The translations under genes were made by a program, and so were the position numbers. From Planctomycetota bacterium (GTDB lineage: Bacteria > Planctomycetota > B15-G4 > JADJEK01): 64,000 nucleotides of DNA. The stretch is from contig JACQZJ010000099.1 in assembly GCA_016213895.1 (NCBI GenBank), forward strand, positions 1 to 64,000, in the 5' to 3' direction. This document shows, in pieces, positions 1-64,000 of the stretch (positions are counted from its first letter, which is position 1; each line of letters opens with the position of its first letter). Below the pieces are notes generated by a model, which was not told where the DNA came from, ran no database searches, and was given only the letters and a program-made list of their open reading frames with translations.

Positions 1-1384
1 CGAGCAGCTCTTCGGGCGCGGCCTCGGCCAGGAGGCGCACGGTCTCGGTGTCGTCCTCGCTGCCTGTCTGCACCGGCTTCCAGTAGCGGGCCGGGCCGCG
101 GCCGCGCGCGGCGCGCAGGAACAGCGCGCTGACCACGGTTTTGCCGATGCCGGTGTCGGTTCCCACCACGAACAGGCACGAGGCGCGCTGCGGCGCGCTC
201 GCGGCCGGGGGCGGGGCGGCGCGCGGGAAGGGCGCGAGCGCCTCGATGAGGCGCTGGCACTCGGCCTCGCCGTTGTATGCGTGCACGGCGATGCGCAGCC
301 GCGAGGTGCCCTGCGGCACGGTCGGCGGGCGGACGGCCATGACGTCGAGGCCCTGGGCCCGGCAGCGCGCGGCCGCCTGAAGAGCGCGCTCCGCGTCCCC
401 GAGCACGTACGGCAGGATGGCCGCTGCCGGGGCGGGCAGGCCGAACGCGGCCGCGAGGCGGTGCGCCCGCTCCAGCACGGCGCGCCGCGCTTCGTCCGCG
501 CCGCGGGCGATCTCGATGGAAGAGAGGAGCGCGCCCGGCACCGCCGGGGGCGGCGCCGTGGTGTACATGAAGGTGCGCGCGACATTGACGACGTGGCGGC
601 AGAGGACCGCGCTGCCGGCGACGAAGGCACCGGCCACGCCGAGCGCCTTGCCGGCCGTGACGATGCGGCAGGCGAGGCGGCGCGCCTCCTCGTCCGGGCG
701 CTCCAGCGCGGCCCAGGCGCCGGCGCCTTCTTGCCCGAGCAGGCCGGCGGCGTGGGCTTCATCCACGATCAGCCAGGCGTCGCGGCGCTCGCAGAGGTCA
801 TGGAGCGCGGCGAGCGGGGCGAGGTCGCCGTCCATGCTGAAGATGCTCTCGGTCACGACCAGGCGGCGCCGCGCGGCCCTCTGCCCGGCGAGGAGCGCGT
901 CCAGGTGCTCGAGGTCGAGGTGGCGGTAGACGGCGACCCGCGCGCGCGAGAGGCGCGCGGCGTCCACGAGCGAGGCGTGGTTCAGGGCGTCCGAGAGGAT
1001 CGCGTCCCCGCGGCCGGCGAGGGCTTGGAGCACGCCGAGGTTCGCCTGGTAGCCAGAGGGGAAGAGGAGCCCGGCCTCGCAGCCGAGCCAGCGCGCCGCG
1101 CTCTCTTCGGCGCGCGCGTGCAGGGGAGAGCCGCCGCCGAGCAGGCGCGAAGCGCGGCCGCCGGCCCCGTGTTCCAGCGCGGCGGCCGCGGCCGCGGCCG
1201 CGACCTCCGGGTGGCGCGCCAGGCCGAGGAAGTCGTTCGAGAGGAAGTCGGAAAGCTCCGGCGTCTGGCCGGCCGGTTCGAGGGAGCGCAGCAGGCCGCG
1301 CCGCTTCAGGTCATCGAGCCCGGCGGCCAGCTCGGCCTCGAGCCCGCGCGGCGCGGCGTGGCCTGGCCCGGTCCCGGAGGTCAC
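1..1384 (-). CDS. bioF-bioD: BioF-BioD fusion: 8-amino-7-oxononanoate synthase joined to dethiobiotin synthetase (3' end outside window)
   Basis: One uninterrupted frame runs from a GTG at 1384 (overlapping the bioB stop as GTGA) to the window edge, at least 461 codons. I translated every codon and found no stop between the two halves. Residues 1 to about 380 are BioF, the PLP enzyme that condenses pimeloyl-thioester with L-alanine: SLVDAARLSRA, IVDEAHAAGLLG and the Schiff-base lysine in TAGKALG (K246) are all present. After an Ala/Pro-rich linker (about 380-403) comes the start of BioD, the ATP-dependent carboxylase that closes the ureido ring: Walker A GTDTGIGKT (408-416, K415) and YWKPVQTGSEDDTET. 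Most of BioD lies beyond base 1. The frame lies directly downstream of bioB, so the three activities are probably one transcript. BioD-BioA and BioW-BioF fusions are known; I do not recall BioF-BioD as common. Confidence 0.9.
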   Translation of the reverse strand, partial: MTSGTGPGHAAPRGLEAELAAGLDDLKRRGLLRSLEPAGQTPELSDFLSNDFLGLARHPEVAAAAAAAALEHGAGGRASRLLGGGSPLHARAEESAARWLGCEAGLLFPSGYQANLGVLQALAGRGDAILSDALNHASLVDAARLSRARVAVYRHLDLEHLDALLAGQRAARRRLVVTESIFSMDGDLAPLAALHDLCERRDAWLIVDEAHAAGLLGQEGAGAWAALERPDEEARRLACRIVTAGKALGVAGAFVAGSAVLCRHVVNVARTFMYTTAPPPAVPGALLSSIEIARGADEARRAVLERAHRLAAAFGLPAPAAAILPYVLGDAERALQAAARCRAQGLDVMAVRPPTVPQGTSRLRIAVHAYNGEAECQRLIEALAPFPRAAPPPAASAPQRASCLFVVGTDTGIGKTVVSALFLRAARGRGPARYWKPVQTGSEDDTETVRLLAEAAPEELL

Positions 1385-2361
1385 GGCTTTTCGTGTTCCG
1401 CCCTGAGCCCGAGCTTCGCGAGGAGCAGGGCGTCGCTCTGCGGCTCCGGGTTTGGCGTGGTGAGCAGCTCCTCGCCGATGAAGATCGAGTTGGCGCCGGC
1501 GAGGAAGCAGATCGCCTGTGCTTCTTCGGTCATGCCGGCGCGGCCGGCCGAGAGGCGGACGTGGGAGCGCGGCATGAGGATGCGCGCGGCCGCGACCGCG
1601 CGCACCACCTCGGTCCAGTCGAGCGGCGGCTCGTTGGCGAGCGGCGTGCCCGGGACGGGCACGAGCGAGTTGATCGGCACGCTGTCGGGGTGCGGGTCGA
1701 GGGAGGCCAGCTCGTGCAGGAGTTCGGCGCGCGCCCGGCGCGGTTCCCCCAGGCCGAGGATGCCGCCGCAGCAGACGTGGAGCCCGGCGGAGCGCGCGGC
1801 CTGAAGGGTCTCGAGGCGGTCGTCGAACGTGTGCGTGCTGACGATCTCCTCGTAGTGGCTGCGGCCGGTGTCGAGGTTATGGTTGTAGAAGTCGAGGCCC
1901 GCGCCCTGCAGGCGCTTGGCCTGGTCGCGGCTTAGCCGGCCGAGCGTGACGCAGGTCTCGAGCCCGAGCTTCTTCACCCCTTCGACCATCTCGAGCACCC
2001 GATCGAAGTCCTTGCCGTCCCGCACCTTGCGCCATGCCGCGCCCATGCAGAAGCGCGCCGCGCCGTTCTCCTTGGCCTTCTTGGCCGCGGCCAGCACCTC
2101 TTCCACGTCGAGAAGAGGCTCGGGCAGGACCCCGGTCTCATGGTGCGCGCTCTGCGCGCAGTACCCGCAATCCTCGGAGCAGCCGCCCGTCTTGATGCTC
2201 AGAAGCTGCGAGCACTGGATGGCCCGCGGATCGTGGTGCCGCCGGTGCACCTGTGCCGCCTCGAACACCATCTCGAGCAGCGGCCGCTCGAGCAGCCGCT
2301 CCACCTCCTCGACGCTCGGCGCCGGGGCGCTCTCTCTTTGTTTGACCTTGTCCTCGAACAT
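1381..2361 (-). CDS. bioB: Biotin synthase (radical SAM)
   Basis: Inserts sulfur into dethiobiotin, the last step of biotin synthesis. The 326-residue protein has the radical-SAM cluster motif C61-SED-C65-GY-C68 in the BioB context GGCSEDCGYCAQS, followed by the family segments FCMGAAWR, ETCVTLG and YNHNLDTG, and SINSLVPVPGTPL-type sequence. Length is normal for the family. The ATG at 2361 is preceded by a promoter-like TAGAAT only nine bases upstream, so the message may be nearly leaderless. The stop overlaps the GTG start of the bioF-bioD fusion by four bases, which implies translational coupling. Confidence 0.96.
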   Translation of the reverse strand: MFEDKVKQRESAPAPSVEEVERLLERPLLEMVFEAAQVHRRHHDPRAIQCSQLLSIKTGGCSEDCGYCAQSAHHETGVLPEPLLDVEEVLAAAKKAKENGAARFCMGAAWRKVRDGKDFDRVLEMVEGVKKLGLETCVTLGRLSRDQAKRLQGAGLDFYNHNLDTGRSHYEEIVSTHTFDDRLETLQAARSAGLHVCCGGILGLGEPRRARAELLHELASLDPHPDSVPINSLVPVPGTPLANEPPLDWTEVVRAVAAARILMPRSHVRLSAGRAGMTEEAQAICFLAGANSIFIGEELLTTPNPEPQSDALLLAKLGLRAEHEKP

Positions 2362-2370
2362 GGACCGGGC

Positions 2371-2380
2371 ATTCTACCGC
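2371..2380 (-). promoter_or_regulatory. Candidate extended -10 box for bioB
   Basis: On the minus strand this reads GCGGTAGAAT, an extended -10 shape, ending nine bases before the bioB ATG. A nearly identical string (CGGTAGAAT) lies upstream of the divergent beta-helix gene at 7475. Transcription from it would leave only a few bases of leader. Inferred from sequence only. Confidence 0.4.
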
Positions 2381-2394
2381 CTGGGTGAGCGCCG

Positions 2395-3119
2395 CTACTC
2401 GCTCTCGAACCCGTGGCTCGTGAACTTCAGCGTGCGGCTGTTCTGGGTCACGGTGCGCACGATCTGCTCCGTGGCGGCATCCGGGAGCGATGCGTCGATC
2501 TCGAGGGTGACCTTCACGTCCGCTCCAACCTGCCCGGCGAGATGAGCGATCACCTCGTCCGCGATGCGGCTGGCGTCCCGGCCGGCGCGGGCGGGGTCCA
2601 GGTTCAACGTCTCCTTCTCGGCGACGATCGACTCCCAGGCCAGGAAGCGGCGGAGCGCCTCGTCGAGATCCTGGAGGCGCACCCTGTCCGCCGCCAGGAA
2701 GACCAGCGTGTTCTGGTAGAGGCGCGGCGTGCTGCCGCGCGACTCGAGGATCGCCCGCGCCGCCACCTCGGCCGCGCTCCCCGGCTCCTTGCTGTACGGA
2801 TGCTCGGCGGGCAGCACCACCAGCCGCGCGTCTTGCAGCTCCTGCGCCACCTGGTCCGGATCGCGCCTGAGCTGCTCGGCGCGGTCCTCCGCGAGCTTCG
2901 TCACCGTGGGCTGGGTGGCGTACCAGAAGCGCGGCCCGTCCTGATAGAGGTAGGTCGCCGCGGCCGCGAGCCGCCTGAGGGCATCGCCGAACACCGCCGG
3001 CGCCTCGCCCACCAGAGGTGCAGCGTGCTCGGGTGCCCGTGCCGGATCGACTTCTCCCGCGCCGAGGCCTTGTTGATCGCGTCGAGCGACAGGGCGACCT
3101 CGATGAGCTTCCTTTTCAC
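2395..3119 (-). pseudogene. Deletion scar: 5' end of a DUF1156 DNA-methylase gene joined out of frame to the 3' end of a DUF499 ATPase gene
   Basis: The GTG at 3119 overlaps the stop of the regulator gene upstream (GTGA) and starts a textbook DUF1156 N-terminus: [19 protein letters not shown] then [19 protein letters not shown]. After about 38 codons, near 3000, the family match stops and continues in another frame as the C-terminal part of DUF499: [53 protein letters not shown] and the terminal TLKFTSHGFE. DUF1156 methylases and DUF499 ATPases commonly neighbour each other in predicted phage-defence loci, so a large deletion has most likely removed nearly all of both genes. DUF499 itself looks shortened again after NLDPARA. 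No functional product is expected. Confidence 0.8.
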
Positions 3120-4492
3120 GGCTGTTCTTCCCTCCCGGCGGCAAACCAGCGGCGGCGCGGGTCGCGGGGGCCGGAGCCCACGACGACGATGAGGCCCCGC
3201 TCGGCGAGGGCCGCGAGACGGTGCTGCGTCGCGCGAATCGAGATGCCGGCGTGCGTCGCGATCTCGGCGGTCGAACGCCCCGCGCCCGAACGAACGAACT
3301 CGACAATGCGATCCTCGACGGCGTCCAGCACCGGCCGGGCGATGCGCTCGGTGCGGAGCGTCGCGCGGAAGCGGAAGCCCAGCTCCGCGAACTCCGGCGC
3401 GGGCAGGCCCGCCGCTTTGCACGCCGCGATCATCCGCTGCACGCCCGTGCCCCACTGCTCGACGAGGCCCAGCTCCTTGAAGACGCGCGCCATGACGCGG
3501 TTGCGCACCCGCGAGACGCCGTCGCGCAGGTCGTCCAGCGTGAGGCCCGGCAGCAGGATGCCGGGATTCTCGATCTCGATCCGGTCATCGAACACCGCCA
3601 CGCGGATCGGCGCGCCGCGCTGGGCGTAGTCGGAGTGCACGACGGCGTTGACGAGCGCCTCGCGCAAGGCCGCCGGCGGCACCGCCGGAAGGTCCTGGCG
3701 GCGGACCCGGCCGACGGCCATGCCGAGCCGCGTGTTCCGCTCCACGAAGCTGATCGCCAGCTCGATCGCCAGCACCGGGTAGTCGGTCAACTCCGCCCGG
3801 TCCGCCAGGCGCGTCCGGTCCGTTCCCGCAAAACGGCCCGCCTGGATGTGGGCGTCCGGAAACCGGGCGAGTCGCTTCCGGCCGAAGAGCAGGACCCCGC
3901 CGGTCGTCGGGACCGGGCGCCCCTGATGCCGGCGGACCAGGCCCAGCGTCTCGAGGTCCTTGCGGCGCAGGGCCCTCTGCTCCGCAAAACACTGCGAAGC
4001 AGCTCCGAAGTCGATGGCTTCGGAGTCGAGGTCCGAGAGCGGCTCCTCGTCGAAGCCCTCGGCCCCGATCCGCCGCGAGAGCTCGGCGATGAGCGCGGCG
4101 TCCGCCGCGCGGTTGGTGGAGCCCAGCCGAACGTACGTGCCGCGCGAAGGGCCTTCGGAGCGCAGATGATGCGGCCGCAGGGCGCTGGGGTGGACCGTGA
4201 CCACGACCACGTACGACTTCCGCCACGGGACGATCTCGATCTCGGGCAAGAGACGCGGCTCGATCGAATCGGCCACCAGGTTCGCGACCCGCTCCTCGAG
4301 GTCCAGCGGCTTCTCCACCCCGACGACCGCCCGCGTACCGTCCTCGACGCCGAGGACGAGCCGGCCTCCGCCGGCATTTGCGAAGGCCACGAGGGTGCGA
4401 AGCGCCGGCGCGGGGGACGACAGATCCCGCTCGTACTCGATCGTCTTGCCCTCGGGACGTCGGAGGATCTCCTCGAGCTTCATGCTGCGCAA
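3116..4492 (-). CDS. AlbA-like / GHKL-ATPase transcriptional regulator
   Basis: The 458-residue protein has an N-terminal AlbA_2 (Schlafen-type) domain, residues 1-130, recognisable from [26 protein letters not shown] and [12 protein letters not shown]-terminal GHKL-type ATP-binding domain follows, with an N-box at about 276-290 ([14 protein letters not shown]282), the ENPGILLPG loop at 308-316, and [12 protein letters not shown] winged-helix end ([20 protein letters not shown]) follows and probably binds DNA. Such proteins are often annotated as ATP-binding transcriptional regulators beside defence genes. M4 is an alternative start. It sits immediately upstream of the DUF1156 remnant with a 4-nt overlap and probably once controlled that operon. 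Its own frame looks intact. Confidence 0.85.
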
Positions 4493-4516
4493 TCTACTAC
4501 GAAGGCCACGTTGCCA

Positions 4517-4844
4517 TCAAGCGTCGCAGTCGCCTGCGCAGCATCCGTCGTCGCCGCGCCCCCGCCCGGGCCAGGAGCCCGCGAAGTCGGGCTCGCGCTG
4601 GAAGGGGCGGCGCAGGTAGCGCACGCGGTGCGCGTCACCGTCCAGGAACTCGACCAGCGCCAGGACGAAGTCGTGCGGCTTGTTGAGGCTGCTGAGGATC
4701 TCGTTCTTCGTCACCGTGATGGTGGCCGCGCCGCTCGAACTCGCGGTCGGTGGGCTCGAAGCCGAGCGCGCGCTCGAGCGCGGCGCGCGCTGGGCGTCCG
4801 GGCTTCACGGCGAAGGCGCGCAGCATGGCGAGGTGCGCGGTCAC
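4517..4844 (-). pseudogene. Frameshifted remnant carrying the C-terminal tail of a DUF3883-type helicase
   Basis: A GTG at 4844 overlaps the stop of the upstream 192-residue gene (GTGA). Its frame gives AHLAMLRAFAVKPGRPARA and LGFEPTDREFER, then loses sense. In a second frame, up to the stop at 4517, the sequence becomes TVTKNEILSSLNKPHDFVLA, then YLRRPFQREPDF, which matches the very end of DUF3883 helicases of restriction/defence islands. Joining the two needs a frameshift near 4715. The end after REPDF also departs from the family. I read it as a dead C-terminal fragment; the N-terminal end of a similar helicase lies at 7338. Confidence 0.7.
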
Positions 4845-5419
4845 GGCTCTTCCGAGCGGTCCAGCAGCTCCAGGCGGAACTGCCAGCCCTCGAAGCTCGC
4901 CAGCATGGCGCCGAGCTGTTCCCACGACAGGGTCTTGCCGTCGACGACGACCGGCGGGGCGCGGTCGAGGTGGTCCGTGTTGCAGTCGATGCGGCCGCGG
5001 AGCAGGCGGTCCTTCACCTGCAGGCCGCCCGGCGTGACGTCGCACGGCTCGAGGTGCTGTTGGCTCAGGCCTCGGCGCATCTTCTCCAGCAGAGGCGCGA
5101 CGATCGCGGGGTCGTCCCCTTTCTGCATAACCTGGAAATGGTAGCCGCAGGGCACGCCGCGGGAGACCTCGAAGGCCTCGATGCCCCGGGGCGCGGGGTT
5201 GAAGCGGAAGTGGAAGGTGTGCATGTGTCCGGCGGCGTCTGGCAGGACGATCGGGTCCAGCTCAAGGTGCCCGATCTCCTCGCCCGTGGCGTCGGAGAGC
5301 ACCTGCGCCCAGCAGCGGCCGCAGACGAAGCCGAGGGAGCCGCCGCGGCCGTCGGAGTGAAACACGCCCTCGTAGGAGGGGACCTTCCGGCCGCAGCCCG
5401 TGCATTGCGTCATGGTCAT
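4841..5419 (-). CDS. Conserved protein with N-terminal zinc-finger-like Cys motif, function unknown
   Basis: The 192-residue frame starts MTMTQCTGCGRKVPSYEGV and contains a second Cys pair (FVCGRCW), so two CxxC pairs could bind one zinc ion in the first 35 residues. The rest is an alpha/beta domain with HTFHFRFNPAPRG, GYHFQVMQKGDDP and FEGWQFRLELLD. I recognise the pattern only as a conserved hypothetical family found near helicase and restriction-type genes, and assign no activity. Codon use is like that of the neighbours. It sits between fragments of a broken helicase and overlaps the following fragment by four bases. Confidence 0.75.
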   Translation of the reverse strand: MTMTQCTGCGRKVPSYEGVFHSDGRGGSLGFVCGRCWAQVLSDATGEEIGHLELDPIVLPDAAGHMHTFHFRFNPAPRGIEAFEVSRGVPCGYHFQVMQKGDDPAIVAPLLEKMRRGLSQQHLEPCDVTPGGLQVKDRLLRGRIDCNTDHLDRAPPVVVDGKTLSWEQLGAMLASFEGWQFRLELLDRSEEP

Positions 5420-5666
5420 GGTCGTTCTCCTCCGGCGCGCCAGGACGCACGCGGCGACGTGGCCAGCGTCCGGCCATCCGGCCAGGCGGACAGAGTACGG
5501 TACTCCTCGGCCGTGGTCATCGCGCCTTCAGGTCGCGCCGCTCCGAGGCGCAGGCGTATCGCTGGGCCGCAGAGTGCCCTTTCCACCGCGCGGGCCGCGC
5601 TGCTCCGCCGACCGCGTCTTCTCAGTAGATAGTAAGAAAGCATAGAACATGTTGTTCAGAAGGCAG

Positions 5667-7100
5667 TTAGAGGAACGATTGTGCTTCTGGTTTGCTTCCC
5701 CTTGCACTCTCTGCTTCTCCGGTCTGGCCTCCGGAGGCACTGGGGAACCACCGCGCCCAACGCCGCGTGCCTTGCACGCGGATGCGATGCTGGTCGCGAA
5801 GCTCGCGCAGGAGGTTTTGGATCTGATTCCGGCTGAGTGCGGGGAGAACCTGCTGCAGCTCGCTGAACGTCGCCCCGCTGGCGGCCGAACCTTCGATGTG
5901 CCGCGCCAGGAGGGCCTTGTTCGTCTCGCGGTCCAGTCCGCGCCGCCGCGTGTACGCCCCGCCCTGGCCGAGGAAGCGGTAGAAGCGCTGCGAGAGGAGA
6001 TGGCGGGTGCCCCTTCCTCGGCCCACGCGCTCGAGCACGCTTTGGTCCCGCAGCACCTTGAGGCGCGGGGCGAGGAAGGCCGGGATCGCCTCTTCGCGGT
6101 GGATCAGGTCGATGACGAGCAAGTCCTCGGTGGTGAAGGCGGCGGCGCGCTCCTGCCCGATCTCCTCGAGGAAGCGCAGGAACGCGGGATCCTGGATCTC
6201 GCCGTGCAGGGTCACCCACACCGAGTAGTCATCCGTGTGGGTGAAGTCGGGCAGGCGCTTGCTCTGCCGGATGCACTCGCGATAGATGAGGTCGAAGCCC
6301 TGGCCGGCGCGCTCCACGAGGCCGCACTTGCCGAGGACCTCCGCGATGCGGCGGGGATACTGCCGCACGAAGACCGAGCCGGCGTCGCGGTAGTCGCGAT
6401 GGCTGACCGCGTTCAGCACGGCCTCGCGCACCGCGCGCTCGCTGAAGGTCGGGATCTCCCACACGTACAGCCCGTGCTGGAAGTGCTGCTTGTCGTTGCG
6501 CAGGTTCACCGCCTGCCAGATCTCGTCGAGGACCGGGAGGAACCCGCGGCGGAACTCGCGGCGATCGGCCGCCGGCCCCGGGATCTCGTTCGAACGGTAC
6601 TCGAACACGACCTCGGCCTGTCCCGGGCAGCGGCCGAGGGCCGCGTGCGTGCCGAGCAAAATCAGGGCCGCGTTGGTCAGGCCGCCGCCGGCGAGCAGCT
6701 CCGCGTCCGCGAGGAGGCGTGCGGCGGGCCGCGCCGCGATGTCCTGCTCGGGCGCCCGGCGCTGCCAGAGCCGGCGCAGCACCTCGATCGCCGCGGGGTC
6801 GAGATCCGCGAGCGTCGCGCGCGGACAGATCTCGGCCGAGAAGTCCGGCCCGGCTTCCGCGTGGATGCGGCGCAGCCGCTCGTCGGACATGGGCACGAGG
6901 GCGTCCCCGCTGCGCATCCAGAAGGCGCCCTGGTGCTGCCAGGCCGTCCCCGGCAGGCGCGAGGGCACGCGGACGAGCAGCACGAGCTTTCCGTCGTGGT
7001 GGTGCTCCTCGACAGCGATCGGCTGGCGGAGCTGTTCGAAAAGGCCGGCCTCGGCGCGTCCGGGCTCGGGGAAGGCGCGCGAAGCCGACCGTGCCCGCGC
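5667..7100 (-). pseudogene. AlbA-like / GHKL-ATPase regulator, 5'-truncated and internally deleted
   Basis: The readable sequence begins in the middle of an AlbA_2 domain (LFEQLRQPIAVEE, HQGAFWMRSGDALVPMS); the usual first ~80 residues are absent and the upstream DNA belongs to a helicase fragment in another frame. The ATPase half has its N-box (REAVLNAVSHRDY) and then SVFVRQYPRRI, but jumps straight to AEVLGKCGLVERAGQGFDLIY. Intact relatives carry roughly 25 residues (the SPGGFPPGITPEN-type nucleotide-binding loop and PRNRRI) between these two RRI strings, so an in-frame deletion between short direct repeats is likely near 6340-6352. The C-terminal helix-turn-helix region is still open. An ATG at 7121 could start a 484-residue product, but its ATP site would be defective. 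Confidence 0.7.
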
Positions 7101-7338
7101 GCTTCTCGTTCTCGAGCGCACCGTCGCCGTCGAAGCTCCACGGCCGGCCGGCCGAGACGACCTCGAGGCGCGGCTCGTCGTCGCGGTAGAGGATCTCGTC
7201 CGCCACCCGGCCGTCCGGGCAGCGGTACACCAGCGTGAGGGCGTTCGATCCGCGCCACGTCACGCTCACCACCGTGACCAGCGCGCCGGGCAGGATGCCG
7301 CGGACGGTGGCGTCAGGCTGCATGTCCTCGAGGTCCAA
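7100..7338 (-). pseudogene. N-terminal fragment of a DUF3883-type helicase
   Basis: From a TTG at 7338 (GGAGG eleven bases upstream; ATG at 7323 is the alternative) the frame reads LEDMQPDATVRGILPGALV, then VVSVTWRGSNALTLVY, RVADEILYRDDEPRLEVV and GRPWSFDGDGA. This is the conserved N-terminus of large SF2 helicases found in restriction and DISARM-like islands. The match ends near 7100, where sequence switches frame into the truncated AlbA-like regulator. Only about 75 of the expected thousand or so codons remain. The C-terminal tail of a similar helicase sits at 4517-4844, so the gene may have been broken by deletion and rearrangement around the genes now between. Confidence 0.7.
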
Positions 7339-7420
7339 GCGCGATCCGGCCTCCGCGAGTGTGGGGTGCGTCCCGGTGCAACCGGATGATGACCGGAAGG
7401 TCCGGAGGCGCAGCGCCCCG

Positions 7421-7429
7421 CGGTAGAAT
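7421..7429 (+). promoter_or_regulatory. Candidate extended -10 box for the beta-helix gene
   Basis: CGGTAGAAT lies 46 bases before the GTG start of the secreted beta-helix gene, in the gap between divergent genes. It matches the string upstream of bioB base for base. Inferred. Confidence 0.4.
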
Positions 7430-7474
7430 CGCGCGGGGCAGGGGCGGCGAGAACGGCGCTCGCGGAGAAGCCGG

Positions 7475-8770
7475 GTGGAGGCGCGGATGCCTGAGAGCGT
7501 GGGAGTGCGGCCGTGGCGGGCGGGAGTGGCGGCCGCGCTCCTGTTCGCGGCCGGCCAGGCCGCGTTCGGGCAAAACGCGGTCAAGCCGGCGATCGTGGTC
7601 CAGTGCACGCCGACCACGGTCGCGATCGGTGGGATGGCGCGGAAGGTCGCGAATCCCATCGCCTCCGCCCTCGAGCAGGCCGGGCCGGGATCGACCATCT
7701 TCCTCGAGGCCGGGGCGTATCCGGGCTTTTCGATCGGCGTGGCCGGCGCGTCCGCGAGCAACGCGCGCACCAGCGGCGGCCGGCCGGGCCAGCCCATCAC
7801 CATCGAAGGGCGCGGCACGGTCTGGATCCGCTCGGGCGGGGGCGCGGACACGATCCTCGTGTACCAGCAGGTGAAGAACGGGCACTTCCTGTTCAAGAAC
7901 CTCAACATCGAGCCGGGCTACCGCGCGGCGGTGATGTTCGCCATCGGCGGCGTGCACGAGGGCTTTCGTTTCTGGGACTGCAACATCATCGGCGGCTACG
8001 ACCACATCTCGCGGCGCGGCAAGGCCTCGAAGTGGGGCGTGTGGGGCAGCCAGCTCAAGGACTTCGAGTTCAAGGGCACGGCCGCGCGCGCCCAGGTCAG
8101 AAACATCCGCGACGAGCACGGCTTCTATCTGCAGAACTGCCGCGGCGACGTCACCATCGAGCGGGTCGAGGGGCTGCAGCTCGGCCGCACCTTCTGCCAG
8201 ATCACCGCGCGCTCGCGCGAGGGCCCGGCGGGCACGGGCACGGTCCTGATCCGGGACTGCGAGGTGCGGGACGTGGCGCTCGCCGCGGGCGACGCCTACA
8301 AGGGCGGCTTCGCCTTCACCTTCGGCGGCCGGCACACGGGCACGATCCGCCTGGAGCGGAACGTGTGCCTCGCCGGCTTCAACAAGACGCTCACGCACCT
8401 CACCACCAAGGGCGTGCCCTACGGCACCGGCGCGCTCGTCATGATCGACGGCGGCGAGGCCGAGCTGAACGGCGCGCTCATCCTCGAGGACAACGAGTTC
8501 CGCTTTGCCCCGGGCTGCGGCGACCGCGCCGTGGTGTCGATCGGCGGCTGCCGCGACCTGCGCGTCATCGGCAGGAACACGTTCGAGGCGGGCGCCTACG
8601 GCGTGGCCCTCGACCTCGATCCCCTCGAGAACGAGGACAGCGGGCAGCGGAAGAGCAAGCCGAACGTGTCGGTGCATCTCGCGGCCGGGACGGCGATCAA
8701 GGGCGCGGTGCGTATCGCGGGCAAGCCGGCGACCGAGGCCGATCTGGCGCGCCTCGGCCTGAGCCGGTGA
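7475..8770 (+). CDS. Secreted right-handed beta-helix protein
   Basis: The 431-residue product starts at GTG 7475 (GTG GAG GCG CGG ATG; the ATG at 7487 is also possible). A signal peptide with hydrophobic core VAAALLFAAGQAAFG ends near AFGQ. The mature part is a long series of short beta strands with periodic Gly/Asn turns typical of right-handed parallel beta-helices (ITIEGRGTVWIRS, FLFKNLNIEPGYRAAVMFAI, VTIERVEGLQLG, TVLIRDCEVRDVAL, LILEDNEFRF). No pectate-lyase catalytic residues could be assigned. It is the only plus-strand gene in this part of the island and its function is unknown; carbohydrate binding or cleavage is possible. Confidence 0.75.
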   Translation: MEARMPESVGVRPWRAGVAAALLFAAGQAAFGQNAVKPAIVVQCTPTTVAIGGMARKVANPIASALEQAGPGSTIFLEAGAYPGFSIGVAGASASNARTSGGRPGQPITIEGRGTVWIRSGGGADTILVYQQVKNGHFLFKNLNIEPGYRAAVMFAIGGVHEGFRFWDCNIIGGYDHISRRGKASKWGVWGSQLKDFEFKGTAARAQVRNIRDEHGFYLQNCRGDVTIERVEGLQLGRTFCQITARSREGPAGTGTVLIRDCEVRDVALAAGDAYKGGFAFTFGGRHTGTIRLERNVCLAGFNKTLTHLTTKGVPYGTGALVMIDGGEAELNGALILEDNEFRFAPGCGDRAVVSIGGCRDLRVIGRNTFEAGAYGVALDLDPLENEDSGQRKSKPNVSVHLAAGTAIKGAVRIAGKPATEADLARLGLSR

Positions 8771-8827
8771 CGGCGGGCGGGCCGGTGGGCGTGGTGCGGC
8801 CGCGCCGCCTGGCGCCGGCACTCGAGC

Positions 8828-9991
8828 TCAGGGCGCCTCGGTGCCCTCGGAGAGGATCGCGAGGTAGCGGTCGTACACGAACAGCCGGTTGCGGCGCTTG
8901 CCGGTCAGCTCGCGCGCGATGCGCTGCTCGACCAGCAGCTCCATGGCCGAGGAGGCCGCGGGGAACGAGAGCCCGGTCCACTCGCAGACGCCGGTGAGCG
9001 AGAGGATTGGCCGCGCCTTCAGGCTCTCGTGCACGCGCAGCGCCGAGCCGGCGCGCCTTCCTTTCGCCTCGGTGCGGCGCCGGTCCTCTTGGAAGAGGTC
9101 CCCAAGCCGTTGCGCGGTGGCCACCGCGCCCTCCGCGGTCGTCTGCACGCCTTCGAGGAAGAACGCGAGCCACGCCTCCCAGTCCCCCTCGCGGCGCACG
9201 CGGTCGAGCAGCTCGTAGTAGGCCGCGCGGTTCTGCTTGAAGTGCAGGCTGAGGTACAGCAGTGGTTCGTGCAGCATGCCGGCGTGGCACATGAGGAACG
9301 TGATGAGCAGCCGGCCCACGCGGCCGTTCCCATCCAGGAAGGGGTGGATGGTCTCGAACTGCACGTGCGCGAGCCCCGCGCGCACCAGCACCGGCAGGCC
9401 CTCGTCCCCGGCGTGGAGGAAGCGCTCGAGAGCCGCCATGCACTCCTGGACAACGGCGTGGGGCGGCGGGACGAACCGCGCCTGGCCCGGTCGGGCGCCG
9501 CCGATCCAGTTCTGCGAGCGCCTGAACTCGCCGGGGTCCTTGTCGCTGCCGCGCCCCCGCGCGAGGAGCTTGGCATGGATCTCGCGGATCAGGCGATTCG
9601 ACAGGTGGAAGCCCGCGCGCAGCCGCGCCAAGCCGTGGTCGAGCGCGGCCACGTAGTTCGACACCTCGACGACGTCGTCGAGAGGCACGCCCGGCGCCTC
9701 GTTCAGCTCGAAGAGCAGGAGATCCGAGAGCGACGACTGCGTGCCTTCGATCTGCGAGGAGAGCACGGCCTCCTTGCGGACGTACGCGTAAAGGAAGAGG
9801 GCCGTGTCCGGGAGCAGCGTCGAGACGCCGTCAAGCCGGCCGAGCGCCAGCACCGCGGCCTCGAGCGCGCGCTGGAGCGTCGCGTCGAACGCCAGCGGCG
9901 GCACGGGCGGGAGCGGGTGGGGCACGAAGGCGCGGACCGATTCCCCGCCAACCCTGGTCACCTCATATCGGCCCGTCTCGCCACGCTTCAC
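8828..9991 (-). CDS. Fic-domain AMP-transferase with N-terminal inhibitory helix
   Basis: The 387-residue protein carries the complete Fic core HPFLDGNGRVGR (H216 to R227). H216 is the general base and the anion-binding Gly-Asn-Gly and Arg are in place. The N-terminal autoinhibitory motif SSQIEG (E82) marks a class II Fic protein, in which the glutamate blocks productive ATP binding. A C-terminal winged-helix-like segment follows (LTGVCEWTGLSFPAASSAMELL) and may bind DNA. Fic proteins usually transfer AMP to a protein hydroxyl; the target cannot be read from sequence. It lies about 325 bases downstream of the giant helicase gene on the same strand, inside the defence-type island. Confidence 0.92.
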   Translation of the reverse strand: MKRGETGRYEVTRVGGESVRAFVPHPLPPVPPLAFDATLQRALEAAVLALGRLDGVSTLLPDTALFLYAYVRKEAVLSSQIEGTQSSLSDLLLFELNEAPGVPLDDVVEVSNYVAALDHGLARLRAGFHLSNRLIREIHAKLLARGRGSDKDPGEFRRSQNWIGGARPGQARFVPPPHAVVQECMAALERFLHAGDEGLPVLVRAGLAHVQFETIHPFLDGNGRVGRLLITFLMCHAGMLHEPLLYLSLHFKQNRAAYYELLDRVRREGDWEAWLAFFLEGVQTTAEGAVATAQRLGDLFQEDRRRTEAKGRRAGSALRVHESLKARPILSLTGVCEWTGLSFPAASSAMELLVEQRIARELTGKRRNRLFVYDRYLAILSEGTEAP

Positions 9992-10316
9992 GGCTGCGGC
10001 TTCTCCTGTTCAACTGAGCTGAACGACCGTGCGAACTACTAAGAATTAGCTAGGTAAGTCTAAATAGCGTTGCGTGGCCAGGGAAGGGTCAGCGCGACGG
10101 CTTCTCTTCGGCTCACGGGGTCGCCCTCCGCGCACCGGTATCTGGACCCAGGCGAGCATCGTCCGGTTGCGATTGATCGATAAATCACTCTTCGACAGTC
10201 TTTTGTGTCCATGTCGATCGGCTGCGGCAGCGTCAGAACGGACCGGCGGAGGGATGGCGGCAGACCGCGCGCCGTCCGCTCCTCGCTGCCCGCGGGACGG
10301 GGCTCTCCTCCGCCGC
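9992..10316 (-). other. Gap between helicase and fic genes
   Basis: This 325-base stretch has no convincing coding frame and no terminator with a T tract. It is somewhat less GC-rich around 10150-10220 than its surroundings. It must hold either a fic promoter or read-through from the helicase gene. Confidence 0.4.
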
Positions 10317-13300
10317 TCAGCCCTTCTTCCATTCCACGCGCCCGTCCGCGGTTCGTACGGCCCTGTCCCGCGCGACGAGCTGATCGATGGCAACGGAGAT
10401 TCTCTTCTCGACGTCCTTCCCCACGCGCAGGAACGCGAAGGCGCTGGCCGTGAGTCGGATGAGGTCCTTGGGCGGCATGGAAAGCGCGTGCTGGAGATAC
10501 CACCCCGCGGCGGCGGCCAGCTCTTCGATCGCGATGGCGTCGATGGTGCGCGCGGTCTCGTCCGCGGAGAGCCCGCGGATGCGGGCGTAGGAGTCCGGAT
10601 CGGTCCCCTTGGGCCAGAGGAAGGCATCGCGCAGCAGGACGGCGCCCTCGCCGGCCAGGCGCTGGATCGCGTCGAGGACGTGGCCGCGGAAGCGCGCGGT
10701 CATCCGCTGGACGCAAAACGCCTGAGTCACGGCCTTGGCCACGACATCCTGGTGCACCGGGCCCTCGACCGCGACGACGCGGGTGATCGCGTCTCGCACC
10801 CTGCGCTCGAAGCGCGGTTCGAAGAGATCCTCGGGATCCCCGCTCAGGACGCGCAGCTCCGCCCGGACGTACGTCTCGACCGGGGGGCCATCGACCGCCT
10901 CCTCGATCACGTCGGTGGCCCCTGACGTTGGAGCCGCCGCGAAGGTTCTGTGTCCCACTGGGAGCGGGTTCTGTTCCTCCTGGGGAGCGGGCTCTTCCGG
11001 CACGGCGTGCCGCGCAGGGGCCGTGATGGGCGCCACCGGCATCGCGGGCTCCGCCTGGGCCGGCGCGGTGCCACTGTCCGCCGCGCGGATCGCGCTCTCC
11101 ACGGCCTCCGCCAGCTTCTCGACCTCGCGATCGCGCTGGAACCACCAGTCCGTGGACCACACGCGGTGCAGGCGCCAGCCGAGGTTCTCGAGCACTTGCT
11201 GCCGCAGGCGGTCGCGGTCGCGAGCCGTGGCGCCCGAGTGGTAGGGCAGGCCATCGCATTCCACGCCCAGCACGTACACGCCGGGATCACGCGGGTGGCG
11301 GACGCCAAGGTCGATCCGGTAGCCGCCGCAGCCCACCTGGGCGTCGACCTCGAACCCCCTGGCCCGCAGCGCGTCGCAGACCTGCCTCTCGAACTCGGAG
11401 TCGTGCTCCGCCGAGCCGGCCGCGCCTTCCGCGCTCGGATCGCCCCGCTCCTGCGCGAAGCGCAGGAACTCGCGAAGGTGGAGCGCGCCCTTCGCCGCCG
11501 TGCGCGCGGCGTCGATGTCGTGGTGCGTCATCGAGGAGAACACGCGCAGGAGGCAGCGCGCCCGCGTGATCGCGACGTTCAGGCGGCGCTCTCCTCCGGC
11601 TCGGTTGAGCGGCCCGAAGTTCATGCGCACCTTGCCGTCCTCCGCCGCGGCGTAGCAGATGCTGAACAGGATCTCGTCGCGCTCGTCGCCCTGGACGTTC
11701 TCCAAGTTCTTGACGAAGACCGGTTCGTCGAGGTCCGTGGAGAAGTGCGGCTCGATCTCGGGGAAGGACCTCCGCGCCTCGTCGAGCAAGTCCAGCACCA
11801 TGGTCTGTTGCGCCATGCTGAAGGCGACGACGCCGAAGGTGTGCTTGCCCGGCGCCGTCTCGCGCAGCTCCGCCACGAGCCAGTCGACGAGCGCCTGCGC
11901 CTCGCGCGGGTTGGTGCGGTCCTTGCCGAACAGGTACACGCCATCCGGCACGTGATGCCACTTGACGCCGAGGTCCGGAACGCGGCCGCGCGCCGCCGGG
12001 AAGACGTGCAGTCGATCGTCGTAGTAGTGACGGTTCGAGAACTCGATCAGTGAATGATGGCGGCTGCGGTAGTGCCAGCCGAGGCTTTGCTCGGGGATGC
12101 CGACCACGATCGCCTCGTCGAGGATGCTCTCGAGATCCTCGACGTCGACCTCGTCGACGCCCTCGTCGTCCGCAAGCTGCTTCTCGAAGAAGGCCGTGGG
12201 CGGAAGCTGCTTGCTGTCACCGACGACCACGACCTGGTCGCCGCGGGCGATCGCGCCGATCGCGTCGTGGGTGCCGATTTGCGACGCCTCGTCGAACACG
12301 ACCAGGTCGAACTTCTTCCCCTCGGGCGGCAGGTACTGCGCCACCGACATGGGGCTCATCAGGAAGCACGGTTTCAGGCGCGGCAGGAGGTTGGGGATGC
12401 GCTGGAAGAGCCTGCGCAGAGGCAGATGCATGCGCTTCTTCTTCAACTCGCGCTGCAACACGCCCTGTTCCGACTCGCCGAGGTTACCGGCGAGCCGCGC
12501 CGGGCGGGCGGCGTCGAGGGCCGCGACCACGTGCTGGCGCGAGCCCTTGATGTGCTCCATGTCTCGGCGGCGGAACTCGTCGATCCGGCGCGCCTGAACC
12601 ACGCCGTCGAAGTCGCGCAAGACGGGCTCGGCGTCGCGCACGAGGTCGACCCACTGAGCCAGCAGCGAGTGCTCGAGGCACGCCTCGAGATGCTCGGCCC
12701 CAACCTCACCCCGCAGGTGCGCCTCCACGAGCGCGGCGAGACCGACGTCGCGCGCCGCGTTGGACTCCCTCGCATACTGGCACCACTCGCGCAGGCGGGG
12801 GAGCGCCTCGCGCCGCCGCTCGATGGCCCGGCGCAGTTCCGTGAGGAAGGACGGGTCGGACGCGGCGGGAAGGAAGGAGGCTGACCGCATGAGGTCGCTG
12901 GCCGCGCGCAGGTTCTCGCGTAGCCCGCGGGCGCGGAGGCCCAGTTCGGCTGCGGCGCGGGCGACGTCCTGGCGGCGATCCGCCGTTCCCCGCGCGGCGA
13001 TCTCTGCGAGAGCGTCTCGGGCCTGGGGAGGCAGGCGCCGCAGTGCTTCCAGGAGGCGCGTCACGCGATCCAGCGTCTCGCGCAGCACCTGGGCCGGCGA
13101 CGACTCCTTCGCGGCCGGCGGCCCGAGCGCGCGCGAGATGGCGGGCTCGTCGGCGTTGATCTGCCCGCGGCGCTGCACGCAGTCCGCCAGTCGCGTGAGA
13201 TCTTTGGCGACACGCTCGGCGCGCTGCAGGCCTTCCTTGGCCAGCGGCTTGAGCCGGCGCCTCGCCTTGCGCAGCGCGAAGAAGCGGATCAGAGCGATTG

Positions 13301-16300
13301 ACCGCGCGTGGTGGGCGAAGCGGTCGCGCAAGTCGGCTGCTTCATCGCCGAGGGCGAAGAAGCCGGCGCTCCAGCGGCCCGCCAACTGCGCGCGGTCCTG
13401 CTCATCGGCCTCCATCAGGGCGACCAGCGCCTCAACGCGCGACGCCAGCGTTTCCCATTGCGCGTCGAGCGCCGCGGGCGGGAGCGGTCCTGCGGCGAGG
13501 AGCGTCCCCGCGGCGGCGAGCGCGTCCTGGTCGTCCAGGGATCCCGCCGGGGCGCAGCCGGCGGCCTGGGCGACGCGAGCCAAAGCCTGTTCGACTTCAC
13601 TGGCGCGGCGGGCGAGGTCCTCGAGCGAATGGCGGATGGACTCCTCCAGCGCGCCGCTCCACTGCGCAAGCGAGCTGTCACGCCAGGGGTGGGCGCCCGC
13701 GGGCTCGACCTTCTGCGCGCGGAGCGCGACCTCGCGTGCGGCGCCGAGCATCTGTTCGCGCCGCGCCCGCTCCAGGTTCACGCCCTCGGGCAGGGGCACG
13801 GCCAGGCGCGGTTTCCCGCTCAGCTCCAGAACCCGGGCCGAGGCCGCGTAGAAGCTCATGCCCAGGGGACGGACTTGGTGCAGAGCGCGAACGTAGTCGT
13901 TGAGCTGCCCGCGGAGCACCTGCAGGTGCTCGGCGTTCCCGGCGAACTCGCCGCCCGAGGCGCGTGTCGATCGCTCGAGAGAGCGGCCGAGGGACTCGAG
14001 CACTTGCTTCTTGTTGGCCTTGTGGCTGTGCAGCTCGAGGCAGAAGTCCTCGACGCCGGCCTGCTTCAGACGGCGGTACACGACCTCGAGCGCCGCCATC
14101 TTCTCGGAGACGAAGAGCACGGTCTGTCGCTGCGCGAGCGCCGCGGCGATCAGGTTCGTGATGGTCTGCGACTTGCCGGTGCCCGGCGGCCCCTGGAGCA
14201 CGAAGCTCGCGCCCCTCAGCGCGGCGAGCACGGCGCGCAACTGGGTCGAGTCGGCGTCGACCACGGTCGGCAGCGCGGCGGGCGGGACCTCCTGGTCGAG
14301 GCGTCGCTCCTCGGGCACGTCGGGGCCGCCGCTGGCGGCCGTCCTCACGCCCTTGGCGATCTGGTTGACGATGGAGTTCTGGAGCAGGGCTTCCTTGTTC
14401 TCCTCGAGGTCCACCCACATGAGGAACTTGCCGAACTTGAACAGGCCGACGTAGACCTCCTCGCGCACCTCCCAGCGCCGGCGGCTCTGGATGGCCTCGC
14501 GCGCGCGCCGCAGCACCTGCGGGACGTCGACACCGTGGTCGTCCGTCGGGGGATCCGCCAGGAACGAGAGGTCCACGCCGAAGTCGAGCCGCATCTTCTC
14601 GACCAGCGTGACGTTGCCGATCGCGTCGTCGTCGGCGCGATCGAGAATGATGCGATCGCGGGCGGGTTCATGGGCGATCTTCGCGGGAATCAACAGCAGG
14701 GGGGCGTGGCGGGGCAGCTCGCTGGATTCCGCCTCGAACCAGCGGAGCACCCCGACCACGGCGAACAGGGTGTTCGCTCCGCCCTCCTCGAGATCGGTGC
14801 GCGCCTCGCGCCCGATCTTCTTCGCGGCGGGAATCAGGTGGCTCGTCGTGATCGGCGTGTGCAGGCGATGCTTGTCGAGGTCGGCGAGAAGCCTGCGCCG
14901 CTCCGCCTCGGGATCGACGCGCTTCTCTGCGATCGCTGCGGCGCGGTGGTCGGCTGGATCCTCGTCAGGACGCGGCACGACCTCGAAATCGACGTCTCTT
15001 GCCAGCCGGTTCTCGAACTCGGCGACGTCGGGGATCTCCAGCGGGATCACTCCGCGATCGAGCCGGAAGTTGAGCAGGCGGTTCCGCGCGGTGAGGTCGA
15101 GGAGCCGTTCGCTCCACCTGCGGAAGCGCCGGCGCACGGGATCGGCCTCGCGAGCGTGGAGGGGCTCGCTCGCCGTGGTGGAGCCGGATCGCCCCTGAGG
15201 AGCGTCGAACGCCGCGGCCAGGCGCGACGAGAGTTCGGTGTCTCCGCGGGCGGCCGGCGTTGCGGCGACGCCGGTCTGCGCTTCTTCCAGCGAAGCGCGC
15301 ACCGGGAGCGGCGTGTACCGCAGCTTGCGGGCCGCCTTGACGTCGACGGCGACGTGGAACGCCTCGTCGTCCGCGAGGTGCAGGTCAGCGGCGCGCAGCG
15401 CCTCTTCGAGCGGCGGCCGCGCCGCGGAGACGGTCGTGCTCGAGTCGAACGCCAGCAGGCGCTTGAGCTGTACCTGCGTCCTGAGGCGCGCCGCGTCGTC
15501 GACCGTCCCGTCGTGGAACGAGTCGTCCTCCAGCCAGACGGCGGGGAAAGCGTGGCCCGCCACCAGGACGAGCAGAGGCGCGAGGCCCATTTGCTCGAGG
15601 CACGCGGCGAAGAGAATCGTGAGGTCGAGACAGTTCCCGAGGCGATCGCTCAGGAGCTGGTCCGGCAGGCGTACCTTCTGGCCTGTTTCCTCGAAGCTCG
15701 CCGGCACGCCGATGTAGGAAATGCCGAGGCGCTGAACGGCGCGGTAGAGAGCGTTGACCTGCTGCACGACGCGAGGCCGCGAGTTCGTCTGGTAGCCGCT
15801 GATGGCGTCGTCGCCGGTCTCCTTGCCGAGGATCTCGCGCGTTTCCTGCAGCACGCGCGCTATCGCGGCGTGGTTCGGCAGGACGAAGACGGCGAGCAGA
15901 CTCGGGGGAGCGAGGTTGCCCGGCCATTCGTTGAACGGGAGGAGGCGGAGCGGGACTGTCTCGGTCGCGAACACCGATCCCTCGTGTTCCAGACTCCAGG
16001 TGATCGAGCCGGCCTCCGCCTCCGTGATCGCCCGCAGCCGCGCGTGCGGCAATGGCACGTCGATGGGATCGGGCTCCCAGATCTCGCCCGGCTTGATGGC
16101 CGGAATGGAAACGGCGTGCGCCTCGCCCAGGTCCGGGCCGAGCCGAATGACGAGCGTGGCGCCCGCGAGCGACATCCTGCCCGCGTTCCGGACTCGCACG
16201 GCCGGCAGGATCGGCACGCCGCTGTGCGCCATCGCCAGGTTCAGCACGTCGCAGGCGACGATCTCGATGTCGAGGCGGTGGGATTCTCCGGCGCCGCCGG

Positions 16301-16325
16301 CGCCAGGCTGTCCTGGCGTGCTCAT
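10317..16325 (-). CDS. Giant DUF4011-type SF1 helicase with Vsr-like nuclease segment, probable anti-phage protein
   Basis: The 2002-residue single-gene product has, in order: an N-terminal beta domain (1-140); a transglutaminase-like segment with Cys near 231 (RLGNCLDLTILFAACLEQ), His near 257 (GHAFPAVWLEDD) and following Asp residues; a DUF4011 region (RNRLLNFRLDRG, 390-600); SF1 helicase motifs with Walker A GPPGTGKSQ (K718), DE box VVFDEASQ (D1345-E1346), YRSRHHSLIEFSN and LNVAITRAR near 1585; and a Vsr/MTES_1575-like nuclease core (GVECDGLPYHS, E1689-D1691, then LENLGWRLHRVWSTDWW). A DUF3320-like tail closes it. This matches the DUF4011-helicase-Vsr architecture reported as a stand-alone defence system (Hhe). 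The frame is intact, unlike neighbouring island genes. Function by homology is DNA unwinding coupled to cleavage. Confidence 0.9.
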   Translation of the reverse strand: MSTPGQPGAGGAGESHRLDIEIVACDVLNLAMAHSGVPILPAVRVRNAGRMSLAGATLVIRLGPDLGEAHAVSIPAIKPGEIWEPDPIDVPLPHARLRAITEAEAGSITWSLEHEGSVFATETVPLRLLPFNEWPGNLAPPSLLAVFVLPNHAAIARVLQETREILGKETGDDAISGYQTNSRPRVVQQVNALYRAVQRLGISYIGVPASFEETGQKVRLPDQLLSDRLGNCLDLTILFAACLEQMGLAPLLVLVAGHAFPAVWLEDDSFHDGTVDDAARLRTQVQLKRLLAFDSSTTVSAARPPLEEALRAADLHLADDEAFHVAVDVKAARKLRYTPLPVRASLEEAQTGVAATPAARGDTELSSRLAAAFDAPQGRSGSTTASEPLHAREADPVRRRFRRWSERLLDLTARNRLLNFRLDRGVIPLEIPDVAEFENRLARDVDFEVVPRPDEDPADHRAAAIAEKRVDPEAERRRLLADLDKHRLHTPITTSHLIPAAKKIGREARTDLEEGGANTLFAVVGVLRWFEAESSELPRHAPLLLIPAKIAHEPARDRIILDRADDDAIGNVTLVEKMRLDFGVDLSFLADPPTDDHGVDVPQVLRRAREAIQSRRRWEVREEVYVGLFKFGKFLMWVDLEENKEALLQNSIVNQIAKGVRTAASGGPDVPEERRLDQEVPPAALPTVVDADSTQLRAVLAALRGASFVLQGPPGTGKSQTITNLIAAALAQRQTVLFVSEKMAALEVVYRRLKQAGVEDFCLELHSHKANKKQVLESLGRSLERSTRASGGEFAGNAEHLQVLRGQLNDYVRALHQVRPLGMSFYAASARVLELSGKPRLAVPLPEGVNLERARREQMLGAAREVALRAQKVEPAGAHPWRDSSLAQWSGALEESIRHSLEDLARRASEVEQALARVAQAAGCAPAGSLDDQDALAAAGTLLAAGPLPPAALDAQWETLASRVEALVALMEADEQDRAQLAGRWSAGFFALGDEAADLRDRFAHHARSIALIRFFALRKARRRLKPLAKEGLQRAERVAKDLTRLADCVQRRGQINADEPAISRALGPPAAKESSPAQVLRETLDRVTRLLEALRRLPPQARDALAEIAARGTADRRQDVARAAAELGLRARGLRENLRAASDLMRSASFLPAASDPSFLTELRRAIERRREALPRLREWCQYARESNAARDVGLAALVEAHLRGEVGAEHLEACLEHSLLAQWVDLVRDAEPVLRDFDGVVQARRIDEFRRRDMEHIKGSRQHVVAALDAARPARLAGNLGESEQGVLQRELKKKRMHLPLRRLFQRIPNLLPRLKPCFLMSPMSVAQYLPPEGKKFDLVVFDEASQIGTHDAIGAIARGDQVVVVGDSKQLPPTAFFEKQLADDEGVDEVDVEDLESILDEAIVVGIPEQSLGWHYRSRHHSLIEFSNRHYYDDRLHVFPAARGRVPDLGVKWHHVPDGVYLFGKDRTNPREAQALVDWLVAELRETAPGKHTFGVVAFSMAQQTMVLDLLDEARRSFPEIEPHFSTDLDEPVFVKNLENVQGDERDEILFSICYAAAEDGKVRMNFGPLNRAGGERRLNVAITRARCLLRVFSSMTHHDIDAARTAAKGALHLREFLRFAQERGDPSAEGAAGSAEHDSEFERQVCDALRARGFEVDAQVGCGGYRIDLGVRHPRDPGVYVLGVECDGLPYHSGATARDRDRLRQQVLENLGWRLHRVWSTDWWFQRDREVEKLAEAVESAIRAADSGTAPAQAEPAMPVAPITAPARHAVPEEPAPQEEQNPLPVGHRTFAAAPTSGATDVIEEAVDGPPVETYVRAELRVLSGDPEDLFEPRFERRVRDAITRVVAVEGPVHQDVVAKAVTQAFCVQRMTARFRGHVLDAIQRLAGEGAVLLRDAFLWPKGTDPDSYARIRGLSADETARTIDAIAIEELAAAAGWYLQHALSMPPKDLIRLTASAFAFLRVGKDVEKRISVAIDQLVARDRAVRTADGRVEWKKG

Positions 16326-16611
16326 GGCTGACTCCTCCCGTAGGCCGCAGAGAGACGGCCCGGGTTCGCGCGCGGACGGAGCGGGCCGCGAGACGCGTCC
16401 GATTCCCCTTCCCGATGTCGACGAGGATCGATCCGAGGAAGTCGGGGACGATCAGGCTCGCCACCCGCAGAGCAGGAGGATGACATCGTTGATCCCCTCA
16501 CTATTCTCGAGCTCGCCGCGATGCACCGGGAACAGCAAGCCGAGCAACGTGGGGCAGTAGACCAGGAAGGCGGGGTTGGGTCAACGGGGGGCGCCGAGCG
16601 CGGCAATCCGT

Positions 16612-17862
16612 TCACGGCTCGTACGGGACGAGCGGCGGGAAGAGCTCGTCGTCGCCCGAGAAGAACTGGAGGCCGCGGAGGACCACGCGGCGGCTCGAGC
16701 CGGCCCGGAACTCGAGGCGCCACAGGCGGCCCTTCGTTCGCGCCAGGCTCACGGCGTCGTCCGCGGACTCGAGGCGGGTCTCGGCGGCCAGGGTGAAGCG
16801 ATCCGCGGAGTCCCGCACCAGGACCCTGACCGCCTCGGCGCCATCGTGCTCGCCGCCGTGCTGGGAATGGGCATCGACCCGCGTCAACTCCACGTCATAT
16901 GGAAACTCGACCTGCACCGAGACCCATCCCGTCGTGGATGCGGCGGAGCACCACATGGTGCTCGGGTCGAGCGGCACGTCGCTTCGGTTCCGCGCGATCA
17001 GCCCGCGCACGACGCATGCGACTTCGCTGCCGCACTCTTCCCCCGAGTCCGTGCTGGCGCGCGGTCCATCGGGGTGGCCCGGGATGGTCATCGGGCCGAG
17101 GGGAACGAGAGGCGCGAGCGCGTAGCCCGGCGGCGCGTCCCTTGCCGGATCGAAGCGCAGGCCGGGGAAGGCGCGCTGGTTCTGCGCCAACCCGCGCAGG
17201 TCCTCGGGGATGAACTCCCCGGGCGTCGGGCTCGGCGTGAAGCCGTCCGTGTGGTGCGCGGGGTTGTAGGACATCAGCGACGCGTTTGACGTCATGTCAT
17301 AGCCGTACACGTCCACGTGCGGCAGGCCGAACGCGTGCCCGAGTTCATGCTGCAATGTGGACTGGAAGTTGGGGCAGTAATCCAGTCCGAACGAAGAGAA
17401 GATGACGATGCCGCCGCCCGTGTTGTAGCCGCCGTTCAGCGGCCGGCCGCCGCCGGCCGGGTCGCCATCGTGCGGGTTCATCAAGACGACGAGCAGCACG
17501 TACGGGCAGTTGTACCGCGTGAAGCGAAGCTCCGTGAGCAGCTCGCTGGCGAACTGCGGCGCGGCGCCCTCGGGCTTTGCGCGGTAGTACGCCAGGTCCT
17601 CCTGCGACCGGTACACGAGCGGCACCCGCGCCGCGACCGCGAACGTGATCCGGTTCGGGAGCAGCTCTCGATACCTGGTGCGGGACCATTCGAGGTGCCG
17701 CGCGAGCCGCGCGCTCTGGTCCTCAGTGGGCGCTTTCTCGTCCCGGGGAACGAAGAAGACGGGCAGGACCTCCACCCGGCGCGGCGGAACCGCCTCCTGG
17801 CCCGTTGCGGCGCAGGCACCGAGGCCGGCCGCGAAGAGCGCCAGCATCCAGCAGGGACGCAT
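16612..17862 (-). CDS. Lipoprotein metalloprotease of the metzincin type
   Basis: The 416-residue protein has a short signal sequence with a lipobox-like LGAC (C17), suggesting a membrane-anchored, externally facing protein. The zinc-binding motif HELGHAFGLPH (H172, E173, H176, H182) and a downstream Met-turn (SNASLMSYN) identify a metzincin-type peptidase. A C-terminal beta domain of about 120 residues (STTGWVSVQVEFPYDVELTR to LQFFSGDDELFP) resembles a galactose-binding-type module. It begins four bases after preA and is probably the last gene of the hydA-aminotransferase-preA transcript, although no metabolic link is evident. Confidence 0.88.
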   Translation of the reverse strand: MRPCWMLALFAAGLGACAATGQEAVPPRRVEVLPVFFVPRDEKAPTEDQSARLARHLEWSRTRYRELLPNRITFAVAARVPLVYRSQEDLAYYRAKPEGAAPQFASELLTELRFTRYNCPYVLLVVLMNPHDGDPAGGGRPLNGGYNTGGGIVIFSSFGLDYCPNFQSTLQHELGHAFGLPHVDVYGYDMTSNASLMSYNPAHHTDGFTPSPTPGEFIPEDLRGLAQNQRAFPGLRFDPARDAPPGYALAPLVPLGPMTIPGHPDGPRASTDSGEECGSEVACVVRGLIARNRSDVPLDPSTMWCSAASTTGWVSVQVEFPYDVELTRVDAHSQHGGEHDGAEAVRVLVRDSADRFTLAAETRLESADDAVSLARTKGRLWRLEFRAGSSRRVVLRGLQFFSGDDELFPPLVPYEP

Positions 17863-17865
17863 CGC

Positions 17866-18966
17866 TCACTCGCCGAGCAGGCCGCGCGTCTCGCCGGCGA
17901 TGTCTCCCTGCCAGAGGTCGTCGCGCGCCGTCAGCGCCGCCTTGCCTTGCTTTGCCGCGCGCTGGCGCTCCACCAGGTCGGCGTGCGTGGTGAAGAAGGG
18001 CAGGCTTCTGCCAATGAACTCCGCGACACGCTGGAAGCCGTGGCGCTCCATGAAGGCAACGAGCCCCGCGCACAGCTCCTCGATGATCTCGTAGCCGTGC
18101 AGCATGGCGCCGGTGCACACCTGCGTGGTGTGCGCGCCAAGCAGCATGAACTGCACCGCGTCCTCCGCGGTCTCGATGCCGCCCATGCCGGAGACGCCAA
18201 CGCCCGGGCAGGCGCGCGCGATCTCCATGACGTGGCGCAGCGCGATCGGCCGGATGGCCGGGCCCGAATAGCCGCCCGGCGTGGAGTAGCCCTCGACCGT
18301 CGGGAGCGGCCGCAAGGTCTCGAGGTCCACGCCGATGACGCACAGCACGGTGTTGATGGCGGCGAGGCCGTCCGCGCCGCCGCGCACGGCGGCGAGCGCC
18401 GCAGCCGTCGGGTCGGTGACGTTCGGCGTCATCTTGGCGTAGACCGGCACGCGCGCCGCCTTCTTCACCCAGCCGGTCACCTCCTCGACGATCTCCGGGT
18501 CCATGCCCATGGCCGCGCCCATGCGCCGCTCGGGCAGGCCGTGCGGGCAGGAGAAGTTCAGCTCGAGCGCGTCGACGCCGGTCTGCTGCACGCGCTCCAC
18601 GATCTCCACCCAGGCGTCCTTCCGGTACTCCTCCATCACCGAGGCGATGAGCACGCGGTCGGGATAGGCGCGTTTGCAGTCGTGGAGCTCCTCGAGCCAG
18701 GCGGCGAAAGGCCGGTCGGAGATCAGCTCGATGTTCTCGAAGCCGATGACCTCCTCGGGCCGCGTCCGCGCGGTGAGCTTGCCGTAGCGCGGCACGGTGT
18801 TGATGACTTTGTTGCTGTCCAGGCTGAGCGTCTTGCACACCGCGCCGCCCCAGCCGAGCGCAAACGAGCGCTTGATGACCTTGCCGTTCGTGCCCGGCGG
18901 CCCGGACGCAAGCAGGAAGGGGTTCGGGTGGCGGATGCCGGCGGCCTGGATGCTGAGGTCGGCCAT
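17866..18966 (-). CDS. preA: Dihydropyrimidine dehydrogenase PreA-type subunit, short form
   Basis: Reduces uracil or thymine to the dihydropyrimidine, step one of reductive pyrimidine degradation. The 366-residue TIM barrel starts at ATG 18966 and shows the PreA/DPYD hallmarks NPFLLASGPPGTNGK, the catalytic-loop NFSCPHGLPERRMG (C140), AKMTPNVTDPT, INTVLCVIGVDLETL and GVGVSGMGGIETAEDAVQFM. The enteric PreA carries a C-terminal pair of 4Fe-4S motifs; this protein ends at LLGE with no Cys cluster, and no PreT partner is in the window, so its electron donor is unclear. It follows the aminotransferase gene by two bases and precedes the metzincin gene. Confidence 0.9.
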   Translation of the reverse strand: MADLSIQAAGIRHPNPFLLASGPPGTNGKVIKRSFALGWGGAVCKTLSLDSNKVINTVPRYGKLTARTRPEEVIGFENIELISDRPFAAWLEELHDCKRAYPDRVLIASVMEEYRKDAWVEIVERVQQTGVDALELNFSCPHGLPERRMGAAMGMDPEIVEEVTGWVKKAARVPVYAKMTPNVTDPTAAALAAVRGGADGLAAINTVLCVIGVDLETLRPLPTVEGYSTPGGYSGPAIRPIALRHVMEIARACPGVGVSGMGGIETAEDAVQFMLLGAHTTQVCTGAMLHGYEIIEELCAGLVAFMERHGFQRVAEFIGRSLPFFTTHADLVERQRAAKQGKAALTARDDLWQGDIAGETRGLLGE

Positions 18967-18968
18967 CG

Positions 18969-20297
18969 CTAGCCTCCCCTCACCACCGCCTCGAGCGACT
19001 CGCGCAGCACGCCGAGCGCCTCTTCCACCTCGCTCGCGCCGACCGTGAGCGGCGGGCTGATGCGCAGCACGTTGCCGCTGAGCCCGCCACGGCCGATGAG
19101 CAGGCCGCGCTTCTTGGTCTCCTCGAACAGGCGCAGCACCGCCTCGGGGTTGGGCGTGCGGTCGCGCGCCAGCTCGTTCCGGACGAGCTCGAGGGCCTGC
19201 ATCAGCCCCATGCCGCGCACTTCGCCGACGATCTCCGGGAAGCGCTCCTGCAGTTCTTCGAGGCCGGCGCGCAGGCGCCGGCCCTGCGCTTGCGCGTTGG
19301 CCGCGAGGTGCTCGCGCTCGATCACGTCGATGGTGGCGTTGGCCGCCGCGCAGGAGAGCGGGTTGCCGCCGAACGTCGAGATCGAGAGCTTCTTGAAGGC
19401 GTTGGCGATGCGCTCCGTGGCGATGGTGACGCCGAGCGGCAGGCCGTTGGCCACGCCCTTGGCCATCGTCATGATGTCCGGGCGCACGCCCCAGTGCTCG
19501 ATGCCGAACATCTTGCCGCCGGTGCGGCCGAAGCCGGTCTGCACCTCGTCGCAGATGAAGACGCCGCCGTGCTTGCGCACGATGTCCACGGCCATGGGGA
19601 AGTATTCGGGCGGCGGCACGATGAAGCCGCCCACGCCCATGATCGGCTCGGCCAGGAAGCCGGCCACCGCGCCGAGCGTGGTCGTCCTGATCAGCTCCTC
19701 GATGTCGGCGGCGCAGCGCACTTCGCAGCTCGGGTAGGACTGGCCGAGCGGGCAGCGGTAGCAGTAGGGCGCGAGCGCGTGCTTGACGGCGGCGACCTGC
19801 GTCGGCACCGCGCGCCAAGGCGCGTGCGCGGTCAACGCCTGGGCGAGGAGCGAGCGCCCGGAGTAGCCGTAGCGCAGGGCGATGATCTCGTGCGCGCCGG
19901 TGAAGACCTGCGCCAGCATGACCGCGGTCTCGTCCGCCTCGGTGCCGGACGCGGTGAAGAAGCTTTTCTTCAGGTCGCCGGGCGTGATGCGCGCCAGCTT
20001 CTCCGCCAGCTCCACCACGGGCAGCGTGGGGTAGAGCGAGGAGACGTGGCCGAGGCGGTCGATCTGCGCCTTCAGCGGGCCGGTCACGCGCGGATCGCAG
20101 TGGCCGATCGAGATGGTGAGGATGCCGCCGAAGAAGTCCAGGTACTCGCGGCCCGCGACGTCCCGCACGCGCAGCCCGCGGCCGCTCTCCAGGACGAGCG
20201 GCTCCTGGTAGTAGTTGGCCACGGCCGGGAGCAGGAACTCCTTGTGCTTGCGGTTCACCGCTTCCGCGGAGATGCGTTCAGCGGAACTGTCGTCCAT
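18969..20297 (-). CDS. Class III aminotransferase, probably beta-alanine / 3-aminoisobutyrate:oxoacid
   Basis: The 442-residue PLP enzyme has the class III fold marks FFTASGTEADETA, D250 in FICDEVQTGFGRTG, and the Schiff-base lysine K280 in MTMAKGVANGLPLG, followed by STFGGNPLSCAAA. Sequence style is that of the AGXT2 / alanine-glyoxylate group. Sitting between hydantoinase and dihydropyrimidine dehydrogenase genes, it most likely removes the amino group of beta-alanine or 3-aminoisobutyrate to give the semialdehyde used by the dehydrogenase at 28027-29472. A Cys-rich insert (CYRCPLGQSYPSCEVRC, about 179-195) is a possible metal site. Its start overlaps the end of hydA by 43 bases; it ends with TAG, showing that TAG is an ordinary stop here. 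Confidence 0.9.
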   Translation of the reverse strand: MDDSSAERISAEAVNRKHKEFLLPAVANYYQEPLVLESGRGLRVRDVAGREYLDFFGGILTISIGHCDPRVTGPLKAQIDRLGHVSSLYPTLPVVELAEKLARITPGDLKKSFFTASGTEADETAVMLAQVFTGAHEIIALRYGYSGRSLLAQALTAHAPWRAVPTQVAAVKHALAPYCYRCPLGQSYPSCEVRCAADIEELIRTTTLGAVAGFLAEPIMGVGGFIVPPPEYFPMAVDIVRKHGGVFICDEVQTGFGRTGGKMFGIEHWGVRPDIMTMAKGVANGLPLGVTIATERIANAFKKLSISTFGGNPLSCAAANATIDVIEREHLAANAQAQGRRLRAGLEELQERFPEIVGEVRGMGLMQALELVRNELARDRTPNPEAVLRLFEETKKRGLLIGRGGLSGNVLRISPPLTVGASEVEEALGVLRESLEAVVRGG

Positions 20298-21688
20298 GGA
20301 ATCGCCTCGTCTGCGCCCCGGGGGGCGCGCTTCAGGTAGCGGCCGCGCCCGGGTTTGCCCAGGAAGCGGCCCTTCTCGATGATCACCTCGCCGCGCGCGA
20401 GCACGGTCTCAGGCACGCCCGTCACGGTTCGGCCCTCGTACGGGTTGTAGTCCACGTTCATGTGGTGCGTGCGCGCGGAAATCGTGGCCCGGGCGGAGGG
20501 ATCGAAGATGACGATGTCCGCGTCGCTCCCGGGCGCGATGGTTCCCTTCTGTGGGAACAGCCCGAAGATGCGGGCCGGCGCCGTGGAGGTCAGCTCGACC
20601 CAGCGGTTGACCGAGAAGCGGCCGCAGGCCACGCCGCCGTCGTAGGTGAGGCTCATGCGCGTCTCGATGCCCGGCGCGCCATTCGGGATCCTGGAGAAGT
20701 CCTCGCGGCCGAGCTGCTTGTCGGTCGCGAAGTTGAACGGGCAGTGGTCAGTGGCGATGGCCTGCAGCTCGCCGTTCCTGAGGCCGCGCCACAGCTCCTC
20801 CTGGCGCGCCAGGGAGCGCAGCGGCGGGCTCATCACGTACTTCGCGCCCGCGAAGTCCGGCTCCTCGTAGTTCTCCTGCGAGAGGAAGAGGTACTGCGGG
20901 CAGGTCTCGGCCATGACCAGCGCGCCCTCGGCGCGCGCCGCGCGCACCTCATCCAGGGCCTCGGCCGCGGAGAGGTGCACCACGTAGAGCGGCGCGCCGG
21001 CCATCTGCGCCAGGCGGATGACGCGGCGCGTGGCCTCGGCCTCGGCGAGCGGCGGTCGCGTCAGGGCGTGGAAGCGCGGCGCCACGTCGCCGCGTTTGAG
21101 CGCCGCCTCCACGAGCGCGGCGATGACCAGGCCGTTCTCGGCGTGCACGCAGATCGTGGCGCCGATCTCGCGCGCGCGCCCGAGCGCGCGGAAGATCGAG
21201 CCGTCGTCCAGGTAGAACACGCCGGGGTAGGCGGTGAAGAGCTTGAAGGAGGTGACCCCTTCCTCGACCAGTTCGGCCATCTCCGCGCCGATCGCCGCGT
21301 TGTACTCCCTGAGGATCATGTGGAAGCCGTAGTCCACCACGGCCTTGCCCGCGGCCTTCTCCTGCCAGGTCTCGAAGGCGCGGCGCAGCGTGCCGCCCGC
21401 GTCCTGGATCGCGAAATCGACGATGCACGTCGTGCCGCCGAAGGCGGCGGCGAGCGTGCCGCTCCGGAAGTCGTCGGTCGAGAAGGCGCCGCCAAAGGTC
21501 ATGTCGAGGTGCGTGTGCACGTCGACGCCGCCGGGGATGACGAGGCGCTCGCGCGCGTCGATGACGCGCGCGTCCTTGGCGTCGAGTCCGGCGCCGAGCG
21601 CGGCCACGGTCTCGCCGTCGATGAGCACGTCTCCCCGGAAGGTGTCGGCCGCGGTGACGATCGTGCCGTTTCTGATGAGCGTCTGCAT
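20255..21688 (-). CDS. hydA: Dihydropyrimidinase / D-hydantoinase
   Basis: Opens the dihydropyrimidine ring to the N-carbamoyl-beta-amino acid. The 477-residue cyclic amidohydrolase starts at ATG 21688 (MQTLIRNGTIVTAADTF). Zinc-site residues H58 and H60 lie in GVDVHTHLDM, the carboxylated lysine is K149 in VTSFKLFTAYPG, later ligands are in ICVHAENG, and the substrate loop is MSPPLRS. The open frame continues upstream of 21688, but that part is not family-like and includes the 152-bp repeat. It is first in a transcript with the aminotransferase, preA and the metzincin. The gap to the divergent pseudouridine synthase holds the shared upstream region. Confidence 0.95.
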   Translation of the reverse strand: MQTLIRNGTIVTAADTFRGDVLIDGETVAALGAGLDAKDARVIDARERLVIPGGVDVHTHLDMTFGGAFSTDDFRSGTLAAAFGGTTCIVDFAIQDAGGTLRRAFETWQEKAAGKAVVDYGFHMILREYNAAIGAEMAELVEEGVTSFKLFTAYPGVFYLDDGSIFRALGRAREIGATICVHAENGLVIAALVEAALKRGDVAPRFHALTRPPLAEAEATRRVIRLAQMAGAPLYVVHLSAAEALDEVRAARAEGALVMAETCPQYLFLSQENYEEPDFAGAKYVMSPPLRSLARQEELWRGLRNGELQAIATDHCPFNFATDKQLGREDFSRIPNGAPGIETRMSLTYDGGVACGRFSVNRWVELTSTAPARIFGLFPQKGTIAPGSDADIVIFDPSARATISARTHHMNVDYNPYEGRTVTGVPETVLARGEVIIEKGRFLGKPGRGRYLKRAPRGADEAIPWTTVPLNASPRKR

Positions 21689-21793
21689 GGTCCGCTCCCG
21701 GGGGAGGTGGGCCGCCCGCACGGGTGCGATCGTAGCCGGCTGCGCCTTGCGCCACAACCGGCGCACGCCGCGCCTCCGGCCTGGCAGCACGTT

Positions 21794-21945
21794 GAAGAAG
21801 TCATCCTGCCTGCGGCGGCGCCTCGCGGCCGATCTCCGCGTCGCGAGATCCTCGGCGAATCCCCCAATTCGCCTCCGCTCTCGCTCCTTGATCTCGGCCG
21901 AGATGCGCTCGCCTCGGCGACGGAGCACTTCTTCAACGGGCTGCT
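21794..21945 (+). repeat. 152-bp duplicated element with three hairpins, copy 1
   Basis: Collinear with 53346-53497 over 152 bases, with about ten mismatches counted by eye and no gaps. Three inverted repeats are visible: GATCTC/GAGATC (21831-21836, 21845-21850), GGCGAAT/ATTCGCC (21854-21860, 21867-21873) and ATCTCGG/CCGAGAT (21891-21904). The mismatches within these hairpins fall in loops or at the centre. It lies upstream of hydA on one side and directly before the pseudouridine synthase gene on the other. I do not recognise the family. Confidence 0.75.
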
Positions 21946-22999
21946 TGGGTATGGTGGGGCGCATGCCTGGCGCGAAGAGAGAACCGGGGCGGCGCACGCC
22001 CCGCTACCCGGCGGTGTTCGAGCTTGCCGCGGCAGACGCGGGCCAGCGCGTGGAGCGCTGCCTGCTGCGCCGCCTCAAGGCCGATCCTGGCCACGTGGCC
22101 AGGCTGCTGCGCGAGCAGCGCGTGCGCTTCGTGGCGCCGGGCAGCGCGCAGGAGGGCCGCGTTCTCGCCGCCGGGGAGATCCTCGAGGCCGCGGGCGCGA
22201 TTCACGTGGCCGCGGCCGCGCGCGCGGACAAGGCGGCGCCCTTGCCGAACCGCAGGATCCGCCTGCGCGTGCACCACGAGGACGCGGACCTCGCGGTCCT
22301 CTGCAAGCCCGCGGGCCTGAGCGTCCATCCCGGCCCCGGGCACGGCAGCGACACGCTGCTGAACGCGCTCGTGGCGCGCTATCCGGAGCTGCTCGCCCTC
22401 GGCCGCGAACTCGGCTTCGGCCTGGTGCACCGCCTGGACAAGGAGACCTCCGGCCTCATGGTCGTCGCCCGCACGCGGGCGGCGCAGCGCGCGCTCGTGC
22501 GGCTGTTCGTGGAGCGGCGGGTGGCCAAGGAGTACCTCGCACTGGTCGAGCGCCTGCCGGGCGCGGCGCGCAAAGGGACGATCACGACGCCCGTGGACGG
22601 CAAAGAGGCGCGCACCGAGTACGAGGTGCTGGAGGAGCGCGGCGCGATTGCACTGGTGCGCGCGCGGCCGCTGACCGGCCGCACCCACCAGGTGCGCCTG
22701 CACCTGGCGCGCGCCGGGCTGCCGGTGCTCCGCGACCGGCGCCACGGCCGCGGCGGCAGCAGCGAGCTGGTGCGCGGCCTCTTCCTCGAGCGCCTTGCCC
22801 TGCATGCGCACCGCCTCGCCTTCGACCATCCCCTTTCTGGCCAGCGCCAGGAGTTCGAGGAGCCGCTGCCGCGCGACCTGCGCCACGCCTGGCAGCGAGC
22901 GCGCGAGAATCGTGTTGGCGCCGCGCCGCGCTCCCGCGAGAATGACCCATCCGGCGTCCGCGAGAGACGCGGGCGGTCCCCGGCCGGTGGAGGCGCGAC

Positions 23000-23413
<414 letters not shown>

Positions 23414-23457
23414 GTTGCAGGCCGGCCTTGCCGCGCGCCACTATCCAAGGAGGACCC

Positions 23458-24891
23458 ATGAGATTCTTTTCGCTGCTTCTGTTCGTGCTCTGCGCCGCGC
23501 GGCCCGCCGCTGCGGAGGAGGAGGCGCAAGGCTCTCCCGCGCTCATGGCCAGCGTGGACGCGCGCGTCGAGCTGATGAGCGTCATTTTCCGCCTCGCCGG
23601 CAACCCGGAGTACAACCAGCCGAACTCGGCGTCGCCCTACGCCAAGGCCGTGGCGGAGCGCTTCGGCACGTTCCGCGGCCACGCCGTCATCGAGACGGCC
23701 GCGCGCCTCAGACGCGAGCGCGGGGTGAGCTTCGACGCGGTCATCAGCATGGCGCTGCACGTCGCGGACGCCGAGACCCTGGCCGAGCGCATCCCCTTCG
23801 ACCAGGAGCCGGAGCGCCTGGACGGCCGCTGGCGCCTGGACGAGGCGCGCGCTTTCCTGGAGGAGGCGCGCGCCTTTGCGCGCGAGGCGGACTTCATGGG
23901 CTTCTTCGCCGAGCACGAGGCGCTCTTCGACGCGGCTGCCTCTCGCATGGAGGCGCGGCTCGCCGAGCGCCGCTACGTCGAGTGGTTCGACCGCTTCTTC
24001 GGCGCACGGCCGGGCGCGACCTTCCACGTGTACGTCGGCATGCTCCTCGGCGGCGGCAACTACGGCTGCGGCCTCCGCTTCCAGGACGACCGCGAGGAGA
24101 TCACGCCCGTGCTCGGCGTGTACCAGTTCGACGCCGCGGGCGTGCCCGTGATCGCCGAGGACGTGGCCGGAACCGTGGCGCACGAGCTGTGTCACAGCTA
24201 CACCAACGCCCTCGTGGATCAGCACGCGGAGGACCTGCGGCCGGCCGCGGAGAGGATCTTCGCGCCGCGCGCCGGGGCGATGCAGCGCATGGCCTACGGC
24301 AACTGGCAGACCATGATGTACGAGTCGCTGGTGCGCGCCTGCGTGGCGCGCTTCACGCTCGCCACCGAGGGCGAGAAGGCCGCGGCCGCGGAGGTCCGGA
24401 GCCAGCACGCCTGCGGCTTCGCCTGGACCGGCGAGCTGGCGGAGCTGCTCGCGCAATACGAGACCGGCCGCGAGCACTACCCGGCGTTCGACGACTTCAT
24501 GCCGGAGATCGTTGCCTTCTTCGAGCGCTGGGCGGACGAGCACGCCGCAGAGGACGCGGAGCAGGCCGCGCTCCGTCCGCGGGTGACGGCGATGGCGCCG
24601 GCGAACGGCGCCTTGGACGTCGACCCGGACCTGGCCGCGATCGAGGTGACCTTCGATCGGCCCATGCTGGACAAGATGTGGTCGGTGGTGGGCGGAGGCC
24701 CGGACTTCCCCGAGATAGCGGGCGAGGTCCGCTATGACGCCGAGTGCCGCGTCCTCACAATCCCCGTGCGCCTCGCGCCGGACAAGGCCTACCGCTTCTG
24801 GCTGAACAGCGAGCAGTACGACTCCTTCCGCAGCCGGGAGGGCGGTGTGCTCGAGCCGCTGGAAGTGACCTTCCGTACGCGCGCCGAGTAG
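23458..24891 (+). CDS. Secreted DUF4932-like putative zinc protease with C-terminal Ig-like domain
   Basis: A strong ribosome site (AAGGAGG) precedes ATG 23458. The 477-residue product has a signal peptide (MRFFSLLLFVLCAARPAAAE). A helical domain follows, with FHVYVGMLLGGGNYGCGLRF and HELCHSY near residues 241-247, a HExxH-like site (His-Glu-Leu-Cys-His) seen in DUF4932 proteins and suggestive of metal-dependent peptidase activity. The last ~110 residues (VTAMAPANGALDVDPDLAAI to VTFRTR) match bacterial Ig-like SbsA-type modules. No dedicated partner is seen beside it. Peptidase activity is inferred. Confidence 0.75.
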   Translation: MRFFSLLLFVLCAARPAAAEEEAQGSPALMASVDARVELMSVIFRLAGNPEYNQPNSASPYAKAVAERFGTFRGHAVIETAARLRRERGVSFDAVISMALHVADAETLAERIPFDQEPERLDGRWRLDEARAFLEEARAFAREADFMGFFAEHEALFDAAASRMEARLAERRYVEWFDRFFGARPGATFHVYVGMLLGGGNYGCGLRFQDDREEITPVLGVYQFDAAGVPVIAEDVAGTVAHELCHSYTNALVDQHAEDLRPAAERIFAPRAGAMQRMAYGNWQTMMYESLVRACVARFTLATEGEKAAAAEVRSQHACGFAWTGELAELLAQYETGREHYPAFDDFMPEIVAFFERWADEHAAEDAEQAALRPRVTAMAPANGALDVDPDLAAIEVTFDRPMLDKMWSVVGGGPDFPEIAGEVRYDAECRVLTIPVRLAPDKAYRFWLNSEQYDSFRSREGGVLEPLEVTFRTRAE

Positions 24892-24904
24892 CCGCGAGCG
24901 GGCC

Positions 24905-26626
24905 TCACTCGAGCGCGCGGCGCAGCTCCGCGCCGAGGCGCGGGTGCGCCGCCATCAAGCGGATGGACAGGTGCTCGCTCTGCGCCCCGCGCGCGCGCAC
25001 GATGCGCCGGAGCGCCGTCTTGTCGCGCGCGCTCCAGCGCGGCAGCTCCGGCAGCATGGCGAGAAGCGGCGCCAGGTCCGCGAGCGCGCGGCGCTGGGTC
25101 GGCGTCCAGCGCCGCAGGTGGGGGATGCCGAGTGCGCGGTGGACGAGCGCGGCGCAGCGCTGCAGAGCCCGCGTCCGGTCGCCGCCGCACTGGCGCGCCA
25201 GGAACCGACTCACCGCGGGCGGCAGGCGCGCGAAGTCGAAGGGCCGCACGCGGCCCAAGGAGAGGTCGAGCGAGACCGCGGTGTCCGCCAGGCGGCGCAG
25301 CGTGCGCCGGTCGGAGCGCGCTCCCGGATGGGCGCGCAGCCGGTCCTCTTCCTGGCGCGCGAGCGCCTCGACCTTGGGGTTCACGGGCATGAAGCCGAGC
25401 TTGCGGTAGAACCAGAACGCGCCGGAGCGCAGTGCGTCCTCGTTGTCCCGGCCCATGCCATACGAAGTGAGGAAGAAGTTCTCGACCGCGAACACGTGGT
25501 GCAGCAGGCGCATGACCTGCGCGTAGATGTAGCGGATCTCGCCGCCGCGGAACTCGGGGAAGAGGTTGATGCCCATCTCGCAGGCGCCGAGGAAGGGACT
25601 GGCTGGGCCGTAGGCCACGGGCGCGCCGTTCTTGAACACCAGGAAGGCGTAGAGCTCGGCGAGCACGCCGCGGAACTCGGGCGGGGCGCCGATGAGCGCG
25701 ATGGCGATGCCGCGCTCGGCGAACCTCCGGTCGATCCGAAAAGAACGGGCACGTACGCAGGAGGGGTTGGCCTTGATGAGCGGGTAGATCTCCAAGGAGC
25801 GCGCGCTGAGCGCGCGCAGCGAGAGGTCGATGAGCGCCTGTCCGGCGAACGGGCCGAGCAGTGGCGGCACGGCGAGCGGCCGCGTGATCTCGGGCGCGAG
25901 CGGGAAGGTCTCGCGCTCGAGGTCGCGCGTCTGGAAGGCGGCGCGCGCCACGGGCAGCTCGATCTCGCTGCGGGCACTGCCGGGCACGGCGAGGTCGTAG
26001 CGCAAGGTGAGCCCGCAGGAGTCATAGAGGAAAGCGCGCTCGCTCGGCGAGAAGCGCGAGGCGGCGAGCAGGCCGAGGATGACGTCGAGGTCGCTTTGGC
26101 GCGCGTTCCCCTTCAGGTGCGCCGCCCACTCCGCCCACTCGCTCTCGACCGCTTCGGCGCCCTCGTTCTCGGCGGGCGCGAGCAGGAGGTCGAGGAGACC
26201 GGCGAGCGGCGAGTCCTCGTGCAGCTCCTCCCACTCGATCTCGAGCTGTCCGGGGAAGAGCTGGGCGAGGCGCAGCGCCACCTCGTAGGAGTAGGAGTAG
26301 GCGTTGCAGGAGCCGGGGAACCCGCAATTGACCAGGGCGTCCGCGCCGCTCGCGTCCCGCATGCGCTCCAGGCGGCCGCGCAGCGCGGCGATCGCGCGGC
26401 GCACGCGCGCCAGGAGCAGCGCGCTGTCCGGGTAGGCGCGCATGAAGTCGAGCGTGTCGTCGAGGAGCTTCAAGCTGCGCACGGACACGCGGCGCGCGGC
26501 GGCGATCTCGTCCAGCAGGCGCAGCTTCTCGCGCGCCGCCTCCTGGCCGAAGCGCTGGTGCAGGCCATGCAGGGCGCCGATCAGGCGCGCGGCGCTTGTC
26601 TTTGCCGGGGCGCGGGCGGACGGCAT
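24905..26626 (-). CDS. Conserved 573-residue protein of unknown function with a GNAT-like segment
   Basis: The frame is long, has normal codon use for the window and lacks a signal peptide. Residues about 300-430 (AIALIGAPPEFRGVLAELYAFL, NGAPVAYGPASPF, then FWFYRKLGFMPVNP) recall GNAT acetyltransferases, where FYRKLGF is the usual last strand. The N-terminal 200 residues are helical, with GFPGSCNAYSYSYE. I do not recognise a named family. It is convergent with the DUF4932-like gene (14 bases apart) and directly downstream of the broken beta-ureidopropionase gene on the same strand. Confidence 0.65.
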   Translation of the reverse strand: MPSARAPAKTSAARLIGALHGLHQRFGQEAAREKLRLLDEIAAARRVSVRSLKLLDDTLDFMRAYPDSALLLARVRRAIAALRGRLERMRDASGADALVNCGFPGSCNAYSYSYEVALRLAQLFPGQLEIEWEELHEDSPLAGLLDLLLAPAENEGAEAVESEWAEWAAHLKGNARQSDLDVILGLLAASRFSPSERAFLYDSCGLTLRYDLAVPGSARSEIELPVARAAFQTRDLERETFPLAPEITRPLAVPPLLGPFAGQALIDLSLRALSARSLEIYPLIKANPSCVRARSFRIDRRFAERGIAIALIGAPPEFRGVLAELYAFLVFKNGAPVAYGPASPFLGACEMGINLFPEFRGGEIRYIYAQVMRLLHHVFAVENFFLTSYGMGRDNEDALRSGAFWFYRKLGFMPVNPKVEALARQEEDRLRAHPGARSDRRTLRRLADTAVSLDLSLGRVRPFDFARLPPAVSRFLARQCGGDRTRALQRCAALVHRALGIPHLRRWTPTQRRALADLAPLLAMLPELPRWSARDKTALRRIVRARGAQSEHLSIRLMAAHPRLGAELRRALE

Positions 26627-26636
26627 GCGCGGCCCG

Positions 26637-27509
26637 TCAGGGCAGGAGCTCGACCATGTCGCCGTAGGTCTCCGGGCGCCGGTCGCGGTAGAACTGCCAG
26701 ACGCGCCGCACCTCCTCGATCAGGCCGAAGTCCAGGTCGGCGACGAGCAGCTAGTCCTGGTCCTGCGAACCCTCGGCCAGGATGCGGCCGCGCGGATCGA
26801 CGAAGTAGCTCGAGCCGTAGAACTGGCCGATGTTCCAGGGCGGCTCCGTGCCCACGCGGTTGACGCAGCCCATGAAGTAGCCGTTGGCCACCGCGTGCGC
26901 GGGCTGCTCCAGCTTCCACAGGTGCTGGGAGAGGCCGGCCACCGTGGCGGAGGGGTTCAAGACCAGCTCGGCGCCGTTCAAGCCGAGGAGCCGCGCGCCC
27001 TCAGGGAAGTGGCGGTCGTAGCAGATGTAGACCCCGACCTTGCCGTAGGCCGTGGCGAACACCGGGTAGCCGAGGTTGCCCGGCTTGAAGTAGTACTTCT
27101 CCCAGAAGCCGGAGGTGTGGGGCAGGTGGTTCTTGCGGTACTTCCCCAGGTAGGCGCCGTCCGCGTCGATGACCGCCGCCGAGTTGTAGTACACGCCGGC
27201 CGTCTCGCGCTCGAAGAGCGGCACGACCATGACCATTTCGTACTTCCGCGCCAGCGGGGCGAGGGCCTCGATCGTGGGGCCGGGGATCGGCTCGGCCGCG
27301 TCGTACCAGCGCGTCGCCTGGCTCGGCGGAAAGTAAGGCGCGTTAAACAGCTCCTGCAGGCAGAGGATCTTCACCCCGGCCGCGCCGGCCCGCTCGATGA
27401 GCGGGACGTGCTTCTCGAAGGCGGCGGCCTGGATCTCGCGGATCGGCCTGGTTTCGTCATTGAGCGGGTTTCGGCACTGGATCAGGCCGCCGCGGACGGT
27501 TCTGGGCAC
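26637..27509 (-). pseudogene. Beta-ureidopropionase (nitrilase superfamily) interrupted by an in-frame TAG
   Basis: Hydrolyses N-carbamoyl-beta-alanine to beta-alanine, step three of reductive pyrimidine degradation. GTG 27509 has AAAGGAG just upstream. The nitrilase triad is present: Glu in LCLQELFNAPYF, Lys in YRKNHLPHTSGF, Cys in GVYICYDRHFPEG. A TAG at 26753-26751 cuts the protein at 252 residues, but the same frame then continues for 37 sense codons with strong family character (LLVADLDFGLIEEVRRVWQF, YRDRRPETYGDMV) to TGA at 26637. The family expects Glu (GAG) at the TAG, so a single G-to-T change explains it. Either a nonsense mutation, a sequencing error or read-through; the short product would lack the C-terminal helix. 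Confidence 0.85.
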
Positions 27510-27596
27510 GGCTCGCTCCTTTCGGCGGGAGGGACACCACGGGCGTCTGATGCTAGCCGCCGGACGGGCGCGGCCCAATTTGCGTCTGGCCGCCTT

Positions 27597-28022
27597 GCGT
27601 TCATTCCGGGGCGGGAGCGGACCCGGGGAAACGGCTGCGATCGCTCGTCGCGCCGCGCGTCCCCGCGCGGTGCACTCATTCCGTGCGATCGCGGGTTCCA
27701 CCCGCGATCGCCTACATCAAGTACGTTGAACCGGAGCGGCCCGCCTCGACCACGGGCCTCGGGAAGGCGCGTCGGCCGAGCGGAGCAGCGTTTCCCCGGC
27801 GCAGGGAGCGGCCGCGACGACGTACCACCCCGCACCGCCCGTGCCTTCACCACGCTGAGCCACCTGCTTCGCCTCTGCCTTGACGAGCCCCTGCTCGTTC
27901 GTCGCGCACGCGATGCACCGGGAGTCGCGCATCCGTTCCCGGAGGCCGGGGAAACGGCTGCGATCGCTCGCCTCACCCGCCTTCCGCTCCCCTCCGGCTC
28001 CCACTCACTCAGCCGCGACGCC
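27597..28022 (+). repeat. Dispersed intergenic repeat family, copy A
   Basis: No gene is seen here. A short partial unit (27597-27650) is followed by a full unit (about 27658-28022) with blocks also found at 53.3-54.6 kb and, inverted, at 37.1-37.4 and 42.3-42.7 kb: CATTCCGGGGCGGGAGCGG, GTTGAACCGGAGC, GTTCGTCGCGCACGCGATGC and GGGGAAACGGCTGCGATCGC. A strong hairpin of GCGATCGCGGG with CCCGCGATCGC lies near 27686-27712. The unit ends just before the stop of the semialdehyde dehydrogenase gene. Confidence 0.75.
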
Positions 28023-28026
28023 GCGC

Positions 28027-29472
28027 TTACCAGCGCGAGATGACCACCTTGCGGTCGGTGTAAAAGTCGAAGGTCTCGCGGCCGTGCGCCTTGAGGTCGC
28101 CGAAGAACGAGCCCTTGGCGCCGCCGAAGCCGAAGAACGACATCGGCGCGGCCACGCCGATGTTGACGCCGGCCATGCTCGCCTCGATCTCGTACTGGAA
28201 CGTGCGCGCCGCCTTGCCGCTGGTCGTGAAGATCGAGGCGGCGTTGGCCAGCGGCTGCCGGCGCGGCAGCTCGAGCGCCTCGGCGAGCGTGGCGCGCGGC
28301 ATGAGGCAGAGCACCGGACCGAAGATTTCCTCGCGCGCGATCGTCATCTCAGGCGCCACGCGGTCGAAGAGCGTCGGCCCGACGAAGAAGCCGTTCGGGT
28401 CGGCGTCGACGCTGCGTCCGTCGAGCACCAGTTCCGCGCCCTCCGCGATCCCCCGCGCGATGTAGTCGAGCACGCGCTGCTTGTGCGCGGCCGAGACGAG
28501 CGGCCCCATGTGCACGCCCGTGCGCGCGCCGTCGCCCACGCGCAGGCGGCGCATGCGCGCCACGAGGCCTTCCCGCACCCGCCCTTCGCAGCCGCCCACG
28601 GGCACGACCACGGCCGCGGCCAGGCAGCGCTCGCCCGCGCAGCCGCAGGCCGACTCGGTGATGTTGTCGAGCGCCGCCTCCATGTCGGCGTCTGGCATGA
28701 CGATGATGAAGTTCTTCGCTCCGCCCAGGGCCTGCGCGCGCTTGCCATGCGCCGTCGCGGTGCGGTAGACGTGCTCTGCCACCGCGCTCGAGCCGACGAA
28801 GGACACGCCCCTGACGCGTTCGTGCACCAGCAGCGCGTTCGCCGCGTCCTTGCCGCCGAGCACCATGTTGAGCACGCCCTTGGGGAAGCCGGCCTCGTGC
28901 ACCAGCTCGAAGACCAGCTTCTGCGAGAAGGGCACCTGCTCGGACGGCTTCAGCACGAAGGTGTTGCCGCAGGCCACGGCGAAGGGGAAGAACCAGAGCG
29001 GCACCATGGCCGGGAAGTTGAACGGCGCGATGGCGGCGAACACGCCGAGCGGCTGGCGGATGGCGGCGCAGTCGATGCCGTGCGCCACGTCCTCGAGCAC
29101 TTGGCCCATGAGCAGGGAGGGTGCGCCCGCGGCCACCTCGACCATCTGCACGCCGCGCCGCACCGAGCCGCGCGACTCGGCGAGCGTCTTGCCGTTCTCG
29201 CGGGTGCACGTCGCCGCCAGCTCCTCGAAATGCTGCTCGAGCAGCTGCTTCAGCTTGAAGAGGTGCTGGATGCGGTCCTCGACTGGCGTCTTGCGCCAGG
29301 GGGGGAAGGCGCGCGCCGCGGCCTGGACGGCCGCGTCCACCTGCGCCGCGCCGCCGAGCGGGCACTCGCCGAGAGCCGCGCCCGTGGCCGGGTTCCGCAC
29401 CACGTGGCACGCGGCCGCGCCGGCGTCCACCCACGCGCCGTCGATGTAGTTCCTGAGTCGTTCCACCGCCAT
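28027..29472 (-). CDS. mmsA: CoA-acylating methylmalonate/malonate-semialdehyde dehydrogenase
   Basis: The 481-residue aldehyde dehydrogenase has the MMSDH signature set: IAPFNFPAMVPLWFFPFA, FVLKPSEQ, the catalytic C283 in CGCAGERCLAAAV, and the C-terminal APMSFFGFGGAKGSFFGDLK. The enzyme oxidises malonate or methylmalonate semialdehyde to acetyl- or propionyl-CoA with NAD and CoA. Here it completes the pyrimidine pathway after the aminotransferase. Length is normal. It is a separate transcription unit from the hydA operon, about 0.5 kb upstream of the ureidopropionase gene on the same strand, with a repeat block between. Confidence 0.94.
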   Translation of the reverse strand: MAVERLRNYIDGAWVDAGAAACHVVRNPATGAALGECPLGGAAQVDAAVQAAARAFPPWRKTPVEDRIQHLFKLKQLLEQHFEELAATCTRENGKTLAESRGSVRRGVQMVEVAAGAPSLLMGQVLEDVAHGIDCAAIRQPLGVFAAIAPFNFPAMVPLWFFPFAVACGNTFVLKPSEQVPFSQKLVFELVHEAGFPKGVLNMVLGGKDAANALLVHERVRGVSFVGSSAVAEHVYRTATAHGKRAQALGGAKNFIIVMPDADMEAALDNITESACGCAGERCLAAAVVVPVGGCEGRVREGLVARMRRLRVGDGARTGVHMGPLVSAAHKQRVLDYIARGIAEGAELVLDGRSVDADPNGFFVGPTLFDRVAPEMTIAREEIFGPVLCLMPRATLAEALELPRRQPLANAASIFTTSGKAARTFQYEIEASMAGVNIGVAAPMSFFGFGGAKGSFFGDLKAHGRETFDFYTDRKVVISRW

Positions 29473-29565
29473 GGCCTTGTCCTCCAGGCAGACGGCCGCG
29501 TCCCCGGCGCGCCGCCAGCAGGGCGATCGTAGCCGGGGCTGGCCGGGCCGACAACCCGGCCGTGC

Positions 29566-30699
29566 TCACTCTCCCGCGCCGACCTTCTCCGCGCGGATCG
29601 TGCTGCCGCCGATCCGCAGGGTCAGCGCCACGACCGCTCCCTGGTCGTCCGCGTCGAAGACGATCGTGGCCGCGGTGTGGCGCAGGGCGAACTCGCGCTC
29701 CGCCAGGGGAACGAGGTCGAGGTACGCGTCGTTCCAGAAGAAGTTGCACTGGAGCTGCTGGCCGTCGCGGCGCACGGTGTAGACCGTCTCGCGCGCGCCG
29801 CCGGGCCGATAGCGGCCGGCGCAGCGCTCGAGCTGCTCTGCCTTGAGCGAGACCGCGGGCTGCGTACCGCCTTCCGGCGGGCCGGGCTCGGCGCTCTCCC
29901 TCAGTTCGCGCAGCCAGATGTTGCGGAAACGCACCGGCGATCCGTGATTCTGCAGGGAAAGGGGCAGGCGGTCGGGGTGCTCCTCGTAGGGCAGGTGCTG
30001 CAGCCACGCCGTGGGTCCAAGCAGCGGGACAGCGTCCTGGACCAGGATGCCGTTCTGCTGCACGGTCACGCGCGCGGGCGCGATGAGCGCGCCGTCCTCT
30101 GCGAAGCGCGGACGGCGGAAGACGATGTCGAAAGACTGCCATTCCCCGGGCGGCCGGCAGGCGTTCACCAGAGGCGGATACTGGCCGTACACGGCCGCGG
30201 CCTGCCCGTCCGCGTAGGTGTCGTTTTCGAAGGAGTCGAGGATCTGCACCTCGTACAGGCCCATGAGGAAGACGCCGCTGTTGCCGCGGCCCTGGCTCGT
30301 GCCCGCGGCCGGCAGCGGCGCGGCCCACTCGACGTGGAGCTGCACGTCGCCGAACCCCTGGACCGTGACGATGTCCTCGGCGCCGGGCGCGGGCTGGAAG
30401 GCGCCGTCCGCGACGACCCAGTCCGCGGGCCCCCCCTTCTCGCTGCGCCACGCCTCGAGGCCTTGGCCGCAGAACAGGAGCACGGCGTCGGATGGAGGCA
30501 GGGCGGGGAGGTCCTGCGGCGCCGGGGCGACGACGGGCGGGCGCGGCCGTGCGAGGTCGTGGGTTTTCCAGCGCGGCGCTTCCTGGCCGAGAGCCGGGGC
30601 CTCGGAGCAGGCCACGGCGAGAAGGAGCGCGAGGGCCGCGGCCCTGAGCCGGGCGCGCGGCGGACGAGGAAGCTCGGGGAGGACAGGCGTTCGTGTCAT
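29566..30699 (-). CDS. DUF1080 (3-keto-disaccharide-hydrolase type) lipoprotein
   Basis: The 377-residue protein starts at ATG 30699. A signal sequence ends in a lipobox-like LAVACS. The DUF1080 concanavalin-like domain spans about 65-260: LLFCGQGLEAWRSEKGGPAD, QLHVEWAAP, GRGNSGVFLMGLYEVQILDS, WQSFDIVFRRPRF and PLSLQNHGSPVRFRNIWLR. A C-terminal beta-barrel of about 100 residues (CAGRYRPGGARETVYTVRR) resembles DUF3471-type modules. DUF1080 proteins are abundant in Planctomycetota and some cleave 3-keto-glycosides; here the substrate is unknown. It is divergent from the ZIP transporter gene. Confidence 0.88.
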   Translation of the reverse strand: MTRTPVLPELPRPPRARLRAAALALLLAVACSEAPALGQEAPRWKTHDLARPRPPVVAPAPQDLPALPPSDAVLLFCGQGLEAWRSEKGGPADWVVADGAFQPAPGAEDIVTVQGFGDVQLHVEWAAPLPAAGTSQGRGNSGVFLMGLYEVQILDSFENDTYADGQAAAVYGQYPPLVNACRPPGEWQSFDIVFRRPRFAEDGALIAPARVTVQQNGILVQDAVPLLGPTAWLQHLPYEEHPDRLPLSLQNHGSPVRFRNIWLRELRESAEPGPPEGGTQPAVSLKAEQLERCAGRYRPGGARETVYTVRRDGQQLQCNFFWNDAYLDLVPLAEREFALRHTAATIVFDADDQGAVVALTLRIGGSTIRAEKVGAGE

Positions 30700-30766
30700 G
30701 CTGGCGAGACTCCAGGCTTTACGGGCGCGCGGCCGTTTTCGGCTGGCTCGCGCCGTGCCGCGGCAT

Positions 30767-30776
30767 GATATAGGAT
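30767..30776 (+). promoter_or_regulatory. Candidate -10 region of the ZIP transporter gene
   Basis: GATATAGGAT lies 54 bases before ATG 30830 in the gap between divergent genes and resembles the TAGGAT/TAGAAT boxes upstream of several other genes in this window. Inferred. Confidence 0.3.
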
Positions 30777-30829
30777 CGCGGCCCGCGGCGCTTTCGCCGC
30801 GCCGGACGCCTGTTCGTCGAGTCGCGCCC

Positions 30830-31663
30830 ATGGAAGGAAACGCCTTCGTTGCCCTGGCCCTGACGCTCTTCGCCGGGCTCACCACCGCGCTCGGCGCGCT
30901 GGTCGTGTTCTTCACGCGCGGGCCGCGCATGGGCCTCTTGTCCTTCGGTCTCGGCTTCTCCAGCGGGGTGATGGTCTTCATCTCGTTGAAGGAGCTGCTC
31001 CCCGGGGCGGACGCCCTGATCGGCGGGGCGCTCGGCGAGCGGCAGGGGGGCTGGATCGCCACCGCCTGCTTCTTCGGCGGTGTCATCGTCTCGGCGATCA
31101 TCGACCAGCTCGTTCCCGAGCCGGAGAACCCGCACGAGGCGGTCTCGTTGGCCGACATGGCGCGCGCGCGCGCCGGGGAGAGGCCGGCGCCTTCCGGTGC
31201 CGGCGGGCAGAAGCCTTCCCTGGCGCGCGTGGGCCTGCTCTCGGCGCTCGTCATCGGCATCCACAACCTCCCGGAGGGGATGGCGACCTTCGCCAGCGCG
31301 CTCGCGGGCACGTCGCTCGGCCTGTCGATCGCCGTGGCCGTGGCGATCCACAACATCCCGGAGGGGATCGCCGTGGCCGTGCCGATCTACTTCGCCACCG
31401 GCAGCCGCAAGAAGGCCTTCCTCTACGCGTTCATCTCCGGCCTGGCCGAGCCGGTCGGTGCGGTGCTCGTCTTCCTCGTGCTCATGCCGTTCATCAACGA
31501 CGTGCTGGTCGGGGCCATGCTCGCCGCGGTCGGCGGGATCATGGTCTTCATCTCGTTCGACGAGCTCCTGCCCGCGGCGCGGGAGTACGGCCGGGGGCAT
31601 ACCGCCATCGCCGGCGTGGTGCTCGGCATGGCGGTGATGGCGGTGAGCCTGCTGCTCTTCTGA
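30830..31663 (+). CDS. zupT: ZIP-family divalent metal transporter (ZupT type)
   Basis: The 277-residue inner-membrane protein has about eight hydrophobic helices. The metal-binding motifs on TM4 and TM5 are clear: IGIHNLPEGMATF and AIHNIPEGIAVAV (HNLPEG and HNIPEG), the ZIP hallmark for uptake of zinc and other divalent ions. The central cytoplasmic loop (EPENPHEAVSLADMARARAG) is Pro/Gly-rich rather than His-rich. Length and topology match bacterial ZupT. It is divergent from the DUF1080 lipoprotein gene and upstream of the double-cubane operon on the same strand. Confidence 0.95.
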   Translation: MEGNAFVALALTLFAGLTTALGALVVFFTRGPRMGLLSFGLGFSSGVMVFISLKELLPGADALIGGALGERQGGWIATACFFGGVIVSAIIDQLVPEPENPHEAVSLADMARARAGERPAPSGAGGQKPSLARVGLLSALVIGIHNLPEGMATFASALAGTSLGLSIAVAVAIHNIPEGIAVAVPIYFATGSRKKAFLYAFISGLAEPVGAVLVFLVLMPFINDVLVGAMLAAVGGIMVFISFDELLPAAREYGRGHTAIAGVVLGMAVMAVSLLLF

Positions 31664-31722
31664 GCGGATCGCCTTCGCCCCGCGCGCCGGCCGATTCCCG
31701 TGGCTGGAGAGATGCCGCCCGT

Positions 31723-31730
31723 GGTATCTT
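31723..31730 (+). promoter_or_regulatory. Candidate extended -10 box of the double-cubane operon
   Basis: GGTATCTT lies about 98 bases before the methyltransferase ATG in the gap after zupT. It fits the GGTANNNT pattern seen upstream of other genes here. Inferred. Confidence 0.3.
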
Positions 31731-31828
31731 GCGCCTTCCACCGGAGGTGCCGCGCTCCGGCGGCGCCGAGTCGATGGGGGAACCCTCGCCCGCGCATCTG
31801 TCTTGCATTCTCACGGAGGGAGAAGCAC

Positions 31829-32632
31829 ATGCACGAGAATCCGCAGGTGACGCTCAAGACCGTGACCGACGTCTACGACGGACCCGAGGGAGACCTCTGG
31901 GAGCTGCTCATGGGGCAGCAGATCCACCTGGGCGGCCTGACCTCCTCGATCGACCTGGCCGAGCAGGCCGGAATCGCCGCCGGGACGCGGGGCGTCGACC
32001 TGTGCTGCTGCAACGGCGCGGGCATGCGCTTCCTGCTCAGGACGCGCGGCGTGGCGCACATGACCGGCGTGGACGCGTGCGCGACCGTGCTCACGCGCGC
32101 GCGCGAACGCTCTGCCGCCGAGGGGTTTGCCGAGCGCACGCGCTTCGTCCAGGCGGACGTCACGGCGAGCGGGCTGGAGGGCGCCGCCGCGGACTTCGTC
32201 TGGGGCGAGGACGCCTGGTGCTACATCGTGGACAAGGAGCGGCTCATCGCCGAGGCGGCGCGCATCGTGCGCGGCGGCGGCATGATCGCCTTCACCGACT
32301 GGGTGGAGGGGCCCGCCGGGCTCAGCGCCGCGGAGGGGGAGCGCTTCCTGCGCTTCATGAAGTTCCCGAGCCTGTTGACCATGAGCGGCTACGCCGACCT
32401 GCTTGGCGCGCACGGCTGCCGCGTGGTGAGGGCCGTGGACACCGGCCGCTTCGCGGCGTGCATGGACCTCTACCTGAACATGGTCGGCATGCAGCTCACC
32501 TCCGACGTGCTGCGCATCATCGGCCATGACCAGGAGCTGTTCCGGGCCCTGGCAGGCGAGATGAGCTTCATGCAGGAGCTGGCGCACGCCGGGAAGATCG
32601 CCCAGGGCCAGTTCGTCGCGCGGAAGCGCTGA
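31829..32632 (+). CDS. Class I SAM-dependent methyltransferase, first gene of the reductase operon
   Basis: ATG 31829 follows GGAGGGAGAAG, a strong ribosome site. The 267-residue protein has a class I methyltransferase fold: motif I GVDLCCCNGAG (about 54-64), ADVTAS, FVWGEDAWCYIVDK and GGGMIAFTDWVEG. Motif I is unusual, with three consecutive cysteines where Gly-Cys-Gly is common. The last third (FMKFPSLLTMSGYADLL) recalls small-molecule N- or O-methylases such as sarcosine methyltransferases. It begins a five-gene run with the dehydratase-like genes, so its substrate is probably a metabolite or cofactor of that system. Confidence 0.85.
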   Translation: MHENPQVTLKTVTDVYDGPEGDLWELLMGQQIHLGGLTSSIDLAEQAGIAAGTRGVDLCCCNGAGMRFLLRTRGVAHMTGVDACATVLTRARERSAAEGFAERTRFVQADVTASGLEGAAADFVWGEDAWCYIVDKERLIAEAARIVRGGGMIAFTDWVEGPAGLSAAEGERFLRFMKFPSLLTMSGYADLLGAHGCRVVRAVDTGRFAACMDLYLNMVGMQLTSDVLRIIGHDQELFRALAGEMSFMQELAHAGKIAQGQFVARKR

Positions 32633-32656
32633 GGGCAGGAAGGCGAGGAGCACGTC

Positions 32657-33916
32657 ATGAGCGGCACCTGTGGCGGAGAGAAGCCGCACGGCGATCCGGC
32701 CGATCCGTGCCGGCCCCCCTCCCCGTGCGGGGCGGCCTCCGCGCCGCCTCTCTGCGGTTCGGGCGGCGACGTCGCCTCCGGGCCGCGGGCGCGCTTCGCC
32801 CGCATGATCGAGAACGCCATCGCCTTCGCCAAGGAGGCCAAGGCCGCGGGCCGGCCGGTCGTGGGCATCATGTGCGAGTTCACGCCGCGCGAGATCATCA
32901 TGGCCGCCGGCGCCGTGCCGGTCTGCCTGTGCGGCGGCTCGGCCGAGATGGCGCTCGCCGCCGAGGAGGAGCTGCCGGCCAACCTCTGCCCGCTCATCAA
33001 GTCCACGTACGGCTACCACGCCACGCGTTCGAACCCCCTGCTCGAGCTGGCCGACCTGGTGGTGGCGGAAACCACGTGCGACGGCAAGAAGAAGATGTAC
33101 GAGGTGATGGGGCGCACGCGCCCCATGCTCGTGCTGGAGCTGCCGCAGAAGCCCCTCGAGGAGGACGCCTTCCTGCACTGGCGCGCCGAGCTCATGCGGC
33201 TCTGCCGCGAGCTGGAGGCGCGCTTCCACGCGGCGATCACGGACGAGGCTCTGCGGGACGCGGTGCGCCGCATGAACCGGGAACGGGACCTGAGGAGGCG
33301 CCTCGCGCGCCTCCTGGCCGCGGAGCGCCCGCTCTTGAGCGGCAGGCAGATCCTCGATCTGAAGAGCCTCATCTCCTGCGTGCCGTGCGACCTGCTGGCG
33401 TACGAGCAGATCCTGCAGGAGTGCTCCGGCCGCCAGGCGCCCCAGGGCGCGGCGCGGCGGCCGCGCGTGCTGCTCACGGGCGTGCCGCACGTGCACGGCG
33501 CCGAGCGCGTCGTCGACCTCATCGAGCGCGCCGGCGGGCTCGTGGTCTGCCAGGAGAACTGCACCGGCCTGAAGCCGTTGCTCGAGGACGTGGCCGAGGA
33601 CGCCGCCGACCCGCTGGACGCCATCGCCCAGAAGTACTTCCACCTGCCCTGCTCGGTGATGACCAGGAACACGCGGCGCTTCGATTCGCTGCGCGAGCTG
33701 GCGCGCGAGTTCTCGGTCGACTGCGTGATCGAGGTGGTGTGGCAGGCGTGCCTCACCTACGACGTCGAGGCGGTGCTCATCAAGGAGTTCGTGGAGCGGG
33801 AGCTGCGCCTGCCCTACCTGAAGATCGTGACGGACTACAGTCCTTCCGACAGCGCCCGCATCACGGTGCGCGTCGAGGCCCTGTTCGAGACGCTGGCCGC
33901 GCGCGCGCGCCTTTGA
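32657..33916 (+). CDS. Double-cubane-cluster-type reductase (2-hydroxyacyl-CoA dehydratase D family)
   Basis: The 419-residue protein matches the anaerobic double-cubane proteins: MCEFTPREIIMAAGAVPVCL (C73, C90), CGGSAEM (C92), ANLCPLIKSTYGY (C111), VVAETTCDGKKKMYEVMGR (C141), CQENCTGLKPL (C302), HLPCSVM (C332) and VVWQACLTYDVE (C365). In characterised relatives such cysteines hold an Fe8S9 cluster fed by an ATP-driven activator and used for low-potential reductions of small substrates. The first 45 residues are a Gly/Pro/Cys-rich extension with four cysteines (C5, C18, C24, C33), which is unusual. It is second in the five-gene operon, 24 bases after the methyltransferase gene. Confidence 0.88.
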   Translation: MSGTCGGEKPHGDPADPCRPPSPCGAASAPPLCGSGGDVASGPRARFARMIENAIAFAKEAKAAGRPVVGIMCEFTPREIIMAAGAVPVCLCGGSAEMALAAEEELPANLCPLIKSTYGYHATRSNPLLELADLVVAETTCDGKKKMYEVMGRTRPMLVLELPQKPLEEDAFLHWRAELMRLCRELEARFHAAITDEALRDAVRRMNRERDLRRRLARLLAAERPLLSGRQILDLKSLISCVPCDLLAYEQILQECSGRQAPQGAARRPRVLLTGVPHVHGAERVVDLIERAGGLVVCQENCTGLKPLLEDVAEDAADPLDAIAQKYFHLPCSVMTRNTRRFDSLRELAREFSVDCVIEVVWQACLTYDVEAVLIKEFVERELRLPYLKIVTDYSPSDSARITVRVEALFETLAARARL

Positions 33917-33917
33917 C

Positions 33918-34904
33918 GTGGACCTCCCCGAGTTCGCCTGCTTCTCGCCGTTCATTCCCGCGGAGTGGGGCGCGGCGCACGGCGTACGCCTCACGCGCCT
34001 GGCGCGGCCGCCCGCCGCCGCGCAGCGCGCGCCCCGCGAGGGGCGCTGCACCTACGCGGTGAGCGCCCTCGAGTTGGCTCAGGGCTTCCTCGCCGCGGGC
34101 GGCGCGGGCGCCGTCTTCACCACGTCGTGCGATCAGATGCGCCGCAGCGCGGAGCTGCTCGCGCCCGCGGAGCGCGTCTTCCTCTTCAACCTGCCGCACA
34201 CCTGGGAGACGCCTCTGCCGCACCGCCTGTTCCGCCAGGAGCTCCTGCGCCTCTCCGGCTTCCTGTGCCGCGCCGGCGGGCGCGCCTTCGCGGAGGAGGA
34301 TCTGGCCGCGGCCATGCGCCGCTTCGACGGCGCGCGGCGCGAGCTGCTCGCGCGCCGGGAGACGTCGCGCGCCGCGACTTTCGCGCGCCTGCTGCTCGCC
34401 TTCCACGAGCGCGCGGATGGTTCTCTGCCCGAAACCGCAGCGCAGGAGGCCCGGCCGGCGCGCGGGCCCGGCGTCGCGGTGCTGGGCGGCCCGTTGCTCG
34501 AGCGCGACCTCTGGCTGCTCGATCTGATCGAGGAGAGCGGCGGCCGCGTGGTGTTGAACGCCACGGACACGGGCGAGCGCACCCTGCCGCGTTTCTTCGA
34601 GCGCAGCCGCCTCGTCGCCGATCCGCTGGGCGAGCTGGCGGACGCCTACTTCGGGCACATCCCCGACGTGTTTCGGCGGCCGAACAGCGAGCTGTTCCGC
34701 TACCTGGAGCGCGAACTCAGCGCGCGCGCGGCGCAGGGCGCGGTGCTGGTCATGCCCGTGTGGTGCGACTTCTGGCGCGCCGAGGCGGAGCGCCTGCGCG
34801 GCTGGCTGCCCTGTCCGCTCGCGGCCATCGACCTGGCGGACGACGCCAACGGACGGCAGCGGGCGCGCACGCGCATCCAGGCGCTGCTGGAGACCATCTC
34901 GTGA
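33918..34904 (+). CDS. 2-hydroxyacyl-CoA dehydratase / benzoyl-CoA reductase-like subunit, short
   Basis: The 328-residue protein starts at GTG 33918, two bases after the preceding gene's stop. It shows the D-component pattern in reduced form: YAVSALELAQGFLAAGGAG, VFTTSCDQMRRSAELL, FLFNLPHTWETPLPHRLFRQE and a C-terminal VMPVWCDFWRAE. TTSCDQMRR is the usual Fe-S ligand segment of HgdA/HgdB-like subunits. It is shorter than HgdB and likely pairs with the next gene's product as a heterodimer. Its end overlaps that gene as GTGA, so the two are probably made in equal amounts. Confidence 0.85.
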   Translation: MDLPEFACFSPFIPAEWGAAHGVRLTRLARPPAAAQRAPREGRCTYAVSALELAQGFLAAGGAGAVFTTSCDQMRRSAELLAPAERVFLFNLPHTWETPLPHRLFRQELLRLSGFLCRAGGRAFAEEDLAAAMRRFDGARRELLARRETSRAATFARLLLAFHERADGSLPETAAQEARPARGPGVAVLGGPLLERDLWLLDLIEESGGRVVLNATDTGERTLPRFFERSRLVADPLGELADAYFGHIPDVFRRPNSELFRYLERELSARAAQGAVLVMPVWCDFWRAEAERLRGWLPCPLAAIDLADDANGRQRARTRIQALLETIS

Positions 34905-36292
34905 TCTCGCCCTTTCCGCCGCAGTGCATCGGCGTGGCGGACTGGGATCTGCTGCGCGAACGCCTGCTCGGCCTGGGGCTCGTGGAGCCCTGGTACGGTG
35001 GGCCGCTCGGGCGCCACGTGGAGCAGGGCGACAGCCGCTTGCTCAGGCTCTCCTTCGACAACTCGCCGGCCGCGCTGCGCCTCTGGAACTTCCTGCTGAG
35101 CGAGGAGGAGCGGCTGTTCGCCGCGCGCGCGCAGGGGTATCGCATCGTCGGCACGATGAAGGACTTAGGGATCGTGCCGCTGCTTGCCTATGCGCTGCCG
35201 AAGGCGCTTGCCTTCTACCCGGACGGCGCCTGGTGGATTCCGTGCGTGATGGAGCTGTCCGCGGGCCTCTTGCGCTTCGCCGACGAGATCGGGCTGGACG
35301 AGTCGTTCTGCCCGGTGCGCGCCATGGTCGGCGCCTTCCTCGGCGAGGGGCACTTCCCGCGCCCCGACCTGGTTACGTGCAGCGTGGGCGCGACCTGCGA
35401 CGACTTCTCCGCCATTGCGCAGCGGTTGAACGGCTTCGGCGTGCCCATTCTCTGGTGGGAGATGCCGCACGTGCGCGCGCCCGACCCGGGCGAGGAGGAG
35501 GCGCGGCTTCCCTCGGGCCAGACCGTGCCGGCCGCGCTCGTGCGCCAGGTGGAGGCGGAGTTCGCGCGCATCGCACGCCACGTCGAGGAGGTGTGCGGCG
35601 AGGCGCTCACCGGCGAGCGCCTGGCCGCGGCCATCGAGCGGGCCAACGGCATCCGCGCGCAGCTCGAGGAGCTGCGCAGCGCCGTGTTTTTCGCGCCGCG
35701 GGCGCCGCTCCCTGCCCTCGAAGTGCTCATCGCCGAGATGCTCGCGATCCACTACTGCAGCGATCGCGACGAGACCGAGGCGGTGCTGGCCGATCTGCTT
35801 GCCGAGACGCGCCGCCGCGTGGCGTCAGGCCTCGGCTACGGCGACGGTTTCGAGGTGCGCGTCTTCTGGGTCAACCCGGTCGCCGATCTGACGGCGATGA
35901 ACCTGCTCGAGAGCTGCGGCGGGCGCCTCTGCGGCACGGACTTCATGTTCTGCCACGCGCTCGACCCCATCCCCGTCGATCGGCCGCCGCTCACCGCCCT
36001 GGCGCTCATGGCGCTCTCTGACCCGCTGGCGGGGACGGCGGCGGAGCGCGCGCGTCGCGTCGCCGCCGGCGCGCGCCGGTTCCGCGCCGAGGCCGTGCTC
36101 GTGTCCCGCATCCCGGGCGCGAGCCACTGCGCCTATGAGGGCGAGTTCATCGCCGAGCGCCTGCGCAGCGACCTGGGCATTCCGGTGGCGGAGATAGAGG
36201 TGCCGCCTCTCAGCGACAGCGTGCGGCCGATCCTGCGCACGCGCATCGAGGCCGTGCTCGAGGCCGCGAGGAAACGACGGAGCGGAAGATGA
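34901..36292 (+). CDS. 2-hydroxyacyl-CoA dehydratase / benzoyl-CoA reductase-like subunit, long
   Basis: The 463-residue protein begins at GTG 34901, overlapping the preceding stop by four bases. Family segments include PDLVTCSVGATCDDFSAIAQ, PILWWEMPH, VFWVNPVADLTAMNLLESCG, GRLCGTDFMFCHALDPIP and SRIPGASHCAYEGEF. The cysteines in VTCSVGATCDD, LLESCGGRLC and HCAYE are the likely cluster ligands. The C-terminal helix VRPILRTRIEAVLEA is typical of HgdA/BcrB-like subunits. It ends overlapping the activator gene (ATGA). Three D-family proteins beside one activator is more than a classical two-subunit dehydratase needs. Confidence 0.87.
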   Translation: MISPFPPQCIGVADWDLLRERLLGLGLVEPWYGGPLGRHVEQGDSRLLRLSFDNSPAALRLWNFLLSEEERLFAARAQGYRIVGTMKDLGIVPLLAYALPKALAFYPDGAWWIPCVMELSAGLLRFADEIGLDESFCPVRAMVGAFLGEGHFPRPDLVTCSVGATCDDFSAIAQRLNGFGVPILWWEMPHVRAPDPGEEEARLPSGQTVPAALVRQVEAEFARIARHVEEVCGEALTGERLAAAIERANGIRAQLEELRSAVFFAPRAPLPALEVLIAEMLAIHYCSDRDETEAVLADLLAETRRRVASGLGYGDGFEVRVFWVNPVADLTAMNLLESCGGRLCGTDFMFCHALDPIPVDRPPLTALALMALSDPLAGTAAERARRVAAGARRFRAEAVLVSRIPGASHCAYEGEFIAERLRSDLGIPVAEIEVPPLSDSVRPILRTRIEAVLEAARKRRSGR

Positions 36293-37059
36293 TCGTCGCG
36301 GGCATCGACGGAGGGTCGCGCACCATCAAGGCTGCGCTCTTTGATACGAGCGCGGGCGAGGTGATCGGGACGGCGCTGCGCGACCAGGGCATCGATCAGA
36401 ATCGCCTGGCGGAGGAGCTGCTCGACCAGACGCTCGCGCGGTGCGGCGTGCCGCGCGCGGATGTCACGGCGGTGCTCGCCACCGGCTACGCGCGCCACCT
36501 CATGAACTTCGCCGGCCGCAAGGTGACCGAGATCACCTGCCAGGCGCGCGGTGTCTCCCACCTCTGTCCCGGGGCGCGCAGCGTCATCGAAATCGGCGGC
36601 CAGGACAGCAAGCTGGTCCGCCTCGAGGTGAACGGGACCGTGGACGACTTCGCCATGAACGACCGCTGCGCCGCGGGCACCGGCCGCTTCCTGGAGATGA
36701 TGGCCGGCCGGCTGGAGACGTCTCTCGCCGGGCTCGACCGCCTGGTGCGGCAAAGCCGCGAGCCGGCGGTGATCAGCAGCATGTGCGTGGTCTTCGCCGA
36801 GACGGAGATCACTGGCCTGTTGTCGTGCGGCGTGGCGCCCGCGGAGATCGTGGTCGGCGTGGAGCGGGCCGTGGCGGAGCGCGTGGTGACCATGGCCGGG
36901 CGGAGGCTCATTGACCCGGTGGTCTTTACCGGGGGAGTCGCTTTGATTCCTGGCATGAGGGAGGCGCTGGAGCGCGCTCTGGAGCGGAGCGTGATGCTCT
37001 GTCCGATGGCGCAGCATAGTGGAGCGATAGGAGCAGCGTTGATTGCCGCGGAACAATAG
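36289..37059 (+). CDS. BcrAD/BadFG/HgdC-type ATPase activator
   Basis: The 256-residue ASKHA-fold ATPase donates single low-potential electrons to the dehydratase or double-cubane partner on ATP hydrolysis. It shows the phosphate-1 motif GIDGGSRTIKAAL, ATGYARH, the conserved EIGGQDSKLV, and the two cysteines that bridge a 4Fe-4S cluster across the dimer: C127 in NDRCAAGTGRFLE and C166 in SSMCVVFAETE; GGVALIPG is the adenosine motif. Length is typical of HgdC. It is last in the operon and the only activator, so it probably serves all three D-family subunits. Confidence 0.94.
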   Translation: MIVAGIDGGSRTIKAALFDTSAGEVIGTALRDQGIDQNRLAEELLDQTLARCGVPRADVTAVLATGYARHLMNFAGRKVTEITCQARGVSHLCPGARSVIEIGGQDSKLVRLEVNGTVDDFAMNDRCAAGTGRFLEMMAGRLETSLAGLDRLVRQSREPAVISSMCVVFAETEITGLLSCGVAPAEIVVGVERAVAERVVTMAGRRLIDPVVFTGGVALIPGMREALERALERSVMLCPMAQHSGAIGAALIAAEQ

Positions 37060-37065
37060 AGGGAG

Positions 37066-37400
37066 GAGGGGGATGGGAGGAAGGAGGAGCGGAGCGGCTG
37101 TTCCCCGGGAATCGGGGGCGGATGCGCGACTTCCGGTGCATCGAGTGCGCGAGGAACGAGGTGTGGCTCGTCGAGATAGAGGCGACGCCGGCGGTTCGGT
37201 GCGGTGAAGATACGGGCGGTGGGCGTGGCACGGCGTCGCGGCCGCCCCCTCTTCCAGGGAAGCAGCCGCTCCGCTCCCGGGCTGCCTCGATTCTCACGGT
37301 CAAAGCGGCGCTGCTTGGGGACAGAAGAGGCAGGAGGGCTTGCGCGGACGAGAGTCCGCGCAAGCCACTCATGCACGCGCCGAGGACGGCGCCGGAGAGG
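37066..37400 (-). repeat. Dispersed intergenic repeat family, copy B (inverted, diverged)
   Basis: The 435-base gap 37060-37494 after the activator gene has no gene I can support. It holds a diverged, inverted copy of the intergenic family: GAGCGGCTGTTCCCCGG, CTTCCGGTGCATCGAGTGCG and TCCAGGGAAGCAGCCGCTCC correspond to the reverse complements of blocks in copies A and D. A strong hairpin lies within it at 37337-37366. Confidence 0.6.
37337..37366 (+). terminator. Perfect 13-bp hairpin with GAGA tetraloop
   Basis: GGCTTGCGCGGAC pairs perfectly with GTCCGCGCAAGCC around a GAGA loop, a GNRA-type tetraloop. No T tract follows, so it is not a classical intrinsic terminator. It lies between the double-cubane operon and the cupredoxin gene and could stabilise or end the operon message. 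Confidence 0.5.
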
Positions 37401-37494
37401 GCGCGGCAGCCGGCGGGTTGAAGGAATCCTGGCGCACCCGGCCGGGCTGGGCTACCCATTACCCCTCGAGCCGCTCTTGCCCCAAAGGTGAATC

Positions 37495-38220
37495 ATGCTG
37501 CTACGCTTCATCTCGACTTCGCTCCTCGTGCTCGTCGTCTCGACGGCGAACGCTCCGGCCGCCACGCACAACGTCGGCCTGTCGGGACTCAACTTCGTTC
37601 CCAAGGACATCACCGTGGCCGAAGGGGATACGGTCGTCTGGACCCATTCGGGGGCCATGAGCCACACGGTGACCGAGGACCTGGGGGCGTTCAATCAGCC
37701 CCTGAACTCGGCGAACCCGACGGTGACGGTGGTCTTCAGCACGGCGTTCTTGGCCGCAAACCCGCGCGTGAACAACCGCTACGACTACCACTGCATCCCG
37801 CATCAGTCGTTCGGCATGGTCGGGTCGGTGACGGTGACGGTGGCGAGCGCCTGGACGGACATCGGCTTCGGGCTCGCCGGCTCGAGCGGGGTTCCGCAGC
37901 TCGCCGGCACCGGCACGCTCCAACCTTCGACCTCGGGGTCGCTCGACCTCACCAACGGCGCCGGCGGCGCGTTCGCCATCCTCTTCGTCACCGTCGGACC
38001 GAACACGCCGACGCCATTCTATGGCGGGGTGCTCGCCACCGTGCCCGTTTCGCTGCAGTTGCCTCTGACGCTGCCGGCCTCCGGGAACCTGCCCCTGCCG
38101 TTCGTGATGCCCGCGGGCGTCCCGCCGGGCCTCAAGCTGACCTGCCAGTGGGGCATCCAGGACGCCGGCGCGGTGCAGGGAGTTGCCCTCTCGAACGCGG
38201 TGCAGGCCACCACGCCTTGA
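37495..38220 (+). CDS. Secreted cupredoxin-domain protein
   Basis: The 241-residue protein has a signal peptide (LLVLVVSTANAPAA) and an N-terminal plastocyanin-like domain with complete type 1 copper ligands: H57 in AMSHTVTED, C100 and H103 in YHCIPHQ, and M108 in GMVGSV. The second half (about 115-241) is a beta-rich module ending LTCQWGIQDAGAVQGVALSN, the style of C-terminal modules on many Planctomycetota secreted proteins. It is likely an exported copper electron carrier or copper-binding protein. No redox partner is adjacent. Confidence 0.88.
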   Translation: MLLRFISTSLLVLVVSTANAPAATHNVGLSGLNFVPKDITVAEGDTVVWTHSGAMSHTVTEDLGAFNQPLNSANPTVTVVFSTAFLAANPRVNNRYDYHCIPHQSFGMVGSVTVTVASAWTDIGFGLAGSSGVPQLAGTGTLQPSTSGSLDLTNGAGGAFAILFVTVGPNTPTPFYGGVLATVPVSLQLPLTLPASGNLPLPFVMPAGVPPGLKLTCQWGIQDAGAVQGVALSNAVQATTP

Positions 38221-38371
38221 TCGGCGCCGGAGCGACCTCGAGTCGCCCGGTCGCCAAGAGGACAGCCGGTCCGCGCGGCGGCGCCTTCTTGCGGCAGACC
38301 GTCGTCGTGGCCGGGAATGGTGCTATTGGTCCGTCGGCCCGCGTCCGACCGCCATCGTTCGCTCGATGCCG

Positions 38372-38394
38372 ACATCGCGGCGCCGCCGCGATGT
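38372..38394. terminator. Hairpin between convergent genes
   Basis: ACATCGCGGC pairs with GCCGCGATGT around a GCC loop, ten base pairs, in the 216-base gap between the convergent cupredoxin and beta-helix genes. It has no T tract but is placed where a bidirectional terminator would be. Confidence 0.45.
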
Positions 38395-38436
38395 GCTGAG
38401 GTTCTCGCGGCGCGGTCTGGCGAGACCCGAGGCGCG

Positions 38437-39480
38437 TCAGAACTGCGGGTCGAGGAGCGTCATCACGGTCAGCGGTCCGACGATGCCCGTGCCCTGCGGC
38501 GTGATGTAGCCCACCTGGAAGGGGACATCGAAGGCGGCCACGCCGATCGAGGGAATGTCGTTGAAGGCGACCGGGATGGACAGCCCCGGGGCAGGCAGCG
38601 TTCCCAGGAGGAAGACGCCGCTGAACGGCGCGTCCAGGAGGAGGGTTCCGGTCACGCCGGGGAAATGCAGGAAGCCGGGGTGGAGCGACAGCAGCAGAAG
38701 GACGTAGTCCCCCTGCTCGCAGTCGATGCGGATCTGGCCCTGCTCGCCGCGACGCAGAGGCGAGCTGCCGGTGAGGTCGCGCAAGCCGATGTTGGTCGCG
38801 TCGTAGGCGAGGATGGTGCTGCCGGTCTGCTGGATCGGGGGGGCGTCCGGGCAACCCAGGTGGCCATGTCCGCCCGTGACCGTGCAGTGGTAGAGCGCCA
38901 CCGTCGCCCCGCCCGCGATGAGGCCGGGCGCCGGGTCGGTGCAGATGTTGTACCAGGGGCCCGTGGCCCATCCTCCGTCTGCGCCGGCGATGGTCGCGTG
39001 CACGAAGGAGACCTTGGAACAGGAGGAGATGAGGAGGCCGGGGATGGCGTCTGCGCCGTAGCCCCACTCGCCGTCGGCCCAGCCGGGCTTGCCGAAGGTG
39101 GCGCAGTCCTCGAAGCGCACGCTGCCCTGGCAGTCGCTGAGCTTGAACGAGCCCTCGATCCCCCGGATGGTGACCGCCCTGGTCGAGTTCAGGTTCTTGA
39201 TCTCGTTGTACACCCAGGGGAGCAGGATGTCCTGGTGGTACGTCTCGACGTAAGCGTTCTTCTCGGCGACGAGGGTCAGGGACTTGTCGTTGATCGTGAA
39301 CGGCCCGTAGAGGTAGTTCGGCGGCAGGTGCTTGATCAGGATCGTGTCGCCGTCCTGCGCCGCGTTCACCGCGGGCTGGATCTGGGTGTAGTCGCCTCCG
39401 CCCTGAACGTCTACGACGATCACGGCGGCGGAGGCGGTTCCGGCCAGGAAGAATGCGAGCGCGAGCGGGAGGGTCTTCAT
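38437..39480 (-). CDS. Secreted right-handed beta-helix protein with Planctomycetota-style C-terminus
   Basis: The 347-residue protein has a signal peptide (PLALAFFLAGTASA) and opens with the beta-helix signature VDVQGGGDYTQIQPAVNAAQ then DGDTILIK, common in pectin-lyase-fold proteins. Successive strands follow (TINDKSLTLVAEKNAYVE, AVTIRGIEGSFKLSDCQGSV, ATVALYHCTVTGG). The last ~90 residues form a different beta domain ending IVGPLTVMTLLDPQF, probably a surface-sorting or attachment module. No catalytic residues assigned. The cysteines are paired enough to suggest extracellular disulfides. Confidence 0.78.
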   Translation of the reverse strand: MKTLPLALAFFLAGTASAAVIVVDVQGGGDYTQIQPAVNAAQDGDTILIKHLPPNYLYGPFTINDKSLTLVAEKNAYVETYHQDILLPWVYNEIKNLNSTRAVTIRGIEGSFKLSDCQGSVRFEDCATFGKPGWADGEWGYGADAIPGLLISSCSKVSFVHATIAGADGGWATGPWYNICTDPAPGLIAGGATVALYHCTVTGGHGHLGCPDAPPIQQTGSTILAYDATNIGLRDLTGSSPLRRGEQGQIRIDCEQGDYVLLLLSLHPGFLHFPGVTGTLLLDAPFSGVFLLGTLPAPGLSIPVAFNDIPSIGVAAFDVPFQVGYITPQGTGIVGPLTVMTLLDPQF

Positions 39481-39594
39481 GGCTTCTGTTCCTTCTTGGA
39501 CCTTCCGTCCCAGGGACGGTCACTACCCCCGGTCCGGCGGGCGCCGCCCGCCGCGACCGCTGGTCAGGATTCTAGCAACGCCGGACTCACCGCG

Positions 39595-41268
39595 CTACGG
39601 CATGATCTCCACTGGGTGGGCGTTCGTGGCGTAGTCGAGCGGCCAGTCCAGGACAGCCGCGAAGTGCATCTGCACGCCGACCGCCGCGGGGCTGATCGGC
39701 CCGAGCGAGTCGAGCGTGGCCGTGGCGCGCCCCTGGGCGTCCAGCAGGCCGAAGAAGCTGGCGAACACCGGCGTGTTGGCGAAGATCAGCGTCAGGTTCA
39801 TGAACGCGTCGTAGTTGAGCGGCAGGACCGTGGAGCCGAGCGGCGTGCCGGGCGAGGTGCCGCTCATGGATCCGAGGAGGTAGTACGGCCTGCCGGCATT
39901 CGCGCTGCCGGCGTCCAGCTCGAAGGCGACCTGGCCGCCGCCGGCTGCGGGCAGCACGGGCAGCGCGGCGTGCAGCGGCAGCCGTGCTCCCGAGAACACG
40001 AACGCCGAGCCGGTGCTGATGGCGCCGCCCGCCGTGGAACCCGGCGCGCCCGCGACGAAGTCCGGGCGGCCGTCGCCGTTGGCGTCGCCGGCCGCGGCAA
40101 GCGCCGAGCCGAGCAGATCGACCGCGGTCATGCCCTCGCACTGGTAGAGCGGCGCGTACGTCGCTCCGGAGAACACGTGGACCATGCCGGCGTTCAGGCG
40201 GCCGCCCGGAGCGGCGCGCGGCTCGCCCACGGCGAAGTCCTTCATGCCGTCGCCGTCGACGTCGCCTGGGCAGCCGACCGAGGCGCCGAACTCGGCATAG
40301 GCTGCGTTGCCGAGGAGCGTGGCCAGGACCGCGCCGCTCGCGCCGGAGAGGATGTAGGCGGCCCCGGCATCCGTGGCAGACCCGTTGTCCACCCCCGGCG
40401 CGCCCGTCAGGATGTCGTCCTTCCCGTCGCCGTTGACGTCGCCGATGCTGGCGAGCGCCTCGCCCATCCGGCCCCCGGTCAGCGTTCCCGAGGCCTTCCA
40501 GATCAGCGCGTGGGTCTTGCCGGAGTAGTTGTAGACGTGGCCGCCCACGTCGCGAGGCGCCGCGGTCATGTAGTCCGCGGTGCCGTCGCCATTGAGGTCG
40601 CCGGTCTTGGCCACGACCGACCCGTAGTAGCCGTACTGGTACTCGCCGTAGGTCTGCTTGAGCAGCGCGCAGTTCGCGCCCGAGTAGACGCGCACGTATC
40701 CCGTCATCGTGTTGTAGTGGGTCGCGCCGACGATGAAATCGCGCACGCCGTCGCCGTTCACGTCATCGAGCCCCGAGACCGAGGCTCCGAAGTGGTTGCC
40801 TCAGGACCCGCCCGGGGCGTAGAGCACCCCGCCGGTCAGGCCCGAGAAGACGTAGGCCATGCCGCAGTCGGTTCCGCCGGTGTCGTAGAGCGGCGCGCCC
40901 ACGAGCAGCTCGGAACGGCCGTCGCCGTTGAGATCGCCCACGCAGGCCACGGCCGCGCCGAAGCGCGCGTAGGGCTGGGCGTACGACAGCTGGTGGATGA
41001 GCACTCCCGAGGCGCCGGAGTAGACCCGCGCCACCCCGTCGTTGATTCCCGTGACGTCGCGGTAGGGCACGCCCACGATCACGTCGGCGACGCCGTCTCC
41101 ATCCACGTCGAAGCCGCCGCCTACCGCCGCGCCGGCCTGGTCGTTCAGCATGTCGCCGTCGAAGCGCGCCGCGAGAGTCTGCGCGTGCGCCGGGAGCGCG
41201 TACAGCGCCGCGAGCGCGGCGAAGGCCGCCAGTCTTCCCACGGCGGCAAGAGGAGTATTGCAGCGCAT
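39595..41268 (-). pseudogene. Secreted FG-GAP repeat protein split by an in-frame TGA
   Basis: ATG 41268 follows AGGAG and a signal peptide (FAALAALYALPAHAQ). FG-GAP integrin-like repeats with calcium-binding DxDGDG/DLNGDG loops run through the frame (FDVDGDGVADVIVG, VGDLNGDGRSELLVG, IGDVNGDGKDDILTG, PGDVDGDGMKDFAVG, AGDANGDGRPDFVAG), predicting a beta-propeller. A C-terminal ~120-residue domain follows (LLGSMSGTSPGTPLGST, GRATATLDSLGPI), frequent in Planctomycetota. A TGA at 40803-40801 falls inside a repeat (APGGS, stop, GNHFGAS) with the frame continuing unchanged. No redox or Cys context supports selenocysteine. I read a nonsense change; otherwise the product would be about 557 residues. 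Confidence 0.8.
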
Positions 41269-41445
41269 TTCCGTGCTCCTTGCTCCGCTCCCGGCAGCTT
41301 TGCCTTCCGGTCGCGGCTCCGTCTCCATCAGACCTGAGGACGCGCTAGAGGATACCGCGAGGTTGCGGCCCGCGTCAAACGCTCGCCGGCGTCACGAGGC
41401 GGTCCGGCCCTCTCCGGAGCGGAGATACGGCGCGCCTTCTCTCCT

Positions 41446-41453
41446 GGTAGCGT
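41446..41453 (+). promoter_or_regulatory. Candidate extended -10 box for the enoyl-CoA hydratase gene
   Basis: GGTAGCGT lies 20 bases before ATG 41474 in the gap between divergent genes and fits the GGTANNNT pattern. Inferred. Confidence 0.3.
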
Positions 41454-41473
41454 AACCGGCCGCGGAGGAGCCG

Positions 41474-42265
41474 ATGCCGTTTGCCAGCATCCTGTTCGAT
41501 GTCGATGAGCGCGGGATCGCCCGTATCGTCCTGAACCGGCCCGAGCGCCGCAACGCCATGACGCCCGAGATGGGCGCCGAGGTGCGCCAGGCGGTGGAGC
41601 GCGTCAACACCGACGACGCCGCGCGCGTGGCCGTCATCAGCGGCGCGGGCGGGGCGTTCTGCTCCGGCGCGGACCTCGAGAGCCTGGCGCGCGAGGCCGG
41701 CCTCAGGAAGGACGGCGCCGGCCTGGGCGGAGAGGGCAGCTTCTACCGCTCGTTCCTGTCGATCGCGTCGCTGCGCGTGCCATCCATCGCCGCGATCAAC
41801 GGCCACGCCGTTGGCGCCGGGCTGTGCTTCGCGCTCGGTGCCGACCTGCGCGTCATGCATGAACGCGCCAAGGCGGGCATGACGTTCGTGCGACTCGGCA
41901 TCCACCCGGGAATGGGAGGGACGTGGAACCTGCCGCGCCTGGTCGGGCCCGCGGCCGCCGCCGACTTGCTCTACAGCGGGCGGCTGCTCGGTGCGGCCGA
42001 GGCGCTCTCCATCGGACTGGTGAACCGCGTGGCGGGCGATGACTTCGACGAGGTCGTGGGGGAGCTGGCCGCGCAGATCGCCGCCTGCGCCCCCCTGGCC
42101 GTGCGCGCTCTGAAGGAGTCGCTGCGGGACGGCGCGCTGCGCTCGCTCGAGGAGGCGCTCGACGTGGAGGCGCGGGCGCAGGCCATGACCTTCCGCACGG
42201 CGGACGCCGCCGAGGGGCTCGCGGCCCTGCTGGAGAAGCGGCCGCCGCGCTTCCAGGGGCGGTGA
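41474..42265 (+). CDS. Enoyl-CoA hydratase/isomerase family protein
   Basis: The 263-residue crotonase-fold protein has the oxyanion-hole segments GAGGAFCSGADL (about 56-67) and AINGHAVGAGLCFALGADLR, followed by the second active-site region FVRLGIHPGMGGTWNLPRLVG. Gly replaces the usual first catalytic Glu in HPGMGGTW, where hydratases often have P(E)xG(E)GGT, so isomerase or other crotonase chemistry is possible. It stands alone between the FG-GAP gene and a repeat block, giving no pathway clue; a role with acyl-CoA substrates is all that can be said. Confidence 0.88.
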   Translation: MPFASILFDVDERGIARIVLNRPERRNAMTPEMGAEVRQAVERVNTDDAARVAVISGAGGAFCSGADLESLAREAGLRKDGAGLGGEGSFYRSFLSIASLRVPSIAAINGHAVGAGLCFALGADLRVMHERAKAGMTFVRLGIHPGMGGTWNLPRLVGPAAAADLLYSGRLLGAAEALSIGLVNRVAGDDFDEVVGELAAQIAACAPLAVRALKESLRDGALRSLEEALDVEARAQAMTFRTADAAEGLAALLEKRPPRFQGR

Positions 42266-42295
42266 ACGTCGCGGCTGTTTGGTTGGGAGCCGGAG

Positions 42296-42680
42296 GGGAC
42301 GGGAGGGAAGGGGGGGTGAGGAGGAGCGTCGCAGCCGTTTCCCTGGCCTCCGGGGACGGATGCGCGCCTTCCGGTGCATGGTGTGCGCGACGAACGATGA
42401 GCGACTTGCGCGCGGCGGAGGCGATGCGGGCGGATCTGCGCGGCGAAGGCACGGGCGGCGTGAAGGGCGACGCCGGCGCGGCCGTCCCCTTCACCAGGGA
42501 AACGCCGCTCCGCAGCGCCCCGCCTCGATGGCTGCAGTCAAGGCGGGCCTGCTCTGGACAACATACTGAATGAAGGCGGTCGCGGGCCGGAGCCCGCTCC
42601 CGCCCCGGAATGAATGCACCGCGCGAAGACGCGCGGCGCGAGGAGCGTCGCAGCCGCTCCCGGAGCATGCCGTGCGCGAC
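42296..42680 (-). repeat. Dispersed intergenic repeat family, copy C (inverted)
   Basis: The 532-base gap 42266-42797 contains no supported gene. It holds an inverted unit and a partial second unit: GAGCGTCGCAGCCGTTTCCC (from 42319), CTTCCGGTGCATGGTGTGCG, CCCGCTCCCGCCCCGGAATG (about 42590-42609) and GAGCGTCGCAGCCGCTCCCG near 42645. These are reverse complements of the blocks in copies A and D. The rest of the gap, to the start at 42798, shows nothing further except a weak GTGTAGCCT box at 42783. Confidence 0.7.
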
Positions 42681-42797
42681 GAACGCGGGGCGGTTTGCTT
42701 CTGGCGGAGGCGATGCGGCCGCCGGGCGCGGATGAGCGACGGCAGGAGCCTGCTCCCGCCCTTCGCCCCGGGCCGTGCGCGGTGTAGCCTCGTTCCC

Positions 42798-43955
42798 ATG
42801 TGGACCGCCGGCATCCTGCTCTCGTTCCTGCTCGCGCCGCAGCAGCCTGCCGCGGACGCTTCCTGGCTGAGCGCCTCCGCCCGCGGCGGCCAGCACGTGC
42901 TGCTCGCCGCCAGGATCGACTTCCCGAAGTCGCTGGCGTTCACGCCCGGCCTGAAGGCCAGGCAGGTCTGCGTCGTGCTGCGCAACGACGGCGAGGATTC
43001 CGCGGTCGCGCTGCGCGCCATCGCCTGGGCCGGCCTGCCGGGCGAGGTGAACTGGCACGTGCGCATCGGCGGCGCGACGCGCGAGGACAAGGGCCGCACC
43101 GTGGTCTACGATCCCATGGTCCAGTCGCTGACCGACCTGGCGTTCGAGCGCGGCCTCCTCCTGCCCGGCGAGGAACTGCGCGTCCCGCTGCCGCTCAACG
43201 TGCAGCCGCGTCCCGCGCACGAACTCCGCGTGTCTTACGCGGTGGTCGGCGACGAGATCCGCCTGTGGCGGGACATGGTCCTGCTGCCAGTGGGGGAGGA
43301 CCCGCTGTTGCAGGTGTTCGCGCCGGCTAGCGCGGAGAGCCTCGCGCGGCGCATGGGCGAGGGCGGCGGCCTGGCGCTGGTGCGCTCGACCATGAAGGAA
43401 GGCTGGCTCGTGCTCGAGGGGGAGGTCGGCTTCACCGTGGCGCTGCCGCGCGCGCCCGCGGGAGAGGCCGAGGAAACCGGAGGCTTGAGCGCGGACGACG
43501 CCTGGCGGCGCGCCGGCCTCGCGCCTGGCGAGGACGCGCTCATCTACTACGAGCCGCTGCTGCGGGCGTGGTTTCTGATTCGCTGCGCGAACGGACGCGC
43601 GGTCGCTTTGGCGAAGAAGGAGGGGGAATGGGAACCGGTGTCCTTGAACGGGCGCTGGGACGCGGCCGCGCCGGCCGGCTTCAACAGCGCGGGCGATGGC
43701 GGGACCAACGCCCTGCTCGACGCGGAGGCGTTCGGCGACCTCGCCGAGGTCAATCTCCCGAGCACGGGCTTGTACTACGACCCCGGGGCCACGCGCCTCG
43801 AGCCGGACGCGCTGTGGGAGGTGCTGCGTCGCGCCTCGGAGCGTGCGCTCGACGTGCGCCTCGTCGCGATCGACGCGAACGGTTTCGGCGTCGAGCGCTT
43901 GCTTGCTATCGGGGTGGATGTGGACGCGCGCGGAAGGCGGCGGGCGGAGAAGTAG
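42798..43955 (+). CDS. Exported protein of unknown function
   Basis: ATG 42798 begins a 385-residue protein with a short signal-like N-terminus (GILLSFLLAPQQPAADA). The body is beta-rich (HVLLAARIDFPKSLAFTP, QVCVVLRNDGEDSAVALRAI, VPLPLNVQPRPAHELRVSYA), with a helical C-terminal third (LDAEAFGDLAEVNL, LWEVLRRASERALDVRLV). I do not recognise a family. The open frame extends upstream into the repeat block but loses protein character there, so the later start is chosen. Codon use is normal for the window. Confidence 0.6.
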   Translation: MWTAGILLSFLLAPQQPAADASWLSASARGGQHVLLAARIDFPKSLAFTPGLKARQVCVVLRNDGEDSAVALRAIAWAGLPGEVNWHVRIGGATREDKGRTVVYDPMVQSLTDLAFERGLLLPGEELRVPLPLNVQPRPAHELRVSYAVVGDEIRLWRDMVLLPVGEDPLLQVFAPASAESLARRMGEGGGLALVRSTMKEGWLVLEGEVGFTVALPRAPAGEAEETGGLSADDAWRRAGLAPGEDALIYYEPLLRAWFLIRCANGRAVALAKKEGEWEPVSLNGRWDAAAPAGFNSAGDGGTNALLDAEAFGDLAEVNLPSTGLYYDPGATRLEPDALWEVLRRASERALDVRLVAIDANGFGVERLLAIGVDVDARGRRRAEK

Positions 43956-43968
43956 CGCGCCACGCGCC

Positions 43969-44223
43969 TCAGGAGCGCGCCGCGCGCGCGATGAACCAGT
44001 GGAGCGCGCCCGCTGCCGCGATCGCCGCGGCGGCCGCGAGGACGAACGAGGAAGTGGTCTCGTAGGCGACGGCCAAGACGAAGAGGGCCGCGAGGCCGGC
44101 GGTGCGCAGGCCCTCGGCGCGCGCAAACAGCGATCGCTCCCGAGCGGAGCCGGCCTGCGTGTCGGCGGTCCCGCGCGCGAGCTGGTCGAGAAGAACGGAG
44201 CAGTCTTCACGCGGCGCTCTCAT
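43969..44223 (-). CDS. Small membrane protein with two helices
   Basis: An 84-residue frame from ATG 44223 predicts a charged N-terminal 35 residues, then two hydrophobic segments (AGLAALFVLAVAYETTSSF and VLAAAAAIAAAGALHWFIA) and a short RAARS tail. It converges with the upstream exported-protein gene, 13 bases away. No family recognised; the topology resembles small helper membrane proteins next to sigma factors or kinases, but no such partner is here. Confidence 0.45.
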   Translation of the reverse strand: MRAPREDCSVLLDQLARGTADTQAGSARERSLFARAEGLRTAGLAALFVLAVAYETTSSFVLAAAAAIAAAGALHWFIARAARS

Positions 44224-44336
44224 GGAACGTGATCCTCGCGGCAAGCGAACGGTGCGTTCGCCATGGGACGGACGGAAACCGGCCTTCTTCCCAGGAAAAC
44301 GCGCGGGCCGCGTGTGATTTGCGCCTGGTCTTTCCC

Positions 44337-44883
44337 GTGAAGGAGATCATCCTCGCGACGATGACCGTCCACTACCCGGCCGGAATGGAGCCCTTCCGAG
44401 CCGTCGCACACCTCCGTGCCAGGTGGGGCGATGTCGTGGAAATCGACATCAAGCCCGGGGCGAGGGCAAAGGACGGCAAGGCGGTCCCGCCAGCTCCGCT
44501 GTCGCGCACCAAGCAGCTCTACTGCGCTTCGGGCCCCCACGAGGCTCTCGTCCACCCCGACCCGCTCTTCGTCAGCGAGCCGCTCGTGTGGTACGCGGGA
44601 GGCCGCGCCGACATCACGGCGGACAATCCGGCCGTCACGCTTGTCCTGATGGAGGGATCCGCGATCCGGGGGACGGGGCCCCGCCCCGGCGGCCTCGGGT
44701 TCGGCATCAGCGGCTGGAGCGACGCGCGGGGCCGCCTGCTGGACCTCTATCTGGTCAGGGCGGATGCCGCGGGGACCTTCGTGGTTCCGGGCGTGCCTCC
44801 CGGTAGGACGCTCCTGTCGAACCTGTACTTTCCCATCCGGTCGGGCGCAGGGCGAAGTCGTCTCGGTGGCGCTCTCCCGCTGA
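44337..44883 (+). pseudogene. Frameshifted small gene with carboxypeptidase-regulatory-like end
   Basis: From GTG 44337 the frame has good codon use for about 165 codons (ATMTVHYPAGMEPFRAVAHL to GTFVVPGVPPGRTLLSNLYF). The GxFxVPGVPPG ending is typical of carboxypeptidase-regulatory/SdrD-B-like beta sandwiches. Just after LYF, around 44830 in a TTTCCC run, sense moves to another frame (PSGRAQGEVVSVALSR) that reaches TGA at 44881-44883. A one- or two-base indel explains it. The N-terminus lacks a signal peptide, so the 5' part may be missing too. Possibly a sequencing error. Confidence 0.45.
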
Positions 44884-44974
44884 CGCGTCACGGCGGCGGC
44901 CAAGGTCCATGTTGTTGCAGCGCCGGCGAGGGAGTCGACGGCCGGCTGCGTGGCCGAGGGAGCCCATGAGCCGC

Positions 44975-44982
44975 GGTAGGAT
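44975..44982 (+). promoter_or_regulatory. Candidate extended -10 box for the gene at 45052
   Basis: GGTAGGAT lies about 70 bases before ATG 45052; same GGTANNNT form as upstream of several genes in the window. Inferred. Confidence 0.3.
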
Positions 44983-45051
44983 TGCGGCGCCGGTGCGGTC
45001 CGCGGCGGCGGCCGGCCGCTCGGACCGCGCTGCGAGAGGCGCGGTGACGAC

Positions 45052-45702
45052 ATGAGATGGTCCGGCGTGGTCCTTGGCGTGACGCTCCTCGTCTGCCTGT
45101 GGGCGGCGTGGGAGCTGCTCCGGGATCGCGGCTCCGGCAGCGACGTTCCGGAGCGGCTCGAGCCGGCGCCGGAACCGGTGAAGGCCGCGCCGGCCGCGGA
45201 CGCCGCATCCGCGGGCGACCGCTTTGCGCCCGAGGCGGCCCCGCGCGCGCGGTCGCCGCGGCCGCGGCCTCGCGCGCCAGCCGCCGCTCCATCCGAGATC
45301 GTGACCGCGGAGACGCCGCGGAGGCCCGATGCGGACTCCTTCATGGACGTGCTCAGCCCGGCGGTGCGCCAGCTCGTCGAGCAGGCGGAGGAGGAGGAAC
45401 GCGTGCGGCGCTTCATCGAGCTTCTCGATTACATGCCCGAGCGCGAGGCGCTCGATCGGATCGCCGTAGTGCTCATCGAGTCGAGGCAGCGGCACGTCGC
45501 CCGCATGGAGGCGTTCGCCCGTGAGTCGTGGAAGCGCGATGACGAGGCGGCGCGCCAGGAGCGCGGCGCGCGCCGGAGGAAGTTGGATGAGGAGTGCCGC
45601 AGCGAGCAGCGCGAAGCGTTGCGTCCCTTCATCCGACCGGATGTCTTCGAGGAGGTCATGCAGCAGTGGAGCGAGGCCTCGCTCGAAGACGACGGCGGTT
45701 GA
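45052..45702 (+). CDS. Membrane-anchored protein with coiled-coil C-terminus
   Basis: The 216-residue product has one N-terminal transmembrane helix (VVLGVTLLVCLWAAWELL), a low-complexity Ala/Pro/Arg linker (about 30-90), and a highly charged helical domain (QLVEQAEEEERVRRFIELLD to LRPFIRPDVFEEVMQQWSEA). This layout resembles periplasmic regulators such as anti-sigma or Spy/CpxP-like proteins, but no specific family is recognised. The frame ends 96 bases before the Rpn-type nuclease gene. Confidence 0.6.
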   Translation: MRWSGVVLGVTLLVCLWAAWELLRDRGSGSDVPERLEPAPEPVKAAPAADAASAGDRFAPEAAPRARSPRPRPRAPAAAPSEIVTAETPRRPDADSFMDVLSPAVRQLVEQAEEEERVRRFIELLDYMPEREALDRIAVVLIESRQRHVARMEAFARESWKRDDEAARQERGARRRKLDEECRSEQREALRPFIRPDVFEEVMQQWSEASLEDDGG

Positions 45703-45798
45703 TGGGCGAGCGCGTACTGCCGCTTCCCTGTAACCCCGTTCCCTGCGCTTCGTCCCTCGTGCCGGCGGCGAGACCCTGCCGCCCGGAGCGGCTCACAC

Positions 45799-46824
45799 TT
45801 GGGAAGACGCCGGGGCAAGCCCCATGACCGCCTGCTGCGCGCGGTGCTGCGCAGTCCCGCTGATGCGCGCGCGGTGCTCAGGGAGTTCTTGCCCGCGAAA
45901 GTCCGCGACCTGTGCAGCTTCGATTCCCTGCGACGCGAGCCCGGCAGCTTCGTGGACGAGAGGCTGCGGGCGCGCTTCTCGGATGCCCTGTTCAGCGTGC
46001 GCGCGCGCGACGAGGATCTTCTCGTCTACGTGCTGCTGGAGCACGTGCGCGTGGCGCCACGGCGGCTGCCCTTCTTCGTGCTGCGCTACGTGACGCGGAT
46101 CCTGGAGCAGCACGCCGAGGAGCATCCGCACGACGACGCGCTGCCGCGCGTGGTGGGGCTCGTGGTCCATCAGGGGGACGCTCCATACCGCGGGGCACTC
46201 CGCATGGCCGACCTCTATCCCTCGGGTGCGGGCAGCTCCCTCGCGCGTTTCACGCCGGAGTTCGACTTCGTCCTCGTCGATCTAGCCCTGATTCCGGATG
46301 AGGCGTTGCTCGGCTTGCACGTCCTGGGGGCGGCCTTCGCCGCGGCGGCGCTGCTTCTGATGAAGCACGTGGGAGATCCGGAGCTCTCGCGGCGCCTGGA
46401 GGCTTGGATGGGCGTGCTGCGCGCGGCGGCCGGAGGCTCGCGGCGCGCGGCGCTGATGCGTCTGCTATCCTATGTGGTCGCCGCGGCCCAAGACGAAGCC
46501 GCGCCGCGGGCGCTGTTGGTTGCCGCGCCGGAGGCCGAGGAGGTGTACATGACCCTTGCGAAACGCTGGCTGCAAGAAGGCCGCACCGAAGGCCGTGCCG
46601 AGGGCCGCACCGAAGGCCGTGCCGAGGGCCGCACCGAGGGCCGCACCGAGGGGGAGCGTCTGGCCCAGCGCCGCGCGCTCGCACGCCTGCTCGAGTCGCG
46701 GTTCGGTCCGCTGGACGCCGCGGTTCGCGCCCAACTGGACGCGGCCGAGACCAGGACGCTTGAGGCGTGGTTCGACCGGGCCCTGGCCGCGAGATCCCTC
46801 GAGGAGATCCTCGCTTCCCCGTGA
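45799..46824 (+). CDS. Rpn-family PD-(D/E)XK recombination-promoting nuclease
   Basis: The 341-residue protein starts at TTG 45799 (GRRRGKPHDRLLRAVL). PHDRLLRAVLRSPADARAVL and then FVDERLRARFSDALFSVRAR and YVLLEHVR give the Rpn/PD-(D/E)XK transposase-like N-terminal domain (D in FSDALF, E in LLEH). The C-terminal part contains six tandem GR(T/A)E tetrapeptides before an alpha-helical end, common in this family as a spacer before the tail. Rpn proteins are DNA endonucleases linked to recA-independent recombination and to phage defence. It converges on porB, five bases away. Confidence 0.85.
   Translation: MGRRRGKPHDRLLRAVLRSPADARAVLREFLPAKVRDLCSFDSLRREPGSFVDERLRARFSDALFSVRARDEDLLVYVLLEHVRVAPRRLPFFVLRYVTRILEQHAEEHPHDDALPRVVGLVVHQGDAPYRGALRMADLYPSGAGSSLARFTPEFDFVLVDLALIPDEALLGLHVLGAAFAAAALLLMKHVGDPELSRRLEAWMGVLRAAAGGSRRAALMRLLSYVVAAAQDEAAPRALLVAAPEAEEVYMTLAKRWLQEGRTEGRAEGRTEGRAEGRTEGRTEGERLAQRRALARLLESRFGPLDAAVRAQLDAAETRTLEAWFDRALAARSLEEILASP
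46579..46650 (+). repeat. Six 12-bp in-frame tandem repeats in the Rpn gene
   Basis: Units alternate GGCCGCACCGAA and GGCCGTGCCGAG with small changes, encoding GRTE and GRAE. Six units total 72 bases. Unit gain or loss keeps the frame, so the linker length can vary between strains. Confidence 0.9.
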
Positions 46825-46829
46825 GGCGC

Positions 46830-47750
46830 TCAGCCCTCCTTGCGCAGGGCCGCGAGCCCGCGCAGGTCGCGCCAGGAGCGCTCGATCGACGCGCGCACGT
46901 CCTCGGCGCGGACCTTGCTTTTCTGGAAGCGGCCCTGCTTGGCGAAGTACTGCTCCAGCGCCTCGAGCGACATCTCCGGCTCGACGTTGATCACCATCCT
47001 GTGGCCGCCGAACACCTCGTACACCGGATAGAGCCCTGACCTCACCGCGAGGCGGACCAGCTCGATGCCCTCGGCCGCCTCCGCCTTCCACCCCGTGGGG
47101 CAGGGGGAGAGCACGTGCAGGAAGCGGAAGCCCGTGCTTCCCAGGGCGTAGTGCATCTTCCTGAGCGCGTCCTCGGGGTGCGCGAGCGAGACCGAGGCCG
47201 CGTACGGCACTCGATGCGCGGCCATGATGCCCAGGATGTCCTTCTTCAGGATGTCCTTGCCGTAGGGCGTGGTGCTCGTTGAGGCGCCGAATGGGGTGGC
47301 CGACGAGCGCTGGCCGCCGGTGTTGCCGTAGATCTCGTTGTCATAGCACAGGTAGAGGATGTCCTCGTTGCGCTCGGCCGCCGCCGAGACCGTCGCCATG
47401 CCGATGTCATAGGTGCCGCCGTCGCCGGCGAACGCGATGACGCGCGTCTTCTCGCCGTTCATGTGCGCCACCTGCGCCAGGCCGCTGGCGACCGCCGCGG
47501 CCGACCCGAACGTGGAGGCCACGACCGGCGCGCCATAGGCGGAAAAGGGGTACTGCCCGGGCGCGACGATGGCGCAGCACGCGGGGATAACGAGCTGGAC
47601 CGGGTGCTGCCGCGCCGCGGCGTGCGTGAGCATGCGCAGGGTGATCGACATGCCGCAGCCGCCGCAGTTGGTGTTCCCTGGACGCAGGATCTGCTCGGGA
47701 CGATCGCTCTCCGTCTTCATCGCGCCGCCGAGAAGGGGCTTGGCCATCAC
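46830..47750 (-). CDS. porB: 2-oxoacid:ferredoxin oxidoreductase, beta subunit
   Basis: Binds thiamine diphosphate and an Fe-S cluster. The 306-residue protein has the ligand cysteines in NTNCGGCGMS and in VIPACCAI, the TPP/Mg motif GDGGTYDIGMATVSAAAERN with YDNEIYGNTGGQRS, and a conserved Cys in LSPCPTGWK. Length is normal. It overlaps the preceding porA by four bases (ATGA), and is the last gene of a three-gene operon. Substrate may be pyruvate or another 2-oxoacid. Confidence 0.94.
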   Translation of the reverse strand: MMAKPLLGGAMKTESDRPEQILRPGNTNCGGCGMSITLRMLTHAAARQHPVQLVIPACCAIVAPGQYPFSAYGAPVVASTFGSAAAVASGLAQVAHMNGEKTRVIAFAGDGGTYDIGMATVSAAAERNEDILYLCYDNEIYGNTGGQRSSATPFGASTSTTPYGKDILKKDILGIMAAHRVPYAASVSLAHPEDALRKMHYALGSTGFRFLHVLSPCPTGWKAEAAEGIELVRLAVRSGLYPVYEVFGGHRMVINVEPEMSLEALEQYFAKQGRFQKSKVRAEDVRASIERSWRDLRGLAALRKEG

Positions 47751-48907
47751 GCGACCTCCATGATCATGGGCTCCGCGGCCTCTTCCCGTCCCAGAATGTC
47801 GTCAATGACCCCGGTGATGTGGCGTGGGCGGATGTCCCCGCCGCCGAGGCCAAGCATGTAGTTCTGGACGACCGCGTCCCGCGGCGTGACGCCGCGCGTC
47901 TCCGACCAGAGCACGCCGCCGTGCCCGAGGCTGATGTCGCGGTCGAGGATCGCAACGCGCGCGCAGCGGGCCAGGGCCTCCTTCAGCTCGCGTTCCGGGA
48001 AGGGGCGATACATGCGCACGCGCAGGCCGCCGGCCTTGACGCCGCGCGCGCGCGCGGCGTCTACGGCCGTCCGCACCGTGGCGGCGGTGGTGCCCATGGA
48101 GACGAGCGCGACTTCCGCGTCCTCCATGCGATAGGGCACGATGCGGTCGGCGGGGCGGCGGCCGAAGACGCGCTGGAACTCATCCTGGCACTCGCTGTAG
48201 ACCTGCACCGCGCGCGCGATCGCCTCGGCGTGCTGCCGGCGGTGCACTTCCGTCCCGTGGGGGAAGTCGAGCCCGCCGATCGTCACCGGCCGCTCCAGCA
48301 CGCGATGCGGGAGATCGAGGACGGGCAGGAAGCGATCGACCAGCTCCTGGGCGGGCACGTCGATCTGCATCATCGTGTGCGAGAGCACGAAGGCGTCCTG
48401 GCAAACCAGGACCGGCAGCAGCACGCGCCTGTCCTCGCCGAGTCGGTAGCCGATGAGCACGCTGTCGAAGACCTCCTGGTTGTCCTCGCAGTAGAGCTGG
48501 ATCCAGCCCGTGTCGCGCAGGAGCAGCGTGTCGCCGTGATCGACCCAGATGTTCCAGGGCGGGCCGAGGGTGCGGTTCACCGCCATCATCACGATCGGCA
48601 GGCGATAGAAGGCCGCGGCGTAGACGTTTTCGGTCATGTAGGCCAGACCGTTCGACGACGAGGCGGTGAAGGTGCGCGCGCCGCCCACGGCCAGGCCGAT
48701 GCACACGCCCATGGCGCTGTGCTCGCTCTCCACGCGCGTGACCTCGCCCTTCTCGAACTCCTGGCGGCAGAGCAGTTCAATGCACTCGCTCTGCGGCGTG
48801 ATCGGGTAGACCCCGCCGCCGAAGCCGCGTCCGGTGCGGTTGGCGCGGCCGGCGAGCGTGGCCGCCATGGCCGCGGCGTGGTTCGCGCTGAGCAGCTCGA
48901 TCGTCAT
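47747..48907 (-). CDS. porA: 2-oxoacid:ferredoxin oxidoreductase, alpha subunit
   Basis: The 386-residue protein starts at ATG 48907 (MTIELLSANHAAAMAATLAG). It shows GVYPITPQSECIE, ESEHSAMGVCIGLAVGGART, FTASSSNGLAYMTENVYAAA and the transketolase C-terminal-like half (EVALVSMGTTAATVRTAVDA). The WNIWVDHGDTLLLRDTGWIQ segment resembles oxidoreductases annotated as phenylglyoxylate/pyruvate types, but the substrate cannot be fixed from sequence. It is translationally coupled on both sides by 4-nt overlaps. Confidence 0.94.
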   Translation of the reverse strand: MTIELLSANHAAAMAATLAGRANRTGRGFGGGVYPITPQSECIELLCRQEFEKGEVTRVESEHSAMGVCIGLAVGGARTFTASSSNGLAYMTENVYAAAFYRLPIVMMAVNRTLGPPWNIWVDHGDTLLLRDTGWIQLYCEDNQEVFDSVLIGYRLGEDRRVLLPVLVCQDAFVLSHTMMQIDVPAQELVDRFLPVLDLPHRVLERPVTIGGLDFPHGTEVHRRQHAEAIARAVQVYSECQDEFQRVFGRRPADRIVPYRMEDAEVALVSMGTTAATVRTAVDAARARGVKAGGLRVRMYRPFPERELKEALARCARVAILDRDISLGHGGVLWSETRGVTPRDAVVQNYMLGLGGGDIRPRHITGVIDDILGREEAAEPMIMEVA

Positions 48908-51147
48908 AGCTCTCTCATCTCCATGGCGCCGCGCGGGCACTCCTCGACGCAGAGCCCGCATCCCTTGCAGTAGCTGAAGTTGGCGGCGTAGCCCTTCGGC
49001 GTGCGGCGGATGATGCCCTCCGGGCAGTACACCAGGCAGGTGTCGCACTTCGAGCAGTGCCCGCAGGAAAAGCAGCGTTTCGCCTCGCCGGCGTCGGCGA
49101 GCCCCTTGTTGACCTCGACCAGGCTCGAGACGCGGCTCGCCGTGGGCTCCACCGCTTCTTCCGCGGACGGGATGCGCTCGAAGCACTCGAGGCGGATCTC
49201 GGAGACGTTGAGAGCGGCGTTTTTGTCCGGACGCGCGAAGACCTCGGCGCGCGCGCCGAGGGACTGCAGCGCCAGTCCGGCGCTGCGCCGGCCGCTGCCA
49301 ATCGCGGCCGAGACCGTGCCCTCGCCGGTGGCCAGGTCGCCGGCAACGAAGACGCGGCCCGGTTGGCCGTCCACCAGCACGCGCTCGCCGTCCAGCCGCC
49401 AGTGGTCCGGCAGGAACGACGCGTCTCCGGACTGCCCGAGCGCGAGGATCACCTGGTCGCAATCGATGCGCGCGCGCCTCTCGGTGAGGACCGGCTGGCG
49501 CCGGCCGCTCGTGTCGAGCGCGCCCATCTCCACCTCGGCGAACTCGATGCCGTCCACGCGCTTCTTGCCGTGGAAGGCGACCGGCTGGATCTGGAAGCGG
49601 AACTCCACGCCCTCCTCGCGCGCATCATCGATCTCCTGCCGCGAGGCCGGTATCTCCTGCTCCGTGCGCCGGTAGGCCACTGTCACGCGCTCCGCTCCGG
49701 CGCGCAGCGCGTTGCGGGCGCAGTCCATGGCGGTGAAGCCGCCGCCCAGCACGATGACGACGTGGCCGGACAGGCGGACCCTCTCGCCGGAGTTGATGCG
49801 CTTCAGGAAGTCGACGCCCTGATGCACGCCTTCGAGGGCGGCTCCCTCCACCTTCAACCCGAACACGGCGCGATGTCCGGCGGCCAGGATGAGGGCGTCG
49901 AACTCGCTGGCGAGCGCGGCCAGGCGGTCCTTGCTGAAGAACTCCCCGGTGCGCGCCTCGACTCCCAGGGCGAGGATGCGGCTGATCTCGCGGTCGAGGA
50001 CCTCGGGCGGCAGGCGGTAGGCGGGGATGCCCGTGCGCAGGATGCCGCCGAGCTGCTTCTCGCCCTCGAAGAGCGTCGCCCTGTGCCCTTGAAGGGCGAG
50101 CGTGTAGGCGGCGCTCAGTCCGGCCGGACCGCTGCCGATCACGGCCACGCGGAACGGCTTCTCGCAGGCCGCTGGCTTCACCTCGGCCTTGCCGTGATCG
50201 GCGATCCAGCGCTCGAGCAGGCGGATGCGCACCGTGCCGTCGTACTCGCCGCGGTTGCACCCCTGCTCGCACGGCGCCGGACAGACGCGCCCGCAGACGC
50301 CCGGCAGCGGCGTGGTCTGGGCCAGCAGCCGGGCCGCGGCGTCCGCGCCGTCGCGCTCGAGCGCCTGAATGAAACCGACGACGTCGTTGCCCGCCGGACA
50401 CCACGCGTTGCACGGGGCGAGCTTTTCGACGTAGATGGGCCGCTGCGCGCTCCACGAACCGGTCTTCAGGCCCGAGGGAGGGCTCTCTCGGTGATCGGGG
50501 AGCGGTTCGACCTCGACCGCCGCCGCAGGCGCGGGCGCTGGCTTGGCCGCGCTGCCGGCTTCCTTCAGCGGGGCGCGCTGCGAGACCGCCTCATACGCCT
50601 CCCGCGCGGCCGGGAAGTTGTTGCTCAGGCCGAGGGCGGCGTAGGTCTCCTCGAGGAGATCGAGCGAGACGCCCATCAAGCGGGCGTAGGCACCGGCGAT
50701 GCTGGTGTTGACGATGACGACCGAACGGCTGCCGATCTTGTGGCGCCTGGAGATCTCGGTCGCGTCCACGGTGGCGAGGCGGTACTCGTCGAACTGGCCG
50801 GCGAAGGCCTCGACCGGCTTGGGAGAGTTGAGCAGCAAGAGCCCGCCCGGGCGCAGCCCGGACACGATGTCCCCGGCGAGCAGCGACGGATCGAGGACGA
50901 CCAGCTCGTCCGGGTTGTAGACCTTGTTCCGGTTCGTGATGGGGCTGTCGCTGACCCGCGTGTAGGCCCGCACCGGCGCTCCCGCGCGCTCGCCGGCGTA
51001 GTCGCCGAACGTCTGCACGCTCTTGCCGAGTCTGGCGTAGACGGAAGCCAGGATCTTGGCGCAGGTGACTCCGCCCTGGCCGCCACGACCGTGGATGCGA
51101 AGCTCCATGGTCCTGTCGGCTTCAGGTTCTCTGCTGTCAGGGGGCAT
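48904..51147 (-). CDS. Fused gamma subunit - GltD-like NAD(P)H flavoprotein - delta ferredoxin of a 2-oxoacid oxidoreductase
   Basis: The 747-residue chain (ATG 51147 with GGAG upstream; ATG 51108 is the alternative and begins MELRIHGRGGQGGVT) has three parts. First, a PorG gamma domain (about 14-190: HGRGGQGGVTCAKILASVY, GDYAGERAGAPVRAYTR). Second, a GltD/NfnB-like module with the Cys-rich entry CNAWCPAGND and CGRVCPAPCEQGC, an FAD site VAVIGSGPAGLSAAY and an NAD(P) site VIVLGGGFTAMDCARNAL. Third, a PorD-like di-cluster ferredoxin with CGHCSKCDTCLVYCPEG and CKGCGLCVEECPRGAME. This links the oxoacid enzyme directly to NAD(P)H, as in phenylglyoxylate dehydrogenase, where the flavoprotein is a separate subunit. 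It is the first gene of the operon. Confidence 0.92.
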   Translation of the reverse strand: MPPDSREPEADRTMELRIHGRGGQGGVTCAKILASVYARLGKSVQTFGDYAGERAGAPVRAYTRVSDSPITNRNKVYNPDELVVLDPSLLAGDIVSGLRPGGLLLLNSPKPVEAFAGQFDEYRLATVDATEISRRHKIGSRSVVIVNTSIAGAYARLMGVSLDLLEETYAALGLSNNFPAAREAYEAVSQRAPLKEAGSAAKPAPAPAAAVEVEPLPDHRESPPSGLKTGSWSAQRPIYVEKLAPCNAWCPAGNDVVGFIQALERDGADAAARLLAQTTPLPGVCGRVCPAPCEQGCNRGEYDGTVRIRLLERWIADHGKAEVKPAACEKPFRVAVIGSGPAGLSAAYTLALQGHRATLFEGEKQLGGILRTGIPAYRLPPEVLDREISRILALGVEARTGEFFSKDRLAALASEFDALILAAGHRAVFGLKVEGAALEGVHQGVDFLKRINSGERVRLSGHVVIVLGGGFTAMDCARNALRAGAERVTVAYRRTEQEIPASRQEIDDAREEGVEFRFQIQPVAFHGKKRVDGIEFAEVEMGALDTSGRRQPVLTERRARIDCDQVILALGQSGDASFLPDHWRLDGERVLVDGQPGRVFVAGDLATGEGTVSAAIGSGRRSAGLALQSLGARAEVFARPDKNAALNVSEIRLECFERIPSAEEAVEPTASRVSSLVEVNKGLADAGEAKRCFSCGHCSKCDTCLVYCPEGIIRRTPKGYAANFSYCKGCGLCVEECPRGAMEMREL

Positions 51148-51405
51148 GCAGCATCTCCGGATGGTCTGGCGATGTGGCGTGAAGAGGTGAATCGCCGATT
51201 CTACACGCAGCGTCCGCGGGCGCGACCGAAACTCACCGATCATCCGCGCCGAATCGGCGTGCTGGCGCCATCGCGGAACACCCGGAACATCCGCCCGCTT
51301 CACGAGTTGGCAACAGGCGCGCTGGAGGCCTCCCGGCGCTGCCGCAGCGGCCGCTGCTCTGGAGCAGCTTGCCGTCCCATCCGGCGTTCTTTACATGTTC
51401 CTCGC

Positions 51406-52512
51406 ATGCGTCTCCTCAAGTTCGGCAAGAAGTGGGTCCTGTTCTGCGCGGACAACGGCGTCGGAGTGGTCATGTACCGCCCGCTCGCCCAGAAGCTCGC
51501 CCTCGATCCGAGGGTGCGCCAGCTCCACGCCATGCACCTGAAGCGGGTCCGGCTCGTGGACACGTACGAGCGCGAGCACCCCAAGCAGTTCTTCGCCAAG
51601 TACGGGATCCAGAAGGGCATCACGAACTACAAGCTGGCGCGCTTCCTGCCGGTGGACCTCTTCGTCACGCCGAACTTCAGCGAGAAGCTGCACTGCGAAC
51701 GCGCGCGGCGCAAAGTGCAGATCTTCCACGGCGTGTCGTTCAAGAACTACTGCATCAAGGACAAGGTGCTGCGCTACGACCGGCTGTTCCTGCCTGGCCC
51801 GTATCACCGGCGGCGCTTCATCGAGGCCGGGCTGTTCAAGGAGGACGACGAGCGCCTGCTCCTGGTCGGCCTGCCCAAGCTCGACCGGCTCGTGGACGGC
51901 AGCCTCGACCGGCGTGCGATCCTTGAGGAACTGCGTCTCGATCCCGCGCGGCGCACGGTGCTCTACGCGCCGACCGGGGACCGCGGGAACTCCCTGTTCC
52001 GCCAGGGAGAGGAGATCCTCGCCGCGCTCCTCGAGCTTCCCGTGAACCTGATCGTGAAGCCGCACGATCACGCCGACCGGGACGAGTGCTGCAGCATCGA
52101 CTGGCCGGCGCGCCTGCGCGCCACGCGCAGGGAAGGCTTCGCCGCGGTCTTCCACTCCGACGTGGTGCCTCTGCTCTACGCCGCCGACCTGCTGATCACC
52201 GACGCCTCGTCGGTGGCGTTCGAGTACACGCTCCTCGATCGGCCGGTGGTCTTCATCGACGTGCCCGAGATCATCGAGGGCACGGAAGCGCCGATGATGG
52301 ACCTCTCCACCTGGGGCCGGAAGGGCGGCGACATCGTGCGCCGGCCCTCCGAGCTGGAGGAGGTCGTGCCGCGCCTGCTGGAGAACCCGGGCGAGAAGAG
52401 CGCGATCCGCCGCGCCATTGCCGCGGATCTCTTCTTCGAGCCCGGGAAGGCCGCGCAGAACGCTGTTTCCGCCCTCTACCGCGAGCTGGAGCTGGAGCCG
52501 CCGCCGGCGTAG
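51406..52512 (+). CDS. CDP-glycerol:glycerophosphotransferase (TagB/TagF)-like protein
   Basis: The 368-residue protein has the TagF-type GT-B features IFHGVSFKNYCIKDK, YAPTGDRGNSLFRQG, LIVKPHDHADR and the nucleotide-site string YAADLLITDASSVAFEYTLL then DRPVVFIDVPE. Such enzymes move glycerol phosphate or similar polyol phosphates onto teichoic acids or capsules. No other capsule genes are next to it. ATG 51406 is chosen because conserved sequence (LLKFGKKWVLF) begins there. It is divergent from the por operon, separated by about 260 bases. Confidence 0.88.
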   Translation: MRLLKFGKKWVLFCADNGVGVVMYRPLAQKLALDPRVRQLHAMHLKRVRLVDTYEREHPKQFFAKYGIQKGITNYKLARFLPVDLFVTPNFSEKLHCERARRKVQIFHGVSFKNYCIKDKVLRYDRLFLPGPYHRRRFIEAGLFKEDDERLLLVGLPKLDRLVDGSLDRRAILEELRLDPARRTVLYAPTGDRGNSLFRQGEEILAALLELPVNLIVKPHDHADRDECCSIDWPARLRATRREGFAAVFHSDVVPLLYAADLLITDASSVAFEYTLLDRPVVFIDVPEIIEGTEAPMMDLSTWGRKGGDIVRRPSELEEVVPRLLENPGEKSAIRRAIAADLFFEPGKAAQNAVSALYRELELEPPPA

Positions 52513-52527
52513 CGGCGGCGGCGCGCC

Positions 52528-53268
52528 TCAGCGCCCGCCCAGGCGCTCGACGCGCTTCAGCACGCCGAGGAGCATGGCGTTGTCCGACGCGTCGATGCCG
52601 GCGCGGTCGAGGATGCGGCCGGCGCGGCCGACGATGCGCTCGAGCAGGCCCTGGTCGGCGTGTTCGTCGTAGCCGAGCGCCGCCAGGGCGGCGCGCATGC
52701 GGCCGCGCAGGTACTCGTGCTCCGCGGCGGTGAGCCGCGCCGGCTCGGGCTGCGTCTCGCCGGCGGCGGGCGCGGAGGTCCCGATCCAGGCCTGGCGCAG
52801 GGCGAAGGCGGCGAGCAGGACCGCCTGCGAGAGGTTGTAGACGCGCCGCGCCCCGGCCGCGGGGATGTTGACCAGGAGCGAGGCGGGGACGAGCTCCGCG
52901 CGCGTCAGCCCCCGGTCCTCGCGCCCGAAGAGGAGCGCCACGCGGCCGGACCTCTCGGCCTGGAGGATGCGGGGAACCGCCTGGCCGAGCGTGAGCACGG
53001 CGCGTGCGTCGCGGCGCGGGCGCGCCGAGAAGGCGGCCACCAGGCGCGCGTCGGCCACGGCCTCATGCACGCTCGCGCAGTGCCGCGCGGCGGCGAGCAC
53101 GTCGAGGGACTTCCAGGCGAGCGCCCGCGCGTCCCCGCCGATCGCGGCGGGGCGCACCAGGCGCAGGCTGCGGAAGCCGTTGTTCTTGAGCGCCCGGCAG
53201 CAGGCGCCGATGTTCCCTTCGTGGCGCGGCTCCACGAGGACGAAGGTGATCCGGGGCGTGCGATTCAT
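52528..53268 (-). CDS. trmJ: SpoU-family tRNA/rRNA 2'-O-methyltransferase (TrmJ-like)
   Basis: The 246-residue protein starts at ATG 53268 (MNRTPRITFVLVEPRHEGNI). It has the SPOUT knot motifs: VLVEPRHEGNIGACCRALKN (motif 1, with N and R), LLFGREDRGLTRAEL (motif 2, GxExxGL-like) and VYNLSQAVLLAAFALR (motif 3, NLSQAV). A C-terminal helical tail (LGYDEHADQGLLERIVGRAG) matches TrmJ. It 2'-O-methylates tRNA position 32 in characterised relatives. Convergent with the TagF-like gene (15 bases apart). Confidence 0.93.
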   Translation of the reverse strand: MNRTPRITFVLVEPRHEGNIGACCRALKNNGFRSLRLVRPAAIGGDARALAWKSLDVLAAARHCASVHEAVADARLVAAFSARPRRDARAVLTLGQAVPRILQAERSGRVALLFGREDRGLTRAELVPASLLVNIPAAGARRVYNLSQAVLLAAFALRQAWIGTSAPAAGETQPEPARLTAAEHEYLRGRMRAALAALGYDEHADQGLLERIVGRAGRILDRAGIDASDNAMLLGVLKRVERLGGR

Positions 53269-53300
53269 GATCGAGCTCGCGCGGCGCGCGGTGGCGCCGT

Positions 53301-53345
53301 GCCGTGCGTTCATTCTGGGGCGGGAGCGGGCTTTGGCAGCCCGTC
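53301..53345 (+). repeat. Fragment of the dispersed intergenic repeat family
   Basis: CATTCTGGGGCGGGAGCGGG at 53311-53330 matches the CATTCCGGGG block of the dispersed family; it directly abuts the 152-bp element that follows. Confidence 0.55.
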
Positions 53346-53497
53346 GAAGAAGTCATCCTGCCTGCGGCGGCGCCTCTCGGCCGATCTCTGCGTCGCGAGA
53401 TCCTCGGCGAATCCCCCGATTCGCCTCCGGTCTCGCTCCTTGATCTCGACCGAGATGCGCTCGCCTCGGCAACGGAGCACTCCTTCGACGAGCTGCT
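53346..53497 (+). repeat. 152-bp duplicated element with three hairpins, copy 2
   Basis: Same element as 21794-21945, same orientation relative to the window, collinear and gap-free, about ten mismatches by eye. All three hairpins are preserved (GATCTC/GAGATC, GGCGAAT/ATTCGCC, ATCTCG/CGAGAT). A part of its right end, including GATGCGCTCGCCTCGGCAAC, is repeated again at about 53884-53943. Confidence 0.75.
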
Positions 53498-53639
53498 GGC
53501 CCGCGACCGCCGACCTACAGCTGGCGCGGACGCGTCGCGCCGCGCCAGCTGCCGCGGCTCGATCCGACGGGCGCAGCGCCCGCGGCTCAGCCGCGGCGCG
53601 GCATGGCGCCGGTCGCGCCGCTAGGTCTCTTCGCACCTA

Positions 53640-54565
53640 CCGTACCTCACGCCACTGAATCGCCGGCATCGCCTCCGCCAGAAGCGAACTGCTTCACGTT
53701 CGTCGCGCACGGCGCGCACAGGGAGCCGCCGCCGCTCCCGGAGGGCGGGGAAACGGCCGCGATCGCTCGTCAGACTGTCTTCCCCTCCGGCTCCGGGAAA
53801 CCGGCAGCCACGCCTGTCTCACCGCGCGTCCCCGCACGGTGCACTCATTCCGGGGCGGGAGCGGGCTCCGGCCCCCGAGCGCCGATGCGCTCGCCTCGGC
53901 AACGGAGCACTCCTTCGACGAGCTGCCGGCCCGCGAGCGCCGTCCGCAGGTGAGTTGAAACGGAGCGGCCCGCCTCGACCGCGAGCCTCGGGACGGCGCG
54001 TCGGCCGAGCGGCGCGGCCTTTCCCCGGTTCAGGGGCTGCCAGCGACGTCGTACCGCTCACGCCTGCCGCTTCTCACGCCACGGAACCGCCGGCATCGCC
54101 TTCGCCTTGTTGAGGCCCTGCGCGTTCGTCGCGCACGCGATGCACCGGGAGTCGCGATGCGGCCCCGGACCCCGGGGAAACGGCCGCGATCGCTTGCCAC
54201 ACCGAGCGTCCCCGCGCGGTGTGCTCATTCCGGGGCGGGAGCGGGCTCCGGCCCGCGAGCGCCTACCGCGAGTATGTTGAACCGGAGCAGCCCGCCTCGA
54301 CCGCGGGCGTCGGGACGGCGCGTCATGTGAGCGGAGCAGCGTTTCCCCGGTTGAGGGGCCGCCAGCGACGACGTTCCACGCTCACCCGGCGTACCTTCAC
54401 GACACGGGACCACCAGCATCGCCTTCACCTTGTTGAGGCCCTGGGCGTTCGTCGCGCACGCGATGCACCGGGAGTCGCGATGCGGCCCCGGACCCGGGGA
54501 AACGGCTGCGATCGCTCCCCAGACTTTCCTCCCCTCCCCTCCGGTTCACACTCATTCAGCCGCGA
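53640..54565 (+). repeat. Dispersed intergenic repeat family, copy D (one partial and two near-tandem units)
   Basis: The gap 53498-54624 has no gene I can support. A partial unit (about 53640-53800) is followed by two units of roughly 380 bases (about 53815-54200 and 54205-54565). Each has the order CATTCCGGGGCGGGAGCGGG, a GTTGAA-A/C-CGGAGC-type block, TTTCCCCGGTT, GTTCGTCGCGCACGCGATGC, and a closing GGGGAAACGGCYGCGATCGC. The first full unit has swallowed the end of the 152-bp element at 53884-53943. The last unit stops just before the sulfatase-fold gene's promoter. Confidence 0.75.
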
Positions 54566-54577
54566 CGCCGAGCGCGT

Positions 54578-54585
54578 GGTAAGCT
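54578..54585 (+). promoter_or_regulatory. Candidate extended -10 box for the sulfatase-fold gene
   Basis: GGTAAGCT lies about 40 bases before ATG 54625 and fits the GGTANNNT pattern noted elsewhere in the window. Inferred. Confidence 0.3.
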
Positions 54586-54624
54586 CGCCTGCCTGCTCGT
54601 CCCCGCGCAGCCGGAGGCCCGCTG

Positions 54625-57066
54625 ATGCGACCCGCCCGCGTCTCCTTGCTGGGCGCGCTGCTGCTCTGCGCGCTCTCCGTGCTCGTTTGCGCGTGCGGCT
54701 GCGGGCGCAAGACGCCGCGGCAGGCCGGACCGAGCGTGCGTCTGGTCGAGCTCGCGGACGCGGCCAGGGTCGAGGCCCGGATCGACTTCGCCGATCCCGC
54801 GGACGTGCTGCGCCAGGGAACGATCCGCGTCCTGGCCGAGCCGTTCGACGATCTCGAGCAATGCCGCGCCTGCTCCGGTCCGGCGCTCGCGCGCGTCCTG
54901 GGCGCGGCGCAGACGAGCGGCGGCGCCGCGCGCCTCGAGGGGCAGGGGCCGGCGCGCCACGCGCTCCTCGAAGGGCCCGCCGCGCTGTGGCGCGTGCTGT
55001 CCATGTCCGAGCGCGTTCCCCACCGCCTGCAGGCGCGGATCCAGGCTTCCGCGGGCGCTGACTTCCGCTTCTTCGCCTTGAACGTCAAGCAGGGCGCGGC
55101 GCTCACCGAGTTCAGCGACATGTCCTTCGCCAGGAAGCTGAAGAGAGCGCAGCACTACGAGGGGCACGAGCCGCGGCCTGCGGGCAAGCCTGGGGAGGAC
55201 GGGTTCGTTTCGTACGCGCGCACCTTCCGGCCGAAGCCGGGCTGCGACCTCCTGGCGGGCGTTGTGGTGGCGCGGGGCACGGTGCGCCTCGACGACCTCG
55301 AGCTGCGTGCGCTCCGCCCGCTCTGCGCCAGGGTCCTCCAGGAGGAGGCCGCCTCCGCCTCGCCCTGGGTGCGCCGCGTGGAGGTCGCCGGCTCCCATCG
55401 GGAGTCGCTCGTGCTCGCGGCGCCGCGGTCGTTCCGCTTCTCCCTGACGCCGCCGCCGCGCGCGCGGCGCGTGGCGCTCGCGCTCGCGCGCCTCGACGAG
55501 ACGGACGAGCCGTCCCTGGAGATGGGAGTGGCGGTGAGCGGCAAGGCGGGGCGCGCCGCGGCCGCGCTCCCGGTGAGGAGCGCCGGCGCGGACGGCCTGC
55601 CCTGCTGGTCCGACCTCGAGCTCGACGTGGCTCGGTTCGCGGGCGCGGAGGTCGACGTGGAGCTGTTCGCGACCGCCCAGGGGGAAGCGGACCGCGAGCT
55701 GGGCGTGGCTTTCGGCGCGCCGGTCATCGAGAGCGACGGCGGCGCCGAGGAGATCGACCAGCCGGACGTCGTCCTCATCTCGCTCGACACGGTGCGCGCC
55801 GACCGCCTGTCGCTCTACGGCTACGCCAAGCCCACCAGCCCGATCCTCGGCGAGCTGGCGCGCCGGGCCGTGGTGTTCGAGGCCGCGATCGCGCCCGCCT
55901 CGTGGACGCTGCCCGCGCACGTCACCATCTTCTCCGGCCAGCTTCCCGACCGGCACCAGGTCACGGACACGAACCGCTTCATCGACGCCACGACCTCGCC
56001 GCTCCTCGCCGCGGACTTCCTGGCCGCCGGCTACCACACGGCGGCGGTGACGAGCGGCGGCTACGTGAGCCCGGACTTCGGCTTCGCCGCCGGCTTCGAG
56101 GAGTACGGCACGGTCGAGCCGATCGGCGAGTCCTTGAGGCCCGAGCCGAACGCGGCCGCGGCCGCGGCCCGCTCGCGGGCGCGAATCGACGCGCTCCTCG
56201 GCGAGCCGCGCCTGCGCCCGCTCTTCCTGTTCGTGCACACGTACGCCGCGCACGAGTACCGCGCGCGCGCCGAGGACCTTGCGGCGATCGGCGGCGCGGC
56301 CGCGGGGGTCCTGCCGCTCGAGCCGCCGGTCGAGGTGAACGCCCTGCGCGAGCGCATGAAGGACGCGCGCGGTCCCGACGAGTACGCCACGGACCTGGCG
56401 CGCATGAGCGTCGCCTACGACGCGGCTCTGCGCCTGGTCGACGGCCTGGTCCTGCAGGTGCTGCGCTCCCTCGAGGCGAGCGGCCGCGCGCGGAACACCC
56501 TGGTCGTGGTTCTCTCCGATCACGGCGAGGAGCTGGGCGAGCACGGCTTCTTCGGCCACGGCCACGACGTGCACGAGGAGCTGATCCGCGTGCCGCTGCT
56601 CTTCCTCGTGCCCGGCGTCGCGCCGCGCCGGGTGGCGCAGGTGGTGACGCTTGCCGACGTCGCCCCCACGATCCGCGAGCTGGCCGGCCTGCGCAGCATG
56701 TCCGCCCTGGTCGACGGCGCGAGCCTCGTGCCGCTCCTGCGCGGCGAGAGCCTTGCGCCGCAGCCGGCCATCGCCTACGAGGGGCGCGAGGGCGCGCGCC
56801 GCGCGCTGCGCGGGGAACGCTGGAAGCTCGTGGTGCGCGAGGGAGCGGACGGCCGGTCCGCGGCGCAGCTCTTTGACTTGGCCGGCGCCGGCGGCGAGCA
56901 GGCGGACCTGGCCGCGAGCGAAGGCGCGCTCGCCGCGCGCCTGGAAGAGGCCCTCGCGCGGCGCGTCCAGGAGATGCGCGCCGCCGCCGCCGCCATCCGC
57001 GAGCACGCCCTGACCCCGGAGATGAAGAAGGAACTCGAGGAACTGGGCTACCTCCAGGGTCGCTGA
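54625..57066 (+). CDS. Sulfatase-fold (alkaline phosphatase superfamily) lipoprotein with Thr at the nucleophile position
   Basis: The 813-residue protein has a lipoprotein signal (LLLCALSVLVCACGCG). Residues about 25-360 are a beta-rich N-terminal region of unknown role. The sulfatase-fold domain then begins: DVVLISLDTVRADRLSLYGY (metal ligands), SWTLPAHVTIFSG and SDHGEELGEHGFFGHGHDVH. The canonical nucleophile motif is Cys/Ser-x-Pro-x-Arg; here it is T428-L-P-A-H, with Thr and no Arg, as in phosphoethanolamine-transferase- or phosphatase-like members, so formylglycine-dependent sulfatase activity is unlikely. The C-terminal helix LTPEMKKELEELGYL is common in this group. It converges with the NPCBM-domain gene, 12 bases away. 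Confidence 0.85.
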   Translation: MRPARVSLLGALLLCALSVLVCACGCGRKTPRQAGPSVRLVELADAARVEARIDFADPADVLRQGTIRVLAEPFDDLEQCRACSGPALARVLGAAQTSGGAARLEGQGPARHALLEGPAALWRVLSMSERVPHRLQARIQASAGADFRFFALNVKQGAALTEFSDMSFARKLKRAQHYEGHEPRPAGKPGEDGFVSYARTFRPKPGCDLLAGVVVARGTVRLDDLELRALRPLCARVLQEEAASASPWVRRVEVAGSHRESLVLAAPRSFRFSLTPPPRARRVALALARLDETDEPSLEMGVAVSGKAGRAAAALPVRSAGADGLPCWSDLELDVARFAGAEVDVELFATAQGEADRELGVAFGAPVIESDGGAEEIDQPDVVLISLDTVRADRLSLYGYAKPTSPILGELARRAVVFEAAIAPASWTLPAHVTIFSGQLPDRHQVTDTNRFIDATTSPLLAADFLAAGYHTAAVTSGGYVSPDFGFAAGFEEYGTVEPIGESLRPEPNAAAAAARSRARIDALLGEPRLRPLFLFVHTYAAHEYRARAEDLAAIGGAAAGVLPLEPPVEVNALRERMKDARGPDEYATDLARMSVAYDAALRLVDGLVLQVLRSLEASGRARNTLVVVLSDHGEELGEHGFFGHGHDVHEELIRVPLLFLVPGVAPRRVAQVVTLADVAPTIRELAGLRSMSALVDGASLVPLLRGESLAPQPAIAYEGREGARRALRGERWKLVVREGADGRSAAQLFDLAGAGGEQADLAASEGALAARLEEALARRVQEMRAAAAAIREHALTPEMKKELEELGYLQGR

Positions 57067-57078
57067 GGCGCCGCTCCC

Positions 57079-59475
57079 TCACTCGACAAAGCGGGCGTCG
57101 ACGATGTCCACGTGGACGCCGGCCGCGCCGTCTCCGGCGTCGAGGACCTCGATGACGAGGAGGCGGCCGCCCTGCACCGGCACGGTGATGGGCGCGGCGC
57201 GCTCTCCCGGCAGGAGGGTGTCCGTGACGAGCCGCTCCTCGCCGTCCACAACCACGCGCAGCGCGGCCGAGCCCGCCGCGCCCGCCTCGGCGTCGATGCC
57301 GACCCGGGCGAGGAAGCTCTCGAAGCGCCCGTCCAGTTCGTACTCCAGGGTGGTGCCTGAGGCGCAGCCGATGCCGAAGAGGAAGGCCTCGCCGCCCACG
57401 CGCAGGACGTTGCCGTCGAGCGAGCGGTGGAAGCGCGGCGCCTTACCCTCGTGCCTGAGCGCGCTGGGAGCGAGCGAATGGAGCGGCGTGCCCGGCTTCT
57501 CCACGTAGCGCAGGAACGAGACGCGGGCCAGGGCCAGCACGCCTCCCTCCGGGACGATCGACAGGCCGATGCGGTGGCGCCCGGCGATCTGCTCAGGCAG
57601 GAGCCACCAAACGTCCTCCTGCCAGCAATCCAGCTTCTCGCCGCGCGGCGCAAGCGGCGGCCCGATTGGCGTGTTGTCGATCAGGAGGGTGTAGCTCTCC
57701 GGCGCGGGCGCGGGCGCGCGCCGCACCACGATCGCCACCTTGTCCTCGAAGCGCGGGGGCACGTCGATGGCGAAGGGCAGCCGGTCGCCCAGGTTCACGA
57801 CCTCCTCGCGCACCAGCTCGCCGCTGGAGGCGCGCAGCGCGCGGATGCTGCGCTCGCTCTGCGGCACGAACGCGGACCAGCGCTGCATGAGATAGGGATC
57901 GGCGGGCGCCAGGTCCGCCTCCCTGAAGCGCTCGAGCTTGAGCTCCTTGAGCAGGCCAGCCGGCGCCTGCGCAGCCCGCACCGCGTGCTGCGCCGCTCCG
58001 GTCGCGCGCAGGACGTCGCCGCGCGTCTCATCGTCCGCCAGGATCTTCGCGACGCGCTCCAGCTCCGCGGCGGAGAGGTCCAGCGTCACCAGCGCCAGGC
58101 CGTTCTCGACGAGCACGCAGAAGCCGCGCGCGGCGAGGAAGTCGTCCGCCAGCACGCCCTGCAGCGGCGTGGCGAGGAAGCCGGCCTCCGGGCAGACGAG
58201 CCAGGTGTCCGCGCGCACGTCCTGGTGGGGGAAGTCGAGGAGCCACTCGACGTTCGCCGCGCGCTCGAGGAAGCGCTCCTCCGGGGCGTCGCGCGGGCTT
58301 CTCGCGGCGCGTGCCCGGCAGGGGACGATGCGCGGGGCGAGCAGCAGGTCGGCGGCGGGAGGGAGCAGCTCGAGCGGCGAGCGCTCGCGGTGGTTCAGGA
58401 TCACGGCGCCGCCCGCGCGCAGGGCGCGCTGGAGCTGCTCGCCGAGGTCCGGAGCGTTCGTCTCCACGGAGCGTGCTTCCGCCGCGTGGCCCGGCCCCGG
58501 CGACTCGATGACGAGCAGCTCGAAGCGGCCAGCCGCGCGTGGCGCTTCCTCCTGCGCGGCGAGCACCAGGCGGAGAAGGGAGCGCGGGGCGAGCGGCAGC
58601 ACCGCGCCGCGGCGGAACACGCCGATCTCCTGTCCCGAGACCTCGGCGACGCGATAGGCCGCGTCGTTCCGCAGACCGAGCTCGGAGAAGAGCGCGCCGC
58701 GCAGCTCGGGCTCGTGCGTCCAGTTGAAAAGCACGAGCTGTTCGGCCGCCGGTGCGAACCTGCGCCATACCGAGGGCAGCCCGTCGCCGGCGAACAGGTC
58801 GAGCGGCCGGCCGAAGCCGTTGATGGCCGGCGCGCCCGCGTCCACGACCGGCTGGAGGGCGGCCTCCAGCTCCTCGAGGCCGCCCTCCGGCAAGGCGCCC
58901 GCGGCCGGCTCGGCGCCGCTCCGTCCCTCCATCTCGTCGAAGAGCCACTCCAAGCCGACGAGGCCGTCCGCGGCGAAGAAGGCCGCGAGCGGCGGCGTCT
59001 CCAGCGTCTCGCCCGGCTCGAGCACGAGGCCCTCGAACTCGAGCCAGGCGGAAAGGCGCGCCAGGCCGCTCGGGCTCGGCTCGAGCGCCAGCCCGGGCTT
59101 CGCCCCGGGGAGCGGCGCGAGGAAGCCGGCGACGAGCGCCGCCCCGCGGTTGCCGCGTGCCGCGGCGATCCACGCGCCGCTCGCGCGGCGATCGCTGAGC
59201 GGCAGCACGCGGCAGCGCCCCGCGCTCCGCGCGTCGCGGCAGAGGACGCGCAGCGACCAGGCGGCCGCTTCCGGCCGCAGGAACACGCGGTCGAGCAGGT
59301 CGAGGCGCGCGAGCGCGACGCGCTCGCCGGAAGTGTTCCGGATGGTCGCGGCCAGCAGCAGGCCCGGCCACTCCTCGAAGTCGAGGCGCCGCACTTCGAG
59401 CGCGACCCGCTCCGCCGGTCCGTCCGCGAGCACCACGCCAGAGGCGATGTCGTGGAAGGCGAACGGCTCGAGCAC
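57079..59475 (-). CDS. Large protein with C-terminal NPCBM domain, 5' end lost
   Basis: Up to 798 residues from GTG 59475; the frame also reads LAPALRAQVETQADP upstream before it meets foreign sequence at about 59528, so the real start and any signal peptide are missing. The C-terminal ~150 residues match NPCBM/NEW2 galactose-binding-type modules (LDGNVLRVGGEAFLFGIGCA, LEYELDGRFESFLARVGIDA, RLLVIEVLDAGDGAAGVHVD). A middle region (PLLDPFAFHD-like start, LDLFAGDGLPSVWRRFAPAA, QLVLFNWTHE) is reminiscent of glycoside-hydrolase accessory domains, but no catalytic residues could be assigned. The NPCBM assignment is firm; the rest is unknown. Confidence 0.7.
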   Translation of the reverse strand: MLEPFAFHDIASGVVLADGPAERVALEVRRLDFEEWPGLLLAATIRNTSGERVALARLDLLDRVFLRPEAAAWSLRVLCRDARSAGRCRVLPLSDRRASGAWIAAARGNRGAALVAGFLAPLPGAKPGLALEPSPSGLARLSAWLEFEGLVLEPGETLETPPLAAFFAADGLVGLEWLFDEMEGRSGAEPAAGALPEGGLEELEAALQPVVDAGAPAINGFGRPLDLFAGDGLPSVWRRFAPAAEQLVLFNWTHEPELRGALFSELGLRNDAAYRVAEVSGQEIGVFRRGAVLPLAPRSLLRLVLAAQEEAPRAAGRFELLVIESPGPGHAAEARSVETNAPDLGEQLQRALRAGGAVILNHRERSPLELLPPAADLLLAPRIVPCRARAARSPRDAPEERFLERAANVEWLLDFPHQDVRADTWLVCPEAGFLATPLQGVLADDFLAARGFCVLVENGLALVTLDLSAAELERVAKILADDETRGDVLRATGAAQHAVRAAQAPAGLLKELKLERFREADLAPADPYLMQRWSAFVPQSERSIRALRASSGELVREEVVNLGDRLPFAIDVPPRFEDKVAIVVRRAPAPAPESYTLLIDNTPIGPPLAPRGEKLDCWQEDVWWLLPEQIAGRHRIGLSIVPEGGVLALARVSFLRYVEKPGTPLHSLAPSALRHEGKAPRFHRSLDGNVLRVGGEAFLFGIGCASGTTLEYELDGRFESFLARVGIDAEAGAAGSAALRVVVDGEERLVTDTLLPGERAAPITVPVQGGRLLVIEVLDAGDGAAGVHVDIVDARFVE

Positions 59476-59527
59476 GGGGTCCGCCTGCGTCTCGACCTGC
59501 GCGCGCAGGGCGGGAGCGAGGGCGGCG

Positions 59528-59668
59528 GAATGGATTCGATGGCGCCGCTCGCTCCGATGGTGTGGCCGAGCAAGGATTTGGTGCTATTCACAATCACATT
59601 GCTGCCAAACTTGGCAGCAATGATCCCTGCCTCGACCTCGTCATTCACCCGGGTCCCCGTGCCACGCG
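59528..59668 (-). pseudogene. Ketosynthase (FabF/KAS II) fragment at a junction
   Basis: On the minus strand about 45 codons read GTGTRVNDEVEAGIIAAKFG, then VIVNSTKSLLGHTIGASGAI, the FabF region holding the catalytic lysine (STKS) and second histidine (GHTIGA). Composition is visibly less GC-rich than the surroundings (AATTGTGATT-like stretches such as TTCACAATCACATTGC). It starts and stops exactly where the flanking genes lose their own sequence: the NPCBM gene loses its 5' end at about 59528 and the NAD synthetase its 5' end at about 59669. Either illegitimate recombination or an assembly chimera. Confidence 0.7.
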
Positions 59669-59680
59669 GCGGACCTGGTC

Positions 59681-61201
59681 GTGTTCCCCGAACTGACCAT
59701 CACGGGCTATCCGCTCCTCGACCTCATCCACCAGCGGGCCCTGCTCGAGCGCCAGCGCCGCGCGCTCGACGAGGTCACGGCCCTCGCCGCGGGCATCACG
59801 GCCGTGGTCGGGTTCGTCGACTTCGATCCCGGGCGCGCGGGCAGCAACGGCTACCCGCTGCTCTACAACGCGGCGGCCGTGGCGCGCGACGGCCAGATCC
59901 TCGCCATCCACAGGAAGAACCTGCTCCCGGACTACGACGTGTTCTCGGAGGAGCGTTACTTCACGCCCGGCAGCGTGGCGACGGTGGCCGACGTCCCGGG
60001 CGCGCGCCTCGGCGTGCAGATCTGCGAGGACCTCTGGGACGCGAACTACGAGAACAAGGTGACCAGGGCCCAGGTCGCCGCGGGCGCAGAGCTGATCGTC
60101 AACCTGTCGGCGTCGCCGTTCCACGTCGGCAAGGGGCGCGAGCGCCGCGAGCTGCTACTGCGCCACGTCGCCGAGTGCCGCCGCCCGATGTTCTTCGTCA
60201 ACCAGGTGGGTGGCGAGGACGGCTACGACGGCGAGCTGGTGTTCGACGGCGACAGCCTGGCCTACGACGCCTCCGGACGCCTGATCGGCCTGGGCCGCGC
60301 CTTCGCCGAGGACCTGGTGGTGGCCGACGTGGACGTGCGAAGCGGCGCCGGCGTCGAGATCGCCGACCGCGAGACCGACCCGGACGCCGAGGCGCTGGAC
60401 GCGCTCGTCCTCGGCGTGCGCGAGTACGCGCGGCGCGCGGGCTTCAAGAAGGCCTTGCTCGGCCTCTCCGGCGGCGTGGACTCGGCGCTCGTCGCGGTCA
60501 TCGCGGCGCGCGCGCTCGGCGCCGAGAACGTGCTCGGCGTCTCCATGCCGTCGCGCTACTCGAGCGACCACTCGCGCGAGGACGCGCGCCAGCTCGCCTT
60601 GAACCTGGGCATCGCCTTCCAGACGATCGGCATCGAGGCCGTGTTCCAGTCCTACCTCGACACCCTGGCGCCGGTCTTCGCCGGCGCGCCAGAAGACGTC
60701 ACCGAGGAGAACCTGCAGGCGCGCGCGCGCGGCGCCATCCTCATGGCCATCTCCAACAAGACCGGCGCCCTCTTGCTCTCGACCGGCAACAAGACCGAGG
60801 TGGCGCTCGGCTACTGCACCCTCTACGGCGACATGAACGGCGGCTTGATGGTGATCGCCGACGTGTCGAAGACGCGCGTCTACTCCATCGCCCGCCACGT
60901 CAACCGCGCCGCCTCGCGGCCGCTCATTCCGCTCCGCACGCTGGAGAAGCCGCCGTCCGCCGAGTTGAAGGAGGGCCAGGTCGATCCCTTCGACTACGAC
61001 GTGGTCAGCCCGCTCGCCGATCTCCTGGTGGAAGAGGAGCTGCCGGTGGAGGAGTGCGTGCAGCGCGGCTACGCGCGCGAGCTCGTCCTGCGCCTGGCGC
61101 GCCTGATCCGCCTGTCCGAGTACAAGCGCCGCCAGGCGGCGCCGGGCATCCGCATCACCCCCAAGGCCTTTGGCCTGGGCCGGCGCTTCCCGATCGCGTA
61201 G
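59681..61201 (+). CDS. nadE: Glutamine-hydrolysing NAD+ synthetase, N-terminally truncated
   Basis: Converts nicotinate adenine dinucleotide to NAD+ using glutamine. Readable homology begins at about 59669 (ADLVVFPELTITGYP) and lacks the first ~40 residues normally present, replaced by the ketosynthase fragment. The glutaminase (nitrilase-like) triad remains: Glu in VFPELT, Lys in HRKNLLPDYD, Cys in GVQICEDLWD. The synthetase domain has the P-loop LGLSGGVDSALVAVIA, LSTGNKTEVALGYCTLYGDM and a normal C-terminus. GTG 59681 is only a possible internal start. With the N-terminal strand missing, the product may fold poorly; if the junction is an assembly error the real gene is intact. Confidence 0.88.
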   Translation: MFPELTITGYPLLDLIHQRALLERQRRALDEVTALAAGITAVVGFVDFDPGRAGSNGYPLLYNAAAVARDGQILAIHRKNLLPDYDVFSEERYFTPGSVATVADVPGARLGVQICEDLWDANYENKVTRAQVAAGAELIVNLSASPFHVGKGRERRELLLRHVAECRRPMFFVNQVGGEDGYDGELVFDGDSLAYDASGRLIGLGRAFAEDLVVADVDVRSGAGVEIADRETDPDAEALDALVLGVREYARRAGFKKALLGLSGGVDSALVAVIAARALGAENVLGVSMPSRYSSDHSREDARQLALNLGIAFQTIGIEAVFQSYLDTLAPVFAGAPEDVTEENLQARARGAILMAISNKTGALLLSTGNKTEVALGYCTLYGDMNGGLMVIADVSKTRVYSIARHVNRAASRPLIPLRTLEKPPSAELKEGQVDPFDYDVVSPLADLLVEEELPVEECVQRGYARELVLRLARLIRLSEYKRRQAAPGIRITPKAFGLGRRFPIA

Positions 61202-61209
61202 CCGGCGAC

Positions 61210-62739
61210 TCACCGCTGCCAGGGCTTGCCCGTCACGTGCAGGTTCCGCCGGGGGATGGAGAAGATGAACGCGGTGACCGCGGTCGCCGAGATGCGCGAA
61301 TCCGCGCCGTAGCCGGCGTTGTCGCGGTTCGGCTGGTAGTAGAAGCTGCCATCCGGACACTGGGCCAGGACGAACCACCACTTGTTGGCGTCCATGAGGC
61401 GCCGGAAGCTCGGTGCGTCCGCGTGCGCGGCGAGCGCCGCGTAGCCCATTCCCATGACCGGGGAGCCGTGAGTGTCGGGGAAGCTCCCGGGGTGCGCGCC
61501 GATCACCCGGGCGTGGGCGAGGGCGCGCTCCTGGTAGCGGGGTTCCTGATACGGGCTCAGCAGGTTGGCGATGCCGGCGGCGCCGGTGCGCCCCATGTCC
61601 GCCCAGTCATCCGCGCCGGCCGCCTGGTCCTCGTACCACACGTAGCCGTTCCGGCCCGAGGCGCGGGCCAGGAAGTCGTAGGCCGCGTCGTGGCGCGCGC
61701 GGTCCACTTCGATGCCAGAGCGGCTCATGAGGGCGAACGCCAGCGCGCCCTGGCCCGTGAGCATGCTGATCGGACCGTACCCCTCGAATCCGGGGTTGTG
61801 CCCCCAGCCGCCGTGGGAGTCGAGCGCGCCGCGGGGCAGGGCGTCGGGATGGGTCTCCTTCACCTTCTCGTTGACCTGGGCCAGGTCCACGTACTGGCTG
61901 GAGATCAGGAAGTCGTAGACCTCCTGCAGCTCCTGCTTCACCCACTTCTCGCCCGTCGCCAGGTAGTACTCGCTCATGACGATCGCCGCGGCCATGTAGC
62001 GCCAGTTGATCAGCCCCGAGTCGTCCTGGGCAGCGGTCGTGGCGGCGTGCATCTTCACGTTCTTCTTGACCGCGGCGAGGTGCTTCTGCTCGCCGCTCGC
62101 GAGCAGGGCCAGCGGCGCGAAGGTGTCGTGCGGCGGACTGCCCCACGAACCGTCGTCGCGCTGGTGCAGGACCAAGTAGTCGAGCAGCTCCGCCAGGATG
62201 ATCTCGGTCTTCCTGCAGTCCCGCGGGAAGGTCTCCGCGTAGTTCCCGTAGCGGCGCGAGACCTCGAGCTCGACCTCCTCGACCTGGCCTTCGCGCAGCA
62301 GGGTGAGCGGGAGCCGTCCTTTGCCCGCCTCGCTCTGGCTCGCCTCGAGCGCCTCCGCGAACTCCAGGATCGGCCCGTCCGGGCCGAAGCAGTCCATGCC
62401 GTAGCCGTTCTTGTGGTCGGTCGCGAAGCGCTGCCCGCCCGCGCCCACGATGAGGTCGCCGGGCCGGACCTTGTGCGCCGCGGGTGAGCCCTCGAACACG
62501 TGCTTCACCAGCAGGTGCCGCGGAGCGTCCTCCAGGAGCTTCACTCGCAGGCCCGTGATTCCCAGGTTCAAGTACCAGCCGTCCACCACGGCGTCCGGCC
62601 CGCCGTCTGCCCGCTGGGTCCACGGCCCGCCGTCGGGCTGATAGTGCACCTGGGCATGGGCCAGGGAGCAGAGCGCGGCCGAGAGGATCGCGAAGACCAG
62701 CGGGAGCTTCTTCAGTCGCGTTGGCACGGCGATCGGCAC
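61210..62739 (-). CDS. Secreted PDZ plus alpha/alpha-toroid (DUF6288-type) protein
   Basis: Starts at GTG 62739 after AGGACC. The 509-residue product has a signal peptide (LVFAILSAALCSLAHA). Residues about 50-165 form a PDZ-like domain (LGITGLRVKLLEDAPRHLLV, VFEGSPAAHKVRPGDLIVGA). The remainder is a helical toroid of the terpene-cyclase/prenyltransferase type with YLVLHQRDDGSWG, NWRYMAAAIVMSEYYLATGE, HGGWGHNPGFEGYG and DGSFYYQPNRDNAGYG. This combination is DUF6288-like and common in Planctomycetota and Verrucomicrobia. No known activity. It converges with nadE (8 bases) and shares a strand with the small lipoprotein gene after it. Confidence 0.85.
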   Translation of the reverse strand: MPIAVPTRLKKLPLVFAILSAALCSLAHAQVHYQPDGGPWTQRADGGPDAVVDGWYLNLGITGLRVKLLEDAPRHLLVKHVFEGSPAAHKVRPGDLIVGAGGQRFATDHKNGYGMDCFGPDGPILEFAEALEASQSEAGKGRLPLTLLREGQVEEVELEVSRRYGNYAETFPRDCRKTEIILAELLDYLVLHQRDDGSWGSPPHDTFAPLALLASGEQKHLAAVKKNVKMHAATTAAQDDSGLINWRYMAAAIVMSEYYLATGEKWVKQELQEVYDFLISSQYVDLAQVNEKVKETHPDALPRGALDSHGGWGHNPGFEGYGPISMLTGQGALAFALMSRSGIEVDRARHDAAYDFLARASGRNGYVWYEDQAAGADDWADMGRTGAAGIANLLSPYQEPRYQERALAHARVIGAHPGSFPDTHGSPVMGMGYAALAAHADAPSFRRLMDANKWWFVLAQCPDGSFYYQPNRDNAGYGADSRISATAVTAFIFSIPRRNLHVTGKPWQR

Positions 62740-62743
62740 GGTC

Positions 62744-63163
62744 CTAGCGCGTCAGGTGCTGCCACGCGGCTTCGGCCGACGAACTCACGTCTCTGAGCGC
62801 GGCGTCGAAGCCGGACGAGAGCTCCTCCCAGGCTTTGCCGGACCGCGACTTCAGCTCCTTCAGCCGCTCGTCCGCGCCGGCCAGCTTCTGGCGCAAGTCC
62901 TCGACCGCCTGGTCCAGCTCCTCCCTGGCCTGGCCCTGGGCCTCCGCGGCCCGCGACTTCAGCTCCTCGTAGCGTCCCCTGACCGACTCGAGCTGCGTCT
63001 CGGCGTTCTTGATGAACTCCTGCTGCGTCGCGGTCAGGTACTCGGAGGTGGCGTCGATCGCCTCGCCGATCTTCTCGCGGGCGTTTTGGGCCTTCTCGTC
63101 ATCGCCGCAGGCGGGCAGCGCAGAAAGCGCGAGCGCGGCGGCGAGCAGCAAGTAGATTCTCAT
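62744..63163 (-). CDS. Small lipoprotein with long coiled coil
   Basis: The 139-residue protein has a lipobox (LSALPAC, C19) and then about 115 residues of amphipathic helix with heptad-like spacing (IGEAIDATSEYLTATQQEFI, SVRGRYEELKSRAAEA, QAVEDLRQKLAGADERLKEL). It resembles YtxH-like or stress-associated coiled-coil proteins but is too simple to assign. It lies four bases upstream of the DUF6288-type gene, so the two are probably cotranscribed. Confidence 0.7.
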   Translation of the reverse strand: MRIYLLLAAALALSALPACGDDEKAQNAREKIGEAIDATSEYLTATQQEFIKNAETQLESVRGRYEELKSRAAEAQGQAREELDQAVEDLRQKLAGADERLKELKSRSGKAWEELSSGFDAALRDVSSSAEAAWQHLTR

Positions 63164-63238
63164 GGCGTTGACTCCTGATCGTACCGGTCGCGGGGCGCTC
63201 GAGCGCTCCGCCGGCCCATCAGCATAGCGCGGCCGGCC

Positions 63239-63973
63239 TCAGCGCGCCGCGCGCGCGGCCGCGAGGATCTCGTCCGGCGTGGCGCGCGCCCCCACGTTGT
63301 CGGTCGCGTGCTTCCACTTCACCGTGCCGTGCTCGTCCACCAGGAAGAGGGTGGCGTAGAAGACGTCCGAGAGGTCCGGCCCAGCCTTCCTGTGCCGCAG
63401 GCCGAGCGCGTCCATGAGCCTCCCGCGCTCGTCGCTGACCACGGGGAAGGTCAGGCCCAGGCGCTCGGCCTTCTTGCGCGCCGTGCTCGCGCCGTCGCTG
63501 CTCGCCGCCACGACGGAGATCCCCGCCGCGCGCAGGGCGTCTTGCTGCTCGTGGAGCCGGACCAGCTCCGCGACGCAAGAAGGTCACCAGAAGCCGCGGA
63601 ACAGCACGATGAGCTGCAGTCCGCCCGGCGCCGCGGCGCCGGCGGCGACCAGCCCGCCGCTCGTGGCGTCGGCCAGCTCGAGACGCGGGAAGGCGCTTCC
63701 CACCCCCGGCCCCGCGGGCCGCCCCGCGCCGTAGTCATGTAGCACGGCGAGGGCGAAGACGAAGACGGCGGTGTACAGCAAGGGGACGAGCGCGGCGAGC
63801 CGCACCGCCAGGTGGCCGGAGTTCCTCAGGTGGAGAAGGGCCAGCACCGCGCAGAGCAGAAGCAGCGCGTAGATCGGAAGCGGGTGGCGGTCGAGCGCGC
63901 ACCAGCGCAGCCCGACGTAGGCGTAGGTGGTGGCGGCGGCGACGAGGAGCGCGGCGATCAGGTACACGGTCAA
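63239..63973 (-). CDS. Membrane-anchored AhpC/TSA-like selenoprotein (UGA at the peroxidatic position)
   Basis: ATG 63973 opens a 244-residue frame that is continuous across one TGA at 63586-63584 (residue 130). Residues 1-85 are three hydrophobic helices (AALLVAAATTYAYVGL, PIYALLLLCAVLALLHL, LVPLLYTAVFVFALAVLH). The rest is a thioredoxin-fold peroxiredoxin-like domain: GGLQLIVLFRGFW, UGA, PSCVAELVRLHEQ, GISVVAASSDGASTARKKAE, LTFPVVSDERGRLMDALGL and DLSDVFYATLFLVDEHGTVK. Homologous proteins have RGFWCPFC at this place, so UGA replaces the active-site Cys in a U-P-S-C133 motif. A SECIS-like hairpin follows. Sec incorporation is the likely reading; the bacterial sel genes are not in this window. 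Confidence 0.85.
63541..63586 (-). promoter_or_regulatory. Candidate bacterial SECIS element
   Basis: Fourteen bases after the UGA, GGAGC pairs with GCUCC around the loop UGGUCCG, which holds GGUC, the loop string of the E. coli fdhF SECIS that SelB reads. An outer helix CUUGC/GCAAG (63579-63575 with 63545-63541) can extend it. Spacing fits the bacterial rule that the element lies immediately 3' of the UGA inside the coding region. Confidence 0.7.
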
Positions 63974-64000
63974 CCTCCCTGCTCGGCCTCGAGCAGGCCC

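Follow-up and report, generated by a model that had tools for sequence, protein, structure and literature searches.

A probable membrane-anchored redoxin selenoprotein in a planctomycete genus with two predicted selenocysteine-decoding systems

The stretch of planctomycete DNA analysed here (64,000 nucleotides of one contig, hereafter the window) contains a redoxin-like gene which is interrupted by an in-frame TGA at the very codon where a redox-active cysteine would be expected, and the question is whether this TGA ends the protein or is read as selenocysteine (Sec). The initial annotation had proposed a new selenoprotein at 63239-63973; these coordinates are correct, and the strand, which was left unstated, is minus.

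The gene and the protein it would encode

The gene, referred to below as the Sec-redoxin gene, extends on the minus strand from 63973 (or 63967) to 63239 as one frame with a TGA at 63584-63586 as its sole interruption. Translation of the frame 63236-63973 with TGA read as U confirmed that a single frame lies on both sides of this triplet and placed it (63586..63584) at codon 130, with the terminator, also TGA, at codon 245 (63241..63239). The features of the locus are as follows:

63239..63973, minus strand: Sec-redoxin gene, 244 codons followed by a TGA terminator (63241..63239); read-through translation, Pfam Redoxin/AhpC-TSA across the TGA
63584..63586, minus strand: in-frame TGA, predicted Sec codon 130, first position of UxxC (RGFW-U-PSC); same column TGA in 54 of 74 relatives and in the second genome of the genus
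63553..63569, minus strand: predicted SECIS hairpin GGAGCUG-GUC-CGGCUCC, with a 7-bp stem beginning 14 nt past the UGA; folding, covariation in 20 relatives and in an offset class of 11
63728..63970, minus strand: three predicted transmembrane helices, residues 2-24, 31-50 and 55-82; AlphaFold2 (pLDDT ~50-75 there), hydropathy, positive-inside count in 19 relatives
63242..63703, minus strand: redoxin (Trx-fold) domain, residues 91-244; Pfam, AlphaFold2, PDB fold matches
63575..63577, minus strand: Cys133, the second redox residue of UxxC beside Sec130; does not vary in alignment A1
62744..63163, minus strand: next gene downstream, for a small lipoprotein-like protein; gene order shared with the second genome of the genus, common operon with Sec-redoxin only putative

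Two start codons come into consideration, TTG 63973, which overlaps the stop of the upstream frame, and GTG 63967. The sequence AGGGAGG lies 6 nt upstream of the GTG and directly abuts the TTG; judged from this stretch, GTG 63967 is the more likely start. The upstream neighbours are FolE-, QueD- and DusB-like, and both genomes of the genus keep the order BlaI-like regulator, FolE-like, QueD-like, DusB-like, Sec-redoxin and small lipoprotein (62744-63163 side; L113:3971-6504), the neighbour names having been given by sequence inspection rather than by family search. No Dsb, Ccd or thioredoxin partner was seen among the neighbours of the gene.

In agreement with the proposal that the part beyond the TGA is redoxin-like, Pfam Redoxin (9.5e-18, residues 91-227; 64.8 bits, cut-off 26.6) and AhpC-TSA (1.7e-17, residues 91-220; 63.9 bits, cut-off 26) each match as a single domain running across the TGA. 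The AlphaFold2 model (mean pLDDT 81) consists of three N-terminal helices, which were also claimed at the outset and are seen by hydropathy as well, and a thioredoxin-like domain, in which residue 130 immediately precedes helix 131-142; the top PDB fold matches are Bcp/PrxQ, AhpE and ResA. The combination of a three-helix anchor with a redoxin domain is found in 19 relatives scoring >140 bits, all of them with TGA save one (L022). In these 19 sequences K/R residues number 40 at the N-terminus and 57 in loop 2 versus 22 in loop 1 and 19 beyond helix 3, that is, 97 on the N-terminal/loop-2 side versus 41 on the loop-1/domain side, although some of the residues counted at the N-terminus may precede the true start codon. 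This bias points to an N-in, domain-out orientation. The helices of Sec-redoxin itself are near-neutral in this respect (2 R/K in loop 1 and 2 in loop 2), and it is by analogy with the relatives that its redoxin domain probably faces the periplasm.

The predicted Sec130-Pro-Ser-Cys133 (UPSC) constitutes a UxxC motif at the N-terminal end of the first helix of the Trx fold, as in thiol-disulfide oxidoreductases and UxxC Prx-like selenoproteins. Alignment with true peroxiredoxins (rows L044 and L045) puts Sec130 at the Thr position and Cys133 at the peroxidatic Cys position of PxxxTxxC, so that in Sec-redoxin the peroxiredoxin signature is absent, its Pro being replaced by Arg126 and its Thr by Sec130. 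A true, membrane-bound peroxiredoxin, i.e., a peroxide reductase with Sec as the peroxidatic residue, would be in line with the Pfam AhpC-TSA and Redoxin assignments and with Bcp/PrxQ and AhpE being the best PDB profile and fold matches. However, ResA structures match almost equally well, and known Sec-peroxiredoxins carry TxxU, not UxxC (PMC1088965); together with the missing signature, this makes the peroxiredoxin reading rather unlikely. Lacking PxxxTxxC, the predicted protein is not a canonical peroxiredoxin. Of the two activities initially suggested, peroxiredoxin is therefore doubtful and thiol oxidoreductase fits better, a UxxC thiol-disulfide oxidoreductase of the ResA/TlpA-like kind being somewhat favoured over a thiol-dependent peroxidase.

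On the most likely reading, the protein would be tethered to the inner membrane by its three N-terminal helices and would present UxxC at the start of the first thioredoxin-fold helix. Sec130 would attack an oxidised substrate (a disulfide, a sulfenic acid or a peroxide), Cys133 would resolve the selenenyl intermediate, yielding an Se-S bond, and this bond would be reduced again by a thiol donor.

The redox codon and the downstream hairpin

A search with profile A1 matched 165 of 236 phylum genomes at E <= 1e-12, most of the strongest matches having exactly one TGA, and among 58 relatives many matches had one TGA aligned at RGxW-U-PxC. In 74 non-redundant relatives (score >= 80 bits) codon 130 is TGA in 54 and TGC/TGT (Cys) in 20, a proportion which is biased toward and overstates the Sec share as the queries were Sec-derived. 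U/C130 and C133 are invariant in alignment A1. The placement of the UGA at the redox Cys position is thus borne out, the homologues showing either Cys or Sec at residue 130. In the domain tree Sec and Cys are clustered, with several exchanges (6 changes versus 15 with shuffled labels). The sole other genome of the genus seen, G001, encodes a protein of 78% identity in which the corresponding codon is likewise TGA, and keeps the hairpin too.

The hairpin initially reported 14 bases downstream of the UGA is present as described (63569..63553). A 46-nt piece containing it gives a folding energy z of -2.2 and a 66-nt piece one of -0.5; folding energy by itself is not decisive for a hairpin in GC-rich DNA, and because z varies with the piece chosen, reliance was placed on covariation and on the contrast between UGA and Cys genes. 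Among 20 relatives with the hairpin in the same register, 98.6% of cells are paired, a figure owed partly to selection, as rows were picked for folding in this register; the double changes, found in 4 of 7 pairs, are the stronger evidence. Double-changed cells number 25 versus 10.2 in shuffles, and the covariation score is 0.527 versus 0.195, with 0 of 500 shuffles as high. When the partners are slid by one column, pairing falls to <=39%; relatedness is kept in these slid-column controls and uncorrected in the shuffles. An offset class (n=11), with the stem starting three nt further on, gave the same covariation result.

The Cys relatives are without the downstream hairpin: UGA genes have a median stem score of 18 and Cys genes one of 10 (Mann-Whitney p = 1.6e-9, the rows not being independent). 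Under synonymous codon shuffling the UGA genes have a mean z of -1.5, with 24 of 54 at or below 5%, as against -0.2 and 1 of 20 in Cys genes; the Sec-redoxin gene itself has z -2.6. Both contrasts argue that in UGA users the RNA, and not the protein alone, is under selection. By its pattern of sequence change, the hairpin at 63553..63569 is the predicted SECIS element of the gene. No Rfam family matched anywhere in the whole 64-kb window at the gathering threshold, a result which is uninformative because bacterial SECIS elements are variable. A third hairpin form, GAGC-UGGAU-GCUC, with the loop nearer the UGA, occurs in a soluble branch (L032, L034, L223; RGxWUPYCNAEL).

The region 63239-63973 (minus strand) thus very probably encodes a selenoprotein, a reading for which the phylogenetic evidence, i.e., the TGA conserved at the redox column and the compensatory changes in the hairpin, was regarded as decisive. 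Truncation by an ordinary stop, leaving a pseudogene or a short protein of three helices and a partial domain, would accord with TGA being a normal stop in this organism and terminating the Sec-redoxin gene itself, yet the domain beyond the stop is intact and conserved, the codon is TGA, never TAA or TAG, over dozens of families, and the SECIS covaries, so that this explanation is highly improbable. Even less credible is the conversion of TGC/TGT to TGA by a sequencing or assembly error: the assembly is fragmented (218 contigs), but the separately assembled genome of the same genus has the same TGA and hairpin, and TGA is found in many other genomes too.

Two sets of selenocysteine machinery

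The sel genes, on which the initial proposal depended, are all present in the same genome, each of them twice over. Matches to selA were found on contigs C97 and C64 (512 and 482 bits), to selB on C97 and C82 (299 bits, and 319 bits summed) and to selD on C88 (Cys type, 432 bits) and C64 (with an in-frame TGA, 354 bits); two tRNA-Sec genes (selC) with a UCA anticodon lie on C97 and C214. Decoding of the UGA by a suppressor tRNA or a reassigned code, for which there is nothing specific, is barely conceivable given that the gene's own terminator is TGA, that two tRNA-Sec genes and a full Sec pathway are present and that the SECIS covaries with UGA. With all parts present, SelB and Sec-tRNA would decode the UGA as selenocysteine owing to the hairpin 14 nt downstream.

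The selC, selA and selB genes on C97 form a compact cluster (G000:C97:39338-42868; L009, L017, L001), and the other set is scattered (G000:C64, C82, C214; L018, L106, L010). In phylogenetic trees SelA of C64 and SelB of C82 group with family and order relatives, indicating vertical descent, and the C97 cluster branches far off (SelB stem 1.66) and looks horizontally acquired. Judged from these trees, the genus holds two phylogenetically distinct predicted Sec-decoding systems. Contamination is unlikely as a source of the second one, as both selA and both selB genes are also present in G001, where one tRNA-Sec only was found, and the contamination of the own assembly is estimated at 0.74%. Photobacterium profundum 3TCK was noted earlier to have two complete Sec operons (PMC5330540).

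Both SelB proteins retain their C-terminal end. In known SelB this end binds RNA. The selD gene on C64 (G000:C64:37114-38037; L104, L050), which adjoins selA, is itself a predicted selenoprotein gene (AG-U-AAK), and downstream of its UGA there is a hairpin, GGACCTC-GTC-GAGGTCC, which has the GUC loop in common with that of Sec-redoxin. Because of this shared loop, the vertical system would be expected to decode the Sec-redoxin gene.

Among 294 sampled genomes of the phylum, the closest SelB to the C97 copy (54%) is that of G235, a member of a different family (G235:C10:93322-95241; L232), and the G235 genome has a second SelB match. In another genome, G024, three homologues of SelB exceed the family cut-off (C156, C76 and C10; L119, L154, L155), that on C10 being very divergent (branch 2.2). 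As for further candidates in the own genome, the tRNA array beside a SelB-like GTPase (G000:C151) was read by ARAGORN as Thr, Tyr and Gly tRNAs rather than extra Sec tRNAs, from which the GTPase was taken to be EF-Tu, and sub-threshold tRNA-Sec matches on C118, C106 and C18 proved to be Ser tRNAs.

Relation to known redoxin selenoproteins

UxxC selenoproteins of the Prx-like and redoxin kinds are already catalogued (PMC13188914) and go back to PMC1088965 and PMC2398784, hence the initial designation as a new selenoprotein holds for the gene but not for the kind of protein. The catalogue (Table 1 of PMC13188914) includes Prx-like thiol:disulfide oxidoreductases (PF00578, UxxC/UxxU), which appear as Prx-like in PMC1088965 and as Prx-like 1 in PMC2398784, and a UxxC selenoprotein of the redoxin family (PF08534), for which Prx-like 3 of PMC2398784 may be compared. 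With the former Sec-redoxin shares the AhpC-TSA domain, Sec as the first residue of UxxC and the existence of Cys homologues; with the latter it shares the motif, and Redoxin is its best Pfam match. It is set apart from both by its three N-terminal helices, a distinction drawn from descriptions, in which no membrane anchor is mentioned for the Prx-like proteins, the families having been compared by motif, domain and description rather than through the reference sequences WP_010940744.1 and HEU0032618.1.

Other models are more distant. SelL/SelL-related (NF040769), the best NCBIfam match, has a redoxin fold with the redox motif at the same place, but Sec-redoxin scores 38.9 bits, far under the 120-bit cut-off, and its motif is UxxC. 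That of SelL is UxxU. Sec-peroxiredoxins (PrxU/Prx, TxxU) have the superfamily fold in common with Sec-redoxin, which has its Sec one turn earlier, lacks the Prx signature and falls far short of the NF040737 cut-off (13 versus 270 bits). The ResA/TlpA type resembles it in combining a membrane anchor, a Trx-fold redoxin domain and a redox pair spaced by two residues; it has Cys, whereas Sec-redoxin has a predicted Sec, and three helices in place of the single helix that anchors ResA. The score with the ResA model (NF002854) is far under the cut-off (35.7 versus 170 bits), although the function may be similar.

No mention of membrane anchors for UxxC Prx-like or redoxin selenoproteins was found in the papers searched, and a literature search on Planctomycetota selenoproteins returned nothing relevant. 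Within these papers the three-helix anchor of UxxC redoxins seems undescribed, so that, while the kind of protein is known, its membrane-anchored branch is possibly new; as predicted from sequence, it occurs widely across the phylum. Tentatively, it might represent a distinct undescribed family of periplasm-facing, mostly Sec-encoded UxxC redoxins with a three-helix anchor, widespread in the phylum, serving extracytoplasmic redox control at the membrane and, in this genus, accompanied by two Sec systems that maybe divide the selenoproteome.

Ordinary gene callers would end the protein at codon 129, so that half of Sec-redoxin is lost here and probably in dozens of related genomes. If the periplasmic reading is true, the protein would add a site of Sec chemistry that is tethered to the membrane and lies outside the cytoplasm. 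The covarying SECIS set may offer a phylum-wide view of signal recognition by SelB in these bacteria, and the dual Sec systems would serve as a natural experiment on whether distinct signals can be read by two SelB proteins in the same cell.
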